From Acidithiobacillus marinus (lineage in GTDB: Bacteria; Pseudomonadota; Gammaproteobacteria; Acidithiobacillales; Acidithiobacillaceae), in contig NZ_MXAV01000008.1 of assembly GCF_002847505.1 (NCBI RefSeq), positions 1 to 64,000 of the forward strand: a stretch of DNA of 64,000 bases. Reading direction: 5' to 3'. Position 1 is the first letter of the stretch; every line of letters starts with the position of its first letter. Made by a program: the position numbers and the translations under genes. Under the pieces are notes generated by a model. That model did no database searches and was not told the DNA's origin. It saw only the letters and a list, made by a program, of their open reading frames with translations. Positions 1 through 64,000 of this stretch are shown here, in pieces.

Positions 1-3
1 CGC

Positions 4-483
4 ATGGCTGTGGATGCGACGGTGACTGAGGCCGCTATTCCCTCTCGTCATCTGGCCCGTGATGCCATTCTTCGCGCGCTGACGGTATCGTCACCGCGAC
101 TGACAGACGCGCAACGACGCATGGTAGAAATATCCTTGGCTCTGGTGAGCAACGAAGAAATGACCGCCTTGAATGGCCAATACCGGCAACGCCAGCAGCC
201 GACCAACTGCCTCTCTTTCCCTCAGGACCCTCTGCCTCCGGTATTCCGCCGTGATCTGCTCGGCGATATTGTCATTGCCCCCCTGGTGGTCGCCAAGGAG
301 GCGGCAGAGCAGGGCAAACCTCTGCTGCATCATTATCGTCATTTGCTGATTCACAGTACCTTGCATCTCCTGGGCTTTGATCATATCGAGGAGCAGGAAG
401 CGTTGGTTATGGAACAACTGGAAACCCGATTACTGGCTGAAATGGGTGTGGCCGACCCTTACCTGAACCACATACATGAGTGA
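4..483 (+). CDS. ybeY: Endoribonuclease / rRNA maturation factor YbeY
   Basis: 159 aa, the usual length for YbeY, a zinc-dependent endoribonuclease involved in 16S rRNA 3'-end maturation and ribosome quality control. The family metal site is visible as HSTLHLLGFDH, with His117, His121 and His127 as the three zinc ligands. The ATG lies three bases from the left edge, so a slightly longer start upstream cannot be excluded. The gene overlaps the start of corC by 8 bases, and corC overlaps lnt. The order ybeY-corC-lnt is the common proteobacterial arrangement and supports a single translationally coupled operon whose promoter lies outside the window. Confidence 0.95.
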   Translation: MAVDATVTEAAIPSRHLARDAILRALTVSSPRLTDAQRRMVEISLALVSNEEMTALNGQYRQRQQPTNCLSFPQDPLPPVFRRDLLGDIVIAPLVVAKEAAEQGKPLLHHYRHLLIHSTLHLLGFDHIEEQEALVMEQLETRLLAEMGVADPYLNHIHE

Positions 484-1351
484 AGATCGAAGTACCCAGG
501 AGCGCCCGCGCAGTTGGTGGGCGCGTTTTACCCAGTCCCTGCGCGGTAATGTTGAAGATCAGGATAGTCTGCTGGATCTGGTCCGGGAGGCAGGCGAAAG
601 ACAGGTGATAGACGCCGAAGCGGCGCGCATGGTGGACGGTATTTTCCGGATGGGTGAATTGACGGTGCGCGATGTGATGATTCCCCGCGCCCAGATGGAA
701 GTGATCGAAATGGATATGGCCATGCCGGAGATCATCGCCCGGGTTTCGGAAGTCGGCCACTCGCGTTTTCCGGTAGTGGGCGAGGACCGGGACGACGTGC
801 GCGGTATTCTCCTGGCCAAGGATTTGTTGCAAGCCTGTCGCGCCGATACCCCCATGCCGCGACTGGCTGATCTGCTGCGGCCGGCGACCTTCATTCCCGA
901 AAGCAAGCATCTCGATCATTTGCTCTACGAATTCCGTACTGGGCGCCATCACATGGCCGTGGTGGTGGATGAGTACGGTGGGGTGGCCGGACTGATCACC
1001 ATTGAGGACGTGCTGGAAATCATCGTCGGTGAAATCGAGGACGAATATGACATTGATGAAGATGTCATGATAGCCTCACGGGAGGATGGTGATTTTCTGG
1101 TGAATGCCCTGATCGCCCTGGAAGACTTTAATGCCCATTTTGGCGCCCACCTTGCCGATGGTCATGCCGATACCCTGGGCGGTTGGGTGGCTACCCGTCT
1201 GGGCCATGTGCCGAGGGTGGGCGAGGTGATTGAGGAGGGAAATTTGCGACTGGAAGTACTCAGAGCAGATCGGCGGCGGGTGCAAATTGTTCGGGTATCC
1301 CCACCCCGGAGTGCTGCCTTGCCGGAACTGTCTGAGCAGGAGCGCCCATGA
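476..1351 (+). CDS. corC: CorC/HlyC-type CBS-domain protein
   Basis: 291 aa cytosolic protein of the CorC (YbeX) type, linked to Mg2+/Co2+ efflux and, more recently, to ribosome maturation together with YbeY. A pair of CBS domains spans roughly residues 65-190, starting at VRDVMIPRAQM and with the second repeat around HHMAVVVDEYGG. The C-terminal transporter-associated CorC_HlyC domain follows from about residue 205. The N-terminal DUF21 membrane domain of larger homologues is absent, as in E. coli CorC. The ATG overlaps the ybeY end, and the stop overlaps the lnt ATG in an ATGA junction, so the three genes look translationally coupled. Confidence 0.93.
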   Translation: MSEDRSTQERPRSWWARFTQSLRGNVEDQDSLLDLVREAGERQVIDAEAARMVDGIFRMGELTVRDVMIPRAQMEVIEMDMAMPEIIARVSEVGHSRFPVVGEDRDDVRGILLAKDLLQACRADTPMPRLADLLRPATFIPESKHLDHLLYEFRTGRHHMAVVVDEYGGVAGLITIEDVLEIIVGEIEDEYDIDEDVMIASREDGDFLVNALIALEDFNAHFGAHLADGHADTLGGWVATRLGHVPRVGEVIEEGNLRLEVLRADRRRVQIVRVSPPRSAALPELSEQERP

Positions 1352-2868
1352 CCCAGGCCGCAGCCCGGACCCTGGTATTTCCTCTGCGGCTTCTGGCCGC
1401 ATTAATTTTGGGTGGCCTTTGGCCTCTGGCTTTTGCCCCTTTCAATGCCTGGTATCTGGCTATCGTTCTGCTGTTCGGCCTGTTCTGGCTGGCTGTCACT
1501 ACGGAGCGTCCCCGCCGCGCGGCTGCCCTGGGGTATGCCTTCGGTTTCGGGGCTTTTTGCAGCGGAGTCAGCTGGATTTCCATCACTCTGCATAATTTTG
1601 CCCACATGGACTGGGTGCTGGCCGGTGGTGCTGTCGCTTTGCTGGCCGCTTACTGTGCCATCTATCCGGCTTTGGCCTTGTGGCTGGCGACCCGATTTTT
1701 TCGCGACAATATCCGCCTGCTGGTATTGCCCGTACTCTGGATATTCGCCGAGTGGTCCCGGGCCCGCCTGTTCACCGGTTTCCCTTGGCTGGCCACCGGT
1801 TACACCCAGACACATGTATTTCTGGGTGGGTTCGCGTCCTGGTTGGGCCAATACGGCGTAGGTCTCGCCACAGCTGCTTTTGCGGCCATTTTGCTATGGA
1901 TTTTGCGGGAGTCCCGGTCCCGGCAGGTGTTGCTCGGTGGGGTGTCGGCCCTGCTGCTGCTTTCCGGTCTGGCGCTGGCGGCGGGCTCAGTGCGTTTTAC
2001 TCATCCCACCGGGCAGAAGCTGCGGGTCAGCTTGCTGCAAGGCGATATCCCCATTACGGAAAAATGGAACAATGCCGCCATCGGCCATATTCTTCATCAT
2101 TATGTGCAATTGATTTTGCAGGTGCCTAAAAATAGCCAGCTCATTGTGTTGCCAGAGACGGCATTCCCCGTTTTTCAGACGGAAATCCCCGGTCTCATCA
2201 GCCAGTTGCAGGAATGGTCTGCGCAAAATCACAAAACACTGATTATTGGCATTCCCGAAGCGGCGGGCGGAAAATATTATAATGCCGCCATGGAGATTGA
2301 TGGCCATGCGCCCCTGCGCTGGTATCAGAAAGAACATCTGGTACCTTTTGGCGAGTATATTCCCTTACCGCAGCTATTAGGTCCTCTGGTGCACCATTTC
2401 CTGCCGGGTCTGGGAAGCTTTTCCTTCGGGCATGGCCCCTATGTCCTGCCCGTAGACGGACAAAAAGCGGGTATGACCATTTGTTATGAAGAATCCTTTT
2501 CCCGGGATGTGCGCAAGGGCGTCGGCGAAGGGGCGACTTTCCTGCTCAATATCAGTGATTATGCCTGGTATGGACATAGTATTGCCGCTGCCCAGAGTAT
2601 GCAGATGGCGGCCATGCAGTCACGCCAGCAACAAAAGCCCGATGTGCGCGATACCAATACCGGCATCACCACACTGATTTCACCCGACGGCCAGATACGC
2701 ACCCAACTCCCGCAATTTGTGACCGGCACCCTGAATGGTGCCGTACAGCCCATGGCGGGCGAAACGCCCTATGGCCGTTGGGGAAGTCTGCCTTACTTGT
2801 TGCTGAGTGGGTTATGGGTACTGCTGGCGCTGGGGCTTACTCGCCGGCAATCATCATCTCGTCAATGA
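1348..2868 (+). CDS. lnt: Apolipoprotein N-acyltransferase Lnt
   Basis: 506 aa inner-membrane enzyme that N-acylates the diacylglyceryl cysteine of lipoproteins, the last step of their maturation. About six hydrophobic segments fill residues 10-215, followed by the periplasmic carbon-nitrogen hydrolase domain. The expected catalytic triad is visible as Glu270 (LPETAFP), Lys328 (QKEHLVPFGEY) and Cys379 (MTICYEESF). A last membrane helix lies near residue 490. It is coupled to corC by ATGA. The last 32 bases overlap the 3' end of pmbA on the opposite strand, so there is no room for a conventional terminator between them. Several lipoproteins in this window (CyoA, the 33 kb and 55 kb lipoproteins) would be substrates. 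Confidence 0.95.
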   Translation: MTQAAARTLVFPLRLLAALILGGLWPLAFAPFNAWYLAIVLLFGLFWLAVTTERPRRAAALGYAFGFGAFCSGVSWISITLHNFAHMDWVLAGGAVALLAAYCAIYPALALWLATRFFRDNIRLLVLPVLWIFAEWSRARLFTGFPWLATGYTQTHVFLGGFASWLGQYGVGLATAAFAAILLWILRESRSRQVLLGGVSALLLLSGLALAAGSVRFTHPTGQKLRVSLLQGDIPITEKWNNAAIGHILHHYVQLILQVPKNSQLIVLPETAFPVFQTEIPGLISQLQEWSAQNHKTLIIGIPEAAGGKYYNAAMEIDGHAPLRWYQKEHLVPFGEYIPLPQLLGPLVHHFLPGLGSFSFGHGPYVLPVDGQKAGMTICYEESFSRDVRKGVGEGATFLLNISDYAWYGHSIAAAQSMQMAAMQSRQQQKPDVRDTNTGITTLISPDGQIRTQLPQFVTGTLNGAVQPMAGETPYGRWGSLPYLLLSGLWVLLALGLTRRQSSSRQ

Positions 2869-4183
2869 GGATGGAGGCACAACCGGTGTTGCCGTGGGTG
2901 AGCAGATCGTTTCCGACCATCTGCAGGCCCTTGAACATGGCTTGCAAGCTACCGGCGATGGTGATTTCTTCCACCGGATATTGAATCTCGCCATTTTCCA
3001 CCCAGAAACCGGCGGCTCCGCGTGAGTAGTCGCCAGTAACCATGTTGATACCAAAGCCAATCAGTTCGGTGACCAGCAGGCCACGGCCCATTTCCCGGAT
3101 CATTTCCTGCAGAGAATGACTGCCAGGTTCCAGAGTCAGATTGTGAACACCCCCGGCATTGCCGGTGGTCGGCATGTTTAACTTGCGGCCGCTGTAACTG
3201 TCGAGAATATAGCCCTGCAGCACGCCCGCCGCGATGATGTCGCGATTGCGGGTGGCTACGCCTTCTGCATCAAAGCTGGCACTGCCCAGTCCGCGTTGAC
3301 GCAGGGGTTCTTCATAAATACGAATATATTCCGGAAACAGGGTCTTGCCGAGGCTGTCTACCAGAAAAGAGCTTTGCCGATAGAGGCTGCCGCCGCTGAT
3401 GGCGCTGGCCAGATGCCCGAGAATGCTGGAAGCTACCTGATTCTCAAAAATCACCGGTACTTTGGTGGTGGGAATCTTGCGGGCATCCAGGCGCCGCAGA
3501 GCCCGCTCTGCAGCTGTCTTACCGATATTTTCCGGGCTGTCCAGGGCGGCAGCGTCGCGGGCGACGTCGTACCAATAGTCTCTCTGCATACCACCTTTCA
3601 GGTCTTCAGCGATGACGGAGCAGGACAGGCTATGTCGGGACCCTTGTCTCTGCCCGACAAACCCCAGACTGTTAGCATACACTGAAAGTCCTTCACTGCT
3701 CCCCAGACTGCCCCCCTCGGAGTTGTGAATGCGGGGATCACTGTCCCGCGCTGCGGCCTCACAGCGTCGTGCCAGATCAGCGGCCGTGTCAGCATCTATG
3801 GACCAGGGGTGATAAAGATCCAGGTCCGGAAATTCCCGCGCAAACAGCGCCGGATCTGCCAGTCCGGAAAAAGGATCCGCCGCTGTATGACGGGCAATCG
3901 TCAGTGCCGCCTCGACGGTTTCGGAGAGAGCCTTGCGGGAAAAATCCGAAGTGGAGGCGCTGCCTTTGGACTGCCCCAGATAAACGGTCACGCCCATACC
4001 CTTGTCCTGGTTGTACTCAATGGATTCCACCTCACCCAGGCGGACCGTGACGGACAGTCCCTTACCGGTGCTGGCAGCCGCTTCTGCAGCGCTGGCACCT
4101 TGTTTGCGGGCAAGCGCCAGAATGTCCTCACTGATCTGACAAAGCGTTTCGGCATTTAGAGTGGAATGGGGGGCTTGGCTCAT
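2837..4183 (-). CDS. pmbA: Metallopeptidase-like protein PmbA/TldE
   Basis: 448 aa from the chosen ATG; the family is about 450 aa. PmbA/TldE is the inactive partner of the zinc protease TldD in modified-peptide maturation and CcdA turnover. Typical features are the N-terminal GVTVYLGQSKGSASTSD region and the C-terminal glycine-rich stretch with GFGINMVTGDYSRGAAGFWVE. No HExxxH motif is present, as expected for the TldE half. A longer ORF continues upstream to 4276, but the Met at 4183 matches family N-termini (MSQAPHSTLNAE). tldD is not in the window. The gene converges on lnt with a 32-base overlap and diverges from bfd. Confidence 0.92.
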   Translation of the reverse strand: MSQAPHSTLNAETLCQISEDILALARKQGASAAEAAASTGKGLSVTVRLGEVESIEYNQDKGMGVTVYLGQSKGSASTSDFSRKALSETVEAALTIARHTAADPFSGLADPALFAREFPDLDLYHPWSIDADTAADLARRCEAAARDSDPRIHNSEGGSLGSSEGLSVYANSLGFVGQRQGSRHSLSCSVIAEDLKGGMQRDYWYDVARDAAALDSPENIGKTAAERALRRLDARKIPTTKVPVIFENQVASSILGHLASAISGGSLYRQSSFLVDSLGKTLFPEYIRIYEEPLRQRGLGSASFDAEGVATRNRDIIAAGVLQGYILDSYSGRKLNMPTTGNAGGVHNLTLEPGSHSLQEMIREMGRGLLVTELIGFGINMVTGDYSRGAAGFWVENGEIQYPVEEITIAGSLQAMFKGLQMVGNDLLTHGNTGCASILIDEMMIAGE

Positions 4184-4261
4184 GAATGGTATCTCGCTCG
4201 AATGAAAGAATCTAACCATCTTACTCTCAAGCCTTCCGCAGGAGAAAGTGCGAGATAGAGT

Positions 4262-4291
4262 GAATGTTATTGACATGTATTATCATTTGCG
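4262..4291 (+). promoter_or_regulatory. Candidate Fur box upstream of bfd
   Basis: The bottom strand carries CGCAAATGATAAT (4279-4291), close to the Fur consensus unit GATAATGATAAT. The same 13 bases recur upstream of the FeoC-like gene at 6769. It lies 37 bases before the bfd ATG, where iron-responsive control of the bfd-bfr pair would be expected. Fur binding is inferred from the motif and its two iron-related neighbours. Confidence 0.5.
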
Positions 4292-4327
4292 TTTGAATGA
4301 GGCGGTTGACTTTTTGTGAGGCTTGCC

Positions 4328-4555
4328 ATGTACGTGTGCGTGTGTAACGGTGTGACTGAGCGAGATATTCATCAGGCGGTGTGCGAAGGTGCCTGTTCCA
4401 TGCGGGATTTGCGCCAACAGTTGGGTGTGGCTTCCCAGTGTGGTCGCTGTGCGACTTGTGCCAAAGCAATTCTGGACCAGGAAATACAGCATGCTCAGGT
4501 CACACTTTATCCTCTAGGTCAGCATCCGCAGCGCAATTTCAAACAGGCGATCTGA
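4328..4555 (+). CDS. bfd: Bacterioferritin-associated ferredoxin Bfd
   Basis: 75 aa [2Fe-2S] ferredoxin that reduces the iron core of bacterioferritin and so releases stored iron. The cluster ligands Cys4, Cys6, Cys38 and Cys41 fall at the same positions as in E. coli Bfd (MYVCVCNG and QCGRCATCA). The ATG at 4328 was chosen over an in-frame GTG at 4316 because it gives the canonical N-terminus and has a GTGAGG-like ribosome site just upstream. It precedes bfr by 89 bases in the same direction, the expected functional pairing. A Fur-like box lies immediately upstream. Confidence 0.93.
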   Translation: MYVCVCNGVTERDIHQAVCEGACSMRDLRQQLGVASQCGRCATCAKAILDQEIQHAQVTLYPLGQHPQRNFKQAI

Positions 4556-4644
4556 TGCATTGTCGCATGGGGATTCGCAGGTGTTGATGGTTAAGCTAAA
4601 GTTTTTTCTGTTTTTTACATGAATTATTCAATCAGGAGCGTGGC

Positions 4645-5133
4645 ATGAAAGGCGACAAAAAAGTTATACAGTTGTTGAATAAAGCATTGGCCATTGAGTT
4701 GACGGCTATCAATCAATATTTTCTGCATGCTCGCATGTACAAAAACTGGGGGCTGTTTGCTTTGGGTAAGCATGAATATGCGGAATCCATTGAAGAAATG
4801 CAGCATGCCGACAAACTGATCGAACGTATATTGTTTCTGGACGGCTTACCCAATCTGCAGGACCTGAATAAATTGCTCATCGGCGAAAATGTGGCTGAAT
4901 GCCTGGCTTGTGATTTGAAACTGGAAGAAGCTGGCCGCGCCCATTATGTAGAGGCCATTCATTATTGCGAATCGGTCAAAGACTACGTCTCGCGCGAGAT
5001 TCTCGTCGAAATTCAGGAGCAGACCGAAGAGCATATTGACTGGCTGGAAACCCACATTGATCTGATTGACAAAATGGGGTTACCCAATTTTATGCAAACA
5101 GCCTCGGGTCCTCTGGGCGGCGGGGCCGATTAA
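4645..5133 (+). CDS. bfr: Bacterioferritin
   Basis: 162 aa haem-containing 24-mer ferritin for iron storage. It is collinear with E. coli Bfr from the first residue ([39 protein letters not shown]). Ferroxidase ligands Glu18, Glu51, His54, Glu94 and His130 are present, as is the haem-ligating Met52. The bridging ligand expected at position 127 is Thr (EIQEQTEEH), although Glu128 and Glu129 are adjacent. AGGAG lies about eight bases before the ATG. It follows bfd and is closed by a strong hairpin terminator at 5141. Its stop codon overlaps that of the DUF1826 gene on the other strand. Confidence 0.95.
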
Positions 5134-5807
5134 TCATTCCAAAGCGCATCCAGAGAAAGTGCTATGCGCTTTTTCTGTGTGCCAACCAAGTCAGGGGAGC
5201 GATGTATGATTCCCTTTCCGGTGTTCCTCTTTCCGTCGTTATTTACCCAGGCATCTCCTTTCAGCAGGGTAATGGCAAATACGGGGACCTCGCCGATACC
5301 ACGAGGATCGCGAATCAGCCCGGATTCCAGGTCCGCCAGTCCTCGAGATCCCTCTCCCAGCTTGCTGCGATCCGCAGCATCATTTCGCAGCCATTGTGTG
5401 CCCGATCCTTGCCAGGTGCACAGCATACGGATACCAGTATGATCAACGTGGAACCTTGGACACATAGCCCGATCGAGGACCATAAGACGGAGCGCAATGC
5501 CGTCACAGCCCGTTAGATCGAAGTAAATTTTCATCAGAAAATGTATGTCATCCAGCAGAAACTTGCGGCCGGGCAAGTCGGGTAGCAGTCCTGCAGGAAA
5601 AAGCGTGCCACGGTTAAAGGATTGTCGAATTCCGTTGCCCAGATCATTTTCGGCGGCATCCAGATAATCCAGTATTTCCCGTTGTTGGGATCTCTGCAGT
5701 ATGCACAGTTGTACATCCGTATCGAAAATCCCAACAAGATCGGCAAGTTGGGCTACGAACAGTATTTCATCGGTTCCTGCACCTTGTTGGAGTATGGCTT
5801 GCGACAT
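5130..5807 (-). CDS. DUF1826 family protein, probable zinc-homeostasis partner
   Basis: 225 aa. The segment [14 protein letters not shown] followed by [11 protein letters not shown] is the hallmark of DUF1826, a family of unknown biochemistry whose genes commonly sit beside CobW-type zinc GTPase genes and Zur sites. The ATG has GAGGAG six bases upstream and begins 10 bases after the stop of the broken cobW-type gene, so the two were one operon. Conserved His/Asp and Cys residues suggest metal or cofactor binding, but the reaction is unknown. The 3' end overlaps the bfr terminator hairpin and the bfr stop codon. The reading frame looks intact although its operon partner is not. Confidence 0.75.
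5141..5174 (+). terminator. Intrinsic terminator of bfd-bfr
   Basis: AAAGCGCAT (5141-5149) and ATGCGCTTT (5164-5172) form a perfect 9-bp stem with a 14-base loop that runs straight into a T-tract (5170-5174). It starts eight bases after the bfr stop. It lies inside the 3' coding end of the oppositely oriented DUF1826 gene. Confidence 0.8.
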
Positions 5808-5816
5808 GGAAGCTCC

Positions 5817-6571
5817 TCACCATTCCGGAAATGGGTCAACAAAAACATTCCATACTGACTGACCCTGCTGCCACTCCTCATCGTTGAGCAAACAATCGGT
5901 CAGAGATTGACGGGTATTGTTTTCATCCATGTTTTGTCCAATAAAAACCAGTTCCTGGCGGCGGTCGCCCCATTCTCCCTGAAAGTGTTTTTCAATGCCT
6001 TGGCGCTCTTCCGAATCATTTGGCCAGTACTTTCTGGGTGTGGCGGCCCACCACTGTCCAGCTGCCTGATGTCGGAAAATTCCCCCGGCCTGAGACCAGA
6101 GCCCAGCTATTGAGCGTCGGCGTATTCACGGAGAAAGTTATAAGCATCCACGACCGTCACCATGGTATCCAGGCGAGCCAACTGTGAGAGTGAGCTGCCT
6201 TTTTCGTCCGCAAACGTGAAGGTTTCGGCGACGGGCAGAGGTTCAGAGATTCCAGTGGATTCAATCACCAATTGGTCAAAACGCCCTTCCTTTGCCAATA
6301 AGGCCACTTCCTGAAGCAAATCTTCCCGGAGTGTGCAACAGATGCAGCCATTGGACATTTCAACGATTTTTTCTTCGGTGCGCGATAGCTGCGCTCCCCC
6401 TTCACGGACCAAGGCGGCATCAATATTGATTTCACTCATGTCGTTGACAATAACAGCAACACGCCGGCCTTCCCGGTTGTCCAGAATATAATTGAGGAGT
6501 GTGGTTTTGCCGGCGCCGAGAAAACCCGACAACACCGTGACGGGAAGAGGGTTGGTGGGGGATTGAGACAT
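5817..6571 (-). pseudogene. CobW/ZigA-type zinc GTPase, internally deleted
   Basis: The N-terminal 154 codons (6571 down to a TAG at 6107) encode an intact start of a CobW-family metallochaperone GTPase: the P-loop GFLGAGKTT, the metal motif [12 protein letters not shown] and [12 protein letters not shown]. They stop at [15 protein letters not shown]. The next bases, in another frame, encode the family's extreme C-terminus: AGLWSQAGG, QWWAATPR, GDRRQELVFIGQ and a final DPFPEW ending at 5817. The middle (roughly 140 residues by comparison with the family, including the guanine-specificity motif and most of the CobW_C domain) is missing, and the two parts are out of frame. This is best read as a pseudogene created by an internal deletion. 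Confidence 0.85.
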
Positions 6572-6601
6572 GGTGAATCCTCGCAGGGTAACTGAAACGA
6601 T

Positions 6602-6638
6602 ATGCTGTTATATGCAACAAAGTTGCATATAACAGCAT
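6602..6638. promoter_or_regulatory. Perfect 17-3-17 palindrome, candidate Zur operator
   Basis: ATGCTGTTATATGCAAC (6602-6618), spacer AAA, then its exact reverse complement (6622-6638). It lies 31-67 bases before the ATG of the cobW-type gene. The inner arms TGCAAC/GTTGCA with a 3-base spacer recur upstream of the zinc importer at 9011-9025. CobW-type GTPases and znu operons are classic Zur targets, so a zinc-repressor operator is the simplest reading. The full length could also form an RNA hairpin. Confidence 0.6.
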
Positions 6639-6768
6639 GGGAATCCTGTGCAGGTCAAGTGAGGAGAATACAAAGCCCCTCTTTTTTGCCAAAGTCGCGA
6701 CCAGTCTCCGACCCAGCAGCCAGCCTGGAACCATTCGCATCGGAAACTGACATTATTCGTATTGACTA

Positions 6769-6799
6769 CGCAAATGATAATCGTTTACATTAATAATCG
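6769..6799 (+). promoter_or_regulatory. Candidate Fur box upstream of the FeoC-like gene
   Basis: CGCAAATGATAAT (6769-6781), followed by an AT-rich second half containing CATTAATAAT. It is identical over 13 bases to the element upstream of bfd and lies about 45-75 bases before the FeoC-like ATG, a normal promoter distance for Fur repression. Confidence 0.5.
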
Positions 6800-6842
6800 G
6801 TAGTTGCAATGTTTTGTCCATAGAGCTTTCAAGGAGACGAAT

Positions 6843-7112
6843 ATGCTGAAAGATGTACTCGCCCATGTGCGCCAATATCCGGGTATCACTCTGGAATCGT
6901 TGATGGATTTACATGCTGCCGATGCGGAGTACATGTCCGCTTTGCTGGCTAAACTCACCAGAAATGGGCATTTGATGGCGATAGAAACCGGCTGTGCAGA
7001 AAGTGGCCGTTGTCGGGAAGGCGGCCATAATCCCTCTCGCATCTGCTTTTTTTGTTCGGCTGTGGATAAGGCCAGCCTGGAATATAGCCAGGCTGTGACC
7101 TTGCATTCCTGA
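6843..7112 (+). CDS. FeoC-like winged-helix Fe-S regulator
   Basis: 89 aa. The N-terminal half (residues 1-48) reads as a small winged helix (DVLAHVRQYPGITLESL, LLAKLTRNGHL). The C-terminal part has four cysteines at 51, 57, 68 and 71 around CAESGRCREGG, the layout of FeoC-like proteins that bind an Fe-S cluster and act with the ferrous importer FeoB. No feoA or feoB is nearby, so this copy is solitary. The ATG at 6843 has AAGGAGACG just upstream; a longer frame from 6804 lacks that support. A Fur-like box lies upstream and a strong terminator follows at 7191, making it a monocistronic iron-responsive unit. Confidence 0.75.
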   Translation: MLKDVLAHVRQYPGITLESLMDLHAADAEYMSALLAKLTRNGHLMAIETGCAESGRCREGGHNPSRICFFCSAVDKASLEYSQAVTLHS

Positions 7113-7190
7113 ACTATGTCGGTCGGGAATCATTGGAAACCTGACCTGCAAAATAACTATTTTTTCGCGACGTGCCAACATATGGCGATT

Positions 7191-7216
7191 GGTAGCCTTT
7201 ATGAGGCTACCTTTTT
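7191..7216 (+). terminator. Intrinsic terminator after the FeoC-like gene
   Basis: GGTAGCCT (7191-7198), loop TTATG, AGGCTACC (7204-7211), then five T. This is a perfect 8-bp stem with a U-tract, 79 bases after the stop codon. The surrounding 7113-7436 stretch holds no convincing gene apart from this terminator and a promoter-like site at 7311. Confidence 0.85.
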
Positions 7217-7310
7217 AATGGCCCAGGAGTGTAACGGATTTTATCTTAGGCTGTCCGGGTTGGGGCGCTTGGCTCCCAGCAATGGGCAATTTCATGACAC
7301 ACGCATGATA

Positions 7311-7340
7311 TTACAGTCAGTAGTAAGGAAAGGCTATAAT
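7311..7340 (+). promoter_or_regulatory. Candidate sigma70 promoter of the small membrane protein
   Basis: TTACAG (7311-7316), an 18-base spacer and a perfect TATAAT (7335-7340), about 97 bases before the ATG at 7437. The long leader that remains holds no obvious regulatory fold. Confidence 0.4.
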
Positions 7341-7436
7341 TAAAATCGCGCTGCTCTGGCTGAATTTCTATTTTGTTCCTGGCCTTGCAAAGAATATGAT
7401 TAACGATGCTTTCATTCGACATCAGGAGATCGATCA

Positions 7437-7628
7437 ATGGATATGCATTCAATGAGCATGCAGGCGATGACCAGCAGCATGCATGCTATTTCTGATGGGC
7501 AAACCGCTGCAGGGATTATCGTGACAGGCTTGATTGCCTTTTCTTTTTTTGGGCTGGCTGCGGCGCTGTTCATGCGTGCTGCGCGCGCCGAGGCAAAAAA
7601 GGAAGCACAAGAGGCAAGCAAGCACTAA
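7437..7628 (+). CDS. Small Met/His-rich single-pass membrane protein
   Basis: 63 aa with three parts: a short N-terminus rich in Met and His (MDMHSMSMQAMTSSMHA), one hydrophobic helix at about residues 25-47 (GIIVTGLIAFSFFGLAAALF), and a charged Ala/Lys/Glu tail ending in KH. AGGAG sits eight bases before the ATG and a TATAAT promoter lies upstream, so it is probably a real gene. I do not recognise the family. Met/His clusters of this type often bind copper or another soft metal, and the gene sits between an iron regulator and zinc-uptake genes. A role in metal handling is therefore plausible but unproven. Confidence 0.6.
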   Translation: MDMHSMSMQAMTSSMHAISDGQTAAGIIVTGLIAFSFFGLAAALFMRAARAEAKKEAQEASKH

Positions 7629-7720
7629 AAGCAGGGATACTGTTGTGAACCCTGTTGTTTGGTTGCTTGATCAAGCAGCACCTCGCAGTTGGCTGCCAGG
7701 CGCTGCCCCCAGTTTAGTGT

Positions 7721-8926
7721 TCAACCCTGCAAATGATAGTGCCAACCCAGTCGGATAATAGCGACGAAGGCATTGGGGATGGTGTTCCCTGGCCCATTAG
7801 CACCGGGATTGACGATATATTGCAGGTCGGGCTGGATATAAAAGTCCTTGAACACGGGTTGTTTGAAGTTCACTTCCAGGCTGGTTTCTGCAGCCCCCAT
7901 ATTCGAACCGGTTTGGCGTTGCCAGGCACGGTCCATGCCCAGACTGAGCGTTGAGCCGGGTGAATCCGGAATGAAATGCCGCAGCCGTAGTCCCGCACCC
8001 AGATAGGCATTCACTGGTGAAACGACTGCGGTATTGGGGGCTCCGCCACCTTGCAGGAAGATCCCCCAGTTCATCTGATCGGCTTTCCAACGATACTCGG
8101 CGGTACCGTAAAAACCGCCCTGACTGGCAGAAGCACCGATGCCAATATTTTGTGTGAGGTAAGGGCCGTAAATGTGATTGTAATAGCCCCCGGCCTTGAG
8201 CATCGCCGTGCCAGGACCGATGGGAATGCTTTGATCGACTTCACCATAATACATCATGCCATCTCTGCCCCAGGGAGCACGGAAGGGGTGGACGCCATCC
8301 GCATCAAATGCGCCGACCAACACGGTGGTGTTTCCCCAGCTCGCTGAAGCCATGACGCCGAGACTGGAGTAGGGATAAGTGGGGGTGAAGGGAATGTTGG
8401 CGGTAATAGTGGGATATATCCCGTAAGAGGCGTTGAACAGCTCTCCGGCGACTCCGGTGACATTGAAGTAGTCATTAGGATTGATCAAACCCAGTCGTAA
8501 CGTATAGTTCCCAAGATTTTGCCGATAATATGCCTTGTAGAGCCGAGCGATATGTGGGTACGGCGTGGTGAGATTGGATACACCTTGCAGGTCACCGACA
8601 TACAGGCCATCGGGGTTTCCGCTATCGGCAGCCAGCCCTTCGACGACAAAAAGACCCCCCTGCCACCATCCCGCTTTACCGGTGTGCAAGGCGAGTCCTC
8701 CTTTCCAGAGCCCTGTGGCAGTTGTCCCGGTGCGGATGCCGCCACTCAGATTGGCTATTCCCTCTACCTGGCCATGCATGACCAGCGAAATACCACGCCA
8801 CCAGTATTGATGGGCTTCTTCGGGAATGGATTGTCCTGAGCTGGCTGCCCAGGCAGGGGTGATGCCAGCAAAAAACAGCATCGCACCCAGTAAAAGAGGG
8901 CGGTAACGGTGTTGCGGTTGAGACAT
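7721..8926 (-). CDS. OprB-family outer-membrane porin
   Basis: 401 aa with a clear Sec signal peptide (cleavage near PAWA-AS, residue 28) and alternating amphipathic strands rich in Gly and aromatic residues. The start WWRGISLVMHGQVEGIANLSGG and the blocks GGLFVVEGL and LGLINPNDYF match carbohydrate-selective OprB-type porins. It ends in a strand (RLGWHYHLQG) suited to outer-membrane insertion. It is divergent from the zinc importer and shares its 170-base control region, including the TGCAAC/GTTGCA dyad. A role in passing metal or metal complexes through the outer membrane under zinc limitation is therefore more likely than sugar uptake here; this is inference from context. Confidence 0.8.
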   Translation of the reverse strand: MSQPQHRYRPLLLGAMLFFAGITPAWAASSGQSIPEEAHQYWWRGISLVMHGQVEGIANLSGGIRTGTTATGLWKGGLALHTGKAGWWQGGLFVVEGLAADSGNPDGLYVGDLQGVSNLTTPYPHIARLYKAYYRQNLGNYTLRLGLINPNDYFNVTGVAGELFNASYGIYPTITANIPFTPTYPYSSLGVMASASWGNTTVLVGAFDADGVHPFRAPWGRDGMMYYGEVDQSIPIGPGTAMLKAGGYYNHIYGPYLTQNIGIGASASQGGFYGTAEYRWKADQMNWGIFLQGGGAPNTAVVSPVNAYLGAGLRLRHFIPDSPGSTLSLGMDRAWQRQTGSNMGAAETSLEVNFKQPVFKDFYIQPDLQYIVNPGANGPGNTIPNAFVAIIRLGWHYHLQG

Positions 8927-8982
8927 GCTTTCTCCCGAGAAGTCAGTTTAAAAAGGATTCATGGTTATTGGTGGTATGTGTC

Positions 8983-9025
8983 TTGACAGTCTGAACTGCG
9001 TTTACTAATCTGCAACTGTGTTGCA
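8983..9025 (+). promoter_or_regulatory. Zinc-importer promoter with candidate Zur dyad
   Basis: A perfect -35 TTGACA (8983-8988), 17-base spacing and a weak -10 TAATCT (9006-9011), overlapped at its 3' edge by TGCAAC-TGT-GTTGCA (9011-9025). The dyad core equals that of the 17-3-17 palindrome at 6602. It is placed to block the znuA-like promoter and lies 86 bases from the divergent porin ATG. Confidence 0.55.
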
Positions 9026-9096
9026 TATAAATATGACGCAGTCATGCAGCGCAATCAAGCCCCATAACGCTGCCCAATATCTCAGGGAGAAGTACC

Positions 9097-10053
9097 ATGC
9101 ATTATACCGAACTTGAAAAAACAATCTCTGCGCGTCAGCCGAAGCTACATATTTCGCTTAGGCCGTCGCTGCTATCCGTCCTGACCCTCTTATTGGGTCT
9201 GGGAACCGCCCAGTTGGCCGCCGCCAGCACTATTCATGCAGTAGGTGTCGAAAATCAATATGCCAATGTGATCAGTCAAATTGGCGGAAAGTATGTGCAG
9301 GTAAGTGCCATTGAGAGTAATCCCAACACCGATCCCCATACTTTTGAAGCCAGCCCTGCGGTGGCCCGGGAAATTGCGGCGGCTCAGCTGGTGGTCCGTA
9401 ATGGTGTTGGTTATGACAGCTGGGCCAAAAAAATCCTGGCAGCTGATCCCAATCCCAAGCGCCAGGTGATTGTGGTTCAGAATCTGCTGCATTTGCCGGA
9501 CAGTACCAGAAACCCCCATCTCTGGTACAAGCCGGAAACCATGCCCGCAGTGGTCAAGGCTGTTGCGGCAAGCCTGAGTACGTTGGATCCAGCGCACAAG
9601 GCTTATTTTGATGCCAACGTCCAGAAGTTCGATGCTTCGCTACAGCCCTGGTACGCAGCTATCGCTAGTTTCAAGGCCCAATATCCCAATACGCCGGTAG
9701 CCGTCACCGAGCCGGTAGCTGATTATATGCTGCAGGCGGCAGGCTGTGATCTCAAAACTCCCTGGAATCTCCAGGCAGACATCATGAACGGAACGGATCC
9801 GGCCCCTCAGGATGTGAGTATTCAGAATCAGCTGTTCAAGACCCATCAGGTCAAGGTTTTTCTCTATAACCAGCAGGTTACAGACTCCCTGACGGCGTCT
9901 TTTCTTCATAATGCCAAGGCGGCACATATTCCTGTGGTAGGCGTTTATGAAACCATGCCAACGGGTTACACTTATCAATCCTGGATGCTGGCAGAGGTGA
10001 AAGCTTTGCGGGCAGCGCTGGAGCATGGCCAATCTACGACAGTGTTGAAATAA
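9097..10053 (+). CDS. Zn/Mn-type ABC transporter substrate-binding protein
   Basis: 318 aa periplasmic metal-binding protein of the ZnuA/TroA cluster (A-I family). An N-terminal signal sequence runs to about residue 43 (LLGLGTAQLAAAS). Metal-ligand candidates are His81 (NTDPHTFEASP), His141 (RNPHLWYKP) and Glu205 (VTEPVADYM). The His-rich loop of E. coli ZnuA is absent. The C-terminal blocks VFLYNQQVTD and VVGVYETMP match a branch common in beta- and gammaproteobacteria. Zinc is favoured over manganese because of the candidate Zur site and the CobW/DUF1826 neighbours, but the metal cannot be fixed from sequence. The ATP-binding gene follows after four bases. Confidence 0.88.
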   Translation: MHYTELEKTISARQPKLHISLRPSLLSVLTLLLGLGTAQLAAASTIHAVGVENQYANVISQIGGKYVQVSAIESNPNTDPHTFEASPAVAREIAAAQLVVRNGVGYDSWAKKILAADPNPKRQVIVVQNLLHLPDSTRNPHLWYKPETMPAVVKAVAASLSTLDPAHKAYFDANVQKFDASLQPWYAAIASFKAQYPNTPVAVTEPVADYMLQAAGCDLKTPWNLQADIMNGTDPAPQDVSIQNQLFKTHQVKVFLYNQQVTDSLTASFLHNAKAAHIPVVGVYETMPTGYTYQSWMLAEVKALRAALEHGQSTTVLK

Positions 10054-10057
10054 TATC

Positions 10058-10873
10058 TTGACCAATCAAAGAGCTATTCTAGCGGTCGCCGATCTCTCTG
10101 TGGATCTGGGCGGCCGCAGTATTTTACGGGATGTCAGTTTTGATCTGCATCCGGGGCAGCTTTGCGCCCTGATTGGCGAAAACGGGGCGGGCAAGACGAC
10201 CTTGTTGCGGACCTTGCTGGGTCTGATCAGTCAACGTACGGGTACGGTCATGATAGACGGAGAAGCCCCCCGGAAGCACCGCGCTTTGGTGGGTTATGTT
10301 CCCCAGAAAATTACTTTTGACCCGGATTTGCCTTTGCGTACCCGGGATCTGGTGCGTTTGGGACTGGATGGCCATCGTCTCGGTTTGCCCCTCTGGAATA
10401 CCCGCACCCATGCTGCTGTCGATGCGGCATTGCAGGCGGTGGGTGCAGAAGACTTTGCGGATCGGCGGGTCGGCGAGCTGTCGGGAGGACAACAGCAGCG
10501 AGCGGTGATTGCCCATGCCCTGGTCCGTAAGCCGCGCTTGCTGATTCTGGATGAACCCTTGGCGAATCTGGATTTTGGCAGTGCCAACGCCCTGGTGGAT
10601 CTGCTGGGGAAGTTGATCGCTCAGCAGCAGATGACTGTGCTGGTCACTGCCCATGATATGAATCCCCTGATTCCCGTGATGGATCGACTGGTCTATCTGG
10701 TGGATGGTCGGGCGGCAACGGGTAAGGTTGCCGAGGTGGTCCAACCTGAAGTGCTGAGCAAGCTCTATGGTTATCCGGTGTCGGTTCTGAGGCATGGCGG
10801 GCGCATTCTGGTTTTGCCCGATGCACCGGAAAATGCCGATGTGGCCAACCTGAATCGATGTGCAGGCCATTGA
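10058..10873 (+). CDS. Zn/Mn-type ABC transporter ATP-binding protein
   Basis: 271 aa ATPase energising metal import. Walker A is GENGAGKTT (residues 41-48), the signature LSGGQQQR (141-148) and Walker B LLILDEPLANLD (161-172), with a switch His in TAHD. The start is taken as TTG at 10058 because the nucleotide-binding fold begins at AILAVADLSVDLGG and no ATG lies before it. The ribosome site there is poor, so coupling to the preceding gene is likely. The 3' end overlaps the first permease gene by 14 bases. Confidence 0.88.
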   Translation: MTNQRAILAVADLSVDLGGRSILRDVSFDLHPGQLCALIGENGAGKTTLLRTLLGLISQRTGTVMIDGEAPRKHRALVGYVPQKITFDPDLPLRTRDLVRLGLDGHRLGLPLWNTRTHAAVDAALQAVGAEDFADRRVGELSGGQQQRAVIAHALVRKPRLLILDEPLANLDFGSANALVDLLGKLIAQQQMTVLVTAHDMNPLIPVMDRLVYLVDGRAATGKVAEVVQPEVLSKLYGYPVSVLRHGGRILVLPDAPENADVANLNRCAGH

Positions 10874-11765
10874 GTATGAGCACATGTGGGCATTTTTAAG
10901 CAGTCAGCCGGTGCAGACGGCACTGATCGTCGGTACCTGTGCGGCCCTGGTCAGTGCCCTGATCGGGGTTTTTACGGTGCTGCGCGGCAACGCCTTTGCC
11001 GGCCATGCTCTGGCAGATGTCAGCAGTGCGGGCGGAGCGGCTTCGTTCTTGCTGGGCATCAGTCCCTTGTTGGGTTTTCTCGGTATGGCCTGGATCGCGG
11101 CCTTCGGTATGGAATTTCTCGGGGTGCGTAAAGCGCGGGAAAGAGATCTGGCGACGGGTGTCGTGCTGGGTGCCGGCCTGGGGCTGTCCGCCCTGTTTTT
11201 ATACCTGGATGTCACTACGACGAGTACCACCGGGGCTACGGTATCGGTGATGTTCGGTTCTTTGTTTGCCATTTCCAGGGGGCTGATCTGGCCCGCCATT
11301 CTGGCGGTGCTAGCGGTTTTTGCTCTGGTCGGGGGGTTTTACCGTCCGTTGATATTGACCGCCGTGGATCCGGATCTGGCGACTTTACGCGGAGTTTCGC
11401 CGCGTTGGATGGGGCTCCTGCAGTTGCTCGTTTTAGGGTTGGCGGTGGCCGTGTGTGCATTGGCTATTGGCGCGGTTCTGGCTACCGCGCTGCTGATTGG
11501 TCCTGCCGGAGCGGCGATTCGTCTGAGCCGACGTCCTCTCCAGGCGATTGTCTGGGCGATGCTCATGGCTCTGGCGGCGGTGTGGATGGGTATCTGGATG
11601 GCGTATGAAAGTTATTACTGGTTTTCCGGGAATGCCTGGCCCGTCAGTTTTTTTGTCGTGGCACTGATTTTTCTGTTTTATCTGCTGGCCATGCTCGGTT
11701 CGGCTCAGCAGCGGAAATTTCGCTACCGGGCAGCGACGGCTCTGCCCGGAATCCAGGAGTCCTGA
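10860..11765 (+). CDS. Metal ABC transporter permease, first of two
   Basis: 301 aa integral-membrane protein of the ABC-3 (ZnuB/TroC) family, with about eight or nine hydrophobic segments. Family blocks include VFTVLRGNAFAGHALADVSSAGGA near residue 40 and the conserved LRGVSPRWMGLL loop near 180 that contacts the ATPase. Met9 at 10884 is an equally good start. It overlaps the ATPase gene and is followed two bases later by a second, different permease. A heteromeric permease pair (as in TroCD-type systems) would explain the two genes. Confidence 0.85.
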   Translation: MQAIEYEHMWAFLSSQPVQTALIVGTCAALVSALIGVFTVLRGNAFAGHALADVSSAGGAASFLLGISPLLGFLGMAWIAAFGMEFLGVRKARERDLATGVVLGAGLGLSALFLYLDVTTTSTTGATVSVMFGSLFAISRGLIWPAILAVLAVFALVGGFYRPLILTAVDPDLATLRGVSPRWMGLLQLLVLGLAVAVCALAIGAVLATALLIGPAGAAIRLSRRPLQAIVWAMLMALAAVWMGIWMAYESYYWFSGNAWPVSFFVVALIFLFYLLAMLGSAQQRKFRYRAATALPGIQES

Positions 11766-11767
11766 GC

Positions 11768-12586
11768 ATGTTTTCCAGTTTCATGATCAATACCTGGATC
11801 GCCGGTACGGCTATCGCCCTGGTGGCAGCTTTTGTGGGTTATTTTGTGGTGATCCGGCGCTCGGCTTTTGCCGCTCATGCCTTGCCTCTGGGGGCGTTTC
11901 CGGGGGCCGCTGCCGCCAATTTACTGGGTGTCAATCCGTTTGTCGGGTTGCTGATATTTGTAGGCATAGGGATGCTGCTGCTGCGGCAACTGGCGCGGAT
12001 GGGCCGCCGTGATGTCGGTACCGGACTGTTACTGGTACTTTTTCTAGGTGTTGGTGCCCTGTTTCTGAGTATGACCAATGAATATGCACCCGAAGTATTT
12101 TCCCTGCTATTTGGGGAGATGCTGGGCGTCAGCAAGGCCGATTTGTGGCCCATACTGGGAATTTGTGCCGTCGTGTCAGTGCTCATGATCACGATTTATC
12201 AACCCTTGTTACTGGATTCCAGTTTTCCGGATCTGGCTGCGTTACAGGGTATTTCTGGGGCGCGTATGGATCTGTTGTTTTTGAGCCTGCTGGCGCTGGT
12301 CACCGCTTCGGCTTTGCCGGTGGTGGGCGCTTTTCTGGTGTTTACCTTGCTGGTCGGACCACCGGCGGCCGCCCAGGCACTCAGCAGGCATCCCCTGCGC
12401 AGTTTGCTGCTCGCCGTTGTTTTTGCCGAATGCAGCATTTGGTTGGCCATTGCCCTGTCCTACTGGAGCAACTGGCCCATTGGTTTTTTTGTTGGCATGA
12501 TCGGCGCTGGACTATTTACCCTGGCGCGCAGCTATCGTTCCTGGAGTCAGCGGCAGCGCGGCGCAAGGCGGGTGGCTGTACCCTGA
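11768..12586 (+). CDS. Metal ABC transporter permease, second of two
   Basis: 272 aa ABC-3 family permease. It shares the family layout with the preceding gene: VVIRRSAFAAHALPLGAFPG near residue 30 and LAALQGISGARMDLLFL near 160, within seven or eight membrane segments. It starts two bases after the first permease stop, so co-translation is likely. It is the last gene of the importer operon and ends 25 bases before the convergent XRE-type regulator gene. No T-tract terminator is visible between them. Confidence 0.85.
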   Translation: MFSSFMINTWIAGTAIALVAAFVGYFVVIRRSAFAAHALPLGAFPGAAAANLLGVNPFVGLLIFVGIGMLLLRQLARMGRRDVGTGLLLVLFLGVGALFLSMTNEYAPEVFSLLFGEMLGVSKADLWPILGICAVVSVLMITIYQPLLLDSSFPDLAALQGISGARMDLLFLSLLALVTASALPVVGAFLVFTLLVGPPAAAQALSRHPLRSLLLAVVFAECSIWLAIALSYWSNWPIGFFVGMIGAGLFTLARSYRSWSQRQRGARRVAVP

Positions 12587-12611
12587 TCTCACGCTGGAAA
12601 CCATAGGCTAT

Positions 12612-13460
12612 CTAGCTGCTTTGCCCATCGCCCAAAGCTTTGCCGGTGATCATTTCTGACCCCGCATTTTCGTGCGCGCAGGGTAGCAATATCACCAATT
12701 TCAAATCGGTATGGGCGGCCGGCAGCAGGGTGTTCTGTTCATAAGTGACCCGCCCCAGCAAGGGATGCTGAAAGACCCGCAGGCCGCCCTCTCTTTCTAC
12801 CACGTCCTGAGCCGACCAGAGAACAGCAAATGTCGGACTCTGGCTTTGCAGTTGGGTGATGCGACGCATCATCTCGGGGTCGTCCAAATGTTTACCTACG
12901 TCGGCACGAAATTCGGCCACCAGACGCCGGCAGCGGCTTTCCCAATCTTCCACAAAGTGCCGGGCGTTGGGGTGAAGCAATAAAAATTCCAGCAGATTGG
13001 GGAGTTTTTCTCCGGAAACCGGGCTCGCGGGTAACCAGTCGAGAAAATGCGCGGTTGCAGCCGCATTCCAGGCGCTGGCATTCCAGTAGCGGTCGAGGAT
13101 GTAGGCGGGATATTGCAGGGTGTGCAGGATATGTAGCAGGGACGGCGGTATAACCGAGGGGCGTGGTTCAGCCTGAGGGTCGGTCTTGCCTGCCAGATGA
13201 AACAGATGCTGGCGTTCGGCGTGGGAAAGTTGCAAGACTTCGCCGAGACGATCCAGGGTGGGCAAGGAGGGGCGCACTGGCCGCCCCTGTTCAATCCAGG
13301 TGATCCAGGTAGCGCTGACGCCAGAGAGCATGGCCAGTTCTTCGCGCCGCAAGCCGCTGGTCCGGCGGCGTCCGGAAGCGCTCAATCCGGCCTGCAGGGG
13401 CGTGATTTTTTCGCGATGGCGGCGAATGAATGTCCCCAGTGCCAGGGGATCACCAGACAT
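12612..13460 (-). CDS. XRE-family regulator with MmyB-like ligand domain
   Basis: 282 aa. Residues 8-75 form a helix-turn-helix of the XRE type (LGTFIRRHREKI, GLRREELAMLSGVSATWITWIEQG). The rest (about 100-265) matches the MmyB/MltR-type ligand-binding domain, which in a related structure binds fatty-acid-like ligands. Such regulators usually control one adjacent divergent gene, here the SAM methyltransferase. The shared interval holds a 7-2-7 palindrome over both -10 regions, a likely self-operator. The ligand is unknown. Confidence 0.85.
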   Translation of the reverse strand: MSGDPLALGTFIRRHREKITPLQAGLSASGRRRTSGLRREELAMLSGVSATWITWIEQGRPVRPSLPTLDRLGEVLQLSHAERQHLFHLAGKTDPQAEPRPSVIPPSLLHILHTLQYPAYILDRYWNASAWNAAATAHFLDWLPASPVSGEKLPNLLEFLLLHPNARHFVEDWESRCRRLVAEFRADVGKHLDDPEMMRRITQLQSQSPTFAVLWSAQDVVEREGGLRVFQHPLLGRVTYEQNTLLPAAHTDLKLVILLPCAHENAGSEMITGKALGDGQSS

Positions 13461-13495
13461 GATAAGAATCCTTGTTGCGCAGCATGATGGTAGTG

Positions 13496-13511
13496 ATTAT
13501 ACCAGTATAAT
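13496..13511. promoter_or_regulatory. 7-2-7 palindromic operator between regulator and methyltransferase
   Basis: ATTATAC-CA-GTATAAT is a perfect dyad. Its right arm contains TATAAT on the top strand and its left arm contains TATAAT on the bottom strand, so one site overlaps a -10 hexamer for each divergent gene. This suits repression of both genes by the XRE-type regulator. Confidence 0.55.
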
Positions 13512-13577
13512 GACTCATATTGTCCCAGTTTGATGTCCTGCGTATGATTCTTCATCCATTACGGAGAATTCACCACC

Positions 13578-14339
13578 ATGAACCATCAGCAAAAACTCGT
13601 AGAGCAGCAATTCGGTGTGGCGGCGACGGATTATCTGCAGAGTCCCGCCCATGCTCAGGGTGCGGATTTGCAGCGGCTGCGTCAGGAGTTTGCCGGACAG
13701 GGCGCCTTGCGGATACTGGACCTGGGCTGCGGCGCGGGACATGCCAGTTTTGCCCTGGCCGATGTGGTGGGAGAAGTGCTTGCCGTAGATCTGTCTGCCG
13801 AGATGTTGCGGGTCGTGGCTGAACAATCCCGGCAACGCGGGCTGAACAATATTCATACTGCACAGCAGGCGGCAGAATCCTTGCCCTTCGCGGACGGCAG
13901 TTTTAATGGCATTGTAACCCGCTTTTCTGCGCACCATTGGGCCGACCTGCCCGCAGCCCTTCGGGAAATGCGGCGTGTCCTCCATCCCGGTGGAAAATGT
14001 GTCATCATTGACGTATGTGCACCGGAAAATCCACTGGCGGATACTTTTTTGCAGACGGTGGAACTTTTGCGTGATCCTTCCCATGTCCGCGATTATCGGG
14101 TTTCAGAGTGGGAGAGGATGTTGACGGCTGCCAGATGGCGGGTGCGGGATCAGGATACCTGGAAGCTGCCGTTGGATTTTGTCAGCTGGATCGCGCGGAT
14201 GCGCTGTCCGGAAGAACGGGTGGCCGCCATCCAGAGTGTGTGGGGCAGAGCTCCGGCGGAGGTGATTGCCCACTTTGCCGTGCAGCCTAACCAGAATTTC
14301 GCTTTGGATGTATGCTGGATGACGGCATTGCCCGTATGA
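13578..14339 (+). CDS. Class I SAM-dependent methyltransferase (UbiE/YcgJ-like)
   Basis: 253 aa cytosolic methyltransferase. The SAM-binding motif I is LDLGCGAGHASFAL (about residues 48-61), with the acidic residue of motif II at VLAVDLSAEML and a post-motif block LREMRRVLHPGGKCVIIDV. The C-terminal part resembles Methyltransf_11 enzymes of the YcgJ group, whose substrates are unknown. GGAGAATTCACCACC precedes the ATG. It is divergent from an XRE/MmyB-like regulator, and ligand-responsive control is likely. Its stop lies 39 bases before the leuC start in the same direction. Confidence 0.8.
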   Translation: MNHQQKLVEQQFGVAATDYLQSPAHAQGADLQRLRQEFAGQGALRILDLGCGAGHASFALADVVGEVLAVDLSAEMLRVVAEQSRQRGLNNIHTAQQAAESLPFADGSFNGIVTRFSAHHWADLPAALREMRRVLHPGGKCVIIDVCAPENPLADTFLQTVELLRDPSHVRDYRVSEWERMLTAARWRVRDQDTWKLPLDFVSWIARMRCPEERVAAIQSVWGRAPAEVIAHFAVQPNQNFALDVCWMTALPV

Positions 14340-14378
14340 GTGGCATGCTTTGCTTGTAAGACGTTGGAGGAGAGGCTA

Positions 14379-15791
14379 GTGGCAGGAAAAACGCTTTATG
14401 ACAAATTGTGGGAAAGCCATGTCGTGCATACGGAGCCCGATGGCGCTGTATTGCTGTATATAGACCGGCAGTTGCTGCACGAAGTCACCAGTCCCCAGGC
14501 TTTTTCGGGCTTGCGGGCGGCGGGGCGCAAGGCCTGGCGAATAGATGCCAATATTGCCACGGCGGACCACAATGTTCCGACTACCGATCGGGCGGCGGGG
14601 ATTGTGGATCCGACTTCGCGCTTGCAGGTGGATACACTGGACCAGAACTGCGCCGAATTTGGTATTGAAGAATTCGGTATGCTGGATCCGCGGCAGGGGA
14701 TTGTCCACGTCATCGCCCCCGAACAGGGCCTTACCTTGCCAGGCATGACGGTGGTTTGCGGCGATTCCCATACCGCCACCCACGGTGCCTTGGGAGCATT
14801 GGCCTTCGGTATTGGCACTACGGAAGTGGAGCATGTGCTGGCCACCCAATGTCTCTGGGCGCGCAAGGCCAAAAGCATGCGGGTCTGGGTAGAGGGCGCA
14901 CTGGGGCAGGGCGTCACCGCCAAGGATATGGTCCTGGCCATCATTGGGAAAATGGGCACTGCTGGCGGGACGGGTTATGCCATTGAATTCGCCGGACCGG
15001 CGGTGCAGGCATTGTCCATAGAAGGGCGAATGACCTTGTGCAATATGGCTATTGAAGCGGGGGCGCGCTCGGGGATGGTCGGGGTAGATGCCATTACCAT
15101 CGACTATTTGCGCGGTCGTCCCTATGCGCCAGTGGGCAGAATCTGGGATCAGGCGGTGGCGGCATGGGGTCAGTTGCATTCAGATTCCGATGCCGACTTT
15201 GATGCCGAAATCCACCTCGACGCTGCGGACATCGCCCCTCAGGTCACCTGGGGAACCAGTCCCGAAATGGTGGCCGAGATCAGCGCGACGGTACCGGATC
15301 CCGATCAGGAAACAGACCCGGTGCGCCGCAAAGGTTGGACCGATGCCTTGGCCTATATGGATTTGCAGGCCAATACGCCGCTCTCGGCCATTACCCTGGA
15401 TAAGGTGTTTATCGGCTCCTGTACCAATGCCCGCATTGAAGATTTGCGTGCGGCGGCGGCCGTGGCCAAGGGGCATCATAAGGCCGCATCGGTGAAGCTG
15501 GCGATGGTGGTACCGGGTTCCGGGCTGGTCAAGGCCCAGGCCGAGGCTGAAGGGCTGGATCGGATTTTCAAGGAGGCGGGCTTTGAGTGGCGGGAGCCGG
15601 GCTGTTCCATGTGCCTGGCCATGAATGCCGATCGTCTGGAGCCCGGTGAGCGTTGTGCCAGTACCAGCAACCGGAACTTTGAAGGGCGCCAAGGTGCTGG
15701 CGGCAGAACCCATCTGGTCAGTCCGGCCATGGCGGCAGCGGCGGCCATTGCCGGTCATTTTGTGGATGTCCGTGACTGGCCCGCAAAGTAA
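14379..15791 (+). CDS. leuC: 3-isopropylmalate dehydratase large subunit LeuC
   Basis: 470 aa [4Fe-4S] aconitase-family subunit that isomerises 2- to 3-isopropylmalate in leucine synthesis. The cluster cysteines are in FIGSCTNAR and [11 protein letters not shown]. Substrate-site blocks are [13 protein letters not shown] and [11 protein letters not shown]. The start is taken as GTG at 14379, giving the family N-terminus (V)[14 protein letters not shown] and preceded by GGAGGAGAGG. An upstream in-frame GTG at 14340 would add 13 residues with no family match. leuD follows, separated by a small ORF; leuB is not in the window. Confidence 0.95.
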
Positions 15792-15939
15792 ACGGCGCAT
15801 CCGTTCCTGGCTGCTGCGCATGGCCCTGGGCTTGTGTAGCCTGGGAATGGTGGAAATTGGTATTTTTTCAAGCCTGCGGGGCTGCTCGGCAGAAGTGGCC
15901 GCCGTGGAATATCTCGTCAAGAGACAGATGGAGCAATAA
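15766..15939 (+). CDS. Small ORF between leuC and leuD, possible lipoprotein
   Basis: 57 aa, overlapping the leuC end by 26 bases. Its TAA shares a base with the leuD ATG (TAATG), the geometry of translational coupling. It has a basic start ([11 protein letters not shown]), a hydrophobic stretch ([16 protein letters not shown]) and SLRGC, which resembles a weak lipobox, then a short polar tail. Several betaproteobacteria have a small entericidin-like lipoprotein gene between leuC and leuD. This product is not clearly entericidin, and GTG at 15772 is an alternative start. Coding status is moderate. Confidence 0.4.
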
Positions 15940-16568
15940 TGGAAGCTTTTACGGTATTAGAGGCGCTCGTCGCCCCCCTGGATCGTCCCAATGTGGATAC
16001 GGACGCCATCATTCCCAAGCAATTTCTCAAAACCATTGAGCGTCAGGGGCTGGGTAAGCATCTTTTTGATGCCTGGCGTTATCTGGAAAAAGATGGAACA
16101 CAGATCGACAATCCGGATTTCATCCTCAATCAGCCCATTTATGCCGATGCCCGGATTTTGCTGGCCCGGGAAAATTTCGGTTGTGGTTCCAGTCGCGAAC
16201 ACGCGCCATGGGCATTGGCGGATTATGGTTTTCGCGCCATCATTGCCCCCAGTTTTGCCGACATCTTCGCAAATAATTGCGTGCAGAACGGGATTGTGTT
16301 GATTCGTTTGCCGGCAGACGTGGTGGATCATCTTTTCCATGAAGTGGCAGCTAATCCCGGATACCGTCTGCGTATTGATTTACCGGCCCAAGAGGTGCAG
16401 ACCATGGGCGATAGTCGTTATCATTTTCCCATGGACGCCGGACACAAGCACAAGTTGCTGCATGGGCTGGATGATATTCAGCTGACCTTGCAACATGAAG
16501 AAGCTATCCGCACCTATGAGGCAGCACGCCGGCAAGCGGCGCCCTGGTTATTTCGGGATGGAGTTTAA
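15939..16568 (+). CDS. leuD: 3-isopropylmalate dehydratase small subunit LeuD
   Basis: 209 aa, the swivel subunit that completes isopropylmalate isomerase with LeuC. Family blocks are [18 protein letters not shown] near the N-terminus, [14 protein letters not shown] near residue 85 and [14 protein letters not shown]. Its ATG is fused to the stop of the small ORF (TAATG), and the upstream leuC is the obvious operon partner. A 101-residue unknown gene follows after 14 bases, apparently in the same transcript. Confidence 0.95.
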
Positions 16569-16582
16569 GGAGATAGATCAAT

Positions 16583-16888
16583 ATGGAAGATACTGCAGCT
16601 GAGGAAGGTTTGGCACCCATTCGTGCCGATGCTGTGATCATTGAAGGCAAAACCAAACGGGGCAAGCCCTGCAAGGTGATCGACAACACCTGTTTGGTAC
16701 CCAGAGAAGAACTGCAGGCTTTACTGGACGACCTGATTGAACAGGAACATTTTGGTCCTTCAGGTCTGAGTATGGCGGGAGGCAACAGTATCCGCATTGG
16801 CGCGCCCCAATCTGCCCATGTGCAGCTCGGGGATGATATTTACCGGATGATTGTGGTGGATTATGAGGCGCGTATTGAAATATTCTGA
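16583..16888 (+). CDS. Conserved-looking protein of unknown function
   Basis: 101 aa, not recognised. It has no signal peptide or membrane segment. The layout suggests a compact mixed alpha/beta protein: RADAVIIEGKTKRGKPCKVIDN, an acidic helical stretch (REELQALLDDLIEQ), a glycine-containing loop (GPSGLSMAGGNSIRIGAP) and a final strand pair (DIYRMIVVDYEARIEIF). AAGGAGAT is well placed before the ATG and leuD ends 14 bases upstream, so it is probably translated with the leucine genes. Converges on pdxH with an 8-base gap. Confidence 0.6.
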   Translation: MEDTAAEEGLAPIRADAVIIEGKTKRGKPCKVIDNTCLVPREELQALLDDLIEQEHFGPSGLSMAGGNSIRIGAPQSAHVQLGDDIYRMIVVDYEARIEIF

Positions 16889-16896
16889 GCGCTGGC

Positions 16897-17553
16897 TCAG
16901 GGCATCAGGCGTTCAATAGTCCACTCGGAAGGGTGGTTTTCGGGACGCCGATACACAAAACGGTCATGCAGACGATCCCTGCGCCCCTGCCAGAATTCAA
17001 AGCGTTCGGGAATCAGACGATATCCTCCCCAGGCCGGATTGCGTGGGACGTTATCGTCAGGATAGCGCTGCTGTAATGCCAGCACCCGGGCTTCCAGGTC
17101 GGCGCGGCTGGCGATGACCTGGCTCTGGATGGAAGCCGCTGCGGAATAGCGACTGCGGCTGGGGCGCTGCTGGAAATAGCTTTCTGCTGCGGCGTCATCC
17201 AGTGGCTCTACGGCACCGTTGACGCGCACCTGCCGATCATTTTCCGGCCAGTAAAATACCAGTGCCGCATAGGGATTGGCAGTCAGCTCCTGGCCTTTCT
17301 GGCTGCGTTGGTCGGTGTACCAGCACAGTCCGGCTTCATCAAAATGCTTGAGCAGCACATAGCGGGCATCCGGGCGTCCCGAGGCATCGGCGGTGGCCAG
17401 AACCATGGCCGTTGCATCAAAATTACCCGCGCTTGTCGCCGCTGCCAGCCAGGTAGCCAATTGTTGAAAGGGATTACTATCCAGATCCCGCTGGTGCAGT
17501 TCACCGTGGGTGAAATCCCGACGGGTACTGCGATGATCGATTTCACCTTCCAT
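16897..17553 (-). CDS. pdxH: Pyridoxamine 5'-phosphate oxidase PdxH
   Basis: 218 aa FMN enzyme oxidising pyridoxine/pyridoxamine phosphate to pyridoxal phosphate. Recognisable family blocks are RYVLLKHFDEAGLCWYTDQ, SQKGQELTANPYAALVFYW (FMN site), QVRVNGAVE and RPSRSRYSAAAS. The C-terminal dimerisation segment is WGGYRLIPERFEFWQG, ending in RRDRLHDRF. Length is normal. It stands alone between the convergent 101-residue gene and rpiA, with 61 bases to the rpiA stop. Confidence 0.95.
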   Translation of the reverse strand: MEGEIDHRSTRRDFTHGELHQRDLDSNPFQQLATWLAAATSAGNFDATAMVLATADASGRPDARYVLLKHFDEAGLCWYTDQRSQKGQELTANPYAALVFYWPENDRQVRVNGAVEPLDDAAAESYFQQRPSRSRYSAAASIQSQVIASRADLEARVLALQQRYPDDNVPRNPAWGGYRLIPERFEFWQGRRDRLHDRFVYRRPENHPSEWTIERLMP

Positions 17554-17614
17554 ATCGGCCCCCTCTGAGAAATATCAGAACGACAGGATGCAAGGCCTGC
17601 CGCTGTGTTCATGC

Positions 17615-18283
17615 TTAGTGCGTTCCGGCCTTTTTTTCGATAACGCCTTCTGCGCTACCAAAAAGCAGCACATCTGCCCGTCGACGGGCAAAAATGCCAT
17701 TTTCCAGCACTCCGGGTATCAGATTGATGGCGGCTTCCATTTTCAGGGGATCGCTAAAATCCAGACCGGTCACATCGATAATGACATTGCCATTATCGGT
17801 GGTCACCCCATTGCGAAGCGTGGGCGTTCCCCCCAGCCTGACCAGTTGCCGGGCGACAAAGCTGCGGGCAAAGGGCAGCACTTCTACGGGCAAGGGGAAT
17901 TTACCGAGCATGGGTTTGTCCTTGCTGGAGTCGGCAATGCACACAAATAATTGCGCAGCACTGGCGACAATTTTTTCCCGGGTCAGGGCAGCGCCACCTC
18001 CTTTGATTAAACGAAAATGTGGGTCGGCCTCGTCAGCACCATCCACGTAAACGGGAATATCGCCCGTACTGTTGAGATCAAGTACATTCAGGCCCAGGGA
18101 TTTCAGACGATTTTCCGTAGCGATGCTGGAGGCGACGTAACCATCCACATGAATTTTCGCGGCACCCAGGGCGTCTATGAAAAAATTAGTGGTAGAGCCA
18201 GTGCCAACGCCGACGACCATGCCGGGCCGGATGTAAGAGAGAGCAGCCTCGGCCGCCATTTTTTTCAGCGCATCAGCATTCAT
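17615..18283 (-). CDS. rpiA: Ribose-5-phosphate isomerase A
   Basis: 222 aa, matching RpiA length. It interconverts ribose-5- and ribulose-5-phosphate in the pentose phosphate and Calvin cycles. The active-site loops are visible: [15 protein letters not shown], the [10 protein letters not shown] acidic loop and [14 protein letters not shown]. Its ATG overlaps the stop of the DJ-1-like gene upstream (4 bases), so the two are translated together, possibly also with pdxH downstream. Confidence 0.95.
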
Positions 18284-19017
18284 TGGTTTTTTCCTTGTGA
18301 GTCAGTAATAAGTAATCTTTCCATAAAGGCCTCGGTCAGAGCGGGTGCCGAAGTCGGGTTCTGACCGCTGAGCATTTTAGCATCCTTGACGATGTGACTT
18401 TGCCAGCATTCCCCGACACTAACGAGGAATCCGGCATTTCTCAAGCGCTCTTCCAGAGTATAAGGCCATCGGCCGGCCAGTGCAGTAGCTGCTTCTTCTG
18501 CAGCACTGAAGCAGGTGAGGGCGCAAGCGACATAGGGTGAAGCCGCATGATCTGCTGCCAGCAAGGCAGCGCTGCCATGACACAAGGTAGCCAGAACCTT
18601 CTGTTGATCGTGGCAATGGCGAAGCAGGCGGGCCACCTCTGGAGATACTGCCAGGTCGACCAGAGGGCCATTACCCCCCGGAATAAACAAGCCGTGCATG
18701 TTTTCCAGTTGCGTTGCTGTCATGTCCTTCAGGGAAAGGACTGTTTTCAGTTCCGGTATCCGGGAAACCTGCGTCTTCAGCCATACCGCCTTGGCAATAT
18801 CACCTTGTAGATTGGCGGGATCCAGACTTTCCGGATCCAGTTCCGGGAGTCTCCCATCGGGGGTGGCAATATATAGGCTCCAGTCGGACTGTTTGAGGAG
18901 CTGCCAGGGGATGACCAGTTCTTCTGCCCAGAAACCGGTGGGTAACTGTTCGCCGTCGAGCAAGGTGAGCACCCTGGCGCCAGTCAGCAGGAAAAGAATA
19001 TAAGGCTTCTCAAACAT
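18280..19017 (-). CDS. DJ-1/PfpI superfamily (Hsp31-like) protein
   Basis: 245 aa with a class I glutamine amidotransferase-like fold. [14 protein letters not shown] supplies the conserved acidic/glycine loop and [13 protein letters not shown] the nucleophile elbow with its Cys. This subgroup (cd03141-like) includes glyoxalases and protein deglycases related to Hsp31, but the exact activity cannot be set from sequence. The C-terminal helices ([20 protein letters not shown]) follow the family pattern. It is the first gene of a likely operon with rpiA (4-base overlap) and reads away from the AT-rich region upstream of the cyo genes. Confidence 0.8.
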
Positions 19018-19400
19018 AAAGAGATAGTAACATAACTGCTAGAAAAACGTCTAAAACAATATGTAAGGTTAATGTTGTATTTTTTATATTTCCGAGCGTC
19101 AGCAGTCATCTTGAAATACTTTAAAAAATACAAAAATATATTATTTAGACCAAGTAATGGCTGAGATGAAATTAATCGAATATTTTATTTGGGAAGAAAT
19201 TATAAGCTGATGAATCCATCTTTAAACACTACATTAATGTTATTAGTCGGTTATTTAAAAACAGAACACATTGTTATTATTGATGTTTATTAATAATAAG
19301 TAAATCAGATTATTATTATATTAAAAATAAAAAATTAAATGTATTCACATCACTAATGATATTTTTATTAACCCAAAAATATTTGTGGGATGGTTCTATT
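19018..19400. other. Very AT-rich intergenic stretch
   Basis: Nearly all A/T with runs of A and T tracts, strikingly unlike the surrounding GC-rich genes. No open frame of useful length, tRNA or repeat unit was found in it. The longest plausible ORF on the top strand is 17 codons at 19157, without a ribosome site. It separates the DJ-1-like gene from the cyo promoter region and probably makes curved or easily melted DNA. Confidence 0.6.
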
Positions 19401-19404
19401 GATT

Positions 19405-19420
19405 TGCAGACTTGTCTGCA
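19405..19420. promoter_or_regulatory. 7-2-7 palindrome upstream of the cyo promoter
   Basis: TGCAGAC-TT-GTCTGCA, a perfect dyad. It ends 24 bases before the candidate -35 of the cyo operon, a position typical of an activator site. The cognate regulator is unknown. Confidence 0.45.
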
Positions 19421-19444
19421 CTACTTTTACACCCGAGATTCAAA

Positions 19445-19473
19445 TTAGCATAAAAAGTACAAGTTTGTATGAT
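19445..19473 (+). promoter_or_regulatory. Candidate cyo operon promoter
   Basis: TTAGCA (19445-19450), exactly 17 bases, then TATGAT (19468-19473), which differs from the -10 consensus at one position. It leaves a leader of about 110 bases before the cyoA ATG at 19588. The weak -35 fits dependence on an activator at the adjacent palindrome. Confidence 0.4.
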
Positions 19474-19587
19474 TACTATTTTTGCTGGCCGCAGTGTTCC
19501 GGTCGAATATGGAAAAAGCTGATTGGATAGTAACCGCTATCCCGTTTTATTGCGGATCAACCGTTGTCCGCCAGGGAGAAAAACACA

Positions 19588-20553
19588 ATGGAAATGAAGT
19601 GGAGGAACTGGCTGAAAAATGGGTGGCGCGCTGCAGCGCTGTTGCCTGTTTTGCTGCTGTCAGGATGTTCGGGAAACAGCTACTGGATATTTGATCCTAA
19701 AGGGATCATGGCCAAAACCAACCTGTTTTATATGATCGTGGATGTGGTGATCATGGGTGCCATCGTGGGCCTGACCGCCTTGCTGGTGATTTGGTTCATG
19801 TGGAGGTACAAAAAGGGTAAAAGCCGGGGCAAATATGATCCCCACTGGTCTCATTCCAACACCATTGAAATATTTGTCTGGGGTATTCCCATCGTTGCTG
19901 TGGGTTTTTTGTCCTACTTTGCTGTAAGGGGCACCTTCGAGATCAATCCTTATAATCCAACGGTCATCACCCACCACATGAAACCTAATGGGGATCCGGT
20001 GGAAGTGGATGTGATTGCCACTGACTGGCAGTGGTTATTTGTGTATCCGCAGTATCATATGGCGGTCGCCAACGAGCTGGTTCTGCCTGTCCATACGCCT
20101 GTTTTCTTCCGTCTGACCTCCAGTGCGGTAACCACCACTTTCTTCATTCCCCAGCTGGTGGGCATGATTGACGTAATGCCCGGAATGCGCACCAAAAACG
20201 CCCTCATGAGTAATCACATTGGCGAATATCAGGGTATTGCCTCGGACTTCGCCGGTGCCGGTACTTCCTGGATGACCTTCAAAACCAAAATGGTCAGCGC
20301 CGGAGATTTCTCGCAATGGGTACAACAGGTGCAGAAAGCGCCGGGCAGTATGACCTATGCCAGTTTCAACCGTTTTGCCCAGCCTTACATCAATGTGCAC
20401 CATCATGTGGTGTATTTCTCGGCTGTGGAGCCCGGATTGTTTGATCATGTCATGGCCGAAGTGATGCGCGGAAAAACCTGGCCACTGCCGCCGATGATGA
20501 CGGAAAACATGGTCGACTATATGCAAAAACAAGCCGCTGAACATCGCGATTAA
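19588..20553 (+). CDS. cyoA: Cytochrome bo3-type ubiquinol oxidase subunit II
   Basis: 321 aa lipoprotein subunit. The signal sequence ends in the lipobox LLSGC (Cys27), then two membrane helices and a periplasmic cupredoxin domain. The CuA cysteine ligands of cytochrome c oxidases are absent (the loop reads MIDVMPGMRTKNAL), which marks a quinol oxidase. ATG 19588 was chosen because GGGAGAA lies eight bases upstream; an in-frame GTG at 19564 lacks this. First gene of a cluster cyoABCD, ctaA-like, ctaB and an MFS gene. Confidence 0.93.
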   Translation: MEMKWRNWLKNGWRAAALLPVLLLSGCSGNSYWIFDPKGIMAKTNLFYMIVDVVIMGAIVGLTALLVIWFMWRYKKGKSRGKYDPHWSHSNTIEIFVWGIPIVAVGFLSYFAVRGTFEINPYNPTVITHHMKPNGDPVEVDVIATDWQWLFVYPQYHMAVANELVLPVHTPVFFRLTSSAVTTTFFIPQLVGMIDVMPGMRTKNALMSNHIGEYQGIASDFAGAGTSWMTFKTKMVSAGDFSQWVQQVQKAPGSMTYASFNRFAQPYINVHHHVVYFSAVEPGLFDHVMAEVMRGKTWPLPPMMTENMVDYMQKQAAEHRD

Positions 20554-20568
20554 TCGGAGGATTATCTC

Positions 20569-22677
20569 ATGCTCGTAGATTTACCTGGGGGCTGGAGCCC
20601 TCTTCTGGGGCGTCTGGCCTGGTCGCAGATTCCCTATGCCAATCCGATCCTGGCGCCACTGTTTGTGGCGGTGGTCATCGGCGCCATCATCATTTTGGGT
20701 CTGATTACCTACTACGGCAAATGGACCTATCTCTGGAAAGAATGGTTGACCACTGTCGATCATAAAAAGCTTGGGGTCATGTACATCATCATCGGACTGG
20801 TGATGCTGTTCCGCGGTTTCATCGATGGTTTGATGATCCGTACCCAGCAGGTCTGGGCAGTTGGGCCGCATTCTTCCGGGGTATTCGGATCACTGCACGG
20901 TTATCTGACACCCTTTCACTTCGGGCAGGTATACAGTGCTCATGGCCTGATCATGATTCTGCTGGCAGCAACACCTTTGCTGGTGGGTTTCATGAATATC
21001 ATTGTACCGATTCAGGTAGGCGCCCGGGATATGGCTTATCCCTACCTGAATGCACTGGGTCTGTGGATCACGGCCGCTGCGGCTGCCTTGATCATGATTT
21101 CCCTGTTTGTCGGTGATTTTGCCCATAACGGCTGGTTTGAATATGCGCCGATTTTCGAGCTGCAGTACAGCCCGGGTGTGGGTGTGGATTACTGGATGTG
21201 GACCTTGCAGTTGGTAGCTTTGGGCACCACCCTGGGGGGTATCAATATCTTGGCGACCATCATTAAAATGCGGGCGCCCGGTATGACCTGGGGCAAGTTA
21301 CCCATTTTTGTCTGGACGTCTCTGGCTGCCAATGTGATCGCCCTGACTTCTTTCCCGGCATTGCAGGTAGCTCTGGGACTGGTGGCCGCCGATCGCTATC
21401 TGGGGGCACATTTCTTTACCGCCGGTATGGGTGGTAACTTGATGCTTTATACCAACCTGTTCTGGATCTGGGGACACCCGGAAGTATATTTCGTGATTTT
21501 GCCGGCTTTCGGCATGATGTCGGAAATCTTCCCGACTTTCTCTGAAAAACCCTTGTTTGGTTACATCACCATGGTTCTAGCGAGTATGGCCATTGCCGGG
21601 GTTTCCTGGCTGGTGTGGTTACATCACTTCTTCACCATGGGTGCAGGCCCTTTTGTCAACACGGCTTTCAGTGTGGCCACTATGCTGGTGGGTATTCCTA
21701 CCGGGGTGAAGGTGTTCAACTGGGCATTTACCATGTATCGGGGGCGTCTGACCTTTAATGCCGCCATGCTTTGGGCTATTGGCGCCTTGTTCCTGCTGCT
21801 AGTCGGCGGCTTTACCGGAATGATGCTGGCTATTCCTGCCATCAACTATATGGTTCACAACAGTGTGTTCGTGGTGGCGCATTTCCACTCCATGCTGCTG
21901 GTCATTGTCTATGCCATTTTTGGCTCGGTACTGTACTGGTTCCCGAAAGTGTTCGGCTTCAAGCTGGATGAATTCTGGGCGAAGACCATGTTTTGGCTGT
22001 TTTCTGCAGGTACGGTGCTGGTTTTTGTGCCCATGTACATGCTGGGCTTCATGGGGATGACCCGGCGTCTGGAGTATGTGTTCGATACTGGATGGCAGTC
22101 TTATCTCACCGTGATGGAGCTGGGTATTGTTGTGTATGTTTTCTCCGTACTGGCTTTTTTCATCCTGCTCTACGTCAGTGTGCGCGATCATGCCAAAAAT
22201 CGGGTGGGCGCGGATGCCTGGGGAACTTCCCGTTCTCTGGAATGGATGACCCATTCTCCCGTGCCGTTTTATAACTTTGCCGTGCTTCCTCATATCAATG
22301 AACGAGATGAACTGGCCTGGCGCCGGCAGCATGGCATTGACCAGGTTCGGCCCGAGCATTATGAGGACATCCATATGCCGAATAACACGGGCGTAGCCAT
22401 TATTCTGGGCGGTCTGACCTTCGTGCTCGGCTTTGCCTTGACCTGGCGGATCTGGTGGCTGTGCATTGTTTCCTTGTTGGCCATCATCCTGCTGATGATC
22501 ATCCGTTCCTTCAAGGGAGATCCGGGTTACATCATCACTGGTGCCGAACTGCAGCGGATGGAAGAAGAGGCTTATCGCCGTGAGGCGCAGGTTCTCGACA
22601 GTCATCACAGCCATCCGGTCAGCGGTGGGGTAGTGGGTAATGCCATGGCCTATCAGCGTAACGATTCGTCGAAATAA
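20569..22677 (+). CDS. cyoB: Cytochrome bo3-type ubiquinol oxidase subunit I
   Basis: 702 aa, somewhat longer than E. coli CyoB (663). The haem and CuB ligands are all present: SAHGLIMI (low-spin haem), WGHPEVYFVILP (CuB His, cross-linked Tyr and the Glu of the D-channel), WLHHFFTMG (CuB) and HFHSMLLV. Quinol-site residues equivalent to Arg71, Asp75, His98 and Gln101 of E. coli CyoB are seen in FRGFIDGLM and TPFHFGQVYSAHG. It reduces O2 to water with proton pumping in the inner membrane. GGAGG precedes the ATG. A 90-base gap with a long hairpin separates it from cyoC. Confidence 0.96.
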   Translation: MLVDLPGGWSPLLGRLAWSQIPYANPILAPLFVAVVIGAIIILGLITYYGKWTYLWKEWLTTVDHKKLGVMYIIIGLVMLFRGFIDGLMIRTQQVWAVGPHSSGVFGSLHGYLTPFHFGQVYSAHGLIMILLAATPLLVGFMNIIVPIQVGARDMAYPYLNALGLWITAAAAALIMISLFVGDFAHNGWFEYAPIFELQYSPGVGVDYWMWTLQLVALGTTLGGINILATIIKMRAPGMTWGKLPIFVWTSLAANVIALTSFPALQVALGLVAADRYLGAHFFTAGMGGNLMLYTNLFWIWGHPEVYFVILPAFGMMSEIFPTFSEKPLFGYITMVLASMAIAGVSWLVWLHHFFTMGAGPFVNTAFSVATMLVGIPTGVKVFNWAFTMYRGRLTFNAAMLWAIGALFLLLVGGFTGMMLAIPAINYMVHNSVFVVAHFHSMLLVIVYAIFGSVLYWFPKVFGFKLDEFWAKTMFWLFSAGTVLVFVPMYMLGFMGMTRRLEYVFDTGWQSYLTVMELGIVVYVFSVLAFFILLYVSVRDHAKNRVGADAWGTSRSLEWMTHSPVPFYNFAVLPHINERDELAWRRQHGIDQVRPEHYEDIHMPNNTGVAIILGGLTFVLGFALTWRIWWLCIVSLLAIILLMIIRSFKGDPGYIITGAELQRMEEEAYRREAQVLDSHHSHPVSGGVVGNAMAYQRNDSSK

Positions 22678-22707
22678 GGAATTTTCGACAGGGTTGAAAG
22701 GCCTCAT

Positions 22708-22743
22708 GACGCAGAGGCTGCTGCAACAAACAGCTTCTGCGTC
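22708..22743 (+). repeat. Intercistronic hairpin between cyoB and cyoC
   Basis: GACGCAGAGGCTG (22708-22720), a 10-base loop, then CAGCTTCTGCGTC (22731-22743): a 13-bp stem with one G-U pair. No T-tract follows and cyoC continues in the same direction, so it reads as an mRNA stability or processing element and not as a terminator. Confidence 0.7.
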
Positions 22744-22767
22744 ACCAACGAATCAAGGAGTTTTAAC

Positions 22768-23403
22768 ATGAGTGCACACGCCAGTACGGTTGATCCCAAA
22801 AAAGCGGAATTGTGGGATATCCATCATCATTCCCATGATGTGATTTCCACCCGCACCCTGGGATACTTTTTATATCTACTCAGCGACGGCATGCTGTTTG
22901 CGACATTGTTTGCCGCTTACGGGGTCCTGAGCTACCAGCATAGTTATTTTGGCGGACCTACCCCTGCTGAATTCGTCAAGCCCTGGTACACCTTCGGTCA
23001 GACCATCGCCCTGTTTTTGAGCGTGCTGGCTTATGGTTTCGGCATGAATGCCCTCAAACATAAAAGCAAGAGCGGCCTGATCAACGGTATGCTGGCAGCT
23101 TTTGTGCTGGGCGTTATTTTTTTGGTGCTGGATATTCATGACATGAGTCATCTGTACTCTATGGGTATTACTTTGGCCAGTAGTGGTGGTATGTCAGCTT
23201 TCATGGTGCTGACCCAGGTACACGCCACCCATATTTTCTTTGGATTGATCTGGATTCTGGTAATGATCGCCCAGGTCATGACCAAGGGCTTTACGGAAGA
23301 AACGGTGGGTCGTCTGCTGACCTTGCGCATGTTCTGGCATTTGCAGGCGGTAATCTGGGTTTTTGTTTATATCTTTGTTTATTTGTGGGGATACATATCA
23401 TGA
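22768..23403 (+). CDS. cyoC: Cytochrome bo3-type ubiquinol oxidase subunit III
   Basis: 211 aa with five membrane helices, the short form of haem-copper oxidase subunit III found in CyoC (204 aa in E. coli). Landmarks are LGYFLYLLSDGMLFATLFAAYGVL in the first helix, the VHATHIFFGLIWIL block and LTLRMFWHLQAVIWVFVY at the end. AAGGAG lies upstream of the ATG. Its stop overlaps the cyoD start as ATGA. Confidence 0.95.
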   Translation: MSAHASTVDPKKAELWDIHHHSHDVISTRTLGYFLYLLSDGMLFATLFAAYGVLSYQHSYFGGPTPAEFVKPWYTFGQTIALFLSVLAYGFGMNALKHKSKSGLINGMLAAFVLGVIFLVLDIHDMSHLYSMGITLASSGGMSAFMVLTQVHATHIFFGLIWILVMIAQVMTKGFTEETVGRLLTLRMFWHLQAVIWVFVYIFVYLWGYIS

Positions 23404-23840
23404 GTCACGGTGCTACAGATCCAACGATGCATCCGGAAGTACAGTTATCAACTTCCAAAGGTTACTTCTTGGGCTTTGCCATTTCGATTGCTCTGATGTT
23501 GCTGGCGACAGCTCTGGTCACCTCTCATTCCGTGCCGCCTTTCGGCTTGTTAATGGTGATTACGGTGTGTGCGGGTATTGCGGTGATTGCCCAGATTTAT
23601 TTTCTGCTCCACATTGATATTTCTGAACACAACATCTGGAATACGGTAGCGCTGGTGCTTTTCATTCCCTTGTTTCTCATCACCATCGGTCTGACCTGGT
23701 GGATGTTCTCCCAGTTGTATCTCCGGACCATGGATATGTCGGTGATGTCGTCTGTGACCAATCCTGCTGTTCATGCCCCAGCCACGCCGAAATTATCAGA
23801 TATGTCGGGTATGAATAAAAACCCGGATTCAGGTAACTAA
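23400..23840 (+). CDS. cyoD: Cytochrome bo3-type ubiquinol oxidase subunit IV
   Basis: 146 aa membrane protein with three helices, slightly longer than E. coli CyoD because of a polar C-terminal tail. The FAISIALMLLATALV, IAQIYFLLHIDIS and LVLFIPLFLITIGLTWWMF blocks match the subunit IV family. The ATG at 23400 overlaps the cyoC stop (ATGA); an in-frame upstream GTG at 23385 is inside cyoC and unneeded. The CtaA-like gene begins 11 bases after the stop with AAGGAG. Confidence 0.9.
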   Translation: MSHGATDPTMHPEVQLSTSKGYFLGFAISIALMLLATALVTSHSVPPFGLLMVITVCAGIAVIAQIYFLLHIDISEHNIWNTVALVLFIPLFLITIGLTWWMFSQLYLRTMDMSVMSSVTNPAVHAPATPKLSDMSGMNKNPDSGN

Positions 23841-23851
23841 GGAGTCAAAAA

Positions 23852-24790
23852 ATGTCCACGATCATGGAAGTAAAGCCTTCAATTGACGTAGAAGCGCCTC
23901 TACCCCACGCCATAGAAGGAGAGCTGACTCCGGCGGTGCGGCTGATCGGGCGGCTGATCACGTTGCTGCTGTTGTTGTCGGTAGCGGCGGGGCTATGGCA
24001 AGGGTTTAGCAGCCACGGCCTGTTGAACGGGGTAGTGAACGGTCTCAAGGCCAGCGAAGTCGGCTTTGCCATGGTGCTGATCCTGCTGGGCAGTATTGTC
24101 GAAGGCTTTGGTTATGGACTGTCGCTGGGGACCAAATGGCCCTACACCCGCAACATTGTGCTATTGATGGTCCGGGGAGACCCTGAAGCCGCCCACCGGG
24201 TGGTCGCCACCCTGGTCGGCCTGGTCGCCCTGGCCCTGGTCATTCTTGCCCCCGGCATCAGCACCATCAGCGGCCTGATCCTGATCGTGGTCACCGCCCT
24301 GTTCGGCATGGGCACCCTCTACGTCCTGGCCGGCCGGGCCCCGGCCTTCGTGCACGGCACCCACGGTCTGCTGGCCTACGGGGTATTTCTCATCTACCTC
24401 ACCGGCCTTGCCTATCCCAGCCTCGACTTCTGGACCTATCTCGGCGCCATGGGCGCGCTGCACGCCCTGCTGCTCGCCGTTTTTCTGGGCGGCATGACCA
24501 CCGGGCAACGCGGTTTCGGCAGCGCCATCGGCGCCTTCGTGCAACCGAAGAAAGCCTCACAATGGACCGTCGCCGCCCACATCAGCGCTGGTCTGATCCT
24601 GGTCGCCACCCTGGGCTACATGATGCCCGCCTATCCCATCGCCTTTTACCTCGCGGTCGGCCAGTTCGCGGTCGGATTTTTACTTTTTCACGCCGTTAGC
24701 CTCAAACCCAAAGACCCCGGCATCATGGTCGCCTTTCACCAGAGCATGGTGTTGCTCATGGCCCTGGCCATCGTCCTGGTCTGGCGCTGA
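23852..24790 (+). CDS. ctaA: CtaA-like membrane protein, probable haem A synthase
   Basis: 312 aa with about eight membrane helices in two similar halves. Histidines sit where the CtaA/COX15 haem ligands would be: His115 (PEAAHRVVATLVG, like the EyxHR block), His171, His243 (AAHISAGLILVATLGY) and His296 (VAFHQSMVLL). Sequence similarity is modest, so CtaA is a probable assignment. It lies directly between cyoD and ctaB, the place of a haem-modifying enzyme. If correct, the oxidase may carry haem A in one site, although a bo3 enzyme needs only the CtaB product. Codon usage turns very C-rich at third positions from about 24180. Confidence 0.55.
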   Translation: MSTIMEVKPSIDVEAPLPHAIEGELTPAVRLIGRLITLLLLLSVAAGLWQGFSSHGLLNGVVNGLKASEVGFAMVLILLGSIVEGFGYGLSLGTKWPYTRNIVLLMVRGDPEAAHRVVATLVGLVALALVILAPGISTISGLILIVVTALFGMGTLYVLAGRAPAFVHGTHGLLAYGVFLIYLTGLAYPSLDFWTYLGAMGALHALLLAVFLGGMTTGQRGFGSAIGAFVQPKKASQWTVAAHISAGLILVATLGYMMPAYPIAFYLAVGQFAVGFLLFHAVSLKPKDPGIMVAFHQSMVLLMALAIVLVWR

Positions 24791-24796
24791 GGCACG

Positions 24797-25795
24797 GTGA
24801 CAGGAACCCCCATGAAAAGTCACGTCATTGCCTCCACCCCCCGCGACCCCGATGGTCTTCTACCCGCCACCGGCACGGAAGCGGCGCTCAAAAACCCATT
24901 CCACCCCGGTCTTTTTCTCCACGACCTCTGGGTACTGGCCAAAGCCCGGGTCGTCTCCCTGCTGGTATTCACCGCCGCCGTCGGCGAGATTCTCGCCCCT
25001 CACGCCCTGATTCACTGGCAGGCCGCCCTGGCCGGACTGCTGGGCATTGCCCTCGCCGGCGGGGCCGGCGGTGTCCTCAACCAGATCGTCGAACCCGACC
25101 TCGACCAGCACATGCGCCGCACCCTGCACCGGCCCCTGGCCGAAGGCCGCATCAGCCGCCGGGGCGCCATGCTCTACGCCATGGTACTGATGAGTGCCGC
25201 CATTGCCATTCTCGCCTGGGGCACCAACCCCCTGACCCTGGTGCTCACCCTGGCGGGCACCGTCGGCTACGGCGTGGTCTACACCCTCTACCTCAAGCCC
25301 AGTACCCCCTGGAACATTGTCTGGGGTGGCCTGGCCGGCGCCTTGCCACCGCTGATTGGCTGGACTGCCATCACCGGCAGCATCGCCGCCCTTCCGGTAG
25401 TGCTGGTACTGCTGGTTTTTGTCTGGACCCCCGCGCACTTCTGGCCCCTGGCCATCAACTGCCGGCGCGACTACGCCAAGGCCTGCATTCCCATGCTGCC
25501 CTGCACCCACGGCATCGACCGCACCCGCAAGGAAGTACTGAATTATGCCGTGCTCACCTGGGCAGTCAGTCTGATCCCGGCCTTACTCACCGGCGACTGG
25601 ATTTATGGCGGTATTGCCTGGCTCTCGGGGGCCTGGTTTGTCGGGATGGCCCTGCGCCTCAAGGCCCTGCCCGAAGGCCCGGAAATGGATCAATATGCCC
25701 GCAGCATGTTCGCTTATTCCATCTCTTACCTGTTTTTGCTTTATACTGCGCTGATCCTGGGTAAATTGGTGATGGATTATGGCTTCAATATCTGA
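24797..25795 (+). CDS. ctaB: Protohaem IX farnesyltransferase (haem O synthase)
   Basis: 332 aa UbiA-superfamily enzyme that farnesylates haem B to haem O. The prenyl-diphosphate motif is NQIVEPDLDQHMRRTLHRPL, followed by the VYTLYLKPSTPWNIVWGG block and a second acidic region near NCRRDYAKACIPML. About nine membrane helices. The start is GTG at 24797 or ATG at 24812; the ATG has AGGA six bases upstream. Also known as cyoE when it lies in a cyo operon. Third codon positions are overwhelmingly C/G until about 25690, after which usage returns to that of the neighbours. The 3' end overlaps the MFS gene by 17 bases. Confidence 0.93.
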   Translation: MTGTPMKSHVIASTPRDPDGLLPATGTEAALKNPFHPGLFLHDLWVLAKARVVSLLVFTAAVGEILAPHALIHWQAALAGLLGIALAGGAGGVLNQIVEPDLDQHMRRTLHRPLAEGRISRRGAMLYAMVLMSAAIAILAWGTNPLTLVLTLAGTVGYGVVYTLYLKPSTPWNIVWGGLAGALPPLIGWTAITGSIAALPVVLVLLVFVWTPAHFWPLAINCRRDYAKACIPMLPCTHGIDRTRKEVLNYAVLTWAVSLIPALLTGDWIYGGIAWLSGAWFVGMALRLKALPEGPEMDQYARSMFAYSISYLFLLYTALILGKLVMDYGFNI

Positions 25796-27014
25796 AAAAC
25801 GTCGTGGTCGGGTCAAAGGCCCGCCCATGAGTCCAGTGGAAAAGCGGGCCGTCAGCGGCCTGAGCTTTATTTATGTCGCGCGTATGCTCGGCCTTTTTAT
25901 GCTCATGCCCGTGCTGGCCCTCGATAATGATCAGCTACGTTACAGCACGCCTTTGTTGTTGGGATTGGCTATTGGCATCTATGGACTGGCACAGGCGGCT
26001 CTGCAGTTTCCCTTTGGAGCCGCTTCGGATCGTTTTGGCCGGAAAAAAGTCCTGGTTTTCGGGATACTACTCTTTGTTCTGGGTTCCTTGCTGGGCGCGC
26101 TCACCCACAACATCTACGGCATTATTCTGGCGCGCTTGCTGCAAGGCGCCGGGGCGGTTTCGTCAGTGCTCCTCGCTACAGCAGGAGATCTGACCGGTGA
26201 TGAGCACCGTACCAAGGCCATGGCCGCCATCGGTGGGAGTATTGCTGTCGCTTATGTGTTGGGTATAGCCATTGGTCCGGTATTTTATGGCCTCTGGGGT
26301 TTGACGGGCGTATTCCTGGTAGCCGCAGCTTTGGGTGTTTTGGCCCTGTATCCGTTGTGGAAAATTATTCCGCCCATCGATCAGTCACGGCAAAACCGCA
26401 TGGGTGGCTGGGCGGATGCCATGAAAATGTTCCGACACCCGCCGGTACTGACAGCCAGCGTTGGTATTTTCATTTTACAGATGGTGCTCGGCGCCAGTTT
26501 TGTGGTGCTCTCTCCGGAACTGGTCCATGCCATGCACATCCCGGAAAGTGGTATCTGGGAAGTCTATTTGCCGGTGATGCTGCTGTCGGTAGTAGCTATG
26601 CTGTTTCCCGTCATTTATGCCGAAAAAAACAAGCAGCACGGCCAGATGCTGATCTTCAGTGGGCTGACTATTGCGGTAGGTGCCTTGATCATGGGGCTGG
26701 AATCGGGACATTTTTGGCCCGTAGGTGTGGGCGCGGTGATTTTCTTTACGGGCTATAATATTGCTTCGGCGATTTTGCCCTCTCTGATGAGCCGCAGTAC
26801 ACGCCCCGAACAGCGCGGTGCTTCCAGTGGTGTTTATTCCATGATGCAGTTTCTGGGCATTTTTGTGGGTGGTGTTGTGGGCGGCTGGGGGCTGGGAATA
26901 GCCGGAGATCAGGGTGTGTTTTATATTCTGACTGGCGTGGGTGTCCTGCTAGCCATCCAGAGCTGGAACGGTAAACGGATGGCCTTGCTCCTTTCACCGG
27001 ATAGCCATTCCTGA
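25779..27014 (+). CDS. MFS transporter, YajR-like without the YAM domain
   Basis: 411 aa with 12 predicted helices. MFS motif A is present as GAASDRFGRKKVLV. Blocks such as YVARMLGLFMLMPVLAL, GIYGLAQAALQFPFG and ILARLLQGAGAVSSVLLA closely follow E. coli YajR, whose gene neighbours cyoE. The C-terminal YAM domain of YajR (about 65 residues) is missing. The physiological substrate of YajR-type transporters is unknown. The start at 25779 overlaps ctaB; Met17 at 25827 matches the YajR N-terminus better (MSPVEKRAVSGLSF) and may be the true one. Confidence 0.8.
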   Translation: MASISEKRRGRVKGPPMSPVEKRAVSGLSFIYVARMLGLFMLMPVLALDNDQLRYSTPLLLGLAIGIYGLAQAALQFPFGAASDRFGRKKVLVFGILLFVLGSLLGALTHNIYGIILARLLQGAGAVSSVLLATAGDLTGDEHRTKAMAAIGGSIAVAYVLGIAIGPVFYGLWGLTGVFLVAAALGVLALYPLWKIIPPIDQSRQNRMGGWADAMKMFRHPPVLTASVGIFILQMVLGASFVVLSPELVHAMHIPESGIWEVYLPVMLLSVVAMLFPVIYAEKNKQHGQMLIFSGLTIAVGALIMGLESGHFWPVGVGAVIFFTGYNIASAILPSLMSRSTRPEQRGASSGVYSMMQFLGIFVGGVVGGWGLGIAGDQGVFYILTGVGVLLAIQSWNGKRMALLLSPDSHS

Positions 27015-27018
27015 TTAC

Positions 27019-27849
27019 TTAGCCACCAATCAGTAAGGCCAGCGCCCCGAAGCCGATGCAGTAAATGCCGAAGGGGCGCAGAGCGGTGACTTCCTGCTTG
27101 TGGAAATAATGCATCAAAAACCAGACGGAGCCCCAGGCACAGAGCCCGGCGAGAGCCCCCGCAAGGAAAATGGTGCCAAGCAAACCGCTTTGCATGTGGG
27201 CGTGGAATAATTTGGGAACTTCCAGAGCACCCGCCGCAGCGATGATAGGGGTCGCCAACAAAAACGAAAAGCGTGCCGAATTTTCGTAATCCAGTCCCAC
27301 CCCGATGCCCGCCACCAAAGTGGCTCCGGAACGGGAGAATCCGGGAATCAGGGCCATGGATTGCGCAAAACCAATGATGATGGCACGGATCCAGCTGAGA
27401 TTTTCCAGGGAATGACTGGGGTGACGGGAGCGCAGCCGGTCACCCCAGATCAGCATGAGGCCGTTGGCCATCAGGGCAACGGCGGCAAACGTGAAGCCAC
27501 CAAACAGATTCTTGATTTTATGGGCAAGGATGAGCCCCAGAATACCAGCGGGGATGGAGGCAATGAACAATATCCATAATAGCCGTGACTGAGGATTGCT
27601 GGGCTTGCCTCGCGCCCGTACAAAGCCGCCGATCAACGCCGCCCAGTCTTTCCAGAAAAATAATAACAGGGCTGCCGCCGTAGCCAGATGCAGCACGACC
27701 ACAAAAGGTAAAAACCACTCCGCATCGCGATTGATAGGCCAATGCAGCAAAGCCGGAACCAGAATGATATGGCCCAGGCTGGAGATGGGAAAAAGCTCGG
27801 TAACACCTTGCAACATCGCCAGTAGCAAAAGATAAATATGGTGGATCAC
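27019..27849 (-). CDS. uppP: Undecaprenyl-diphosphatase UppP/BacA
   Basis: 276 aa inner-membrane enzyme recycling undecaprenyl diphosphate for peptidoglycan and polysaccharide synthesis. It confers basal bacitracin resistance. Active-site motifs are GVTELFPISSLGHII near the N-terminus and PGFSRSGATLVAGI near residue 165. Seven or eight hydrophobic segments. It converges on the MFS gene with only four bases between stop codons. Upstream 27850-28015 contains no gene, only a nested inverted repeat at 27956-28006. Confidence 0.95.
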   Translation of the reverse strand: MIHHIYLLLLAMLQGVTELFPISSLGHIILVPALLHWPINRDAEWFLPFVVVLHLATAAALLLFFWKDWAALIGGFVRARGKPSNPQSRLLWILFIASIPAGILGLILAHKIKNLFGGFTFAAVALMANGLMLIWGDRLRSRHPSHSLENLSWIRAIIIGFAQSMALIPGFSRSGATLVAGIGVGLDYENSARFSFLLATPIIAAAGALEVPKLFHAHMQSGLLGTIFLAGALAGLCAWGSVWFLMHYFHKQEVTALRPFGIYCIGFGALALLIGG

Positions 27850-28015
27850 GATAAGTCCTCGGAGGATTTGAGCGCCATTATAGTGGGGTGCTTGCAGAAA
27901 TCGGGATGTGTCTGGAGTTACCTGGTCATCAATTCATCTGCTGGAGGCGGGTTTTTACCAGTAACCGTGCTGGCGTAAGTTGTGGCAAAGCACCCATGTA
28001 CTGGTAGGGCCAACT

Positions 28016-28492
28016 TTATTCGTAGCGCACGGCCAGAATCGTGTACTCCCGGGTTCCGGCGGGGGCGCGTACTTCGACCAGATCTCCTTCGTGTTTACCG
28101 ATCAGCGCACGGGCAATGGGCGAACTGATGGAGATTTTGTTTTCTTTGATGTCCGCCTCAGCATCTCCGACAATTTGATAGGTTACTTCTTTTCCCTCCG
28201 CATCTTCTAGATCAACGGTCGCGGCAAAAACAATTTTGCCGCCGGTATTCAGGGTTTTGGGATCAATGACCTGGGCACGGGCGAGAAAGTCCTCCACCTC
28301 GCGAATCCGTCCTTCAATAAAAGCCTGCTGTTCCTTGGCGGCGTCATATTCCGCATTTTCCGAGAGATCACCCTTGGCCCGGGCTTCGGCTATGGCCTCG
28401 ATGACGGCAGGCCGTTCAACCGATTTGAGCCGTTGTAATTCTTCGCGCAAGCGTTGTGCGCCGATGACAGTCATGGGGACTTTATCGCTCAT
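28016..28492 (-). CDS. greA: Transcript cleavage/elongation factor GreA
   Basis: 158 aa, exactly the family length. It binds in the RNA polymerase secondary channel and stimulates cleavage of backtracked RNA. The N-terminal coiled coil carries the acidic tip [15 protein letters not shown]; the C-terminal FKBP-like domain contains [20 protein letters not shown]. It starts 18 bases after the carB stop on the same strand, forming the common carAB-greA transcription unit. Confidence 0.96.
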
Positions 28493-28510
28493 GTTTACCT
28501 CTCGAACTGA

Positions 28511-31500
28511 TTAATGATGTTGCAAATCCTGAAGGCGAAGGACGCTGCGTTTTTCGCGCATCAGGACACGGATAGCTTCGGCGCCGGCAATGGCCCCAGC
28601 CAGGGTGGTGTAATACGTCAGACCCATCTGCAATGCCGCCCGACGGATACTGAAGGAATCACGGACGGACTGACGTTCATCCACAGTATTGATGATGATT
28701 TGTACTTTACCATTTTTGATGGCGTCCACAATGTGCGGACGGCCTTCGGTAACCTTGTTGACGGTTGTGACATCCAGGCCCTGTGCGCGCAGATGTTCGG
28801 CAGTTCCTCGGGTCGCAACCAGCTGGAAACCGAGGTCAACCAGGGTGAGGGCGGCAGGCACGAGCTTGTCCTTGTCGGCATCCCTTACACTGATGAATAC
28901 AGTCCCTGCGGAGGGGAAATGTTCTCCGGCACCCATCTGTGCCTTGAGGAAAGCTTCGCCAAAGCTGGCGCCGATGCCCATGACCTCGCCGGTGGATTTC
29001 ATTTCGGGACCGAGAAGGATATCGACACCGGGAAACTTGATGAAGGGAAATACCGCTTCCTTGACACTGAAATGACGCGGGTTGGGAATATCCGTTACAC
29101 CCTGGGCTTTCAGGGTTTGCCCGGTCATGCAACGCGAGGCAATTTTGGCCAGAGGCCAACCCGTAGCCTTGGAGACAAAAGGCACGGTGCGGGAGGCGCG
29201 CGGATTGACCTCCAGGACATAAATCCGGTCTTCCTGAACGGCAAACTGACAGTTCATAAGGCCCACGACTCCCAGGGCCAGGGCCAGCTCCACGGTTTGA
29301 CGACGCAATTCTGTCTGGATAGCTTCGGGAAGCGAGTAGGGCGGCAAACAACAGGCCGAATCACCACTATGCACCCCCGCCTGCTCGATGTGCTCCATGA
29401 TGCCCGCTACAACGACCTGTCCATCCTGATCGGCCACCGCGTCAATATCCACTTCCAGGGCATCATTGAGAAAACGATCCAAAAGAATGGGCTGGTCGTT
29501 GGAAATACGCACCGCTTCTTCCATATAGCGTTGCAGATCTTCTTCCGCATACACAATACGCATGGCACGTCCTCCCAGTACATAAGAGGGACGGACAACC
29601 AGGGGATACCCCAGCTCCAGGGCCTTGCTCAATGCTTCCGGAGCACTGCGGGCAATGGCATTTTCCGGCTGCCGCAGCTCTAGACGCTGCAGGAGCTGCT
29701 GGAAGCGTTCGCGATCTTCGGCCAGGTCGATGGAGTCTGGGGTTGTACCGATGATGGGCACGCCCGCTGCTTCGAGGTCGTTGGCCAGTTTCAGAGGGGT
29801 TTGTCCACCAAACTGGACAATGACGCCTTGAGGTTTTTCCACGGCGACGATTTCCAGCACATCTTCCAGGGTCAGTGGTTCAAAATAGAGACGATCAGAG
29901 GTGTCATAATCTGTAGAAACCGTTTCTGGATTACAATTGACCATAATGGTTTCAAAGCCGTCGGCATGCAGCGCCATGCTGGCATGTACGCAGCAGTAAT
30001 CAAATTCGATACCCTGACCGATGCGATTGGGACCGCCACCCAGGATCATGATTTTGGGCTGGTTTCCGGGCTCCGCCTCACATTCCATTTCATAAGTGGA
30101 ATAAAGATAAGGGGTCGGGGAGTGGAATTCGGCCGCACAGGTGTCCACCCGCTTGTACACCGGGCGAATGCCCCATTTCTGTCGCTGCTCGCGTAACTGG
30201 GATTCGCGACAGCCGAGCAGCCGGGCGAGGCGGCGGTCCGAAAAACCCATGCTTTTGAGTTCGCGCAGGCGGGCAGCGTTGAGACTGGCCAAGGGCATTC
30301 CCCGCAAGCATTCTTCCTGCTGAACGAGCTCAAAGATTTGCTCAAGAAACCAGGGATCAATACGGGTGATCTGCTGGATTTTGTCCTGATTCCAGCCACG
30401 CCGCACGGCATCGGCCAAATACCAGAGGCGCTCTGGCCCCGGTACACGCATTTCCTGCTCCAGTTTCTGCAGGGTTTCCGGATCACTGCCGCTGAGTTTT
30501 TCATCCAGGCCATCCACCCCGGTTTCCAGGCCGCGCAAAGCCTTCTGCAAGGATTCCTGAAAACTCCGGCCAATAGCCATGACTTCTCCCACGGATTTCA
30601 TCTGGGTAGTCAGATGATCATCGGCCTCGGGGAATTTTTCAAAGGCAAAGCGGGGGATTTTGGTGACCACATAATCAATGGTCGGTTCAAAACTGGCCGG
30701 CGTCGCCTGGGTGATGTCATTGCGCAATTCATCCAGGGTAAAGCCCAAGGCCAGCTTGGCCGCAATTTTGGCAATGGGGAAACCCGTTGCCTTGGAGGCC
30801 AGCGCCGAGGAGCGCGACACCCGTGGGTTCATCTCGATGATAATCAGGCGACCATCCGCCGGATTGACGGCAAACTGCACATTGGATCCGCCGGTATCCA
30901 CACCAATGCGGCGCAGCACCGCAATGGAGGCATCGCGCATCCGCTGGTATTCCCGATCCGTCAGGGTCTGGGCCGGGGCCACGGTAATGGAATCACCGGT
31001 ATGAATGCCCATGGGATCGAGGTTTTCGATGGAGCAGACGATGATGCAATTGTCGGCCTGATCCCGAACTACCTCCATCTCGAATTCTTTCCAGCCGATA
31101 ATGGATTCTTCGATGAGGATTTCGTGGGTGGGACTGGCTTCCAGACCGCGTGCGGCGATGTCCTCAAATTCTTCGCGGTTGTAGGCAATACCGCCGCCGG
31201 TGCCGCCCAGGGTGAACGAAGGCCGGATAATCACCGGGAAACCGATGTCTTCGGCAATCTGGCGCGCCCCGTCCATGTCGTGGCCGAAGGCCGAACGGGC
31301 GACATCCAGACCGATTTCCTGCATGGCCTTTTTGAACAACCCGCGATCCTCGGCTGCGCGAATGGCCTCTACCGAAGCTCCGATCAGACGCACCCCAAAT
31401 TTGTCAAGAATGCCTTCCCGATGCAGATCCAGGGCACAATTCAGAGCCGTCTGCCCGCCCATGGTCGGGAGAATGGCGTCGGGACGCTCCATTTCGATGA

Positions 31501-31729
31501 TGCGCGCCACCGTCTGCCACTCGACGGGTTCAATATAGGTCGCATCAGCTGTTTGGATGTCGGTCATGATAGTCGCCGGATTGGAATTGACCAGAATGAC
31601 CCGGCAGCCTTCCTCGCGGAGTGCTTTACAGGCCTGGACCCCCGAATAATCGAACTCGCAGGCCTGACCGATGACAATGGGGCCGGCGCCAATCAGCAAA
31701 ACGCTGTGAATGTCTTGGTGCTTAGGCAT
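28511..31729 (-). CDS. carB: Carbamoyl-phosphate synthase large subunit
   Basis: 1072 aa, the expected size. It makes carbamoyl phosphate for arginine and pyrimidines from bicarbonate, ATP and ammonia channelled from CarA. Two homologous ATP-grasp halves start at [20 protein letters not shown] and [20 protein letters not shown]. Each carries an [12 protein letters not shown]- or [11 protein letters not shown]-type loop and an NPR metal-binding segment. The C-terminal MGS-like allosteric domain contains [11 protein letters not shown] and [18 protein letters not shown]. The ATG lies inside the carA end (8-base overlap), and greA follows. Confidence 0.97.
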
Positions 31730-32861
31730 GGGCTGCTCCGTATTGCTGCATGGCCGTTACGAACGCGTCAAAAATGATGCTGGCATCGTGCGGGCCGGGG
31801 CCTGCTTCCGGGTGCCCTTGAAAGGAAAATACCGGGAGATCTTTATGGGCCATGCCCTGCAGGCTGCCGTCAAAGAGGGAAGTATGGGTAATGCGCAGAA
31901 CATCGGGCAGAGTTTGGGCGTCCACGGCAAAACCGTGATTCTGACTGGTAATGAGCACCCGACCAGTGCGGAGGTCTTTCACCGGGTGGTTGGCACCATG
32001 ATGGCCGAATTTCATTTTGATGGTTTTGGCCCCCAAGGCCAGACCGAGCAGTTGATGTCCCAGGCAGAGTCCAAAGGTGGGTATGCGTGCCGCCATGATT
32101 TCGCGCAGGGCTTCCTGGGCATAATCCAGGGCATCGGGATCGCCGGGGCCGTTGGAAAACAGCACGCCATCGGGATGCAAGGCAATCACCTCCGCCGCAG
32201 GGGTTTTGGGGGACACCAGGGTGACCCGGCAGGCGCGGTCGGCAAGCAGACGCAGGATATTGTGCTTTTTGCCGAAATCGTAGACCACGACATGATGTTT
32301 GGGGTGCGTAATGGGTTGCGCCTGATAAGCCTGTTCGGGTGAGCCACTGGCCAGGAGCCACTCCGAGGAATGTTGAGCGGCGACATCCTGCACCAGATCC
32401 CGGCCCAGCAGGCCGGGGAAGCGACGAGCTGCGTTCAGGGCTTCCTGTTCATCCACCTTAACGCCGACCAACAGGGCCGCATTCTGGGCGCCGCCATTAC
32501 GCAGGCGGCGGGTGAGGGCGCGGGTATCCATACCGGCAATGGCGGGAATACCCTGTTCGACCAGGAAGTCGGGGAGACTCTGCTGGCTGCGCCAGTTGCT
32601 GGGAGTGCGCGGCATGTTGCGCAGGACCAGAGCCGAGCAGAATATTTGCGCACCTTCCATGTCTTCGGGATTGATGCCGGTATTACCGATATGTGGGTAA
32701 GTCAGGGTGACAATCTGACCGCAATAGGACGGATCCGTCAGTATTTCCTGGTAACCGGTCATTGCCGTGTTGAAACAGATTTCACCGGCGGCAAGACCAC
32801 TGCTGCCAAAGCCCGTACCCCGGAAGATACTGCCGTCTGCCAATGCCAGAACCGCCTGCAC
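31722..32861 (-). CDS. carA: Carbamoyl-phosphate synthase small subunit
   Basis: 379 aa from the chosen GTG. It is the glutamine-amidotransferase subunit; the class I triad is visible as the Cys in [15 protein letters not shown] and the His/Glu pair in [15 protein letters not shown]. The N-terminal domain has [24 protein letters not shown]. The frame is open up to 32951, but GTG at 32861 aligns with family N-termini ([15 protein letters not shown]) and has GAGGTG just before it. Translation from farther upstream would run through a terminator hairpin at 32891-32914. Overlaps carB by eight bases. Confidence 0.95.
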
Positions 32862-32890
32862 TTTCTCACCTCGTCTACCATGGAAGATGC

Positions 32891-32914
32891 AAAAAAGGGA
32901 GGGTGTCCCCTCCC
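32891..32914 (-). terminator. Probable attenuator in the carA leader
   Basis: Read on the bottom strand, GGGAGGG (32914-32908), loop GACA, CCCTCCC (32903-32897), then six T (32896-32891). A 7-bp all-strong stem plus T-tract is a standard intrinsic terminator. It sits 30 bases before the carA GTG, and no other bottom-strand gene lies upstream for it to end, so it most likely controls carAB-greA by attenuation. Confidence 0.7.
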
Positions 32915-33131
32915 GCATAGATTGACCGTATTCTAGGGATATGGTGGGCACGGGTCAACGTAAGCATGAGGCTCCTTCAGGGTTTGCGCCATTGAGGAAT
33001 ATTCGGTGTGGGTGATCTCGGTGGTCGAGGTCTTGAGGGTGTTTACAGCAAGATAAGTGCTTGAGTGAGCGACAAGGGATGGTAAGCTTGTCTTCATCAG
33101 ATAGGCATAATTACCAAAGGAGCCGTTCAGC

Positions 33132-33896
33132 ATGCGTCGTTATCCAGGTTCGCTGTTGTTTGCCGGTGTGGTGCTGGCTTTGTCTGGCTGTGGTTCGGCC
33201 ACCAATAACGGGTTGTCCCCGCAGGCGGAAAATACCTATCCGGTCCCCTCGGCCATACCTACGCCACCCATCTATAAAGCATCTGCTCACGAGGTACCCC
33301 CTACTGAAGAACAGGTCCCCGCTCAGTCGCTTCCAGCAGTAAGTGCCCCGGTCGTGCCGCCGTCTGCCGGTTCGGCGCTACCCGGCGTGAATTACTCTTC
33401 GACAGCGTTGCCCTTGACCCCCTTGGCCTCCTCCGCATCGGCCATCCGTTCCGCCACGCAGTCGGTCAGCCAGGCAGCACCCCAGACCCTGGCCAGTGCC
33501 AAAAATTCAGCAGATCAGGCGGAGAGTCAGGCACAAAACATGGTCCAGCAGAAACTCGGCACGGCCACTTCGGTATTTTCCGGAAAATGGCAGGCCGATA
33601 TGCGCAAAGCCCGTCAGGATAGTGCCCAATGCGCTGCACTGAGCTCCAGCGCCCAGAGCAGCTGTTGGCAAAAGGTATCGTATTGGGCTAAGTCGCGAGA
33701 GGCGCAATATCAGACCATGAGTAGTACCGCGACGGGTGCCGAGGCCCAGCAAATGCAGTCCGCTGCCAAATTTTTCGGGGTCACCAGTGAGTGGGCCAGT
33801 GCCTGTAGTTCCCTCAGTGCACAGTCCTGTGCTGAATCACCGCTGATCAGCAAGATGCAGCAGTGGAAGGCATCGGTGGGTATTTCGGGTAGATGA
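33132..33896 (+). CDS. Lipoprotein of unknown function
   Basis: 254 aa. The signal sequence ends in the lipobox LALSGC (Cys20), so the product should be lipidated by Lgt/Lnt. Residues 25-110 are rich in Pro, Ala and Ser and look disordered; 110-150 is Ala/Gln/Ser-rich. The C-terminal part has regularly spaced cysteines (QDSAQCAALSSSAQSSCWQ, WASACSSLSAQSCAES) that could form disulfides in the periplasm. No family was recognised. Divergent from carA across 270 bases that hold no other supported gene. The AT-rich accessory region starts 68 bases downstream. Confidence 0.75.
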   Translation: MRRYPGSLLFAGVVLALSGCGSATNNGLSPQAENTYPVPSAIPTPPIYKASAHEVPPTEEQVPAQSLPAVSAPVVPPSAGSALPGVNYSSTALPLTPLASSASAIRSATQSVSQAAPQTLASAKNSADQAESQAQNMVQQKLGTATSVFSGKWQADMRKARQDSAQCAALSSSAQSSCWQKVSYWAKSREAQYQTMSSTATGAEAQQMQSAAKFFGVTSEWASACSSLSAQSCAESPLISKMQQWKASVGISGR

Positions 33897-34689
33897 ATTT
33901 ATATTTTTTGTGTACCGCTACTGTGGGACTTTGTGGCTAATAATAGTTAATAAGGACGTCTAAGATGAAAAGAATTATTTTGGAAGATGCGATAAAGTTT
34001 TTTAGGATGAATGAACGTCTTGACAATAAAGCTGCAAAACAGATAGCTGAAAACAATAAAACAACTGCTTTTGGTGTATTTGAAAAGCTAAAAGTATGGA
34101 ACAGACCGACCTCAGAAAATATAACTATCATAGAAGAGGTAAAAAGATACGAACCTTTTTGGTATGCAGAGGCGGAACGGGTAATAGAGTATAAATCTAT
34201 TTCCTCGTATTCCGTTGATATTAACAACAATGATGCTCATTCAATAGAGATAAATGGGAATCTTCATGAGGTAAAAAAAGATAAAAAAATACATATACCA
34301 GTGACCGAGCACTGCCTTAATAAAAAGGTTCACATCAGCCATGTTTATGGTGTTGAAAGAGATGTAAGCAAAAAAGAAATAGTCGAGTACATTGAAAAAC
34401 ACTCATCTGAGCAGGAAGAGCTTACTGAAAATCAGGTTCTTCAGGATAATCTTCTTATTCAACCAGAGAAAAAGCTTGCTACGATACTACATATGATTGA
34501 AAAAGAGCTTGCTCATGCTGTTAATGCGAGCGAAATTGTCAATGATACTATTACGTTTAATAAAGTTTATTTATATTACCACCCTGTCTATGCATTTGAA
34601 TGCCTCTGGTCTGGAAAATCTGCAGTATTAGAGGTTGATGGTCTTAATGGTAAGCCGATTGGCGGGGGTAGAATGAAAAAAGAAATGAT

Positions 34690-34698
34690 ATCTATGAT
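34690..34698 (+). repeat. Target-site duplication, left copy
   Basis: ATCTATGAT, 9 bases, identical to 36237-36245 on the other side of the element. Nine-base duplications are typical of IS4-family insertions. Confidence 0.9.
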
Positions 34699-34776
34699 AT
34701 GTACGTTAGACATACAGCCTCCTCGCCAGCCCCTCTGGGTGGCGTTATGGCTCGGTAAATTTGGGTCAGAAGTGAG

Positions 34777-36084
34777 TCAGGCGGCCTTTTTGCGGGGTGG
34801 GTCATCGGCGTCGGCCCAAAAGGCGGGTGCTGGGCACTGGAATTTCCCGGACTTCGGGTCGAAACCCTTCCAGAAGGGAACCCGCAGAAATTGCAGATGG
34901 AGCCATTGGGCCATGAGTCCTGCGGTAACGGGGGTGGCGACACGCCAGGGCGCTATGTCGGTCATGGGGAAGTCCTCAGCTAGGGTTTCGGCGAGGAGCT
35001 GCACCATGGACCAGGCGATGCAGCGGATTTGCATCCAGCGTTCCAAAACGGTGCGTTTTTGCTGCCAGAGATTATTGATGCCCCACCAGCGTTTGAGGTT
35101 ATGGAAGATCGGTTCGATCTGCCAGCGGTTGCTGTAGAGGGAGACAATTTCGCTGGCGGTCAAGTGGGTCTCGGAAGCGAGATAGAGGCGGGTGGGAGAC
35201 CATCGACGATGCTTTTCGTCGTAGATTGCACTCCAGACAGCCCGGACCGGATGGCCTTTCAGGAATCGTGCATTGGCGACGATGGATTGGAGACGGACCT
35301 TCTGCCATTTCCCATAGATATGCAGAGAGACGGTTTCGGTGGGCAGTGCGGCCATCTCTTCCGGGGTGTACTTGTCTCCATATATCCGGGGACGTCCGCG
35401 TTTGGATGTTTTCGGCGGCGGGTCCTGGAGCAGCACGGTATCTTTGCGCACCTGGCCGATAAACTGGCCGTGCTGACGCAACAGGGGCAAGAGCAGGCGC
35501 CGCCGCATGAACCAGGCATCGGTGAGCAGACGGACGGGTACTGGGATATGGGGCAGAAAAGCGCGCAGCAACGCCCCGGCAATTTTCAGCTTGTGGGTGT
35601 TGCCGGTGCTCGGTACCAAGCGCAAGCGGATGGGAAAGGAAATGGCTTTGCCGGATCGGGTACGGAGGGTCAACGCCAGGCCCACCCAATTCTGGGCGAG
35701 GACATAACTGGGGCGATTGTGTTTATGGCTGTGATCGAAGCGGAGGGCCGCACCTGGGGCTTTGGTAGAGTGTCGCAGGACCAGGGTATCGTCGATGACG
35801 AGATCGACGATCAGGAGCTTGGGCAAGGACTGCAGAAGCCAGCGTACCTGGGCTATGGCCAACGCCTGGGTGCGCAAGGACTCGCGCTCCAGGAGTTTGT
35901 AATAGGTGGTCCAGTGGCAGCGGAGGGAGATGCTACTGAGGGCGCGGGTGACCCAGCCTTCGGGCGAGATCAGGCAGCCACAGAGCAGTTCGAGGAAGCT
36001 GCGCCGCGAGCGGGGCGGCACGACCGTCAGAAAGTAGGAAATCCACTCCGACAGGCGGAGGGAAACGAGACGATGAAAGGGCAT
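34777..36084 (-). CDS. IS4-family DDE transposase
   Basis: 435 aa. Catalytic acidic residues are visible in VIDDTLVLRHS (first Asp), LLTDAWFMRR (second Asp) and YSNRWQIEPIFHNLKRWWG, the Y-x2-R-x3-E-x6-K signature of the IS4 family. The N-terminal region (about 1-90) is helical and would bind the ends. The insertion-domain part around 235-300 is Lys/Arg-rich. The ORF is complete and the element looks able to move. It is transcribed opposite to the gene it interrupts. Confidence 0.93.
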   Translation of the reverse strand: MPFHRLVSLRLSEWISYFLTVVPPRSRRSFLELLCGCLISPEGWVTRALSSISLRCHWTTYYKLLERESLRTQALAIAQVRWLLQSLPKLLIVDLVIDDTLVLRHSTKAPGAALRFDHSHKHNRPSYVLAQNWVGLALTLRTRSGKAISFPIRLRLVPSTGNTHKLKIAGALLRAFLPHIPVPVRLLTDAWFMRRRLLLPLLRQHGQFIGQVRKDTVLLQDPPPKTSKRGRPRIYGDKYTPEEMAALPTETVSLHIYGKWQKVRLQSIVANARFLKGHPVRAVWSAIYDEKHRRWSPTRLYLASETHLTASEIVSLYSNRWQIEPIFHNLKRWWGINNLWQQKRTVLERWMQIRCIAWSMVQLLAETLAEDFPMTDIAPWRVATPVTAGLMAQWLHLQFLRVPFWKGFDPKSGKFQCPAPAFWADADDPPRKKAA

Positions 36085-36120
36085 GGGTGTGATTCCGAGA
36101 AGCCTAAAACGCTTCTCATT

Positions 36121-36148
36121 GGCCGACCCTTTTTTACAAGGGTCGGCC
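36121..36148 (-). repeat. Perfect 10-bp hairpin in the transposase leader
   Basis: GGCCGACCCT (36121-36130), 8-base loop, AGGGTCGGCC (36139-36148). It lies 37 bases before the transposase ATG and would fold in the leader mRNA. Related elements use such folds to limit translation from read-through transcripts. Confidence 0.6.
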
Positions 36149-36196
36149 GCACGGCCCCATCACCGTGTCAAGCACTTTCGCCGAAAGAAAGGCGAT

Positions 36197-36217
36197 AAAA
36201 AACCCGGCGGAGCCGGG
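36197..36217 (-). terminator. Inward-facing terminator at the IS right end
   Basis: Bottom strand: CCCGGC, loop TCC, GCCGGG, then six T. It is oriented to stop transcription entering from the flank toward the transposase, about 110 bases before its start. Confidence 0.8.
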
Positions 36218-36236
36218 CTGAATGTCTAATCTTCAG

Positions 36237-36245
36237 ATCTATGAT
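36237..36245 (+). repeat. Target-site duplication, right copy
   Basis: ATCTATGAT, the second copy of the 9-bp duplication at 34690. The interrupted gene resumes inside it and continues to the stop at 36354. Confidence 0.9.
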
Positions 36246-36388
36246 GAAAGATCCTGATTTCTTGTTAGATGTAACTGGGGATGCAATGGATATTATTGTT
36301 CCTGGAGGGCGGTTACCTATAACTATACTGAGAAGGCTAAAAGGAATAAAATGATACTAAATAAATTTCTGGATTCAAAATACATTGG

Positions 36389-37246
36389 GTGGGGTGTGTT
36401 TTGAATAATAAGTGTTATGTAAATATATGCCTAGATACTTCCGAAGATGACTCTGGGTGGCAAGATCTTAGGATTGATAATAAAAAAATAAGTTTTTTCC
36501 AAGAAGGCCTTATTAAGGGGTTCCGTGGTAAAATGAAGCAGGTCCAGAAGGGTCATATGCTGCGGACGCACTGGATTATAGAATTTTTTGCTGATAGTGT
36601 TTTCTCGGTCAAGTTGTATGTTGTTTTTTCGGAAGAAGAGACTGAAAAAAATAATCGTAATATTTTATACAAGGCAATATGGCAACTACAAAATGATTCG
36701 TCGAAAGAAGATATAAGACAGTGTGCATCAGAATGGATTCGCGGATCAAAATCGTTAGTTGAATATAAGGATTTATCAGATTTTAAAATATGTTTTGATG
36801 GTGGTGGTTTTTCTATGATTTCTGGCAAGAATCATTTTTATAATTTCCAGAGAACTGTTGTTCTTGCTTGTCTATGTTTGTCCTATAATAATGTTTTCAA
36901 TGGTTTTATTAAGAAATTAAGTGATGTTGATATGAATGACTATAATGCGTTATCCGATCTTACGATGAATATGAATATTTTTGCTGCTAAATGGTATTTT
37001 AGGTATCCTGTATTGTTGAAAAATAATTTAGTTCCAGTGCTTTGGGGTTTTATTTCTGAACGATTTAAGCTCAATCAACATTATGAAGAGTTGGAGAATC
37101 AATTGAAAAATGTTCATGCTCTTGTAAGTCAATTATACAGAGATCAAGAATCAAAAAAATCGAGCAATATATCTTTTAAAATGTCTTTTTATCTTGTTTT
37201 TCTAACAATTTTATTGGTAGTGCTGACTTTGTTTTTGGTTTTGTAG
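36389..37246 (+). CDS. AT-rich, tail-anchored protein of unknown function
   Basis: 285 aa from GTG 36389, or 281 aa from TTG 36401, which is better spaced from GGGTGGGG. The body is soluble and rich in aromatic, Asn and Lys residues. A predicted coiled coil lies near 228-255 (HYEELENQLKNVHALVSQLY), followed by a single C-terminal membrane helix (about 265-284) ending at the last residue. The topology is that of a tail-anchored inner-membrane protein facing the cytosol. No family recognised. It begins 34 bases after the end of the IS-split gene and shares its AT-rich composition, so the two were probably one transferred operon. Confidence 0.7.
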   Translation: MGCVLNNKCYVNICLDTSEDDSGWQDLRIDNKKISFFQEGLIKGFRGKMKQVQKGHMLRTHWIIEFFADSVFSVKLYVVFSEEETEKNNRNILYKAIWQLQNDSSKEDIRQCASEWIRGSKSLVEYKDLSDFKICFDGGGFSMISGKNHFYNFQRTVVLACLCLSYNNVFNGFIKKLSDVDMNDYNALSDLTMNMNIFAAKWYFRYPVLLKNNLVPVLWGFISERFKLNQHYEELENQLKNVHALVSQLYRDQESKKSSNISFKMSFYLVFLTILLVVLTLFLVL

Positions 37247-37258
37247 AATGTAATCACA

Positions 37259-37750
37259 ATGTGGGGGAGTGCGGTGGGCATTCATCATTTCGCGCTGGTT
37301 GCGCTGATCAGTCTGGCCATTACGCTGGGGGTGGCCACCACGGGCTCACTGTTTCGGCCCGATAGCTGGTATGCGGGTTTGCAAAAACCCCGAGGTACTC
37401 CTCCGCCCTGGGTGTTTCCTGTGGTCTGGACCCTGCTCTATATTCTCATGGCTTTTTCTGCAGCGCTGGTGTACGTGCATCCGGAAAGTCCGTTGCGACT
37501 GGCCGGATTAACGCTGTATGGCTTGCAACTGCTGAGTAATGCGCTGTGGTCCTGGCTGTTTTTCGGGCGCCATCAGATATTGGGGGCGCTACTGGATCTC
37601 ATGTTGCTCCTGGTGCTGGTTCTTGCCTGTGTGCTGGTTTTTGCACTGATTAGTCCGCTGGCGGCCTGGTTACTGGTCCCTTATGTATTGTGGTTGGGCG
37701 TGGCTTTGTATTTGAATATGGCCACTTATCGCCTCAATTCCGCTTCTTGA
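37259..37750 (+). CDS. tspO: TspO/MBR family protein
   Basis: 163 aa with five membrane helices. The family signature is clear: WYAGLQKPRGTPPPWVFPVVWTLLY near residue 37, NALWSWLFFG near 97 and a last helix ending in LNMATYRLN. TspO proteins bind tetrapyrroles and affect porphyrin and stress responses. GTG at 37274 (MGIHHFALVA) is an alternative start with GGGGGAG upstream. GC content and codon use return to the chromosomal norm here, marking the end of the AT-rich island. A peptidase gene follows eight bases later. Confidence 0.9.
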   Translation: MWGSAVGIHHFALVALISLAITLGVATTGSLFRPDSWYAGLQKPRGTPPPWVFPVVWTLLYILMAFSAALVYVHPESPLRLAGLTLYGLQLLSNALWSWLFFGRHQILGALLDLMLLLVLVLACVLVFALISPLAAWLLVPYVLWLGVALYLNMATYRLNSAS

Positions 37751-37757
37751 TGCTTCT

Positions 37758-38471
37758 ATGCGCTTGACTGAATCCACCCTGTTGCAGGTGCGTGATGTGA
37801 ATGTGCAACTGACCCGCAAGACGATCAAAAGTCTGCGGATCATGGTTTCTGCCCCGGATGGGCAGGTGCGGGTAAGTGCTCCCTGGAGCATGACGGACAG
37901 AGCCATTCATGCGGCGGTTCTGGCGCGTCTGGCCTGGATCAAAAATCATCAGCAGCATTTTCTGAGCCAGAAGTCCCACACGGCTCTGGAGTACCGTTCT
38001 GGAGAAATACATAGGTATTTGGGCAGGGATTATCCACTCCAAGTTTACCCAACGACCAGCAGAAGTCGCATCGAATGGCATGAAGCATTAGGTATAAACT
38101 TGTTTTGTCGGCCCGGAGCGGCAATTTTCGAGCGCGAAGCGGTCCTGCTGGCTTGGCATCGTCAGACGCTCAAATCACGCATTCCCGGGATGATTGCTCA
38201 TTACGAACCGATTCTGGGGGTGCAGGTGGCAGCGTGGGGCGTAAAACGCATGAAAACCCGCTGGGGTACCTGTAACATTGGTGCTCGACGCATCTGGCTA
38301 GGCCTGGAGCTCGCCCGTTATCCGCAAATCTGTCTGGAATATGTGGTGGTGCATGAAATGGCGCACTTGCTGGAGCGCCTCCATAATGAACGCTTCAAGC
38401 GCATCCTGGACGGAGCCATGCCGGGCTGGCGGGAAGTAAAAAATCAACTGCGTGCTGGCTATTTGCGCTAA
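37758..38471 (+). CDS. YgjP-like zinc metallopeptidase domain protein
   Basis: 237 aa of the YgjP/DUF45 (M48-related) family. The zinc site is VVHEMAHLLERLHNERF near residue 195 (HExxH plus a downstream His). The preceding KRMKTRWGTCNIGARRIWLGLELARYP is the family-specific block. No signal peptide, so a cytosolic protein of unknown substrate. It starts eight bases after tspO in the same direction and is probably co-transcribed with it. Confidence 0.85.
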   Translation: MRLTESTLLQVRDVNVQLTRKTIKSLRIMVSAPDGQVRVSAPWSMTDRAIHAAVLARLAWIKNHQQHFLSQKSHTALEYRSGEIHRYLGRDYPLQVYPTTSRSRIEWHEALGINLFCRPGAAIFEREAVLLAWHRQTLKSRIPGMIAHYEPILGVQVAAWGVKRMKTRWGTCNIGARRIWLGLELARYPQICLEYVVVHEMAHLLERLHNERFKRILDGAMPGWREVKNQLRAGYLR

Positions 38472-38569
38472 AATGGAAATATGCTGGAAGCTTACGGTGA
38501 AATACCGGCTATACGCAGAGCATTCTACGTGCTCTTAAAGATGAGCGAGCCTGAATAAAGGAGATAAAA

Positions 38570-39241
38570 ATGCAAAACAGACGATCAAAGCAATGGTTGA
38601 TATTTTCTGTGGTGCTGGGTTTTACCTGGTCCCTGGGCATGAATGCCGCACAAGCAGCGACTGTCCCTGCACCAGCCGCTGCCAGCCACTATCACGCCCT
38701 GACGGGGAACCCGAGTGGGACCTATCAGATTGATTCAGCGCATTCGGCAGCCTATTTTACCATTGGTCATGTGGGTATCGGCCCTTTTAGCGGGCGCTTT
38801 AACCAGATTTCCGGAACCTATACGGTCAACACCCGGGATCCGGCCAAGGATACGGCCAAAATCATCATTCCAGCGTCCAGCATATTTACGAATTTTGCCG
38901 CGCGGGACAAATACTTGCGCAGTCCGACATTTTTTGATGTCAAAAAGTATCCCGACGTGACCTTTGTCAGCAGCCGCTATCAGCGTACCGGCAAGCATAC
39001 CGGTGACCTATACGGGAAGCTGACCTTGCATGGTGTGACCCGTCCGATCATGTTCCGGGTCAGGGAAACCGGTGCCGGTGAAGTGGCTTATCTGCCCAAA
39101 CCCTGGGGTGGTTATCTGTCCGGTTTTGTGGCGGTAACGACCATTGAGCGCAGTGATTACGGTATGAAAGCCTATTTGCCTGAAGGGCTTTCCAACAAGG
39201 TGCATATCCGGGTGGAAATCGAAGGCAAAAAAATCGCCTGA
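38570..39241 (+). CDS. YceI-family periplasmic protein
   Basis: 223 aa with a Sec signal peptide (cleavage around AQA-AT, residue 31). The YceI lipocalin-like barrel runs from SGTYQIDSAHSAAYFTIGHVGIG to the end, including SPTFFDVKKYPDVTFVSS and GKLTLHGVTRPIMF. Such proteins bind polyisoprenoids such as ubiquinone-8 and are often induced by alkaline or osmotic stress. AAGGAGAT precedes the ATG. A bulky terminator follows directly, so the gene is probably monocistronic. Confidence 0.9.
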   Translation: MQNRRSKQWLIFSVVLGFTWSLGMNAAQAATVPAPAAASHYHALTGNPSGTYQIDSAHSAAYFTIGHVGIGPFSGRFNQISGTYTVNTRDPAKDTAKIIIPASSIFTNFAARDKYLRSPTFFDVKKYPDVTFVSSRYQRTGKHTGDLYGKLTLHGVTRPIMFRVRETGAGEVAYLPKPWGGYLSGFVAVTTIERSDYGMKAYLPEGLSNKVHIRVEIEGKKIA

Positions 39242-39253
39242 TTTTTTAATCGG

Positions 39254-39312
39254 AACGCAGCCTGTCCGGGACAAGCCTCTGTCAGTGTTGTCCCGTTCCT
39301 GCGTTATTTTTT
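39254..39312 (+). terminator. Intrinsic terminator after yceI
   Basis: Nested stem: AACGCAG (39254) with CTGCGTT (39299-39305), and inside it CGGGACAA (39267-39274) with TTGTCCCG (39288-39295). A six-T run ends at 39312. Confidence 0.8.
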
Positions 39313-39321
39313 CTTGAAAAA

Positions 39322-39352
39322 ACATAGATACCTAAGTATAAGTGCTCTATGT
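39322..39352. promoter_or_regulatory. Candidate MarR operator
   Basis: ACATAGA (39322-39328) and TCTATGT (39346-39352) are exact inverse repeats flanking a smaller dyad, ATAC-CTAA-GTAT. They lie 24-54 bases before the marR ATG, where an autoregulatory repressor would bind. Confidence 0.45.
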
Positions 39353-39375
39353 GTTTGTTTTTTGCGGACTGACGG

Positions 39376-39801
39376 ATGCCACTTGATCAAATGCAACAGG
39401 ACTTTGCCCTGGCGCTGCATGATACTGCCCTGGATCGGCGTCTGAAAGGACTGGGCCTCAGTCAGGCGAGCTGGATGAGTATTGCCTATCTGGCCAAGGC
39501 CAGTGAACCATTGACCCAGACAGAACTGGCGCATTGTCTCTCGGTTGAGCAGCCGACCGTGGTCGCCATGCTCGATCGTTTGCAAAAGGCCGGTCTGATT
39601 CGCCGGGAAGTGGATGCCCATGATCGCCGCATGCGCCGGATTCGGCTTACCAACGAGGGGGCCCAGGTGTACACAGAAGTGCAGCAGGTGGCACAGGCGT
39701 TCCGTCGAGAAAAACTGCAGGATATGGATGCGGAAATACTGCGTCAGATGACGAGGCTGCTTCATGACCTGCAGCAGCGCCTGGAAGAGCCCGGCGCATG
39801 A
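39376..39801 (+). CDS. MarR-family transcriptional regulator
   Basis: 141 aa winged-helix dimeric repressor. The DNA-recognition region is LTQTELAHCLSVEQPTVVAMLDRLQKAGLIRREVD, with the wing DRRMRRIRLTNEG. Helices at both ends would form the dimer interface. Its stop overlaps the start of the efflux transporter gene (ATGA), a classic repressor-pump operon. Inverse repeats at 39322-39352 are a likely own operator. Ligands would be phenolic or similar toxic compounds, by family analogy only. Confidence 0.9.
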   Translation: MPLDQMQQDFALALHDTALDRRLKGLGLSQASWMSIAYLAKASEPLTQTELAHCLSVEQPTVVAMLDRLQKAGLIRREVDAHDRRMRRIRLTNEGAQVYTEVQQVAQAFRREKLQDMDAEILRQMTRLLHDLQQRLEEPGA

Positions 39802-41354
39802 GCCTGGCATCGGACGCAATTGCTTCGAATCGTGGTCTGAATCGCGGCCTCATTACCCTGTCCATCATGCTGGCTACCATCATGCAGACCCTGGACAGCA
39901 CCATCGCCAATGTGGCTCTGCCCCATATGCAAGGTAGTTTGTCGGTTTCCCTCAATCAAATTGGCTGGGTGCTGACGTCTTATATTGTGGCGACAGCCAT
40001 CGCCACCCCACTGACCGGCTGGTTGGTGGACCGCTTTGGTAAGCGCACGATTTTTCTGGCCTCGGTGGCGGGCTTTACCCTTTCTTCCATGTGGTGCGGC
40101 ATCTCCACCTCTCTTTTTGAGATTGTCCTCGCCCGGGTATTTCAGGGGGCTTTTGGCGCCGCCCTGGTGCCCCTCTCCCAGACCACGCTGTTGGACATCA
40201 ATCCTCGGGAAAAACAGGGCTCAGCCATGGCCCTGTGGGGCATGGGGGTGATGGTCGGACCCATTGTCGGCCCGACCCTGGGGGGCTGGCTCACTGATAG
40301 CCTGGGCTGGCGCTGGGTGTTTTTTATTAATGTGCCGGTGGGGATGATGGCGCTCTGGGGCATCTGGAATTCCTTCCCCAAGGATGCGCCAGGACGTGGG
40401 ATGCGCTTTGATATGGCCGGCTTTGTCAGTCTAAGCATTGCCATTGGTGCTTTGCAATTACTGCTGGATCGGGGGCAGCAACTCAACTGGTTCAGTTCGG
40501 TAGAAATCTGGGTGGAAGCCTATCTGGCCGGTTTCGGAGCCCTCTATTTCCTCTGGCATACCTGGCGGACACCACCGGAACAGTCATTTTTTGACTATCG
40601 ATTGATTCTGAACCGTAATTTTGTGACCGGGCTATTGTTTATTTTCATTGTCGGCGTGGTGCTCTTCGCCTCCCGTGCCTTGATTCCCACGATGCTTCAG
40701 GACCTCATGGGCTACACCGCCGAGGCGGCAGGCTGGGTGACGGCCCCCAGTGGTTTGGGGACGATGCTGGCCATGCTCATTGTCGGGCGTCTAGTGGGCA
40801 AGGTGGACTTGCGGCTCCTGCTGGCCATCGGTTTTGGCATCACCGCTTTCTCTCTTTGGCAAATGCAGGGTTACAGTCTGGTGATCAGTCAGGCGGACAT
40901 CATCTGGCCCGGTGTCTGGCAGGGGCTGGGGATTGGTCTGGTATTCGTGCCCTTGAGTACGGCTACCTTTGCCACCCTCGACCCGCAGATGCGGGCCAAC
41001 GGTACCGCCATTTACAGTCTGGTGCGCAATGTGGGTAGCAGTCTGGGCATTTCCCTGGTGGAAACCCTGCTGACCCGCAACACCCAGATTGCCCACGCCT
41101 CGCTGGCGGCGCATATGAACGGACGTAATCCCGGTTTTCAGAATCCCGCCGTGGCGGAGATCTATAATCCTCATAGCAGTCTGGGGCAGGCTTTGCTGAA
41201 CATGGAAATTACCCGGCAGGCGAGCATGATTGCCTATATTGATAATTTCTGGTTGATGTTGGTGATGACTCTGGCTATTTTCCCTTTATTGTTGATCATT
41301 CGCAGTCCGAAGCGCGAAGCCGCCGCTGCGCCGACAGAGCCCGTCATGGATTGA
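39798..41354 (+). CDS. EmrB/QacA-type (DHA2) multidrug MFS transporter
   Basis: 518 aa with 14 predicted helices, the size of DHA2 drug:proton antiporters. The first-helix motif LDSTIANVALPHMQGSL is diagnostic, motif A is GWLVDRFGKRTIFL and motif C is MVGPIVGPTLGGWLTD. Coupled to marR by a 4-base overlap. No EmrA-type membrane-fusion protein is adjacent, so either it acts alone in the inner membrane or its partner is encoded elsewhere. A universal stress protein gene follows after 18 bases. Confidence 0.92.
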   Translation: MSLASDAIASNRGLNRGLITLSIMLATIMQTLDSTIANVALPHMQGSLSVSLNQIGWVLTSYIVATAIATPLTGWLVDRFGKRTIFLASVAGFTLSSMWCGISTSLFEIVLARVFQGAFGAALVPLSQTTLLDINPREKQGSAMALWGMGVMVGPIVGPTLGGWLTDSLGWRWVFFINVPVGMMALWGIWNSFPKDAPGRGMRFDMAGFVSLSIAIGALQLLLDRGQQLNWFSSVEIWVEAYLAGFGALYFLWHTWRTPPEQSFFDYRLILNRNFVTGLLFIFIVGVVLFASRALIPTMLQDLMGYTAEAAGWVTAPSGLGTMLAMLIVGRLVGKVDLRLLLAIGFGITAFSLWQMQGYSLVISQADIIWPGVWQGLGIGLVFVPLSTATFATLDPQMRANGTAIYSLVRNVGSSLGISLVETLLTRNTQIAHASLAAHMNGRNPGFQNPAVAEIYNPHSSLGQALLNMEITRQASMIAYIDNFWLMLVMTLAIFPLLLIIRSPKREAAAAPTEPVMD

Positions 41355-41372
41355 CAGGGCGTTGAGGAGCCT

Positions 41373-41798
41373 ATGTACCGGAAAATCATGGTGGCTTACG
41401 ACGGGAGCGCCTCCAGTGAGCTGGCGTTGCAGCAGGGTGCCGAACTGGCGGTTTTGATGCAAGCAGAACTGCATTTGTTTGGAGCCATTGTCAGCACCGG
41501 GGGCATGGCCATTGGTCAGGCGGCGGGTGCCGAAGACTTGCTGGGCCGGGAAGGCAATGCCCTCCGCGCCCGGCTTGCCGCTGCTGCGTCAACCCTTCGG
41601 GAAAGGGGGCTCCGGGTAGAGGTCGAGGCGGTCGAGGGTAGCCCTGCGCAAGTCATTGTCCAATATGCACAGCAAATGCATCCAGATTTACTGGTACTCG
41701 GACATATTCCCCAATTTTCCTTCGGTCACTGGCTCGAAGGTTCGGTCGCCAAGGCCCTGCTCAGAAGCCTGCCCTGCAGTATTCTGATTGCCAAATAG
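41373..41798 (+). CDS. Universal stress protein (UspA family)
   Basis: 141 aa single Usp domain. It begins YRKIMVAYDGSASSELALQQ, and the C-terminal ATP-binding motif reads LGHIPQFSFGHWLEGSVAKALLRSLPCSILI, a variant of G-2x-G-9x-G-S/T in which the first Gly-rich loop is changed. Nucleotide binding is therefore uncertain. GAGGAG lies just before the ATG. It may be co-expressed with the drug-efflux genes. Confidence 0.88.
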   Translation: MYRKIMVAYDGSASSELALQQGAELAVLMQAELHLFGAIVSTGGMAIGQAAGAEDLLGREGNALRARLAAAASTLRERGLRVEVEAVEGSPAQVIVQYAQQMHPDLLVLGHIPQFSFGHWLEGSVAKALLRSLPCSILIAK

Positions 41799-41857
41799 TG
41801 GAAGACAGGAGCCGTTAAAAATGGCGTTGATGGCATTAAACAAGGCTGAAAAGCGCA

Positions 41858-42889
41858 TCACGCCGGTATTTGCATGGTGACACAATGCAGACTGCCGTGT
41901 TGCCGGGCGAGCTCCAGGCAGGGAACGGGGATAATCTGGCGATCGGGGAAAGCGGACTGCAGGCGCTGAATGGCGATATGATCGACGGGATCGTCATAAA
42001 CCGGCATCAATACCGCCCCGTTGATGATGAGAAAATTCGCGTAGGTCAGGGGTAAGCGGTTATCGTCTTCATCCCATTGTGCCTGCGCCCAGGGCAGGGG
42101 AATCAGGTGGTAGGGCTGGCCATCGGCACTGTGCAGGGCGCTCAGTTCGGCAGCCATCTGCTGCAGAGCGACAAAATGGCTGTCATTGGGGTCATCGCAG
42201 CTCTGGTAGGCGATGGTTCGGGGATTGCAGAAGCGCGCCAGGGTATCGATGTGGGCGTCAGTATCGTCGCCTTCCAGATGGCCGCTGTGCAGCCAAAGCA
42301 CCCGCTCCATGCCGAGCTGCTGACAAAGCGCCGTTTCAATTTCAGCTGCAGACCATTGGGGATTGCGATTGGCGGAAAGCAGGCAGGCGCTGGTTGTCAG
42401 CAGAGTGCCTTGACCATCACTTTCAATGCTGCCGCCTTCCAGCACCATCCCGGAAATTTCCAGAGGACAGTCCCCGAATGCCTGCTGGGCGTGGAGGTGG
42501 CGGGTGATCTGATTGTCCAGATCGGCGCGGAATTTGAGTCCCCAGGCATTGAAGGCAAAATCCATCAATTTACGTTGCCCTGCGGCATTTTTGAGGGTAA
42601 TGGGACCATGATCCCGTGCCCAGGAATCATTGCTGGGCACCAGATGCAGATGACAATGGGCCATGTTGGCCCGGGCATCCTGCAGGCGTTTTTCGCAGTC
42701 GTGCAGGCTATTCTGGTCATGACAGGCGATCACCAGATGCTCACGCAGACTGATTTCCCGGGCGATCTGGACAAAAACCGGGAGCACTTGCTCCAGACGC
42801 GGCGCCCAGTCGCTTTCGGGGTGGGGCCAGGTCAGTTGCACGCCCCACTGGGGTGCCCATTCGGCGGGGAGGGTGTAGTTTGCCTGCAT
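41858..42889 (-). CDS. aguA: Agmatine deiminase (peptidyl-arginine deiminase family)
   Basis: 343 aa guanidine-modifying enzyme converting agmatine to N-carbamoylputrescine. Family blocks: NDSWARDHGPITL, FNAWGLKF, LEGGSIESDGQGTLLTT, HSGHLEGDDTDAHIDTLARF with the catalytic His, and a C-terminal GSLHCVTMQIP with the nucleophilic Cys. No partner carbamoylputrescine amidase (aguB) gene is visible in the window. Divergent from rsuA with an 84-base gap. Confidence 0.9.
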   Translation of the reverse strand: MQANYTLPAEWAPQWGVQLTWPHPESDWAPRLEQVLPVFVQIAREISLREHLVIACHDQNSLHDCEKRLQDARANMAHCHLHLVPSNDSWARDHGPITLKNAAGQRKLMDFAFNAWGLKFRADLDNQITRHLHAQQAFGDCPLEISGMVLEGGSIESDGQGTLLTTSACLLSANRNPQWSAAEIETALCQQLGMERVLWLHSGHLEGDDTDAHIDTLARFCNPRTIAYQSCDDPNDSHFVALQQMAAELSALHSADGQPYHLIPLPWAQAQWDEDDNRLPLTYANFLIINGAVLMPVYDDPVDHIAIQRLQSAFPDRQIIPVPCLELARQHGSLHCVTMQIPA

Positions 42890-42973
42890 AGCGGTTTCCT
42901 TACTGAAGTGATGTACCCATCATAGGCAATTCAATGGTTTTCGTCAGCCATCCTGACAGGGTAAACTCCGCCC

Positions 42974-43681
42974 ATGGCGCAACATGGCGAACGAGTGGAT
43001 CATTTGCTCTCCCGACTGGGTTACTGCAGTCGTTCGGAGGTGCGTGACCTGTTGCGCGAAGGTCGGGTGTTGGCGGACGGATTACCGCTGCGCAAGGCTT
43101 CGGTCAAGGTGGACCCTGCCAGCTTGCGGGTGGATGATGAGGCCCTGGATCATCCCTATCCCCTTTATGTGCTGTATCACAAGCCGCTCGGCAAGGTCTG
43201 CGCCCATGATGATCCCCGTGCCATTTATCAGGATTTCCCGCCGCGCTGGCGGTATCGTCGCCCCAGCTTCAGCAGTGTCGGACGTCTGGATCGCGAAACC
43301 AGCGGAGTGCTGCTGCTGACCGACGATGGCGACTGGCTGCATCGCTGGACCAGTCCCCGTTATGCCATCCCGCGCCGCTATCGGGTGTTGTTGCAAAATC
43401 CCCTGCGTGGCGATGAAGTGGCTATCCTCGCTTCGGGGTCTTTGCTGCTGGAGGGAGAAAACAGCCCCTGCAAGGCCGCCGAGATGACCCCGCTCAGTCC
43501 GGTGGAGCTGCAATTGACTCTCTATGAAGGCCGCTATCATGAGGTGCGGCGCATGTTTGCGGCGCTGGATAACCTGGTATTGAGTTTGCATCGCGAGGCT
43601 TTTGGACCCTTCACTCTGGGCGATCTGGCTCCCGGACAGTGGCGGGAACTGACGGAAATTGAATGGCGAGGGGAGGGTTGA
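42974..43681 (+). CDS. rsuA: RsuA-type rRNA pseudouridine synthase
   Basis: 235 aa. An N-terminal S4 RNA-binding domain (ERVDHLLSRLGYCSRSEVRDLL) is followed by the RluB/E/F/RsuA-type catalytic domain. The active-site aspartate is in SVGRLDRETSGVLLLTDDG, and YEGRYHEVRRMFAAL is the C-terminal signature. By family it modifies 16S rRNA at the position equivalent to U516, though 23S targets of close paralogues cannot be excluded. Two bases separate its stop from the nudJ ATG. Confidence 0.88.
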   Translation: MAQHGERVDHLLSRLGYCSRSEVRDLLREGRVLADGLPLRKASVKVDPASLRVDDEALDHPYPLYVLYHKPLGKVCAHDDPRAIYQDFPPRWRYRRPSFSSVGRLDRETSGVLLLTDDGDWLHRWTSPRYAIPRRYRVLLQNPLRGDEVAILASGSLLLEGENSPCKAAEMTPLSPVELQLTLYEGRYHEVRRMFAALDNLVLSLHREAFGPFTLGDLAPGQWRELTEIEWRGEG

Positions 43682-43683
43682 AC

Positions 43684-44133
43684 ATGGTCTGGAAACCCCA
43701 TGTGACGGTGGCGGCTGTGGTCGAAGAAGCGGGGCGGTTTTTGCTGGTGGAAGAAATGGTAGAAGGTCGGCGCTGCTTCAATCAGCCCGCCGGTCATTGG
43801 GATCCGGGTGAAAGTCTGCTGGATGCCGTCATCCGGGAAACCCTGGAAGAAACCGCTTATGCCTTTGAGCCTGAATATCTCACGGGGATTTATCACTGGG
43901 AGCACCCCGGCAAGGACCTGACCTATTTGCGTTTTGCTTTTGGCGGAAAGCTGGGCCCTCAGCGCCAGGACTATGCACTGGACACGGGCATTATCGGCCC
44001 GGTGTGGATGCTTCCTGCGGAAGTGGACGCAGCGCACGAACATCTGCGGAATGTCATGGTCCAGCGTTGTATTGGCGATTATCTGGCCGGCAAGCGCTAT
44101 CCCCTGGAAATTTTACACAGTCTGACAGACTGA
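43684..44133 (+). CDS. nudJ: Nudix hydrolase NudJ
   Basis: 149 aa, matching E. coli NudJ (153 aa) from the start (MVWKPHVTVAAVVEEAGRFLLVEE) to the end (GKRYPLEI). NudJ dephosphorylates hydroxymethylpyrimidine and other pyrophosphates in thiamine metabolism. The Nudix box reads GHWDPGESLLDAVIRETLEE followed by TAY, so the usual last Gly is Ala. The ATG at 43684 has GGGAGGG upstream; an in-frame ATG at 43663 lies inside rsuA. Confidence 0.88.
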   Translation: MVWKPHVTVAAVVEEAGRFLLVEEMVEGRRCFNQPAGHWDPGESLLDAVIRETLEETAYAFEPEYLTGIYHWEHPGKDLTYLRFAFGGKLGPQRQDYALDTGIIGPVWMLPAEVDAAHEHLRNVMVQRCIGDYLAGKRYPLEILHSLTD

Positions 44134-44182
44134 CGTCCGCTCTGCCGCGTGCTATATTGGGCAAAAGGCATCGGTAGAGACG

Positions 44183-44695
44183 ATGAATATGATAGACGCA
44201 GACGGCTATCGCCCTAATGTGGGCATGATTATTTGTAACGAGTACAATCAGGTGTTGTGGGCCAAACGCCGGGGGGAGAACGCCTGGCAGTTTCCCCAGG
44301 GTGGCATCGATCGTGCCGAAACGCCGGAACAGGCCATGTTTCGCGAGCTGGAAGAAGAAGTGGGTACGGCCAATGTGTGTATCATCGGTCGCACCCAGGG
44401 ATGGTTACGCTATGAAGTCCCCTGTTCCCGGCATCGGGCGCAGCGGCGCCGCTATCGCGGTCAGAAACAGATATGGTTTCTGCTGCGCTTTGAAGGAGAT
44501 GAGGCCGAGATCAACACCTTGACCACCCAGCATCCGGAATTTGAAACCTGGCGCTGGGTGGATTACTGGATGCCGGCCCGGGAAATCATCGCTTTCAAAC
44601 GCCGGGTTTACTGGCAGGCGCTGCAGGAACTAGCGCCCCTGATCAATGTTGGACCGCCTCCAGCAGATGCTGCGGAGGCGAGGCAAAACGTTTAG
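44183..44695 (+). CDS. rppH: RNA pyrophosphohydrolase RppH
   Basis: 170 aa Nudix enzyme removing pyrophosphate from 5'-triphosphorylated mRNA to start decay. It begins MIDADGYRPNVGMIICNEYN. The Nudix box is GGIDRAETPEQAMFRELEEE, and RYRGQKQIWFLLRFEGDE matches RppH. The start may be Met1 or Met3 (44189). Its 3' end carries GCCTCC...GGAGGC and, overlapping the convergent yidB stop, AGGAAAA-CAG-TTTTCCT at 44694-44710, which can serve both directions as a weak terminator. Confidence 0.93.
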   Translation: MNMIDADGYRPNVGMIICNEYNQVLWAKRRGENAWQFPQGGIDRAETPEQAMFRELEEEVGTANVCIIGRTQGWLRYEVPCSRHRAQRRRYRGQKQIWFLLRFEGDEAEINTLTTQHPEFETWRWVDYWMPAREIIAFKRRVYWQALQELAPLINVGPPPADAAEARQNV

Positions 44696-45096
44696 GAAAA
44701 CAGTTTTCCTTTCAGCATGTTAAGACCATCACTCAGCAGATTGCTATCGGCGGGTACTTCGCCGTTGGGCGTCAGCTGATTCACTAGTTCGGGTAAGACC
44801 TGGGACAAACCGCTCGCTACCGTATTGGGGTCAATGCCTATTTTACCGGCGATTTGTTGCACGGTATCACTGCCCAGTACCTGCTGGATCTGATCGGCGG
44901 TAATGGGTTGATTGGCGCCGTTACTAATCCAGGATTGCACTACATCGCCTAGCCCCTGGCTCTGCAGTTGCTGTACCAGGCCGGACAGGCCGCCCGGCTG
45001 ATTTTGTACAAAGTGGATGGCTTCGCCCAGCAGGGAACTCTGGGTACTGTCAGATCCACCGCCGAGTGCGGACATGGCTGAATCAAGCAAACTCAT
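44692..45096 (-). CDS. YidB-like (DUF937) protein
   Basis: 134 aa, soluble, Gly/Gln/Leu-rich. Blocks MSLLDSAMSALGGG, QNQPGGLSGLVQQLQSQGLGDVV, SWISNGANQPITADQIQQVLG and KIGIDPNTVASGLSQVLPELV follow the YidB family, whose function is unknown. ATG 45096 was chosen because AAGGAGA lies eight bases away; the ATG six bases upstream sits too close to it. The stop region overlaps rppH by four bases. Confidence 0.85.
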   Translation of the reverse strand: MSLLDSAMSALGGGSDSTQSSLLGEAIHFVQNQPGGLSGLVQQLQSQGLGDVVQSWISNGANQPITADQIQQVLGSDTVQQIAGKIGIDPNTVASGLSQVLPELVNQLTPNGEVPADSNLLSDGLNMLKGKLFS

Positions 45097-45232
45097 GATC
45101 ATTCTCCTTGAACGTGGTTATAAAACGGGAATTATCCCACTTGATTATTGCCAGTTCAGAGAGAGCTTTTCAAGGAAAATCATCTATTATTTCATGTTGT
45201 TGTATTGTTTGTTGTAGGGTGTATGGCTTTCG

Positions 45233-46324
45233 TCAAACATTAAACAGAAAATTCAGCACGTCCCCGTCATGCACCACATATTCCTTGCCTTCGGCACGCA
45301 TTTTGCCGGCTTCCTTGGCTCCCTGCTCCCCCCGGTACTGGATGAAGTCGGCATAGGCGATGGTTTGGGCGCGGATAAAACCCCTTTCGAAATCGCTGTG
45401 AATCACGCCAGCTGCCTGGGGGGCTGTGGCGCCCACCGGAATGGTCCAGGCTCGTACTTCCTTGACACCGGCCGTAAAATAGGTCTGCAGGCCGAGCAGG
45501 CCATAGGCGGCGCGGATGATGCGATTGAGCCCCGGTTCTTCCAGGCCCAGATCCTGCAGAAACGCATTTTGCTCGTCGGGTTCCAGTTCTGCGAGTTCAG
45601 ATTCAATGGCCGCACAGACCGGGACCACGCTGGCATGGCGTTCAGCCGCCCAGGCTTCCAGAAGAGGACGCCAGGGGCCATCCTGAATTTCGTCTTCCGC
45701 CACATTGGCAATGACCATCATGGGTTTCATGGTGAGCAGAAATAATCCGCGTAAGTGGACTTTTTCTTCGGCGCTCAGGTCGAGGCTTGCTGCTGGCTTG
45801 CCGCTGTTGAGATGAGGCAGCAGACGGGCCATGGCGGCAGCTTCGGCCACCGCCTCCTTATTCCCACCCTTGGCCTGACGGGCCACCCGCGCCTGACCTT
45901 TTTCGACCGTGCTGATGTCGGCTAGAATCAGTTCGGTCAGCACCGTATCGAGATCGGCCACAGGATCTACCTGACCACTGACATGGACTACATTAGGGTC
46001 GTCAAAACAGCGAGTGACCAGAGCAATGGCATCAGTTTCACGAATGTGGGCGAGAAACTGGTTGCCCAGCCCTTCACCCTGGGCAGCGCCAGCCACCAGT
46101 CCGGCAATGTCCACAAATTCCATGGTGGCCGGCACCACATTCTGGGGTTTGACGATTGCTGTCAGGGCCTGCAGGCGAGGATCCGGTACGGATACCAGGC
46201 CGACATTGGGCTCGATGGTACAAAAAGGATAATTTTCCGCCGCGATACCGGCTTTGGTGATCGCATTGAAGAGGGTGGATTTACCCACGTTGGGAAGACC
46301 GACGATGCCACAGGCCAAAGCCAT
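45233..46324 (-). CDS. ychF: Ribosome-associated ATPase/GTPase YchF
   Basis: 363 aa, the usual length. An Obg-superfamily P-loop protein that prefers ATP and acts in translation and oxidative stress. [15 protein letters not shown] is the Walker [22 protein letters not shown] is switch II. A TGS domain forms the C-terminus ([21 protein letters not shown] to [15 protein letters not shown]). It is preceded by pth with a nine-base gap and by rplY. The order rplY-pth-ychF is widely conserved in proteobacteria. Confidence 0.96.
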
Positions 46325-46333
46325 ATCACACTC

Positions 46334-46903
46334 CTAATCGCTATGCAGGGTTTTTTGCGCCGCATCGCTGCGCCCCTGGAGAAAGTCCGGGAGAACGGCG
46401 AGGCTGCGGTCAATGGCGGCATCTATCGCCTCTTGATCCGCTGCCTGCGGGGCGCCAAGGACATAATGGATGACCGCGTCCTTGTGCCCGGGATGGCCGA
46501 TACCGATGCGCAGACGCCAGTACTCCCGGGTTCCTAGAGCCCGGTTGAGATCGCGCAAGCCATTATGACCACCATGTCCGCCCGCCCATTTCAGCCGGGC
46601 AGTACCCGGGGGGAGATCAAGCTCGTCATGAATGACCAGAATGCGCGCCGCAGGAACCTTGTAAAAAGCCGCCATGGCCTGCACCGGACCCCCGCTGCGG
46701 TTCATGAAATCCTGGGGCATGCACATGCCCAGTTGCTGCCCTGAATCCTGTACCACAGCAGCCAGACAATGCCAGCGCGACTCCATACGCAAAGACGCTC
46801 CAGTCTTTTCTGCAAAAGTCTGGAGCGCCCAGAAACCAGCATTGTGGCGGGTGCGGGCGTATTCCGCTCCGGGATTTCCCAGCCCCGCCAGCAGCCAGTC
46901 CAT
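46334..46903 (-). CDS. pth: Peptidyl-tRNA hydrolase
   Basis: 189 aa, frees tRNA from stalled peptidyl-tRNA. Active-site residues are visible: Asn in AGLGNPGAEYA, the catalytic His in RTRHNAGFWAL, Asn in FMNRSG and Asp in VIHDELDLPPG. GHGGHNGLRD is also typical. Located six bases after rplY and before ychF, in one operon with them. Confidence 0.96.
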   Translation of the reverse strand: MDWLLAGLGNPGAEYARTRHNAGFWALQTFAEKTGASLRMESRWHCLAAVVQDSGQQLGMCMPQDFMNRSGGPVQAMAAFYKVPAARILVIHDELDLPPGTARLKWAGGHGGHNGLRDLNRALGTREYWRLRIGIGHPGHKDAVIHYVLGAPQAADQEAIDAAIDRSLAVLPDFLQGRSDAAQKTLHSD

Positions 46904-46909
46904 GTTATC

Positions 46910-47518
46910 TCACTCGGCAGCTTCGGGCGTTTCTTCCGCTTCAGCGCCGGTACGGGGATTGTGGATGGAGACGACTTCCTTGTCGTCCTCATGCTGCAAC
47001 GGAATCAGGGTAACGCCAGCCGGTACCTTGATCTGGGACAAATGCAAGCTCTCGCCCTTTTCCAACTGGGCAATATCCACCTCAATGGCTTCGGGCAGAC
47101 GGTCCACAGGGGCTTCCACTTCGACGTCATTCAGGGCCCGATGTAATACACCACCGGCCTTGAGGCCGACACAAGTATTTTCGTGGAGGAAGTGAATGGG
47201 CACATGCAGTCGTACGGTTTCACCCGCATGCACGCGCATGAAATCCATATGCAGGACTTCTTCCTTGTAGGGATGCATCTGGATGTCGCGAATCAGGGCC
47301 GTTTCCTTGCCCTTGGGGAATTCGAGGGTGATGACATGGGTATAGGCGCGTTCGTCTGCCAGGAGCTTGCGCAGCAGGCGGGCTTCGATGCTGAGGCCGG
47401 TTGCCGGTTTGTTGTCTCCATAGAGTACGGCCGGAACCATGCCTGTACGGCGCAAACGGCGGCTGGGACGACGCCCGTTTTCTTCACGCGGCATGGCCGC
47501 AATCGCAAAATCTGTCAT
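46910..47518 (-). CDS. rplY: Ribosomal protein bL25 (CTC form)
   Basis: 202 aa, the long CTC-type bL25 with the C-terminal TL5-like domain, unlike the 94-residue E. coli protein. The N-terminal 5S-rRNA binding domain contains ENGRRPSRRLRRTGMVPAVLYG. The C-terminal domain has DVEVEAPVDRLPEAIEVD. A Glu/Ala-rich tail ends the protein. Begins 12 bases after the mrdA stop and is followed by pth. Often prs and ispE lie upstream; here mrdA does instead. Confidence 0.93.
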   Translation of the reverse strand: MTDFAIAAMPREENGRRPSRRLRRTGMVPAVLYGDNKPATGLSIEARLLRKLLADERAYTHVITLEFPKGKETALIRDIQMHPYKEEVLHMDFMRVHAGETVRLHVPIHFLHENTCVGLKAGGVLHRALNDVEVEAPVDRLPEAIEVDIAQLEKGESLHLSQIKVPAGVTLIPLQHEDDKEVVSIHNPRTGAEAEETPEAAE

Positions 47519-47530
47519 TTTCAGGACTCC

Positions 47531-49501
47531 TTATTGTATCGTGGATTGAGCGGGGCGAGGGTTGACAGAACCTTTCTCCCCAAGACTGAGGGGCGCATCA
47601 TAATGCGCACTTGCGTTTTGAGCAAGCTTTGCCGGTGTTTTTGCCGGTCTTGGAGCTGCTGTTGCCGCAGCTGCGTTTTGCGACGTTGCGGGGGAGGGGT
47701 TTTGATCGGGTTGCAAGTAGGCCTTGATGACCGCCCGTGCCACCGGCAGGGCCTGCCAGGCGTTGTAACCGCCATTTTCCACTACCACGGCCACGGCAAT
47801 TTTAGGGTGATCCAGAGGAGCCCAGCCGATAAACAGAGAATCATTGTTGTAAATGGTGCGACCATTTTTGTAACCCATGGGCACCTGTGCCGTCCCGGTC
47901 TTGCCGGCAATGCTGATGCCGGGAATGCTGACCGTGTGGCAGGTGCCGGTATTGACACAGGCTTCCATGCCTAGATGTACCGCATGCATGGCCTCGGCGG
48001 AAATATGCAGATTTACCGGCGCGGCATTGGGAATGGGGATGGTCTTGCCGGTTTGCGGATCAATGAAAGCCTTGGCAACCTGGGGCTGAACCAGGTATCC
48101 GCCATTGGCCAGTGCCGCTACGGCGCGTACCAGTTGCAAGGGTGTTTCCAGCAAATAGCCCTGACCGATTCCCAGAATCACCGAATCTCCGGTATACCAG
48201 GGGGCATGGAGATGGGCCCGTTTCCAGGCCGGAGTGGGTACCAGACCGCTGGCCCCACCGGGCAGGTCGATGGGGGTTCTTCGGCCGAAACCGAAGCGCC
48301 ACAGGGTTTGGTCCTGCATGGTTATGCCCATTTTGACGGCCAGCTTGTAGTAGAAAACGTCCACGGACCAGGCCAGCGCCTTGGTGATGCCGGTGTCGCC
48401 GAACCCACCCCGGTTCCAGTCCCAGTAAGTGTGTCCACCCAGCTGGTAATTGCCGGGACAATAGGTGTGAAAGTCAGGACTGATCACCCCCTCCTGGATG
48501 GCCTGGATGGTATAAAAAGGCTTCGCGCAGGAACCCGGCGGATACAAGCCATTGTCGGCGCGGTTCATCAGCGGGCGCCCTGGATTATGGAGCAGGGATT
48601 GCCAGTGCGCGTTGCTGATGCCATCCACAAACCAGTTGGCATTGAAGCTGGGACTGGTCACCATGGCGAGAATGCTGCCATTTTGGGGATTCATGGCGAT
48701 GACCGCACCGCGATAGTCTTTAGCATGCAGGGCCTTGGCTCCCGCTTCCTGCACCCGCAGGCGCAGATGGGTGATCAGGTTGCTGCCGGGATGGGCAGCA
48801 ATCTGGCGAAGGGTGCCGACCGGCAGGCCACGGGCGTTGATGTCCTTGATTTCATAACCCATGCTTCCACGCAGCTGACGCTCGTAGTAGCGTTCCAGGC
48901 CGTTTTTGCCAATATAATTGCGGCCTACATATTGGCTGGCATGAAAATGCTTGAAATCGGTTGCGGTGAGCGGCCCCACATAGCCCACCACATGGGAAAA
49001 CAAGGCATCGTAAGGATAATGGCGATGCAACATGGCAACAATGCGAACCCCCGGTAACTCCAAGGCACGGACAGACACCGCAGCAATTTGCGTCGGATTA
49101 AGGTCTGCCTTGAGAACGATGGGATCAAAGCTCGGTTTTCCAGCGCGACGTGCCGCAAATTGCTGGAGATCCTCCGGGCTCAAATCCAGTAGTTCCTGTA
49201 AATATTCGAGGCACTGCTGCAGATGCGGCACCTGATCGGGAGTGATTTCCAAGGCGTAGGTGGGGAGATTTTCGGCCAAGACCTCACCATGATCGGCGAG
49301 AATCAAACCGCGTGGCGGTGACAACGGAACCAGTGCCACATGATTGTCGTAGGCCAGTTCGCGAAAGCGGGAATAGTGCAGCACCTGCAGATCCACAATC
49401 CGCAAGACCAGGGCCAGTATGGCCAGAAGCATGAGAATAGCGGCCACGCCCAGGCGAAAGCGAAAACTGCGGGTACGTTTTGAAGATTCAGATAAGGGCA
49501 T
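47531..49501 (-). CDS. mrdA: Penicillin-binding protein 2 (elongasome transpeptidase)
   Basis: 656 aa. One membrane helix near the N-terminus (AAILMLLAILALVLRIVDL) is followed by the PBP dimerisation domain (residues 60-230) and the transpeptidase domain. The active-site motifs are SxxK in YPPGSCAKPFY, SxN-like in AWSVDVFYYKLA and KTG in AGKTGTAQVP. The C-terminal tail (after about 600) is Ala/Pro-rich. It crosslinks peptidoglycan during lateral growth. The usual partners mreBCD and rodA are not adjacent. Divergent from the ZapB-like gene. Confidence 0.93.
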   Translation of the reverse strand: MPLSESSKRTRSFRFRLGVAAILMLLAILALVLRIVDLQVLHYSRFRELAYDNHVALVPLSPPRGLILADHGEVLAENLPTYALEITPDQVPHLQQCLEYLQELLDLSPEDLQQFAARRAGKPSFDPIVLKADLNPTQIAAVSVRALELPGVRIVAMLHRHYPYDALFSHVVGYVGPLTATDFKHFHASQYVGRNYIGKNGLERYYERQLRGSMGYEIKDINARGLPVGTLRQIAAHPGSNLITHLRLRVQEAGAKALHAKDYRGAVIAMNPQNGSILAMVTSPSFNANWFVDGISNAHWQSLLHNPGRPLMNRADNGLYPPGSCAKPFYTIQAIQEGVISPDFHTYCPGNYQLGGHTYWDWNRGGFGDTGITKALAWSVDVFYYKLAVKMGITMQDQTLWRFGFGRRTPIDLPGGASGLVPTPAWKRAHLHAPWYTGDSVILGIGQGYLLETPLQLVRAVAALANGGYLVQPQVAKAFIDPQTGKTIPIPNAAPVNLHISAEAMHAVHLGMEACVNTGTCHTVSIPGISIAGKTGTAQVPMGYKNGRTIYNNDSLFIGWAPLDHPKIAVAVVVENGGYNAWQALPVARAVIKAYLQPDQNPSPATSQNAAAATAAPRPAKTPAKLAQNASAHYDAPLSLGEKGSVNPRPAQSTIQ

Positions 49502-49590
49502 GGGCGCAAGAAACCTGCTTCAATTTGCAAATGACAGAGGCGCTTCGTACACTCGGTATTGGAATGTCCAGCTAAAAAGTGGGTGGCGCA

Positions 49591-49830
49591 GTGTTAGAAT
49601 CCCGATTCGAGTCCCTGTTTGCAGAGTTGGAGAATGCTATCACGGATTATCGCGGATTGCGTCGTCAACGGGAAGGTGATGGCCGCAATCCCCATTCTGT
49701 GCAAACTTTGCAGTCCCAGATTCAAAAGCTGAAGGCGGAAAATCGCAGGCTCCAGGAGCGTCAGGAAGAAATTTGTGTGCGCCTGAATGCGTTGCTGGCA
49801 CAGGTCAACTGCTGGGAAAACGACCTATAA
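49591..49830 (+). CDS. ZapB-like coiled-coil protein (TIGR02449 type)
   Basis: 79 aa, almost entirely coiled coil (RFESLFAELENAITDYRGLR, then LQSQIQKLKAENRRLQERQ). Small proteins of this type are encoded immediately upstream of zapA in many gammaproteobacteria and resemble ZapB, which bundles the division ring. The start is GTG at 49591, giving (V)LESRFESL; GTG at 49579 is possible. Twenty bases separate it from zapA. Confidence 0.75.
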   Translation: MLESRFESLFAELENAITDYRGLRRQREGDGRNPHSVQTLQSQIQKLKAENRRLQERQEEICVRLNALLAQVNCWENDL

Positions 49831-49849
49831 AATCATCAGGGAGAAGACG

Positions 49850-50164
49850 GTGTCTGAAGCAAAATCCTCAAATTCCATCAGGCAGATTACGGTCACCCTG
49901 TTTGATCAGCATTATCAGGTGCCCTGTGCGGAAGAAGAACAGGATCTTTTGCTGGAGGCGGTGGGGCTGCTCAATCAACAGCTGGAAGTAACCCGCAGCC
50001 GTGGCAAGTTGCTGAATCGGGAAAGAGCCGCCTTGATGGTGGCCGTGAACCTGGCGGCGGACTTGCAGCGGGCCCGGCAAGCCTTGGAAGAAAGAGAGCA
50101 AGAGCTGCGGCTGGTGGAGCAACGCCTGCAGCAACTGGTTGACAGAACCAGAGGGGCAGAGTAG
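49850..50164 (+). CDS. zapA: Cell division protein ZapA
   Basis: 104 aa. It promotes FtsZ filament bundling at mid-cell. The N-terminal domain (IRQITVTLFDQHYQVPCAEEEQDLLLEAV) and the C-terminal coiled coil (LADLQRARQALEEREQELRL) are as in the family. GTG at 49850 has AGGGAGAAG just upstream and gives the expected N-terminus; the longer frame from 49787 lies inside the preceding gene. It is followed by 6S RNA and fau, the conserved zapA-ssrS-fau order. Confidence 0.92.
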   Translation: MSEAKSSNSIRQITVTLFDQHYQVPCAEEEQDLLLEAVGLLNQQLEVTRSRGKLLNRERAALMVAVNLAADLQRARQALEEREQELRLVEQRLQQLVDRTRGAE

Positions 50165-50174
50165 CTTGAACTTG

Positions 50175-50350
50175 CCTCCTGCGAGGCACGAGTGGCCGAG
50201 ACGATTCCTGAACCAATACTGTCTATCCAGGGAGTCCCCAGTCATCATCGTGGTGTGCAGTGCCCTTGCGGCGTAGCCTAAAGCGATGTGTGGATTCCCA
50301 CCTGTTCATCAGGTTCTGGGGGTAGCGGGCCGCACGACCATCGCGGGAGG
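50175..50350 (+). ncRNA. ssrS: 6S RNA
   Basis: Located between zapA and fau as in other gammaproteobacteria. CCTCCTGCGA (50175-50184) pairs with TCGCGGGAGG (50341-50350) to close the rod. The 5' strand contains the conserved CCTGAACC-like and GGGAGTCCCC segments and the 3' strand GCGGCGTAGCCTAAAGCGA, comparable to E. coli 6S RNA around GCCTTAAAACTGCGACGACA. The central bulge that mimics an open promoter falls near 50215-50300. It binds the sigma70 holoenzyme. Exact processed ends are uncertain by several bases. Confidence 0.8.
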
Positions 50351-50355
50351 TTTTT

Positions 50356-50958
50356 TTGTTTTCAGACGTGACCAAAAACGCGTTACGAAAAGAAATGCGG
50401 CAGCAGCGCCGTTCCCTTTCTCCGCAGGCATTGCAGCAGGCTTCCCTGAGTCTTTGCCGGCAAATTCTCCAGCTTCGGCACTACCAGAAAGCTCGGCATA
50501 TTGCCCTATACTGGCCCATGCAGGGTGAAATCAATCCGCTGCCACTGCTGTATCATCGGCGCAGCAGGCACAAACATTTTTACTTGCCCGTACTCTCCGG
50601 TAGCTTCGCCCAAAAACTGCGCTTTGCGCCTTTCCACGCCAACAGTCGGATGCGCCTGAATGCTTTTCGGATTCCCGAACCCCAGGTGGCCGCAGTAACA
50701 TTGCTCGTACCGCAGGATCTGGACCTGCTGATCTTGCCGCTGGTGGCTTTTGATGCGGAAGGTTACCGTCTGGGCATGGGCGGAGGATTTTATGACCGCA
50801 GTCTTGCCAGCTTGTCCCATCGGCAACATTGGCAACATCCCCGTCTGTTGGGTGTGGGTCACGCCTTTCAGCAGGTGGCGCATATTCCCCGCGAGCCTTG
50901 GGACGTCCCCCTCGGCATGGTGTGTACCGACCAGGCCTGTTACCGGATACCGCTCTGA
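50356..50958 (+). CDS. fau: 5-formyltetrahydrofolate cyclo-ligase
   Basis: 200 aa, ATP-dependent enzyme returning 5-formyl-THF to the active folate pool. Signature blocks are LRKEMRQQRRSLSP (substrate/ATP end), IALYWPMQGEINPLPLL and PLVAFDAEGYRLGMGGGFYDRSLA. The start is probably TTG at 50356, six bases after GGGAGG, which is also the 3' edge of 6S RNA; GTG at 50368 is the alternative. Co-transcription with ssrS is usual in this gene order. Confidence 0.9.
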   Translation: MFSDVTKNALRKEMRQQRRSLSPQALQQASLSLCRQILQLRHYQKARHIALYWPMQGEINPLPLLYHRRSRHKHFYLPVLSGSFAQKLRFAPFHANSRMRLNAFRIPEPQVAAVTLLVPQDLDLLILPLVAFDAEGYRLGMGGGFYDRSLASLSHRQHWQHPRLLGVGHAFQQVAHIPREPWDVPLGMVCTDQACYRIPL

Positions 50959-50984
50959 ACGGAAAGGTTTTCTGGATGAATCGC

Positions 50985-51632
50985 CTAGTTCTCGTTCAGG
51001 GTTGCCATTACAAAAAGAGTGATACCCAGGGTCATGAAAATACTCCCCGTAGCGCGTTGCAAAATCTGGTTTGCGCGAGGAGTACGTAACAGGCCACTGA
51101 TTTTTGTTCCCAGTTGTGCATAAACCATATACCAGCTCATTTCGATGAGCCAGAAGGTAAAAATCAACTCCGCAAATTGTACCCACGGGTTTGCATGTGG
51201 GCGCATAAACTGAGGAAGAAGGGCTACGGTAAAGAGAATGGCTTTAGGGTTGGTGATGGTCACCAGCATCCCGGTGCGATACAAGGTCGCGGGACTTTGT
51301 GCTTTTAATTGCGCAGTAGCCAGACCGGAAAGCGTTTCCGGGCCATGGCCGGCGGCTTTCCAGGCTCGTATCCCCAGATAAATCAGGTAAGCAGCCCCAA
51401 TCAGGCGCACCAGATCAAAAATACGGGGCCAGGTTTGAAAAAAAAGTCCCAGGCCGCCTGCTGACAGGGTGATCATCAGCAACAGGGCGCTCATGCACCC
51501 TGCCATAGTGGCCATGGAGCGCTTCCAGCCATACAGGGCACCATGGCTCATCACCAGCATCATGTTGGGGCCTGGAATGGCGGAAATTACCATGACGGTG
51601 AGAGCATAAAATATCCAGACATGCAGGCTCAT
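50985..51632 (-). CDS. LysE/RhtB-family amino-acid exporter
   Basis: 215 aa with about six membrane helices. The family start IPGPNMMLVMSHGALYGWKRS is clear, with LIYLGIRAWKAAG near residue 75 and ITNPKAILFTVALLPQF near 130. Substrates in this family are amino acids or small toxic analogues; the specific one cannot be told. Its ATG overlaps the stop of the M61 peptidase gene by four bases, so the two are co-translated; exporter and peptidase may together handle peptide-derived amino acids. Confidence 0.88.
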   Translation of the reverse strand: MSLHVWIFYALTVMVISAIPGPNMMLVMSHGALYGWKRSMATMAGCMSALLLMITLSAGGLGLFFQTWPRIFDLVRLIGAAYLIYLGIRAWKAAGHGPETLSGLATAQLKAQSPATLYRTGMLVTITNPKAILFTVALLPQFMRPHANPWVQFAELIFTFWLIEMSWYMVYAQLGTKISGLLRTPRANQILQRATGSIFMTLGITLFVMATLNEN

Positions 51633-53401
51633 GCCGGAGAAAGCCAGGCCTCACGGCGGGCGCGCACGACGGCATCGACGTCCTCCAGACATTCCAGCCA
51701 ATAGGTGTCCTGCACGGGGGTGACCGGTATGATCTGCGTACTGTAGAGTACGTCATCACGAAAATACTGCAGTTGCATCGGGCAGCCCGGAATGCTACTA
51801 GCGATTTTTTCGGCGAATTTTTCCGCTGTGGCCCGCTGTCCCTCCAGGGCGATGATGATATCCTCAGGAGACAGGCCCGCCTGTTCGGCCGGGCTGCCGG
51901 AAAGTATCTGACGCAATTGCACGCCCAGGACATGGGATTTCCAGTGCGCACCGATCCAGGCTGCAGGTAATACGCTGGCATCTTCACCGCCTGCATCACT
52001 GAGGCTGCTGGCGGGGCGCTGCTGCAGGGCGATGCCCATACGCGCCAGCAAGGCAGCCAGAGGCAGTTCGGCGCGTGCTTCCAGCCAGCTTTGTATCTGA
52101 AACGCCATGTCAGCTCCGGCGAGATCGGCGATCAGTGACAAGGCGGCACCTTCCGGCAAAGGCTGCTTGGTCTGTCCGTAATCCTTCCAGAGGCGGGCGA
52201 GCAGGGTGTCCAGGGACAGCTTGCCAGCGCTATCCAAGCGCAAGCTCAAGTCCAGACACAGGGCCAGCAGTGCGCCCTTGTTGTAGTAACTGATTTCAAA
52301 ATTGGCGCTATTGACGTGGGGATGATAGAGCTTGAGCCAGGCATCTTCGCTGGATTCGGCAATACTTTGCAGCAATTGACCGGGGCGGCGCTGCAGACGG
52401 GTCCATTCCTTGCCCAAACCCTGTAAGTACTGTTCGGTAGAAAGGAGTCCCGCCCGGCGCAGGCACAAATCGTCATAATAGGAGGTGATGCCTTCAAATA
52501 CCCATAAATCCCGGGAGAGCTCCGCCTTATCCAGAGCGCTGGAGCTGAACACTGCAGGCCGGATCGCCTGAACCAGCCAGCTGTGAAAATATTCATGGCT
52601 GACCAGCCCGAGAAAGCGGCGATAATTTTGCGGGTCGCGACCGTTGAGATCATCCCGGGCACAAACGAGGGCACTGGAGGCCCGGTGTTCCAGACCCCCA
52701 TAGTCATTGCTGCGCGCTTTGCAGAGAAAATGGTATTCCGCAAAGGGAGACTCCCCCCAGAAATCCTGCTGCCAGGTGCAGATGCGGGCGAGATCACGCC
52801 CCAGCGCTTGCAAATCGGCGTCATGGCTCCCCTGAATCAACATGTGGTGAGGGAGTCCTCCGGCTTCAAAATTCAGCAGGGTGAGGGTACCCATCAGCAT
52901 GGGATGATCGATGAACGCCCGATAGTTCTCGGCCTGAAAATCTCCCCACCCCCAGGTTTCTCCGGAAACGCGGGGCATGGCTGTGCCTAATTGCCAATGC
53001 TCCGGGCCGCTGATGGACAGGGTATGGCCGCGCTCTTCTTGTCCCAGCACCCGCAAAAACAGGGCAGGGCCGTTAAAAAATCCACCGAGATGATCCAGAA
53101 AGGCGGTGCGGACCGATTGATCCAGAGCATATACCCGGTAAGTGACCCGCAGCGGTCCACGAATGGCGCCACTGATCCAGCGATCTGTGGCGATTTTGTG
53201 CAAACCAATGGCTTCTCCCAGAGATTCAGCGGTAATCTCGGTAATATGCCGGGCCAGATCGCGGATGGTATAGCTGCCCGGAACCCAGGCGGGCAGTGCC
53301 AACACCTGCCCTTCGGGATCGGGTTCAGCAATGTCCAGCACCACCCGAAACAGATGGGCGTTGGGTTCCAGTTCGATGGTGTAGTGGATGGGGGAATGCA
53401 T
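51629..53401 (-). CDS. M61-family metallopeptidase with PDZ domain
   Basis: 590 aa. Gluzincin peptidase: the zinc motif is SHEYFHSWLVQ near residue 268, and the third ligand Glu is in LWVFEGITSYYDD. The N-terminal beta domain (YTIELEPNAHLFRVVLDI) and catalytic domain match the M61 glycyl aminopeptidase family. A PDZ domain follows near residues 495-560 (GSPAEQAGLSPEDIIIALEG). No signal peptide, so cytosolic. Overlaps the LysE-type gene by four bases and lies 15 bases after the isochorismatase gene. Confidence 0.88.
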   Translation of the reverse strand: MHSPIHYTIELEPNAHLFRVVLDIAEPDPEGQVLALPAWVPGSYTIRDLARHITEITAESLGEAIGLHKIATDRWISGAIRGPLRVTYRVYALDQSVRTAFLDHLGGFFNGPALFLRVLGQEERGHTLSISGPEHWQLGTAMPRVSGETWGWGDFQAENYRAFIDHPMLMGTLTLLNFEAGGLPHHMLIQGSHDADLQALGRDLARICTWQQDFWGESPFAEYHFLCKARSNDYGGLEHRASSALVCARDDLNGRDPQNYRRFLGLVSHEYFHSWLVQAIRPAVFSSSALDKAELSRDLWVFEGITSYYDDLCLRRAGLLSTEQYLQGLGKEWTRLQRRPGQLLQSIAESSEDAWLKLYHPHVNSANFEISYYNKGALLALCLDLSLRLDSAGKLSLDTLLARLWKDYGQTKQPLPEGAALSLIADLAGADMAFQIQSWLEARAELPLAALLARMGIALQQRPASSLSDAGGEDASVLPAAWIGAHWKSHVLGVQLRQILSGSPAEQAGLSPEDIIIALEGQRATAEKFAEKIASSIPGCPMQLQYFRDDVLYSTQIIPVTPVQDTYWLECLEDVDAVVRARREAWLSPA

Positions 53402-53416
53402 AGGGATAACTCCGTT

Positions 53417-53962
53417 TTAGCGCCAGGCCGGAGCCAGGCTGCGAAATTGGGGATGAGATGCATCCCCAAGCCATTCATAAAAAACTGACTCTGCTACTGC
53501 TACCGGAATACCGGCCTGATCCAGGCGCCAGAGGGCGGATTCGGCCTTGCCGGGGTCACGGCTCGCGCAGGCATCGGCGACGACAACGGGTTGCCAACCG
53601 GCGTGCTGCAAGTCCAGGGCCGTTTGCAGGACGCAAATATGGGTTTCCACCCCGGTAATCATGACTTGCGGGTGAGGCTGATGTTTTTCCAGCCAGTCGC
53701 GAATGTCCGTATCCCGCCAGCAGGAAAAAGCCGTCTTGGCGAAAGTTTGCGGACAGTTTTCGCGCAGGTCATCACGAATCGGACCTAGACCCTGGGGATA
53801 CTGAGCGGTCGCCAGGCAGGGAATTTCCAGGGCCGCCGCCGCTGCCAGCAGACGCGTACTGTTCTGGATGACCGTATTGCGCGTCAGCTCAGGAATAGTG
53901 TTGAGCAGGCGGTCCTGCATGTCGATACTGAGAAGCAGGCTCTGCCGGGCCTCTATGCGCAT
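53417..53962 (-). CDS. Isochorismatase-family cysteine hydrolase
   Basis: 181 aa. The catalytic triad of this fold is visible: Asp in LLSIDMQDRLL, Lys in FAKTAFSCW and Cys in MITGVETHICVLQTALDL. It resembles YcaC/nicotinamidase-type hydrolases, but the substrate is not determined by sequence. Followed closely by the M61 peptidase and preceded by the Pcm-like gene with a six-base gap, suggesting a four-gene operon ending in the LysE exporter. Confidence 0.85.
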   Translation of the reverse strand: MRIEARQSLLLSIDMQDRLLNTIPELTRNTVIQNSTRLLAAAAALEIPCLATAQYPQGLGPIRDDLRENCPQTFAKTAFSCWRDTDIRDWLEKHQPHPQVMITGVETHICVLQTALDLQHAGWQPVVVADACASRDPGKAESALWRLDQAGIPVAVAESVFYEWLGDASHPQFRSLAPAWR

Positions 53963-53968
53963 GTTCTT

Positions 53969-54622
53969 TCAAAAAACAAAAGGGCGAGGTGCCGGTGTAT
54001 GACGCAGGGGCGGGACTTCGGTTTCAAAAAGATCGCTGCTTTCATAGGTGTCCTGTTGGGTCCGGGTAATGCGCCTCATCCGCATGGCCGGGCCCGTTCC
54101 GACGATGGCGAGCAAACGCCCGCCCACCGCCAATTGTTCCTTGAAAATATCAGGCAAAACTGGCAGGGAGCCGGTAATGCAGATGGCATCATAAGGTGCG
54201 TGGCGGTCCCAGCCTGCGGACCCATCGCCCACATGAATTTGGGCGTTATGAATGTCCTGCACGCGCAGATGACTCTCGGCCTGCTGGGCCAGATCAGATC
54301 GGTCTTCAATGCTATGCACCATGCCGGCCAGGCGCGCCAGCAGTGCCGTCAGGTAGCCGGTGCCGGTGCCAATTTCCAGCACCCGATGATTTTCTTGCAA
54401 ATCCAGTTCCTGCAATACCCGCGCTTCCATTTTGGGCGTCCACATATACTCACCGTGGGCAATGGGCATGGCGAAATCCGCAAAGGCCAGATGGCGATAG
54501 GCGGTAGGGACAAACAATTCTCTTTTGACTTCCGTGACAATGGCTAGAACACGCGGGTCGAGCACATCCCAGGTGCGAATTTGCGTGTCGATCATGGTAC
54601 GGCGCAGGGTATCAAAATCCAT
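53969..54622 (-). CDS. Protein-L-isoaspartate O-methyltransferase-like protein
   Basis: 217 aa SAM-dependent methyltransferase of the Pcm family. The SAM motif is VLEIGTGTGYLTALLARL, with VHSIEDRSDL (acidic motif II) and YDAICITGSLPVLPDIF. The N-terminal MIDTQIRTWDVLDPRVL marks the subgroup often placed beside tolC or export genes, whose activity on isoaspartate is not always confirmed. First gene of a bottom-strand operon; divergent from the MCE gene. Confidence 0.85.
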   Translation of the reverse strand: MDFDTLRRTMIDTQIRTWDVLDPRVLAIVTEVKRELFVPTAYRHLAFADFAMPIAHGEYMWTPKMEARVLQELDLQENHRVLEIGTGTGYLTALLARLAGMVHSIEDRSDLAQQAESHLRVQDIHNAQIHVGDGSAGWDRHAPYDAICITGSLPVLPDIFKEQLAVGGRLLAIVGTGPAMRMRRITRTQQDTYESSDLFETEVPPLRHTPAPRPFVF

Positions 54623-54763
54623 GGCTTACAGGGGCTCCAGTGAGTTTGCCTCATTTAGTCATGGGTTTTCGGGCAAGTCAATTGTTTGTCCTGCATGCGG
54701 AGGATTGGCTTGTCCCGTTTCCTGTGCTCCAATAGGCAGATATTAAATACAGGAGTCACCTTC

Positions 54764-55702
54764 TTGGAAAGCCGTGCACACGCCTTGGTTGCTATCGTGT
54801 TTTTGCTGGTACTGGGCGTAGCTGTGGTCATTGTCGGCCTGTGGATGCATCATGGTGAAAAACCCGGGATAAATTTTGATGTGATATCGCCTTATAGTGT
54901 GACCGGCCTCAGTCTCCAGGCGCCGGTGCGTTTCAAAGGCGTGCGGGTAGGCGAGGTGACGGCCATCGGTCTGGATCCCCAGAATCCGCGTTTGATCCGG
55001 GTGAGAATCAAGGTGGACAAATTCACTCCCATCACCAAGGCGACTTTCGCAGTACTGGCTCCCCAGGGGGTCACCGGTCTCAGTTATTTGTCGCTGACGG
55101 ATAAGGGCACCGATTTTGCGCCCATTACCCGCAAGCCGGGGCAGGTCGCCGAAATCCCCATGCACCCGAGTTTTTTTGAGGTCCTGTCGCGCAATGGCGA
55201 ATCTTTGGTCAGTCATGGCAATGAACTGGCCATACGCTTGAATGACCTGCTCAATGATCAGAATCGGGCGCGTTTCGGACAGACCCTGACCCATCTCGAT
55301 CAGGCCACTCAGAACCTCGTAAAAATGGAAAATGCTCTGATGCCGGCTTTCAAAGCGCTACCGGCCATGGTCGCGGCAACCCAGTCCACCATGGACGCCA
55401 GCCACCAGCTGATCCAGCATTTGGATGTACTGGCAGTGAATGCTCAGAAACCGCTGGCCAGCGCGACCCAGGCCGCAGCAGCCTTGCAAAAACTGAGCAC
55501 TGCCAGTGAACAGGCTATCAATACCCTCAATTACCAGACCCTTCCCCAGGTCAACCGGCTGACCCAAAGCCTGTTGCACAGTAGTTCAGAGCTTTCTGGT
55601 CTGGGTCAGTCCTTGAAGCAATCACCCCAGTCCCTGATTTATGGCACCCGGGGGCCGCCGCCCGGCCCCGGCGAGCCGGGTTTTTCTGCAGGAGCACACT
55701 GA
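54764..55702 (+). CDS. MCE/MlaD-domain lipid-transport protein
   Basis: 312 aa. One N-terminal membrane anchor (ALVAIVFLLVLGVAVVIVGLW) is followed by an MCE domain (INFDVISPYSVTGLSLQAPVRFKGVRVGEV...GLSYLSL) and a long helical tail (residues 150-300) that would form a needle-like periplasmic barrel extension. Start chosen at TTG 54764, with AGGAG eight bases upstream. The next gene encodes an ABC-type auxiliary lipoprotein, the normal partner. The MlaE-type permease and MlaF-type ATPase genes expected just upstream are absent here. Confidence 0.85.
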   Translation: MESRAHALVAIVFLLVLGVAVVIVGLWMHHGEKPGINFDVISPYSVTGLSLQAPVRFKGVRVGEVTAIGLDPQNPRLIRVRIKVDKFTPITKATFAVLAPQGVTGLSYLSLTDKGTDFAPITRKPGQVAEIPMHPSFFEVLSRNGESLVSHGNELAIRLNDLLNDQNRARFGQTLTHLDQATQNLVKMENALMPAFKALPAMVAATQSTMDASHQLIQHLDVLAVNAQKPLASATQAAAALQKLSTASEQAINTLNYQTLPQVNRLTQSLLHSSSELSGLGQSLKQSPQSLIYGTRGPPPGPGEPGFSAGAH

Positions 55703-55705
55703 TTC

Positions 55706-56347
55706 ATGTTCATTACGCCAAAGCAGCCTAGCTGGGGTGCCCTTCGTCTGGGAATTTTAGCGGTCATGGTGTTTGCCGGAGGCTGCGCTGCTGCTACCCC
55801 CTGGCAGACGCCTTACAACATCAATGGGTTCCATCCTGCTGCGCCGGATGGCGGTAAGGTATTTGCGCATGCGCCCACGGTGGTCTTGCAGTTGGCTCTG
55901 GTGAGTGCGTCGCCCTGGCTGGATACAGATGCTTACCAGTACCATCTGCTCTATCAAAATCCCCAGATGCTGCTGTCCTATCGGGATGCGCGCTGGGTGG
56001 GCACTCCCGCCGCCATGATGGACGCGCGTCTGTTGCAGCAGCTACAGCGCAGTCACGCCTGGAAGGCGGTACTCTCCGGGCAATCCAGTGCTGCAGCGCA
56101 ATATGTACTGCAGGTGCAGCTGACCAATTTTGTAGTTGATTTCAGTACTGCGCAGGCGGGAACAGCACTGGTGGCGGGCATGGCCACGCTGGTGAATGCC
56201 CATGACTATCAGGTCATTGCCCAGCAGCAGTTTACGGAAAGCGTCGCGCTGAGCAAGGCTTCTGCAGCGGGTGGCGCCAGCGCCATGGCCAAGGCCAGCA
56301 ATGACTTTGTGAACGCCGTGACAGATTGGGCTGCCCGGGTTCAGTGA
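55706..56347 (+). CDS. ABC-type transport auxiliary lipoprotein (PqiC-like)
   Basis: 213 aa. The signal sequence ends in FAGGC, a lipobox, so it should be lipidated. The body resembles the ABC_trans_aux (PqiC/YmbA) family that accompanies MCE proteins: APTVVLQLALVSASPWLDTDAYQYHLLY and ARWVGTPAAMMDARLLQQLQRS. Starts three bases after the MCE gene. The pair would bridge the periplasm for lipid movement, with the inner-membrane ABC parts encoded elsewhere. Converges on the universal stress gene with a 7-base overlap. Confidence 0.8.
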   Translation: MFITPKQPSWGALRLGILAVMVFAGGCAAATPWQTPYNINGFHPAAPDGGKVFAHAPTVVLQLALVSASPWLDTDAYQYHLLYQNPQMLLSYRDARWVGTPAAMMDARLLQQLQRSHAWKAVLSGQSSAAAQYVLQVQLTNFVVDFSTAQAGTALVAGMATLVNAHDYQVIAQQQFTESVALSKASAAGGASAMAKASNDFVNAVTDWAARVQ

Positions 56348-56817
56348 AGGGCTTTGATCACTAGCACCGCACAGTGGGCGTGGTTGAGCACATCATTGGC
56401 CACCGAGCCCAATAAGAGTCGTCCCAGACCACTGTGACCATGGCTGCCGACCACCAGCAGGTCGGCAGCGTGGGTCTGGCCATAATCGGCGATGGCTCTA
56501 CCGATATTATCGGCGCTTTCCTCCAGGACCACTTCCGCCTTCAGACCTTGTGCTTCGAGGGTTTTCTGCAGCTTGTGCATTTCGGCATGAGCCAAATGCA
56601 GCAGCTTTTCCCGGATATCCAGAGTCGGCGGGAGAATTTCTTCGGGCATCTGCAAGTTCAGCATCTGCGGATTAAAAACATGCAGCACGGTCAGTCGGGC
56701 TTGGTGCAGCTGTGCTTCCCGGGCAGCGGCCATGACCACTGATTCCGCCATTTCAGAGAAGTCCACCGCCACCGCCACATGCTGCACCGGGAATGTATCT
56801 GTAACCTTATTATCCAT
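56341..56817 (-). CDS. Universal stress protein (UspA family)
   Basis: 158 aa from ATG 56817, which has AGGAG eight bases upstream; a longer frame to 56901 lies inside proS. The full nucleotide motif is present near the C-terminus: VVGSHGHSGLGRLLLGSVANDVL (G-2x-G-9x-G-S), and the N-terminal HVAVAVDFSEMAES supplies the other contacts. It is therefore an ATP-binding type, unlike the copy at 41.4 kb. Its start overlaps the proS stop by eight bases. Confidence 0.9.
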   Translation of the reverse strand: MDNKVTDTFPVQHVAVAVDFSEMAESVVMAAAREAQLHQARLTVLHVFNPQMLNLQMPEEILPPTLDIREKLLHLAHAEMHKLQKTLEAQGLKAEVVLEESADNIGRAIADYGQTHAADLLVVGSHGHSGLGRLLLGSVANDVLNHAHCAVLVIKALH

Positions 56818-58564
56818 GGGCTTGCTCCTGATGCTTCTGTTGCTCCTGATCTGCGGCGCCGGACAAGCCGGCAGCCAGCTGTGCCATGAGTTCGGTTTCA
56901 CTCAGCAGGGTGTTTTCGGTGGCGCGTCTGGCCCTATATTCCCAGACATTCTGGGCCAGTACCTTGTCACTGACCACCACTCGATGGGGTAAGCCGATCA
57001 GATCCATGGTCGCAAACTGGACGCCGGGGCGCTCGTCCCGGTCATCGAGCAGCACGCTGTAGCCCGCTTTTTCCAGGCGATCATGCAAAGCCTGCGCCGC
57101 CGCCGCCACTTCTGGAGACTTGCGGGCATGGATGGCGACAATGCCCACATCAAAGGGCGTCAATGCGGCAGGCCAGATAATGCCCCGATCATCAAAATGC
57201 TGTTCCACCGCCGCCGCCGCCACCCGGGATACGCCAATGCCGTAACACCCCATGGTCACCAGTGCATCGCGGCCACTTTCATCCAGCACGCTCAGCCCCA
57301 TTTTTTCGCTGTAAGTCTGGCCCAACTGGAATACATGCCCTACCTCGATGCCGCGACGAATGCCGAGTATGCCCTGCTGACAATGGGGGCAGGCATCACC
57401 GGCTGTCACCTCGCGCAGATCGGCAGCATCCGGGCGAGGCAAATCGCGCTCCCAGTTAAGGTTGATCCAGTGCAGATCGGCCATATTGGCGCCGGAACTG
57501 AAATTGCACAGACCCAATACCCGCAGGTCGGCCAGAACGGGCAGGGATTCGGGCAGATTTTTGGGGCCGATGAAGCCCACCGGCGCGCCGGTAGCCGCCT
57601 CGGCTTCTTCGGGGGTCGCCATGCGCAGTTCATCCACCTGCAGGGCATGGGCGGCCTTGATCAGATTCAGGCTGTCATCTCCGCGCAAGAGCAGCAGATA
57701 GGGCTTGTCCTCGGCGAGTACCAGCACCGTTTTGACGATTTTGCTGGTGGCAATACCCAAATGCTTTGCCTGCCCGTTGACGCTGCGAATCCCCGGGGTA
57801 GCAACTTGCGCGGCTTCCAGCAAGGCTTCCTGCTCGGCAGCCGGGGCCGGACTGCTGGCTTTTTCCATATTGGCGGCATAATCGCAGTGGCTGCAGGACA
57901 CAATGGCGTCTTCGCCGGAATCAGCCAGCACATGAAATTCATGGGAGCGCTTGCCGCCAATGGCCCCGTTGTCTGCCTCTACCGCCCGAAAATCCAGTCC
58001 CAGACGGGTAAAAGTCCGCTGGTAAGCGTCATACATGCTCTGGTAGGTGATTTCCAGAGAAGCATGATCCATGTGAAAGGAGTATGCATCTTTCATGATG
58101 AACTCCCGCCCCCGCATCAGGCCGAAACGCGGCCGGATTTCATCGCGGAATTTGGTCTGGATTTGATAGAAATTGACGGGCAGTTGCCGATAGGAATGGA
58201 TCTCGCGCCGGGCCAGATCGGTAATGACCTCCTCGTGGGTCGGGCCCAGGCAGAAATCGCGCTGATGACGATCCTTGAGACGCAACAACTCCGGCCCGTA
58301 TTTTTCCCAGCGCCCCGACTCCTGCCAGAGCTCCGCCGGTTGCACTACCGGCATCAGTACTTCCTGGGCACCGCTGCGGTCCATTTCCTCGCGGACCACC
58401 CGCTCGATCCTGCGCAGTACCCGTAAGCCCAGGGGCATCCAGGTATACAGTCCCGAAGCCAGACGGCGGATAAACCCCCCGCGCAGCAACAGTTGATGGC
58501 TGACAAGTTCAGCCTCGGCAGGGGTTTCCTTGAGGGTGGGGATGAAAATCTGGCTGGCGCGCAT
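56810..58564 (-). CDS. proS: Prolyl-tRNA synthetase
   Basis: 584 aa, class II synthetase of the bacterial type with the inserted editing domain. Motif 1 is around SGLYTWMPLGLRVLRRIE, motif 2 around NFYQIQTKFRDEIRPRFGLMRGREFIMKDAYSF and motif 3 near GCYGIGVSRVAAAAVEQ. The editing INS domain (about residues 240-400) includes GFIGPKNLP. The anticodon-binding domain ends the protein. Start chosen at Met 58564 (MRASQIFIPTLKETPAEAE), the family N-terminus; the frame extends upstream to 58657 without support. Confidence 0.95.
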   Translation of the reverse strand: MRASQIFIPTLKETPAEAELVSHQLLLRGGFIRRLASGLYTWMPLGLRVLRRIERVVREEMDRSGAQEVLMPVVQPAELWQESGRWEKYGPELLRLKDRHQRDFCLGPTHEEVITDLARREIHSYRQLPVNFYQIQTKFRDEIRPRFGLMRGREFIMKDAYSFHMDHASLEITYQSMYDAYQRTFTRLGLDFRAVEADNGAIGGKRSHEFHVLADSGEDAIVSCSHCDYAANMEKASSPAPAAEQEALLEAAQVATPGIRSVNGQAKHLGIATSKIVKTVLVLAEDKPYLLLLRGDDSLNLIKAAHALQVDELRMATPEEAEAATGAPVGFIGPKNLPESLPVLADLRVLGLCNFSSGANMADLHWINLNWERDLPRPDAADLREVTAGDACPHCQQGILGIRRGIEVGHVFQLGQTYSEKMGLSVLDESGRDALVTMGCYGIGVSRVAAAAVEQHFDDRGIIWPAALTPFDVGIVAIHARKSPEVAAAAQALHDRLEKAGYSVLLDDRDERPGVQFATMDLIGLPHRVVVSDKVLAQNVWEYRARRATENTLLSETELMAQLAAGLSGAADQEQQKHQEQAHG

Positions 58565-58749
58565 AAAAATCTCGAAGGTAAAAGTAGCGCACAGTGTAAG
58601 AAAGGGGCTGGCACAAAGGAAGAGGGAATGATCAACAAGCCAGGTGTTCGCCTGCAAAAAATGCGACTGAAGTGCCCCGGGTTCAGTGAAGCGAGAGCAA
58701 GCCTATGACGGGATGGGTGGCTTGACGCCGTTGGGGGTATTGCTGTCGC

Positions 58750-59661
58750 TTAAAGCGGTTCCGGAATCCCGTTGGCTGCTTTCAGCCAGCCTTGGGCGAT
58801 ACGGGAGTCAATCGCCTTGCCGGGAGGTAGATGCTGAGTCAGCCAGGCAGTGAAAGCCTCTTGAGTCTGTGCTGCAGGTGCTTCGCTCGTCTGGGAAAAA
58901 ATCTGCAGGTAATCATGGCCGTTGTCATGTCCCAGTAGCCAGGGTTGGTTGACGATCAGGACCGGGGTACCGGCAGGCACTTTGGCAAAAAGTGCGGCAA
59001 TATCTTCGGGGTAGAGCCGGATGCAGCCATGACTGACGCGCATGCCAACGCCCCAGGGCTTGTTGGTGCCGTGAATCAGGTAGCCGGGCAGGGCCAGGCG
59101 CAGGGCAAATTGCCCCAGTGGGTTGTCGGGACCCGCAGGAACAACTGCTGGCAGGGGGTCGCCATTTTCCGCGTGTTCCTTACGGATGCTTTCCGGAGGC
59201 GTCCAACTGGGGTTGGCTATCTTGACGCTGATGCGGGTTTTACCCAGCGGGGTTCCCCAGCCTTCACGGCCGACCCCGATAGGGTAGGTGATGACTTCAG
59301 ATGGCTGTCCTGCCTGGGCCGGTGGATAATAAAACAAGCGCATGGCGGCCAGGTTGATGACTATACCCTGACGGGGAGCGTCGGGCAGGACATACTCCGT
59401 GGGCAGCACAATGCGGGTGCCTTCTCCCGGCAGCCAGGGATCGACTCGGGGGTTGGCGGCGGTAATCTGGTCGTAGCCGAGATCATATTGCCGGGCAATA
59501 TCTGAGAGGGTGTCTTCATGACGGGCGGTAACGCTTTGAATGGCGCCTACCATGTTGTCACCAGCAGAAGGCAGTAAATAGGTGCTCGCTCGGGCTACGG
59601 TAAAGCCGAACATCATCAGCAGGAAAAAAAAGATGACGGAGCGTTTGTCGGGCTGGCGCAT
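58750..59661 (-). CDS. L,D-transpeptidase with LysM domain
   Basis: 303 aa from ATG 59661. Signal peptide near the N-terminus (RSVIFFFLLMMFGFTVARAS), a LysM peptidoglycan-binding motif (TLSDIARQYDLGYDQITAANP) and a YkuD catalytic domain with the HGTNKPW...SHGCIRLYPEDI motif carrying the catalytic Cys. It is of the YcfS/ErfK type that attaches lipoproteins to, or crosslinks, peptidoglycan. The start at 59697 would add 12 residues before the signal sequence. Nothing else is evident in 58565-58749. Confidence 0.9.
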   Translation of the reverse strand: MRQPDKRSVIFFFLLMMFGFTVARASTYLLPSAGDNMVGAIQSVTARHEDTLSDIARQYDLGYDQITAANPRVDPWLPGEGTRIVLPTEYVLPDAPRQGIVINLAAMRLFYYPPAQAGQPSEVITYPIGVGREGWGTPLGKTRISVKIANPSWTPPESIRKEHAENGDPLPAVVPAGPDNPLGQFALRLALPGYLIHGTNKPWGVGMRVSHGCIRLYPEDIAALFAKVPAGTPVLIVNQPWLLGHDNGHDYLQIFSQTSEAPAAQTQEAFTAWLTQHLPPGKAIDSRIAQGWLKAANGIPEPL

Positions 59662-59806
59662 GATGAATCTTTTCTGGCAGTTGGCGTATTTAAACATTCA
59701 AGCACATTTATTAGGCATGAACCAAGGTGTGCTCAAGATGGAGATGCAACAACTATGGGCCAATATGACCTAATTTGGTTGAAGATGGGCGAAAAGTATG
59801 GGCAGA

Positions 59807-60877
59807 TCAAGTAGATTCCACTGCCGTCCCTGAAAACAAAGTGTAAACCTTGCTGTAGCGCAAGAAATGAGCACGTTGATGGCGGGGGAACAGCTCCCCC
59901 ATACCATAGGCGCCAAGCATGGGTATATCCGGATACTGCTCCCGCCAGATACTTAAATCCCGATCATCCTGCCCAAAAAATCCGGCATCTCGTCCGATGG
60001 AACTGGAGATCCAGGCGAAAAGGGGTGGATGACTACTCGCTGACTGGTCCAGGACGATGCGGGTATCGCGTTCGGCAATGGCCGGATCGCGCAGGCTGAG
60101 AAAAGCCCGGGCGTGATCAGCCAGGGGCCTTTCCAGCCAGAGCCCGCTGCGATTGAGGTCGGTAGCACGGATATGCAGCCATTCAGGTGGCGCATCGGCT
60201 AAGGCGTCGGCACGGATTTCGCCCACGAGCAGTTGTTCCAGCGGCAGGCGGCTATCCTTGCGGATGCTGACGGGAATATTCTGGGCGAGCAGGGGCAGGG
60301 CCATATAGCGTTCCAGTTGCAGAAGCAGGCTGCCTTCCTGCAGATGCACCGGTAGCGGTGCGCTCAGGGTGCGTAGGCCAGCGGACCAGAGGCTCTCGGT
60401 GCTGACTCCCGAAAAGCCCAGTTCCAGGTTGTCGCGGGGGCTGGCCTGATACCAGAAACGCCCGCTCCGACTGCTGAGGCTGCCAAAGCGGGGAGCTTGC
60501 TTCAGCCAGTCCCCTTGCAGGTGCTCCAGACGGCCCCAGGCCAGGGCAGCATGGTTTTTTTGCGGAGCTTGCGGGATCAATCCCAGCGGGGCGCAAAGGA
60601 GAAGGACGGCGCAGGCGTTTTCTCCGAGCGCCTGGTTTTTTTCGGTAAATATGCCCGGAAAGGTGCCGGTAGCTATTTGCAGGCAGGAGAGCGCCCGCAT
60701 CTGTTGCTGCAGCATGGCTGGACTGATGGCCACCAACGTCGGGCTGAACAAGAACAAAGCGCCTGTAATGCGCTGGCCGGAGAGCTTTTCCCGGGCTTCG
60801 GCGATGGCTGATTGGAGCAGGTCTGCCGGAGTCTGAGGGCCGCATGCAAAGCCGCTGGCTACTTTCGCTGGACCCAC
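59807..60877 (-). CDS. FIST-domain signal-sensing protein
   Basis: 356 aa. The C-terminal GAYGMGELFP followed by the RYSKVYTLFSGT strand matches the FIST_C domain, and the preceding ~200 residues correspond to FIST_N (SAIAEAREKLSGQRITGALFLFSP, GTFPGIFTEK). FIST proteins are thought to sense small ligands, perhaps amino acids, in signal transduction; no output domain is fused here. Its ATG lies 19 bases inside the nth 3' end, so the two are coupled. The start could also be a later in-frame codon. Confidence 0.7.
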   Translation of the reverse strand: MGPAKVASGFACGPQTPADLLQSAIAEAREKLSGQRITGALFLFSPTLVAISPAMLQQQMRALSCLQIATGTFPGIFTEKNQALGENACAVLLLCAPLGLIPQAPQKNHAALAWGRLEHLQGDWLKQAPRFGSLSSRSGRFWYQASPRDNLELGFSGVSTESLWSAGLRTLSAPLPVHLQEGSLLLQLERYMALPLLAQNIPVSIRKDSRLPLEQLLVGEIRADALADAPPEWLHIRATDLNRSGLWLERPLADHARAFLSLRDPAIAERDTRIVLDQSASSHPPLFAWISSSIGRDAGFFGQDDRDLSIWREQYPDIPMLGAYGMGELFPRHQRAHFLRYSKVYTLFSGTAVEST

Positions 60878-61506
60878 AGTACCTTGTCGGGCCAGGCGCA
60901 GCAGTGGTAGAGCGCGCAGCGTTCACAGTGAGGACGGCGCGCGGTGCAGGTATAGCGGCCATGCAGAATGAGGAGATGATGGGCATCCTGCAGATATTCG
61001 CCGGGTACCTTTTTGAGCAGGGCTTGTTCTACCGCAAGTGGCGTTTTACCGGGAGCGATGCCAATCCGATTACCAACCCGGAAAATGTGGGTGTCCACCG
61101 CAATGGTGGGTTGTCCAAACTGGGTATTGAGCACCACATTGGCGGTTTTACGGCCGACCCCGGGCAGGGCTTCCAGCGCTTTGCGCTCTGCGGGTACTTC
61201 ACCGTGATGCTGGGCCAGCAGTTGTTCAGCCAGGGCATGGACATGCCGGGCTTTGGCGTTGAACAGACCAAGACGGCGAATATGCGCTTTGATGCCTTCC
61301 TCGCCCAGGGCAGCCATGCTAAGGGCATCGGGGGCAGCGGCAAACAAGGTGGCAGTACAGAGATTGACGACTTTGTCGGTACTCTGGGCAGAGAGCACAA
61401 CGGCTACCAGCAGTTGAAAGGGGCTGGCATAGTGGAGTTCGGTGCGGGGTTCAGGGATGCTGGCGCGGAGCGCGGCAAAGCACTGTTTGACGTGTTTGGC
61501 ATCCAT
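60859..61506 (-). CDS. nth: Endonuclease III
   Basis: 215 aa base-excision repair glycosylase/lyase for oxidised pyrimidines. The helix-hairpin-helix with the catalytic Lys is LPGVGRKTANVVL; the catalytic Asp is in VDTHIFRVGNRIG. The [4Fe-4S] ligands are CTARRPHCERCALYHCC, spaced C-x6-C-x2-C-x5-C. Length is normal. It overlaps the FIST gene downstream, so both are probably on one transcript. Confidence 0.95.
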   Translation of the reverse strand: MDAKHVKQCFAALRASIPEPRTELHYASPFQLLVAVVLSAQSTDKVVNLCTATLFAAAPDALSMAALGEEGIKAHIRRLGLFNAKARHVHALAEQLLAQHHGEVPAERKALEALPGVGRKTANVVLNTQFGQPTIAVDTHIFRVGNRIGIAPGKTPLAVEQALLKKVPGEYLQDAHHLLILHGRYTCTARRPHCERCALYHCCAWPDKVLWVQRK

Positions 61507-61563
61507 AGGGTTTTGACCGGTCAGCAGCTGAAGTAGACGCGCAGCTGCTGACCGGCAGGATAA

Positions 61564-61980
61564 TCAGACGTGACGGTAACGACCGATTTCCGGTACTTCG
61601 GCGCGGGGATGGCTGGCGGCCACTTCATTGGCGGCAGCAATCCATTCTTCGTGATCGTGTTCCAGGGCGTGCATCATGTCAGAATCCAGTTTGGGCAGAA
61701 TGTTGCCCTTGATGAGTTCACCCAGATCCAGCATCCGGGTAGCGACTGCGTAGCCATGCAGATGGAAATCGTGACCGGCATGGGTACCGAAATGATCGCC
61801 GGCGAACAATACGCCCTTGGCCGCCTTGAGGTCAGGATCATTCATGACGTAGTCCTTGGCCCATTTGTACCATTCTTCCAAGTATTTTTCCTGGGCTTCG
61901 AGACTCCAGTTGTGGGCTTCAAAAAAGGCAAACACGGATACGCGGTTGGCTTTGCCGGAAAAGGGGAAATGACCTGACAT
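61564..61980 (-). CDS. Acidic/His-rich protein of unknown function
   Basis: 138 aa from ATG 61980, supported by GAGGAG seven bases upstream; the open frame to 62049 is not. No signal peptide or membrane segment. The sequence is helical and has clustered histidines: FAGDHFGTHAGHDFHLHGYAV in the middle and HALEHDHEEW later, which could bind metal or haem. Aromatic residues are frequent near the N-terminus (FFEAHNWSLEAQEKYLEEWYKW). No family was recognised. It lies between glgA and nth on the same strand, 57 bases from nth. Confidence 0.65.
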   Translation of the reverse strand: MSGHFPFSGKANRVSVFAFFEAHNWSLEAQEKYLEEWYKWAKDYVMNDPDLKAAKGVLFAGDHFGTHAGHDFHLHGYAVATRMLDLGELIKGNILPKLDSDMMHALEHDHEEWIAAANEVAASHPRAEVPEIGRYRHV

Positions 61981-62123
61981 CGTGCGACTCCTCATGCATG
62001 TGGGATAAAAGTCATCGCAGCATTGTAGCGGTTTATGGCTCTGGCGCAACGTAAAAGCTTTTTTACGGGGATAATGATCTCCAATGACCTGGTTTTCAGA
62101 ACGGTATGACCATGTTTTGGGTT

Positions 62124-63575
62124 TTATGGGCGTGCCAGAATCTGCTGATAAAGCCGCTGATAAGCCAGGGCTGAGTGCTCCCAGCTGTAGTTTCCGGCCA
62201 TGGCCTGTTGCTGGAGCCGCTGCCAGGCTGCTGGTTGCTGGAAGAGGGCTGCAGCACGGAGTGCTGCATGGTGGAGGTCGTCACTGTGGGCCATGCTGAA
62301 GACAAAGCCGTTGCGTTCGTGATCCCGGGCAATATCGCCCGCATCCACAACAGTATCGGCCAACCCGCCGGTCTGGTGGACAATGGGGAGTGTTCCGTAG
62401 CGCAGGCTGTACATCTGGTTGAGGCCGCAGGGCTCAAAGCGGGAGGGCATGAGAAAGGCGTCGGCACCCGCTTCAATGCGGTGGGAAAGTCCTTCGTCAA
62501 AACCAATGTGGACTGCCAGACGACCGGGATGGATGGCGGCCAGTTCCTGCAATCGGGCTTCGAAATGCTTTTCGCCGCTGCCGAGAATGGCCACCTGCAT
62601 GCCGCGCTGCAATAAATCTGGAAGCACGTCGAGGACCATGTCGATGCCTTTCTGTTCGACCAGGCGGCTGATCATGCCCAGCAGGAAAGTATCCGGTTGT
62701 GATTCCAGGCCAAGTTGCTGCTGGAGCTGGATTTTGCACTGACTTTTGCCTACCAGATTGCGGGCATGATAATGGGCCGGAAGATAAGGGTCGGCGCGGG
62801 GGTTCCAGTGCACTTCGTCCACTCCGTTGAGAATGCCGCTGAGCTGGCTGGCGCGTTGCTGAAGCAGTCCTTGCAGTCCCATGCCAAAAGCGTCAGTCTG
62901 GATTTCCTGCGCATAAGTCGGGCTGACGGTGCTGAGCCTGTCGCTATACACCAGGCCAGCTTTCATAAAGGAAAATGCCCCGTATAATTCCGTTCCCTGC
63001 CAGTGAAAATCGGCGCCGGGCAGATGCAGCTCATTCATGATGGCCGGGTCGAAACGGCCTTGATAGGCGAGATTATGGATCGTGAATAGAGTCGCGGGCC
63101 GGGTGCTACCCACCCGGGTTTCCAGTTCCAGCAGATAGGGGATCAGCCCGGTTTGCCAGTCATGCACATGGACCAGATCAGGGCGCCAATCCAGGCCCGA
63201 TATCCGTCCCTGGGCCAGTTCCACCGCCACCCGGTTGAGCAGGGCAAAGCGCCGGGGGTTGTCGGGCCAGTCCTGGCCCAGGGCGTTCTGGTAGGGACCG
63301 CCCTCCCGTTCGTAATAGGCGGGATAGCGCAGGAAATAGACCTGGGGGCGGTTTGTGGTTATCCAGAGCTCGGCTGGCTCATGGGTGTAGGGCACGTTGA
63401 CGGCGCAAAGACGATGCATTTCGTTTTGCTCGGGACGGCCATACCAGGGGACCAGCACCCGGATATCATCTCCCAGTTGCTGCAGAGCGAGGGGTAAGGC
63501 TCCTCCGACATCCGCCAGGCCACCAGTTTTGGAGTAGGGCACCATTTCCGAAAGCACGAAGAGGATTTGTAACAT
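62124..63575 (-). CDS. glgA: Glycogen synthase (ADP-glucose)
   Basis: 483 aa GT5 glycosyltransferase with two Rossmann domains. The N-terminal KTGGLADVGGALPLAL holds the ADP-glucose-binding Lys. The C-terminal domain has LGMISRLVEQKGIDMVLDVL and the SRFEPCGLNQMYSLRYGTLPIV retaining-catalysis block. It elongates alpha-1,4-glucan for carbon storage. No other glycogen gene is adjacent in the window; the upstream partial gene is divergent. Confidence 0.95.
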   Translation of the reverse strand: MLQILFVLSEMVPYSKTGGLADVGGALPLALQQLGDDIRVLVPWYGRPEQNEMHRLCAVNVPYTHEPAELWITTNRPQVYFLRYPAYYEREGGPYQNALGQDWPDNPRRFALLNRVAVELAQGRISGLDWRPDLVHVHDWQTGLIPYLLELETRVGSTRPATLFTIHNLAYQGRFDPAIMNELHLPGADFHWQGTELYGAFSFMKAGLVYSDRLSTVSPTYAQEIQTDAFGMGLQGLLQQRASQLSGILNGVDEVHWNPRADPYLPAHYHARNLVGKSQCKIQLQQQLGLESQPDTFLLGMISRLVEQKGIDMVLDVLPDLLQRGMQVAILGSGEKHFEARLQELAAIHPGRLAVHIGFDEGLSHRIEAGADAFLMPSRFEPCGLNQMYSLRYGTLPIVHQTGGLADTVVDAGDIARDHERNGFVFSMAHSDDLHHAALRAAALFQQPAAWQRLQQQAMAGNYSWEHSALAYQRLYQQILARP

Positions 63576-63692
63576 TTTGGGTTCTTCAGTGAGTGACTTG
63601 TTGCTAACATATCACAAATCACTTTTTGAATGATGGCCTCAGGTCGCCTATGATCGGACGAGCTATAAATCCGCAGCGAAGGAGTGGGTGGG

Positions 63693-64000
63693 ATGGAGTG
63701 GTGCGAACGCTTTAAGGAGTATCGGGATCGGGAACGCTGTGTCGTGTACTTTCCGAATTTGCATGAAGGAGAAGACGCCGAAGCCTACGGCATTTTTCTG
63801 AGCTTGATGCGGGTGAAAATGGGCATCATGATTCTTGCCCCCGACCGGGAAGAGCGTTATGAACCGGTATACCGCGACGCCATCAAGTATCATCTCCAGA
63901 CTATTCGCCACAGTCGCCTGTTTACCAGTTATGTACCGCTGAAGACGCGGGTATATTTTGTAGAAACCGTTGATGTGCGCGATGCCTTTTATCCCTGCGC
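63693..64000 (+). CDS. Unknown protein, partial, runs off the right edge
   Basis: At least 102 codons open to the last base, starting at ATG 63693 with GGAGTGGGTGGG just upstream. It begins MEWCERFKEYRDRERCVVYF and continues through NLHEGEDAEAYGIFLSLMRV and KMGIMILAPDREERYEPVYR. No signal peptide; mixed alpha/beta character. Not recognised, and the C-terminus is missing. Divergent from glgA with a 117-base interval. Confidence 0.6.
   Translation, partial: MEWCERFKEYRDRERCVVYFPNLHEGEDAEAYGIFLSLMRVKMGIMILAPDREERYEPVYRDAIKYHLQTIRHSRLFTSYVPLKTRVYFVETVDVRDAFYPC

Follow-up and report, generated by a model that had tools for sequence, protein, structure and literature searches.

The carA leader and its hairpin

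The window, i.e., the whole stretch of 64,000 nucleotides of Acidithiobacillus marinus DNA that was analyzed, carries carA, carB, and greA consecutively on the bottom strand. The carA gene (31722..32861), encoding the small subunit of carbamoyl-phosphate synthase, starts with GTG (32861..32859) and is preceded by the ribosome binding site GAGGTGAG (32865..32872). A carA homologue was present in 40 out of 40 genomes searched. The end of carA is overlapped by the open reading frame (ORF) that we take to be carB (28511..31729), and the last gene of the presumed operon is an ORF that we take to be greA (28016..28492); both identities follow the naming in an earlier note on this DNA, made from the sequence alone, and the appearance of the sequences themselves. 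CarAB supplies both pyrimidine and arginine synthesis via carbamoyl phosphate. In E. coli, carAB has two protein-controlled promoters, and to our knowledge, the setting of the carAB level in most other proteobacteria is poorly known.

The best promoter-like match in 15 kb (10/12) was located upstream of carA on the bottom strand, having TTGACC as the −35 hexamer (32953..32958) and TAGAAT as the −10 hexamer (32930..32935) with a 17-nt spacing. From its position, we infer a transcription start at an A (32923), 7 nt past the −10 hexamer and approximately 62 nt before carA. The order on the bottom strand was TTGACC-17 nt-TAGAAT-ACGGTCAATCTATGC-GGGAGGG-GACA-CCCTCCC-TTTTTT-GCATC, followed by GAGGTGAG and the carA GTG at 32861. 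The 5′ stem arm GGGAGGG (32914..32908), the loop GACA, and the 3′ stem arm CCCTCCC (32903..32897) form the hairpin (32897..32914), which would span approximately +10 to +27 of the predicted RNA, directly behind the promoter. It is followed by the T6 tract (32891..32896), completing an intrinsic-terminator-like signal, and then directly by GCATC (32886..32890). With the predicted start, a transcript ending at T6 would measure approximately 33 nt. The earlier note had placed a GC-rich 7-bp stem with six T residues at 32891–32914, 30 bases before carA; the coordinates proved exact (GGGAGGG-GACA-CCCTCCC-TTTTTT at 32914..32891), and the spacing from the T-run to the carA GTG was measured as 29 nt.

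The element has a GC-rich stem followed by a U-tract (7 bp, 6 G-C, T6), as expected for an intrinsic terminator. The fold of the 31-nt RNA was exactly this hairpin (−16.0 kcal/mol), and none of 200 shuffled sequences was as stable (mean −7.6 kcal/mol, z −3.9). A strict terminator motif (at least 7 bp with at least 6 G-C pairs, loop of 3–8 nt, at least 6 T of 8) had a single occurrence when both strands of the complete window were scanned, at this site, whereas 40 shuffles of the window averaged 0.025 occurrences and had at most 1. With looser criteria, 15 kb yielded 17 terminator-like sites where 16.3 were expected, i.e., the chance level, and the loose motif therefore means little. The covariance model R1, of which the window hairpin is itself a row, matched the site with 32 bits (E 1.2e-6), and no other match in the own genome had an E below 1 (the next was at E 1.05). 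Searches against Rfam 15 at the gathering score gave no match at the hairpin site or in 20 carA loci, and the best of the weak matches at the site had an E of 7.3. The sole gathering-level Rfam match in the window was a 6S RNA (50173–50353, top strand).

As the earlier note had it, no upstream gene on the same strand requires a terminator here: since the closest upstream gene (33132..33896, top strand) is divergent, no upstream gene accounts for the hairpin. The next notable bottom-strand ORF upstream is transposase-like (34777..36084), and the neighboring ORF 33965–35137 seemingly extends into it. In the close relative L004, the divergent lipoprotein-like gene is followed by a gene other than these; therefore, an insertion is likely in the window at 33965–36198. 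The closest upstream ORF was also divergent in 11/11 genus members examined (L001 to L019), and thus the hairpin terminates no upstream gene in these. The hairpin could otherwise be read as a terminator against upstream read-through, e.g., a relic of a dapB-carA gene order, and five loci (L031, L045, L057, L076, and L101) indeed have ORFs that look dapB-like by sequence before carA in the same direction. This is highly improbable given that the hairpin is invariant in the window and the genus, where the neighbor is divergent, and that a conserved promoter lies in between; for Acidithiobacillus, termination of an upstream gene was rejected.

Conservation and spread of the element

Among the Acidithiobacillaceae carA loci, the leader was present in 24 (23 distinct over the compared stretch) and missing from L021. 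The blocks conserved in the 23 distinct leaders were TTGACC (invariant), TAGAAT (near-invariant), the GGGAGG/CCCTCC stem, and TTTTTGCA (invariant), while the stretches 5′ of the −35 hexamer, between the hexamers, and from the T-run to the ribosome binding site were variable. The T-run was 5–8 nt long in Acidithiobacillales. The distance from the −10 hexamer to the stem was 12–15 nt in the family; therefore, the stem would start at approximately +7 to +10. R1 recovered 23/24 of the leaders, and the one that it missed (L023) has a shorter stem. No conserved promoter was found downstream of the hairpin. A carA start downstream of the hairpin, named in the earlier note as the observation that would refute attenuation, appears unlikely, because the invariant −35 and near-invariant −10 hexamers lie upstream and no conserved promoter follows the hairpin.

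Similar hairpins were found before carA in many beta- and gammaproteobacteria, with [GA]CGGGA/UCCCG[CU] as the lower stem, an upper stem and loop that vary, and UUU behind them. For alignment A1, 59 leaders with this hairpin type were chosen by eye from 95 distinct leaders, and 8 odd or duplicate sequences, as well as 11 near-duplicates or sequences with awkward loops, were removed, leaving 40 rows. In A1, 93.0% of the stem cells were paired, compared to 81.5% in shuffles and 44–59% with the partner slid, and two-sided (compensatory) changes were present in 7/11 pairs, counts that lean towards pairing because the rows were chosen by eye. G-U pairs were recurrent (12/40 at one pair) and loop lengths varied widely. 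Alignment A2 comprised 33 rows from other genomes, reverse-strand matches of the same stems included, and had 96.4% of the stem cells paired, the alignment being fitted to the model.

These alignments bear on whether the repeat could act as DNA, i.e., as a palindromic operator across the start region. The stem by itself is palindromic and would lie near +1, and the lower-stem sequence is nearly constant. Even so, an operator is a very improbable reading: loop lengths vary, G-U pairs recur, changes on both sides preserve pairing, and the U-tract is on one strand only, in the window the bottom strand.

In 370 genomes of the class, R1 had a match at E≤0.01 in 160. Among the 80 genomes with the strongest matches, the best match was located no more than 200 nt upstream of carA on the same strand in 65, and some listed match was so placed in 70; at least three of these 80 genomes (G025, G026, and G035) had contributed A1 rows, and others may be of training species. 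R1 was also run on 100 carA loci, 75 of them non-Acidithiobacillaceae. At E≤0.01, 40 of the 75 matched, 32 of which were model rows, and 35 had no match. Aeromonas, Vibrio, and several Nitrosomonas carA loci were without an R1 match at this threshold. The Pseudomonadales locus L101 had, by eye, a hairpin with T6 and GCG, with no R1 match at E≤1. Five loci (L045, L062, L066, L074, and L083) come from MAG records titled Bordetella parapertussis, and their species names look doubtful, their carA regions being similar to ones from records whose title is just Betaproteobacteria bacterium.

The 26 carA matches outside Acidithiobacillales (the 33 A2 rows minus six reverse-strand matches and one not at carA) had an initial T-run of 2–4 nt in 23 cases, and the tail outside this order reads UUU-N-YRYRUCUR. 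The tail-middle motif was present in 27/42 leaders, whereas 500 shuffles averaged 1.07 and never exceeded 5, the counts being inflated by shared ancestry. GCATC in the window is a possible counterpart of this tail. A textbook terminator needs a longer T-run than 2–4 nt; the ancestral function may therefore have been something other than termination, and outside Acidithiobacillales, the element may act by pausing as much as by termination. Among 19 regions with R1 matches away from carA, ten were 6–41 nt behind a same-strand ORF, like ordinary terminators, and the longest T-run was mostly 5–8 nt (14/19). The off-carA matches thus resemble ordinary terminators with longer T-runs, and the carA element is therefore not just any terminator. 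One R1-like hairpin with a GUAUCUG tail (L165; G172:C18, about 7710–7757) was located 42 nt before a pheS-like ORF, and might be a similarly built leader of a different gene.

The short T-runs, along with a tail that reaches past a terminator, would also suit a hairpin that pauses the polymerase just past promoter escape, the U-tract and the conserved tail being a pause signal and not one for release. In line with this, a pyrimidine-G (Y-G) step at positions 11/12 behind the stem was found in 20/42 non-Acidithiobacillaceae leaders, compared to 3–13 at the other offsets tested. The 26 further matches had it in 11/26, against 13/26 for Y-G at 3/4; the his-type pause geometry, not distinctive in this second set, was thereby weakened. 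In addition, the Acidithiobacillus T-run is long, and the step at 11/12 in the window is not Y-G. For the carA leader of the window, a pause of this kind is improbable.

Probable attenuation and related leaders

In P. syringae DC3000, carA has a single promoter, with the start 118 nt upstream of the gene, and a mapped 3′ end lies immediately behind a terminator predicted in the leader, yielding the small RNA P32 (PMC4997734). Disruption or removal of the stem-loop led to higher reporter expression. Uracil lowered the expression of the full-length fusion, and arginine plus uracil caused no change in qRT-PCR. In P. aeruginosa, as reported in the same source, removal of the stem-loop abolished the pyrimidine response, but not the arginine response.

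The Acidithiobacillus leader resembles the Pseudomonas one in having a terminator hairpin between a single promoter (here with a predicted start) and carA, and in the operon order carA-carB-greA, the likeness being drawn from the description in PMC4997734. The start is 118 nt before carA in P. syringae, compared to the predicted 62 nt or so in Acidithiobacillus, and a leader peptide is reported in P. aeruginosa, while none is conserved in Acidithiobacillaceae. The Acidithiobacillus element probably acts in the manner of the Pseudomonas attenuator, from a much shorter leader that has no conserved leader peptide.

A structured RNA before carA is also described for Betaproteobacteria: the Polynucleobacter carA motif (RNA Biol 2021, PMC8632094) is an extended, imperfect hairpin that directly precedes the ribosome binding site, known from 30 examples with little covariation, and control of translation was proposed for it. 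Compared by description only, it is like the present element in being a structured RNA before a betaproteobacterial carA with a promoter upstream. The open-licence literature searched contained nothing informative on Acidithiobacillus start sites or on Burkholderia or Neisseria carA leaders. The covered main text of a 2010 paper on premature terminators in bacteria (PMC2965389) had no passage on the carA operon, and the covered parts of PMC10175445, PMC4619228, and PMC7997844 held nothing further on the leader hairpin. While carA attenuation in Pseudomonas and the carA motif in Polynucleobacter are known, we found neither the Acidithiobacillus element nor its occurrence across beta- and gammaproteobacteria described in the open-licence literature searched.

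The promoter-proximal place of the hairpin, its conservation before carA, and the action of the Pseudomonas carA leader make attenuation the best reading, and we put the probability that the hairpin attenuates carAB-greA transcription close to the promoter at roughly two in three. The earlier note had proposed attenuation from the geometry; the location of the hairpin, its being unique in the genome, its conservation with covariation, and the Pseudomonas precedent (PMC4997734) favor this part. Polymerase would start at approximately 32923, transcribe about nine nucleotides, and then the hairpin; at the T-run, it would either release an RNA of approximately 33 nt or read through into carA. We infer such termination, as well as its pyrimidine signal: judged from the homologous case of the carA leader in Pseudomonas, the share of read-through would most likely rise when pyrimidines are short. 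The hairpin is thus a credible on/off valve for carbamoyl phosphate production, and its conservation across beta- and gammaproteobacteria suggests that Pseudomonas-style attenuation may be the usual mode, with E. coli as the exception.

The hairpin, being the first structure of the predicted message, could instead be a 5′ stem-loop shielding the carAB message from decay. About nine unpaired nucleotides would precede the stem, the invariant U-tract and GCA would be left unexplained, and removal of the stem-loop in P. syringae raised expression (PMC4997734), so that protection is a very doubtful alternative to attenuation.

Candidate signals

In the earlier note, pyrimidine or arginine supply was suggested as the signal of the attenuator. 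For the pyrimidine half of this suggestion, the support comes from Pseudomonas, and the arginine half is countered there, as the arginine response of P. aeruginosa is reported to survive the loss of the stem-loop (PMC4997734); arginine control of the attenuator is unsupported.

If the predicted start is right, the approximately nine nucleotides before the stem can hardly accommodate a leader peptide or an upstream antiterminator. The 23 leaders differed in whether a start codon stands near +6 and in its frame, and none was conserved. An AUG at +6 was in the carA frame in the seven leaders nearest to the window, while most of the others either lacked it or had it in another frame; a conserved leader peptide was rejected. 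The comparison of leaders for an anti-terminator pairing, suggested in the earlier note, revealed no conserved competing pairing by eye, and the short 5′ stretch leaves hardly any room for one. Pairing of the Shine-Dalgarno sequence with the post-hairpin stretch was not in excess over shuffles in 57 leaders (2.81 vs. 2.77 in 11 Acidithiobacillaceae leaders and 1.54 vs. 1.55 in 46 others), and translational control by its sequestration was rejected as well.

UTP-sensitive attenuation of the E. coli pyrBI type requires that the leader be translated and that the polymerase pause at a U-rich stretch before the terminator. The present leader is similar in having a terminator before a pyrimidine gene, but a translated leader with a pause does not fit into approximately 9 nt before the stem. 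In B. subtilis, termination is linked to pyrimidines at pyrG, whose terminator is near the start, and at attenuators with a PyrR-binding loop. The closeness of the terminator to the start is shared with pyrG; in contrast to these attenuators, the Acidithiobacillus leader has no G-run at the predicted start and no Rfam match at the gathering score. With the leader so short, and the two classical answers (a leader peptide and an upstream antiterminator) hardly fitting, what the attenuator senses is sharply testable.

When the T-run is transcribed, part of the approximately 33-nt nascent RNA is still within the polymerase. As there is little RNA 5′ of the stem, the signal probably acts directly on the hairpin or on the polymerase, and the candidates would be nucleotide supply acting on the polymerase at the U-tract or a hairpin-binding protein. 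The same shortage of sensor room with the stem at about +10, as well as the lack of an antiterminator, a conserved leader peptide, or a known RNA-family match in the searches above, would suit a terminator or pause that is partial and constitutive, keeping the basal carAB-greA level low without sensing anything. Deep conservation before one biosynthetic operon argues against this, as does the dependence of the P. aeruginosa pyrimidine response on the stem-loop (PMC4997734), and we consider constitutive action unlikely.

PyrR was encoded in 66/71 genomes having the hairpin at carA, compared to 112/210 genomes without an R1 match, a comparison uncorrected for relatedness. Five hairpin genomes were without a convincing PyrR, which weakened PyrR as an obligatory partner (5/71). 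Owing to these exceptions and the uncorrected relatedness, the association of the hairpin with PyrR, suggestive but confounded, is a lead only.

A wider reading, which we offer tentatively and regard as doubtful, is that an unnamed carA-leader RNA element is common to beta- and gammaproteobacteria, comprising a hairpin that in many lineages begins within some 5–15 nt of the predicted start, followed by a short U-tract and the UUU-N-YRYRUCUR tail. It would sense pyrimidines via the polymerase or an RNA-binding protein, for which PyrR is a candidate in most genomes, without a leader peptide or an antiterminator, and the Acidithiobacillus version would have hardened into a strong terminator.

In the own genome, PyrR is encoded directly before pyrB. 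Directly after pyrR, pyrB and pyrC were in one open frame (L147 1438–3699; G000:C18), and the 754 aa tested comprised an aspartate carbamoyltransferase (22–321) and a dihydroorotase-like part (334–753); the single frame may reflect either genuine fusion of the genes or an assembly error.
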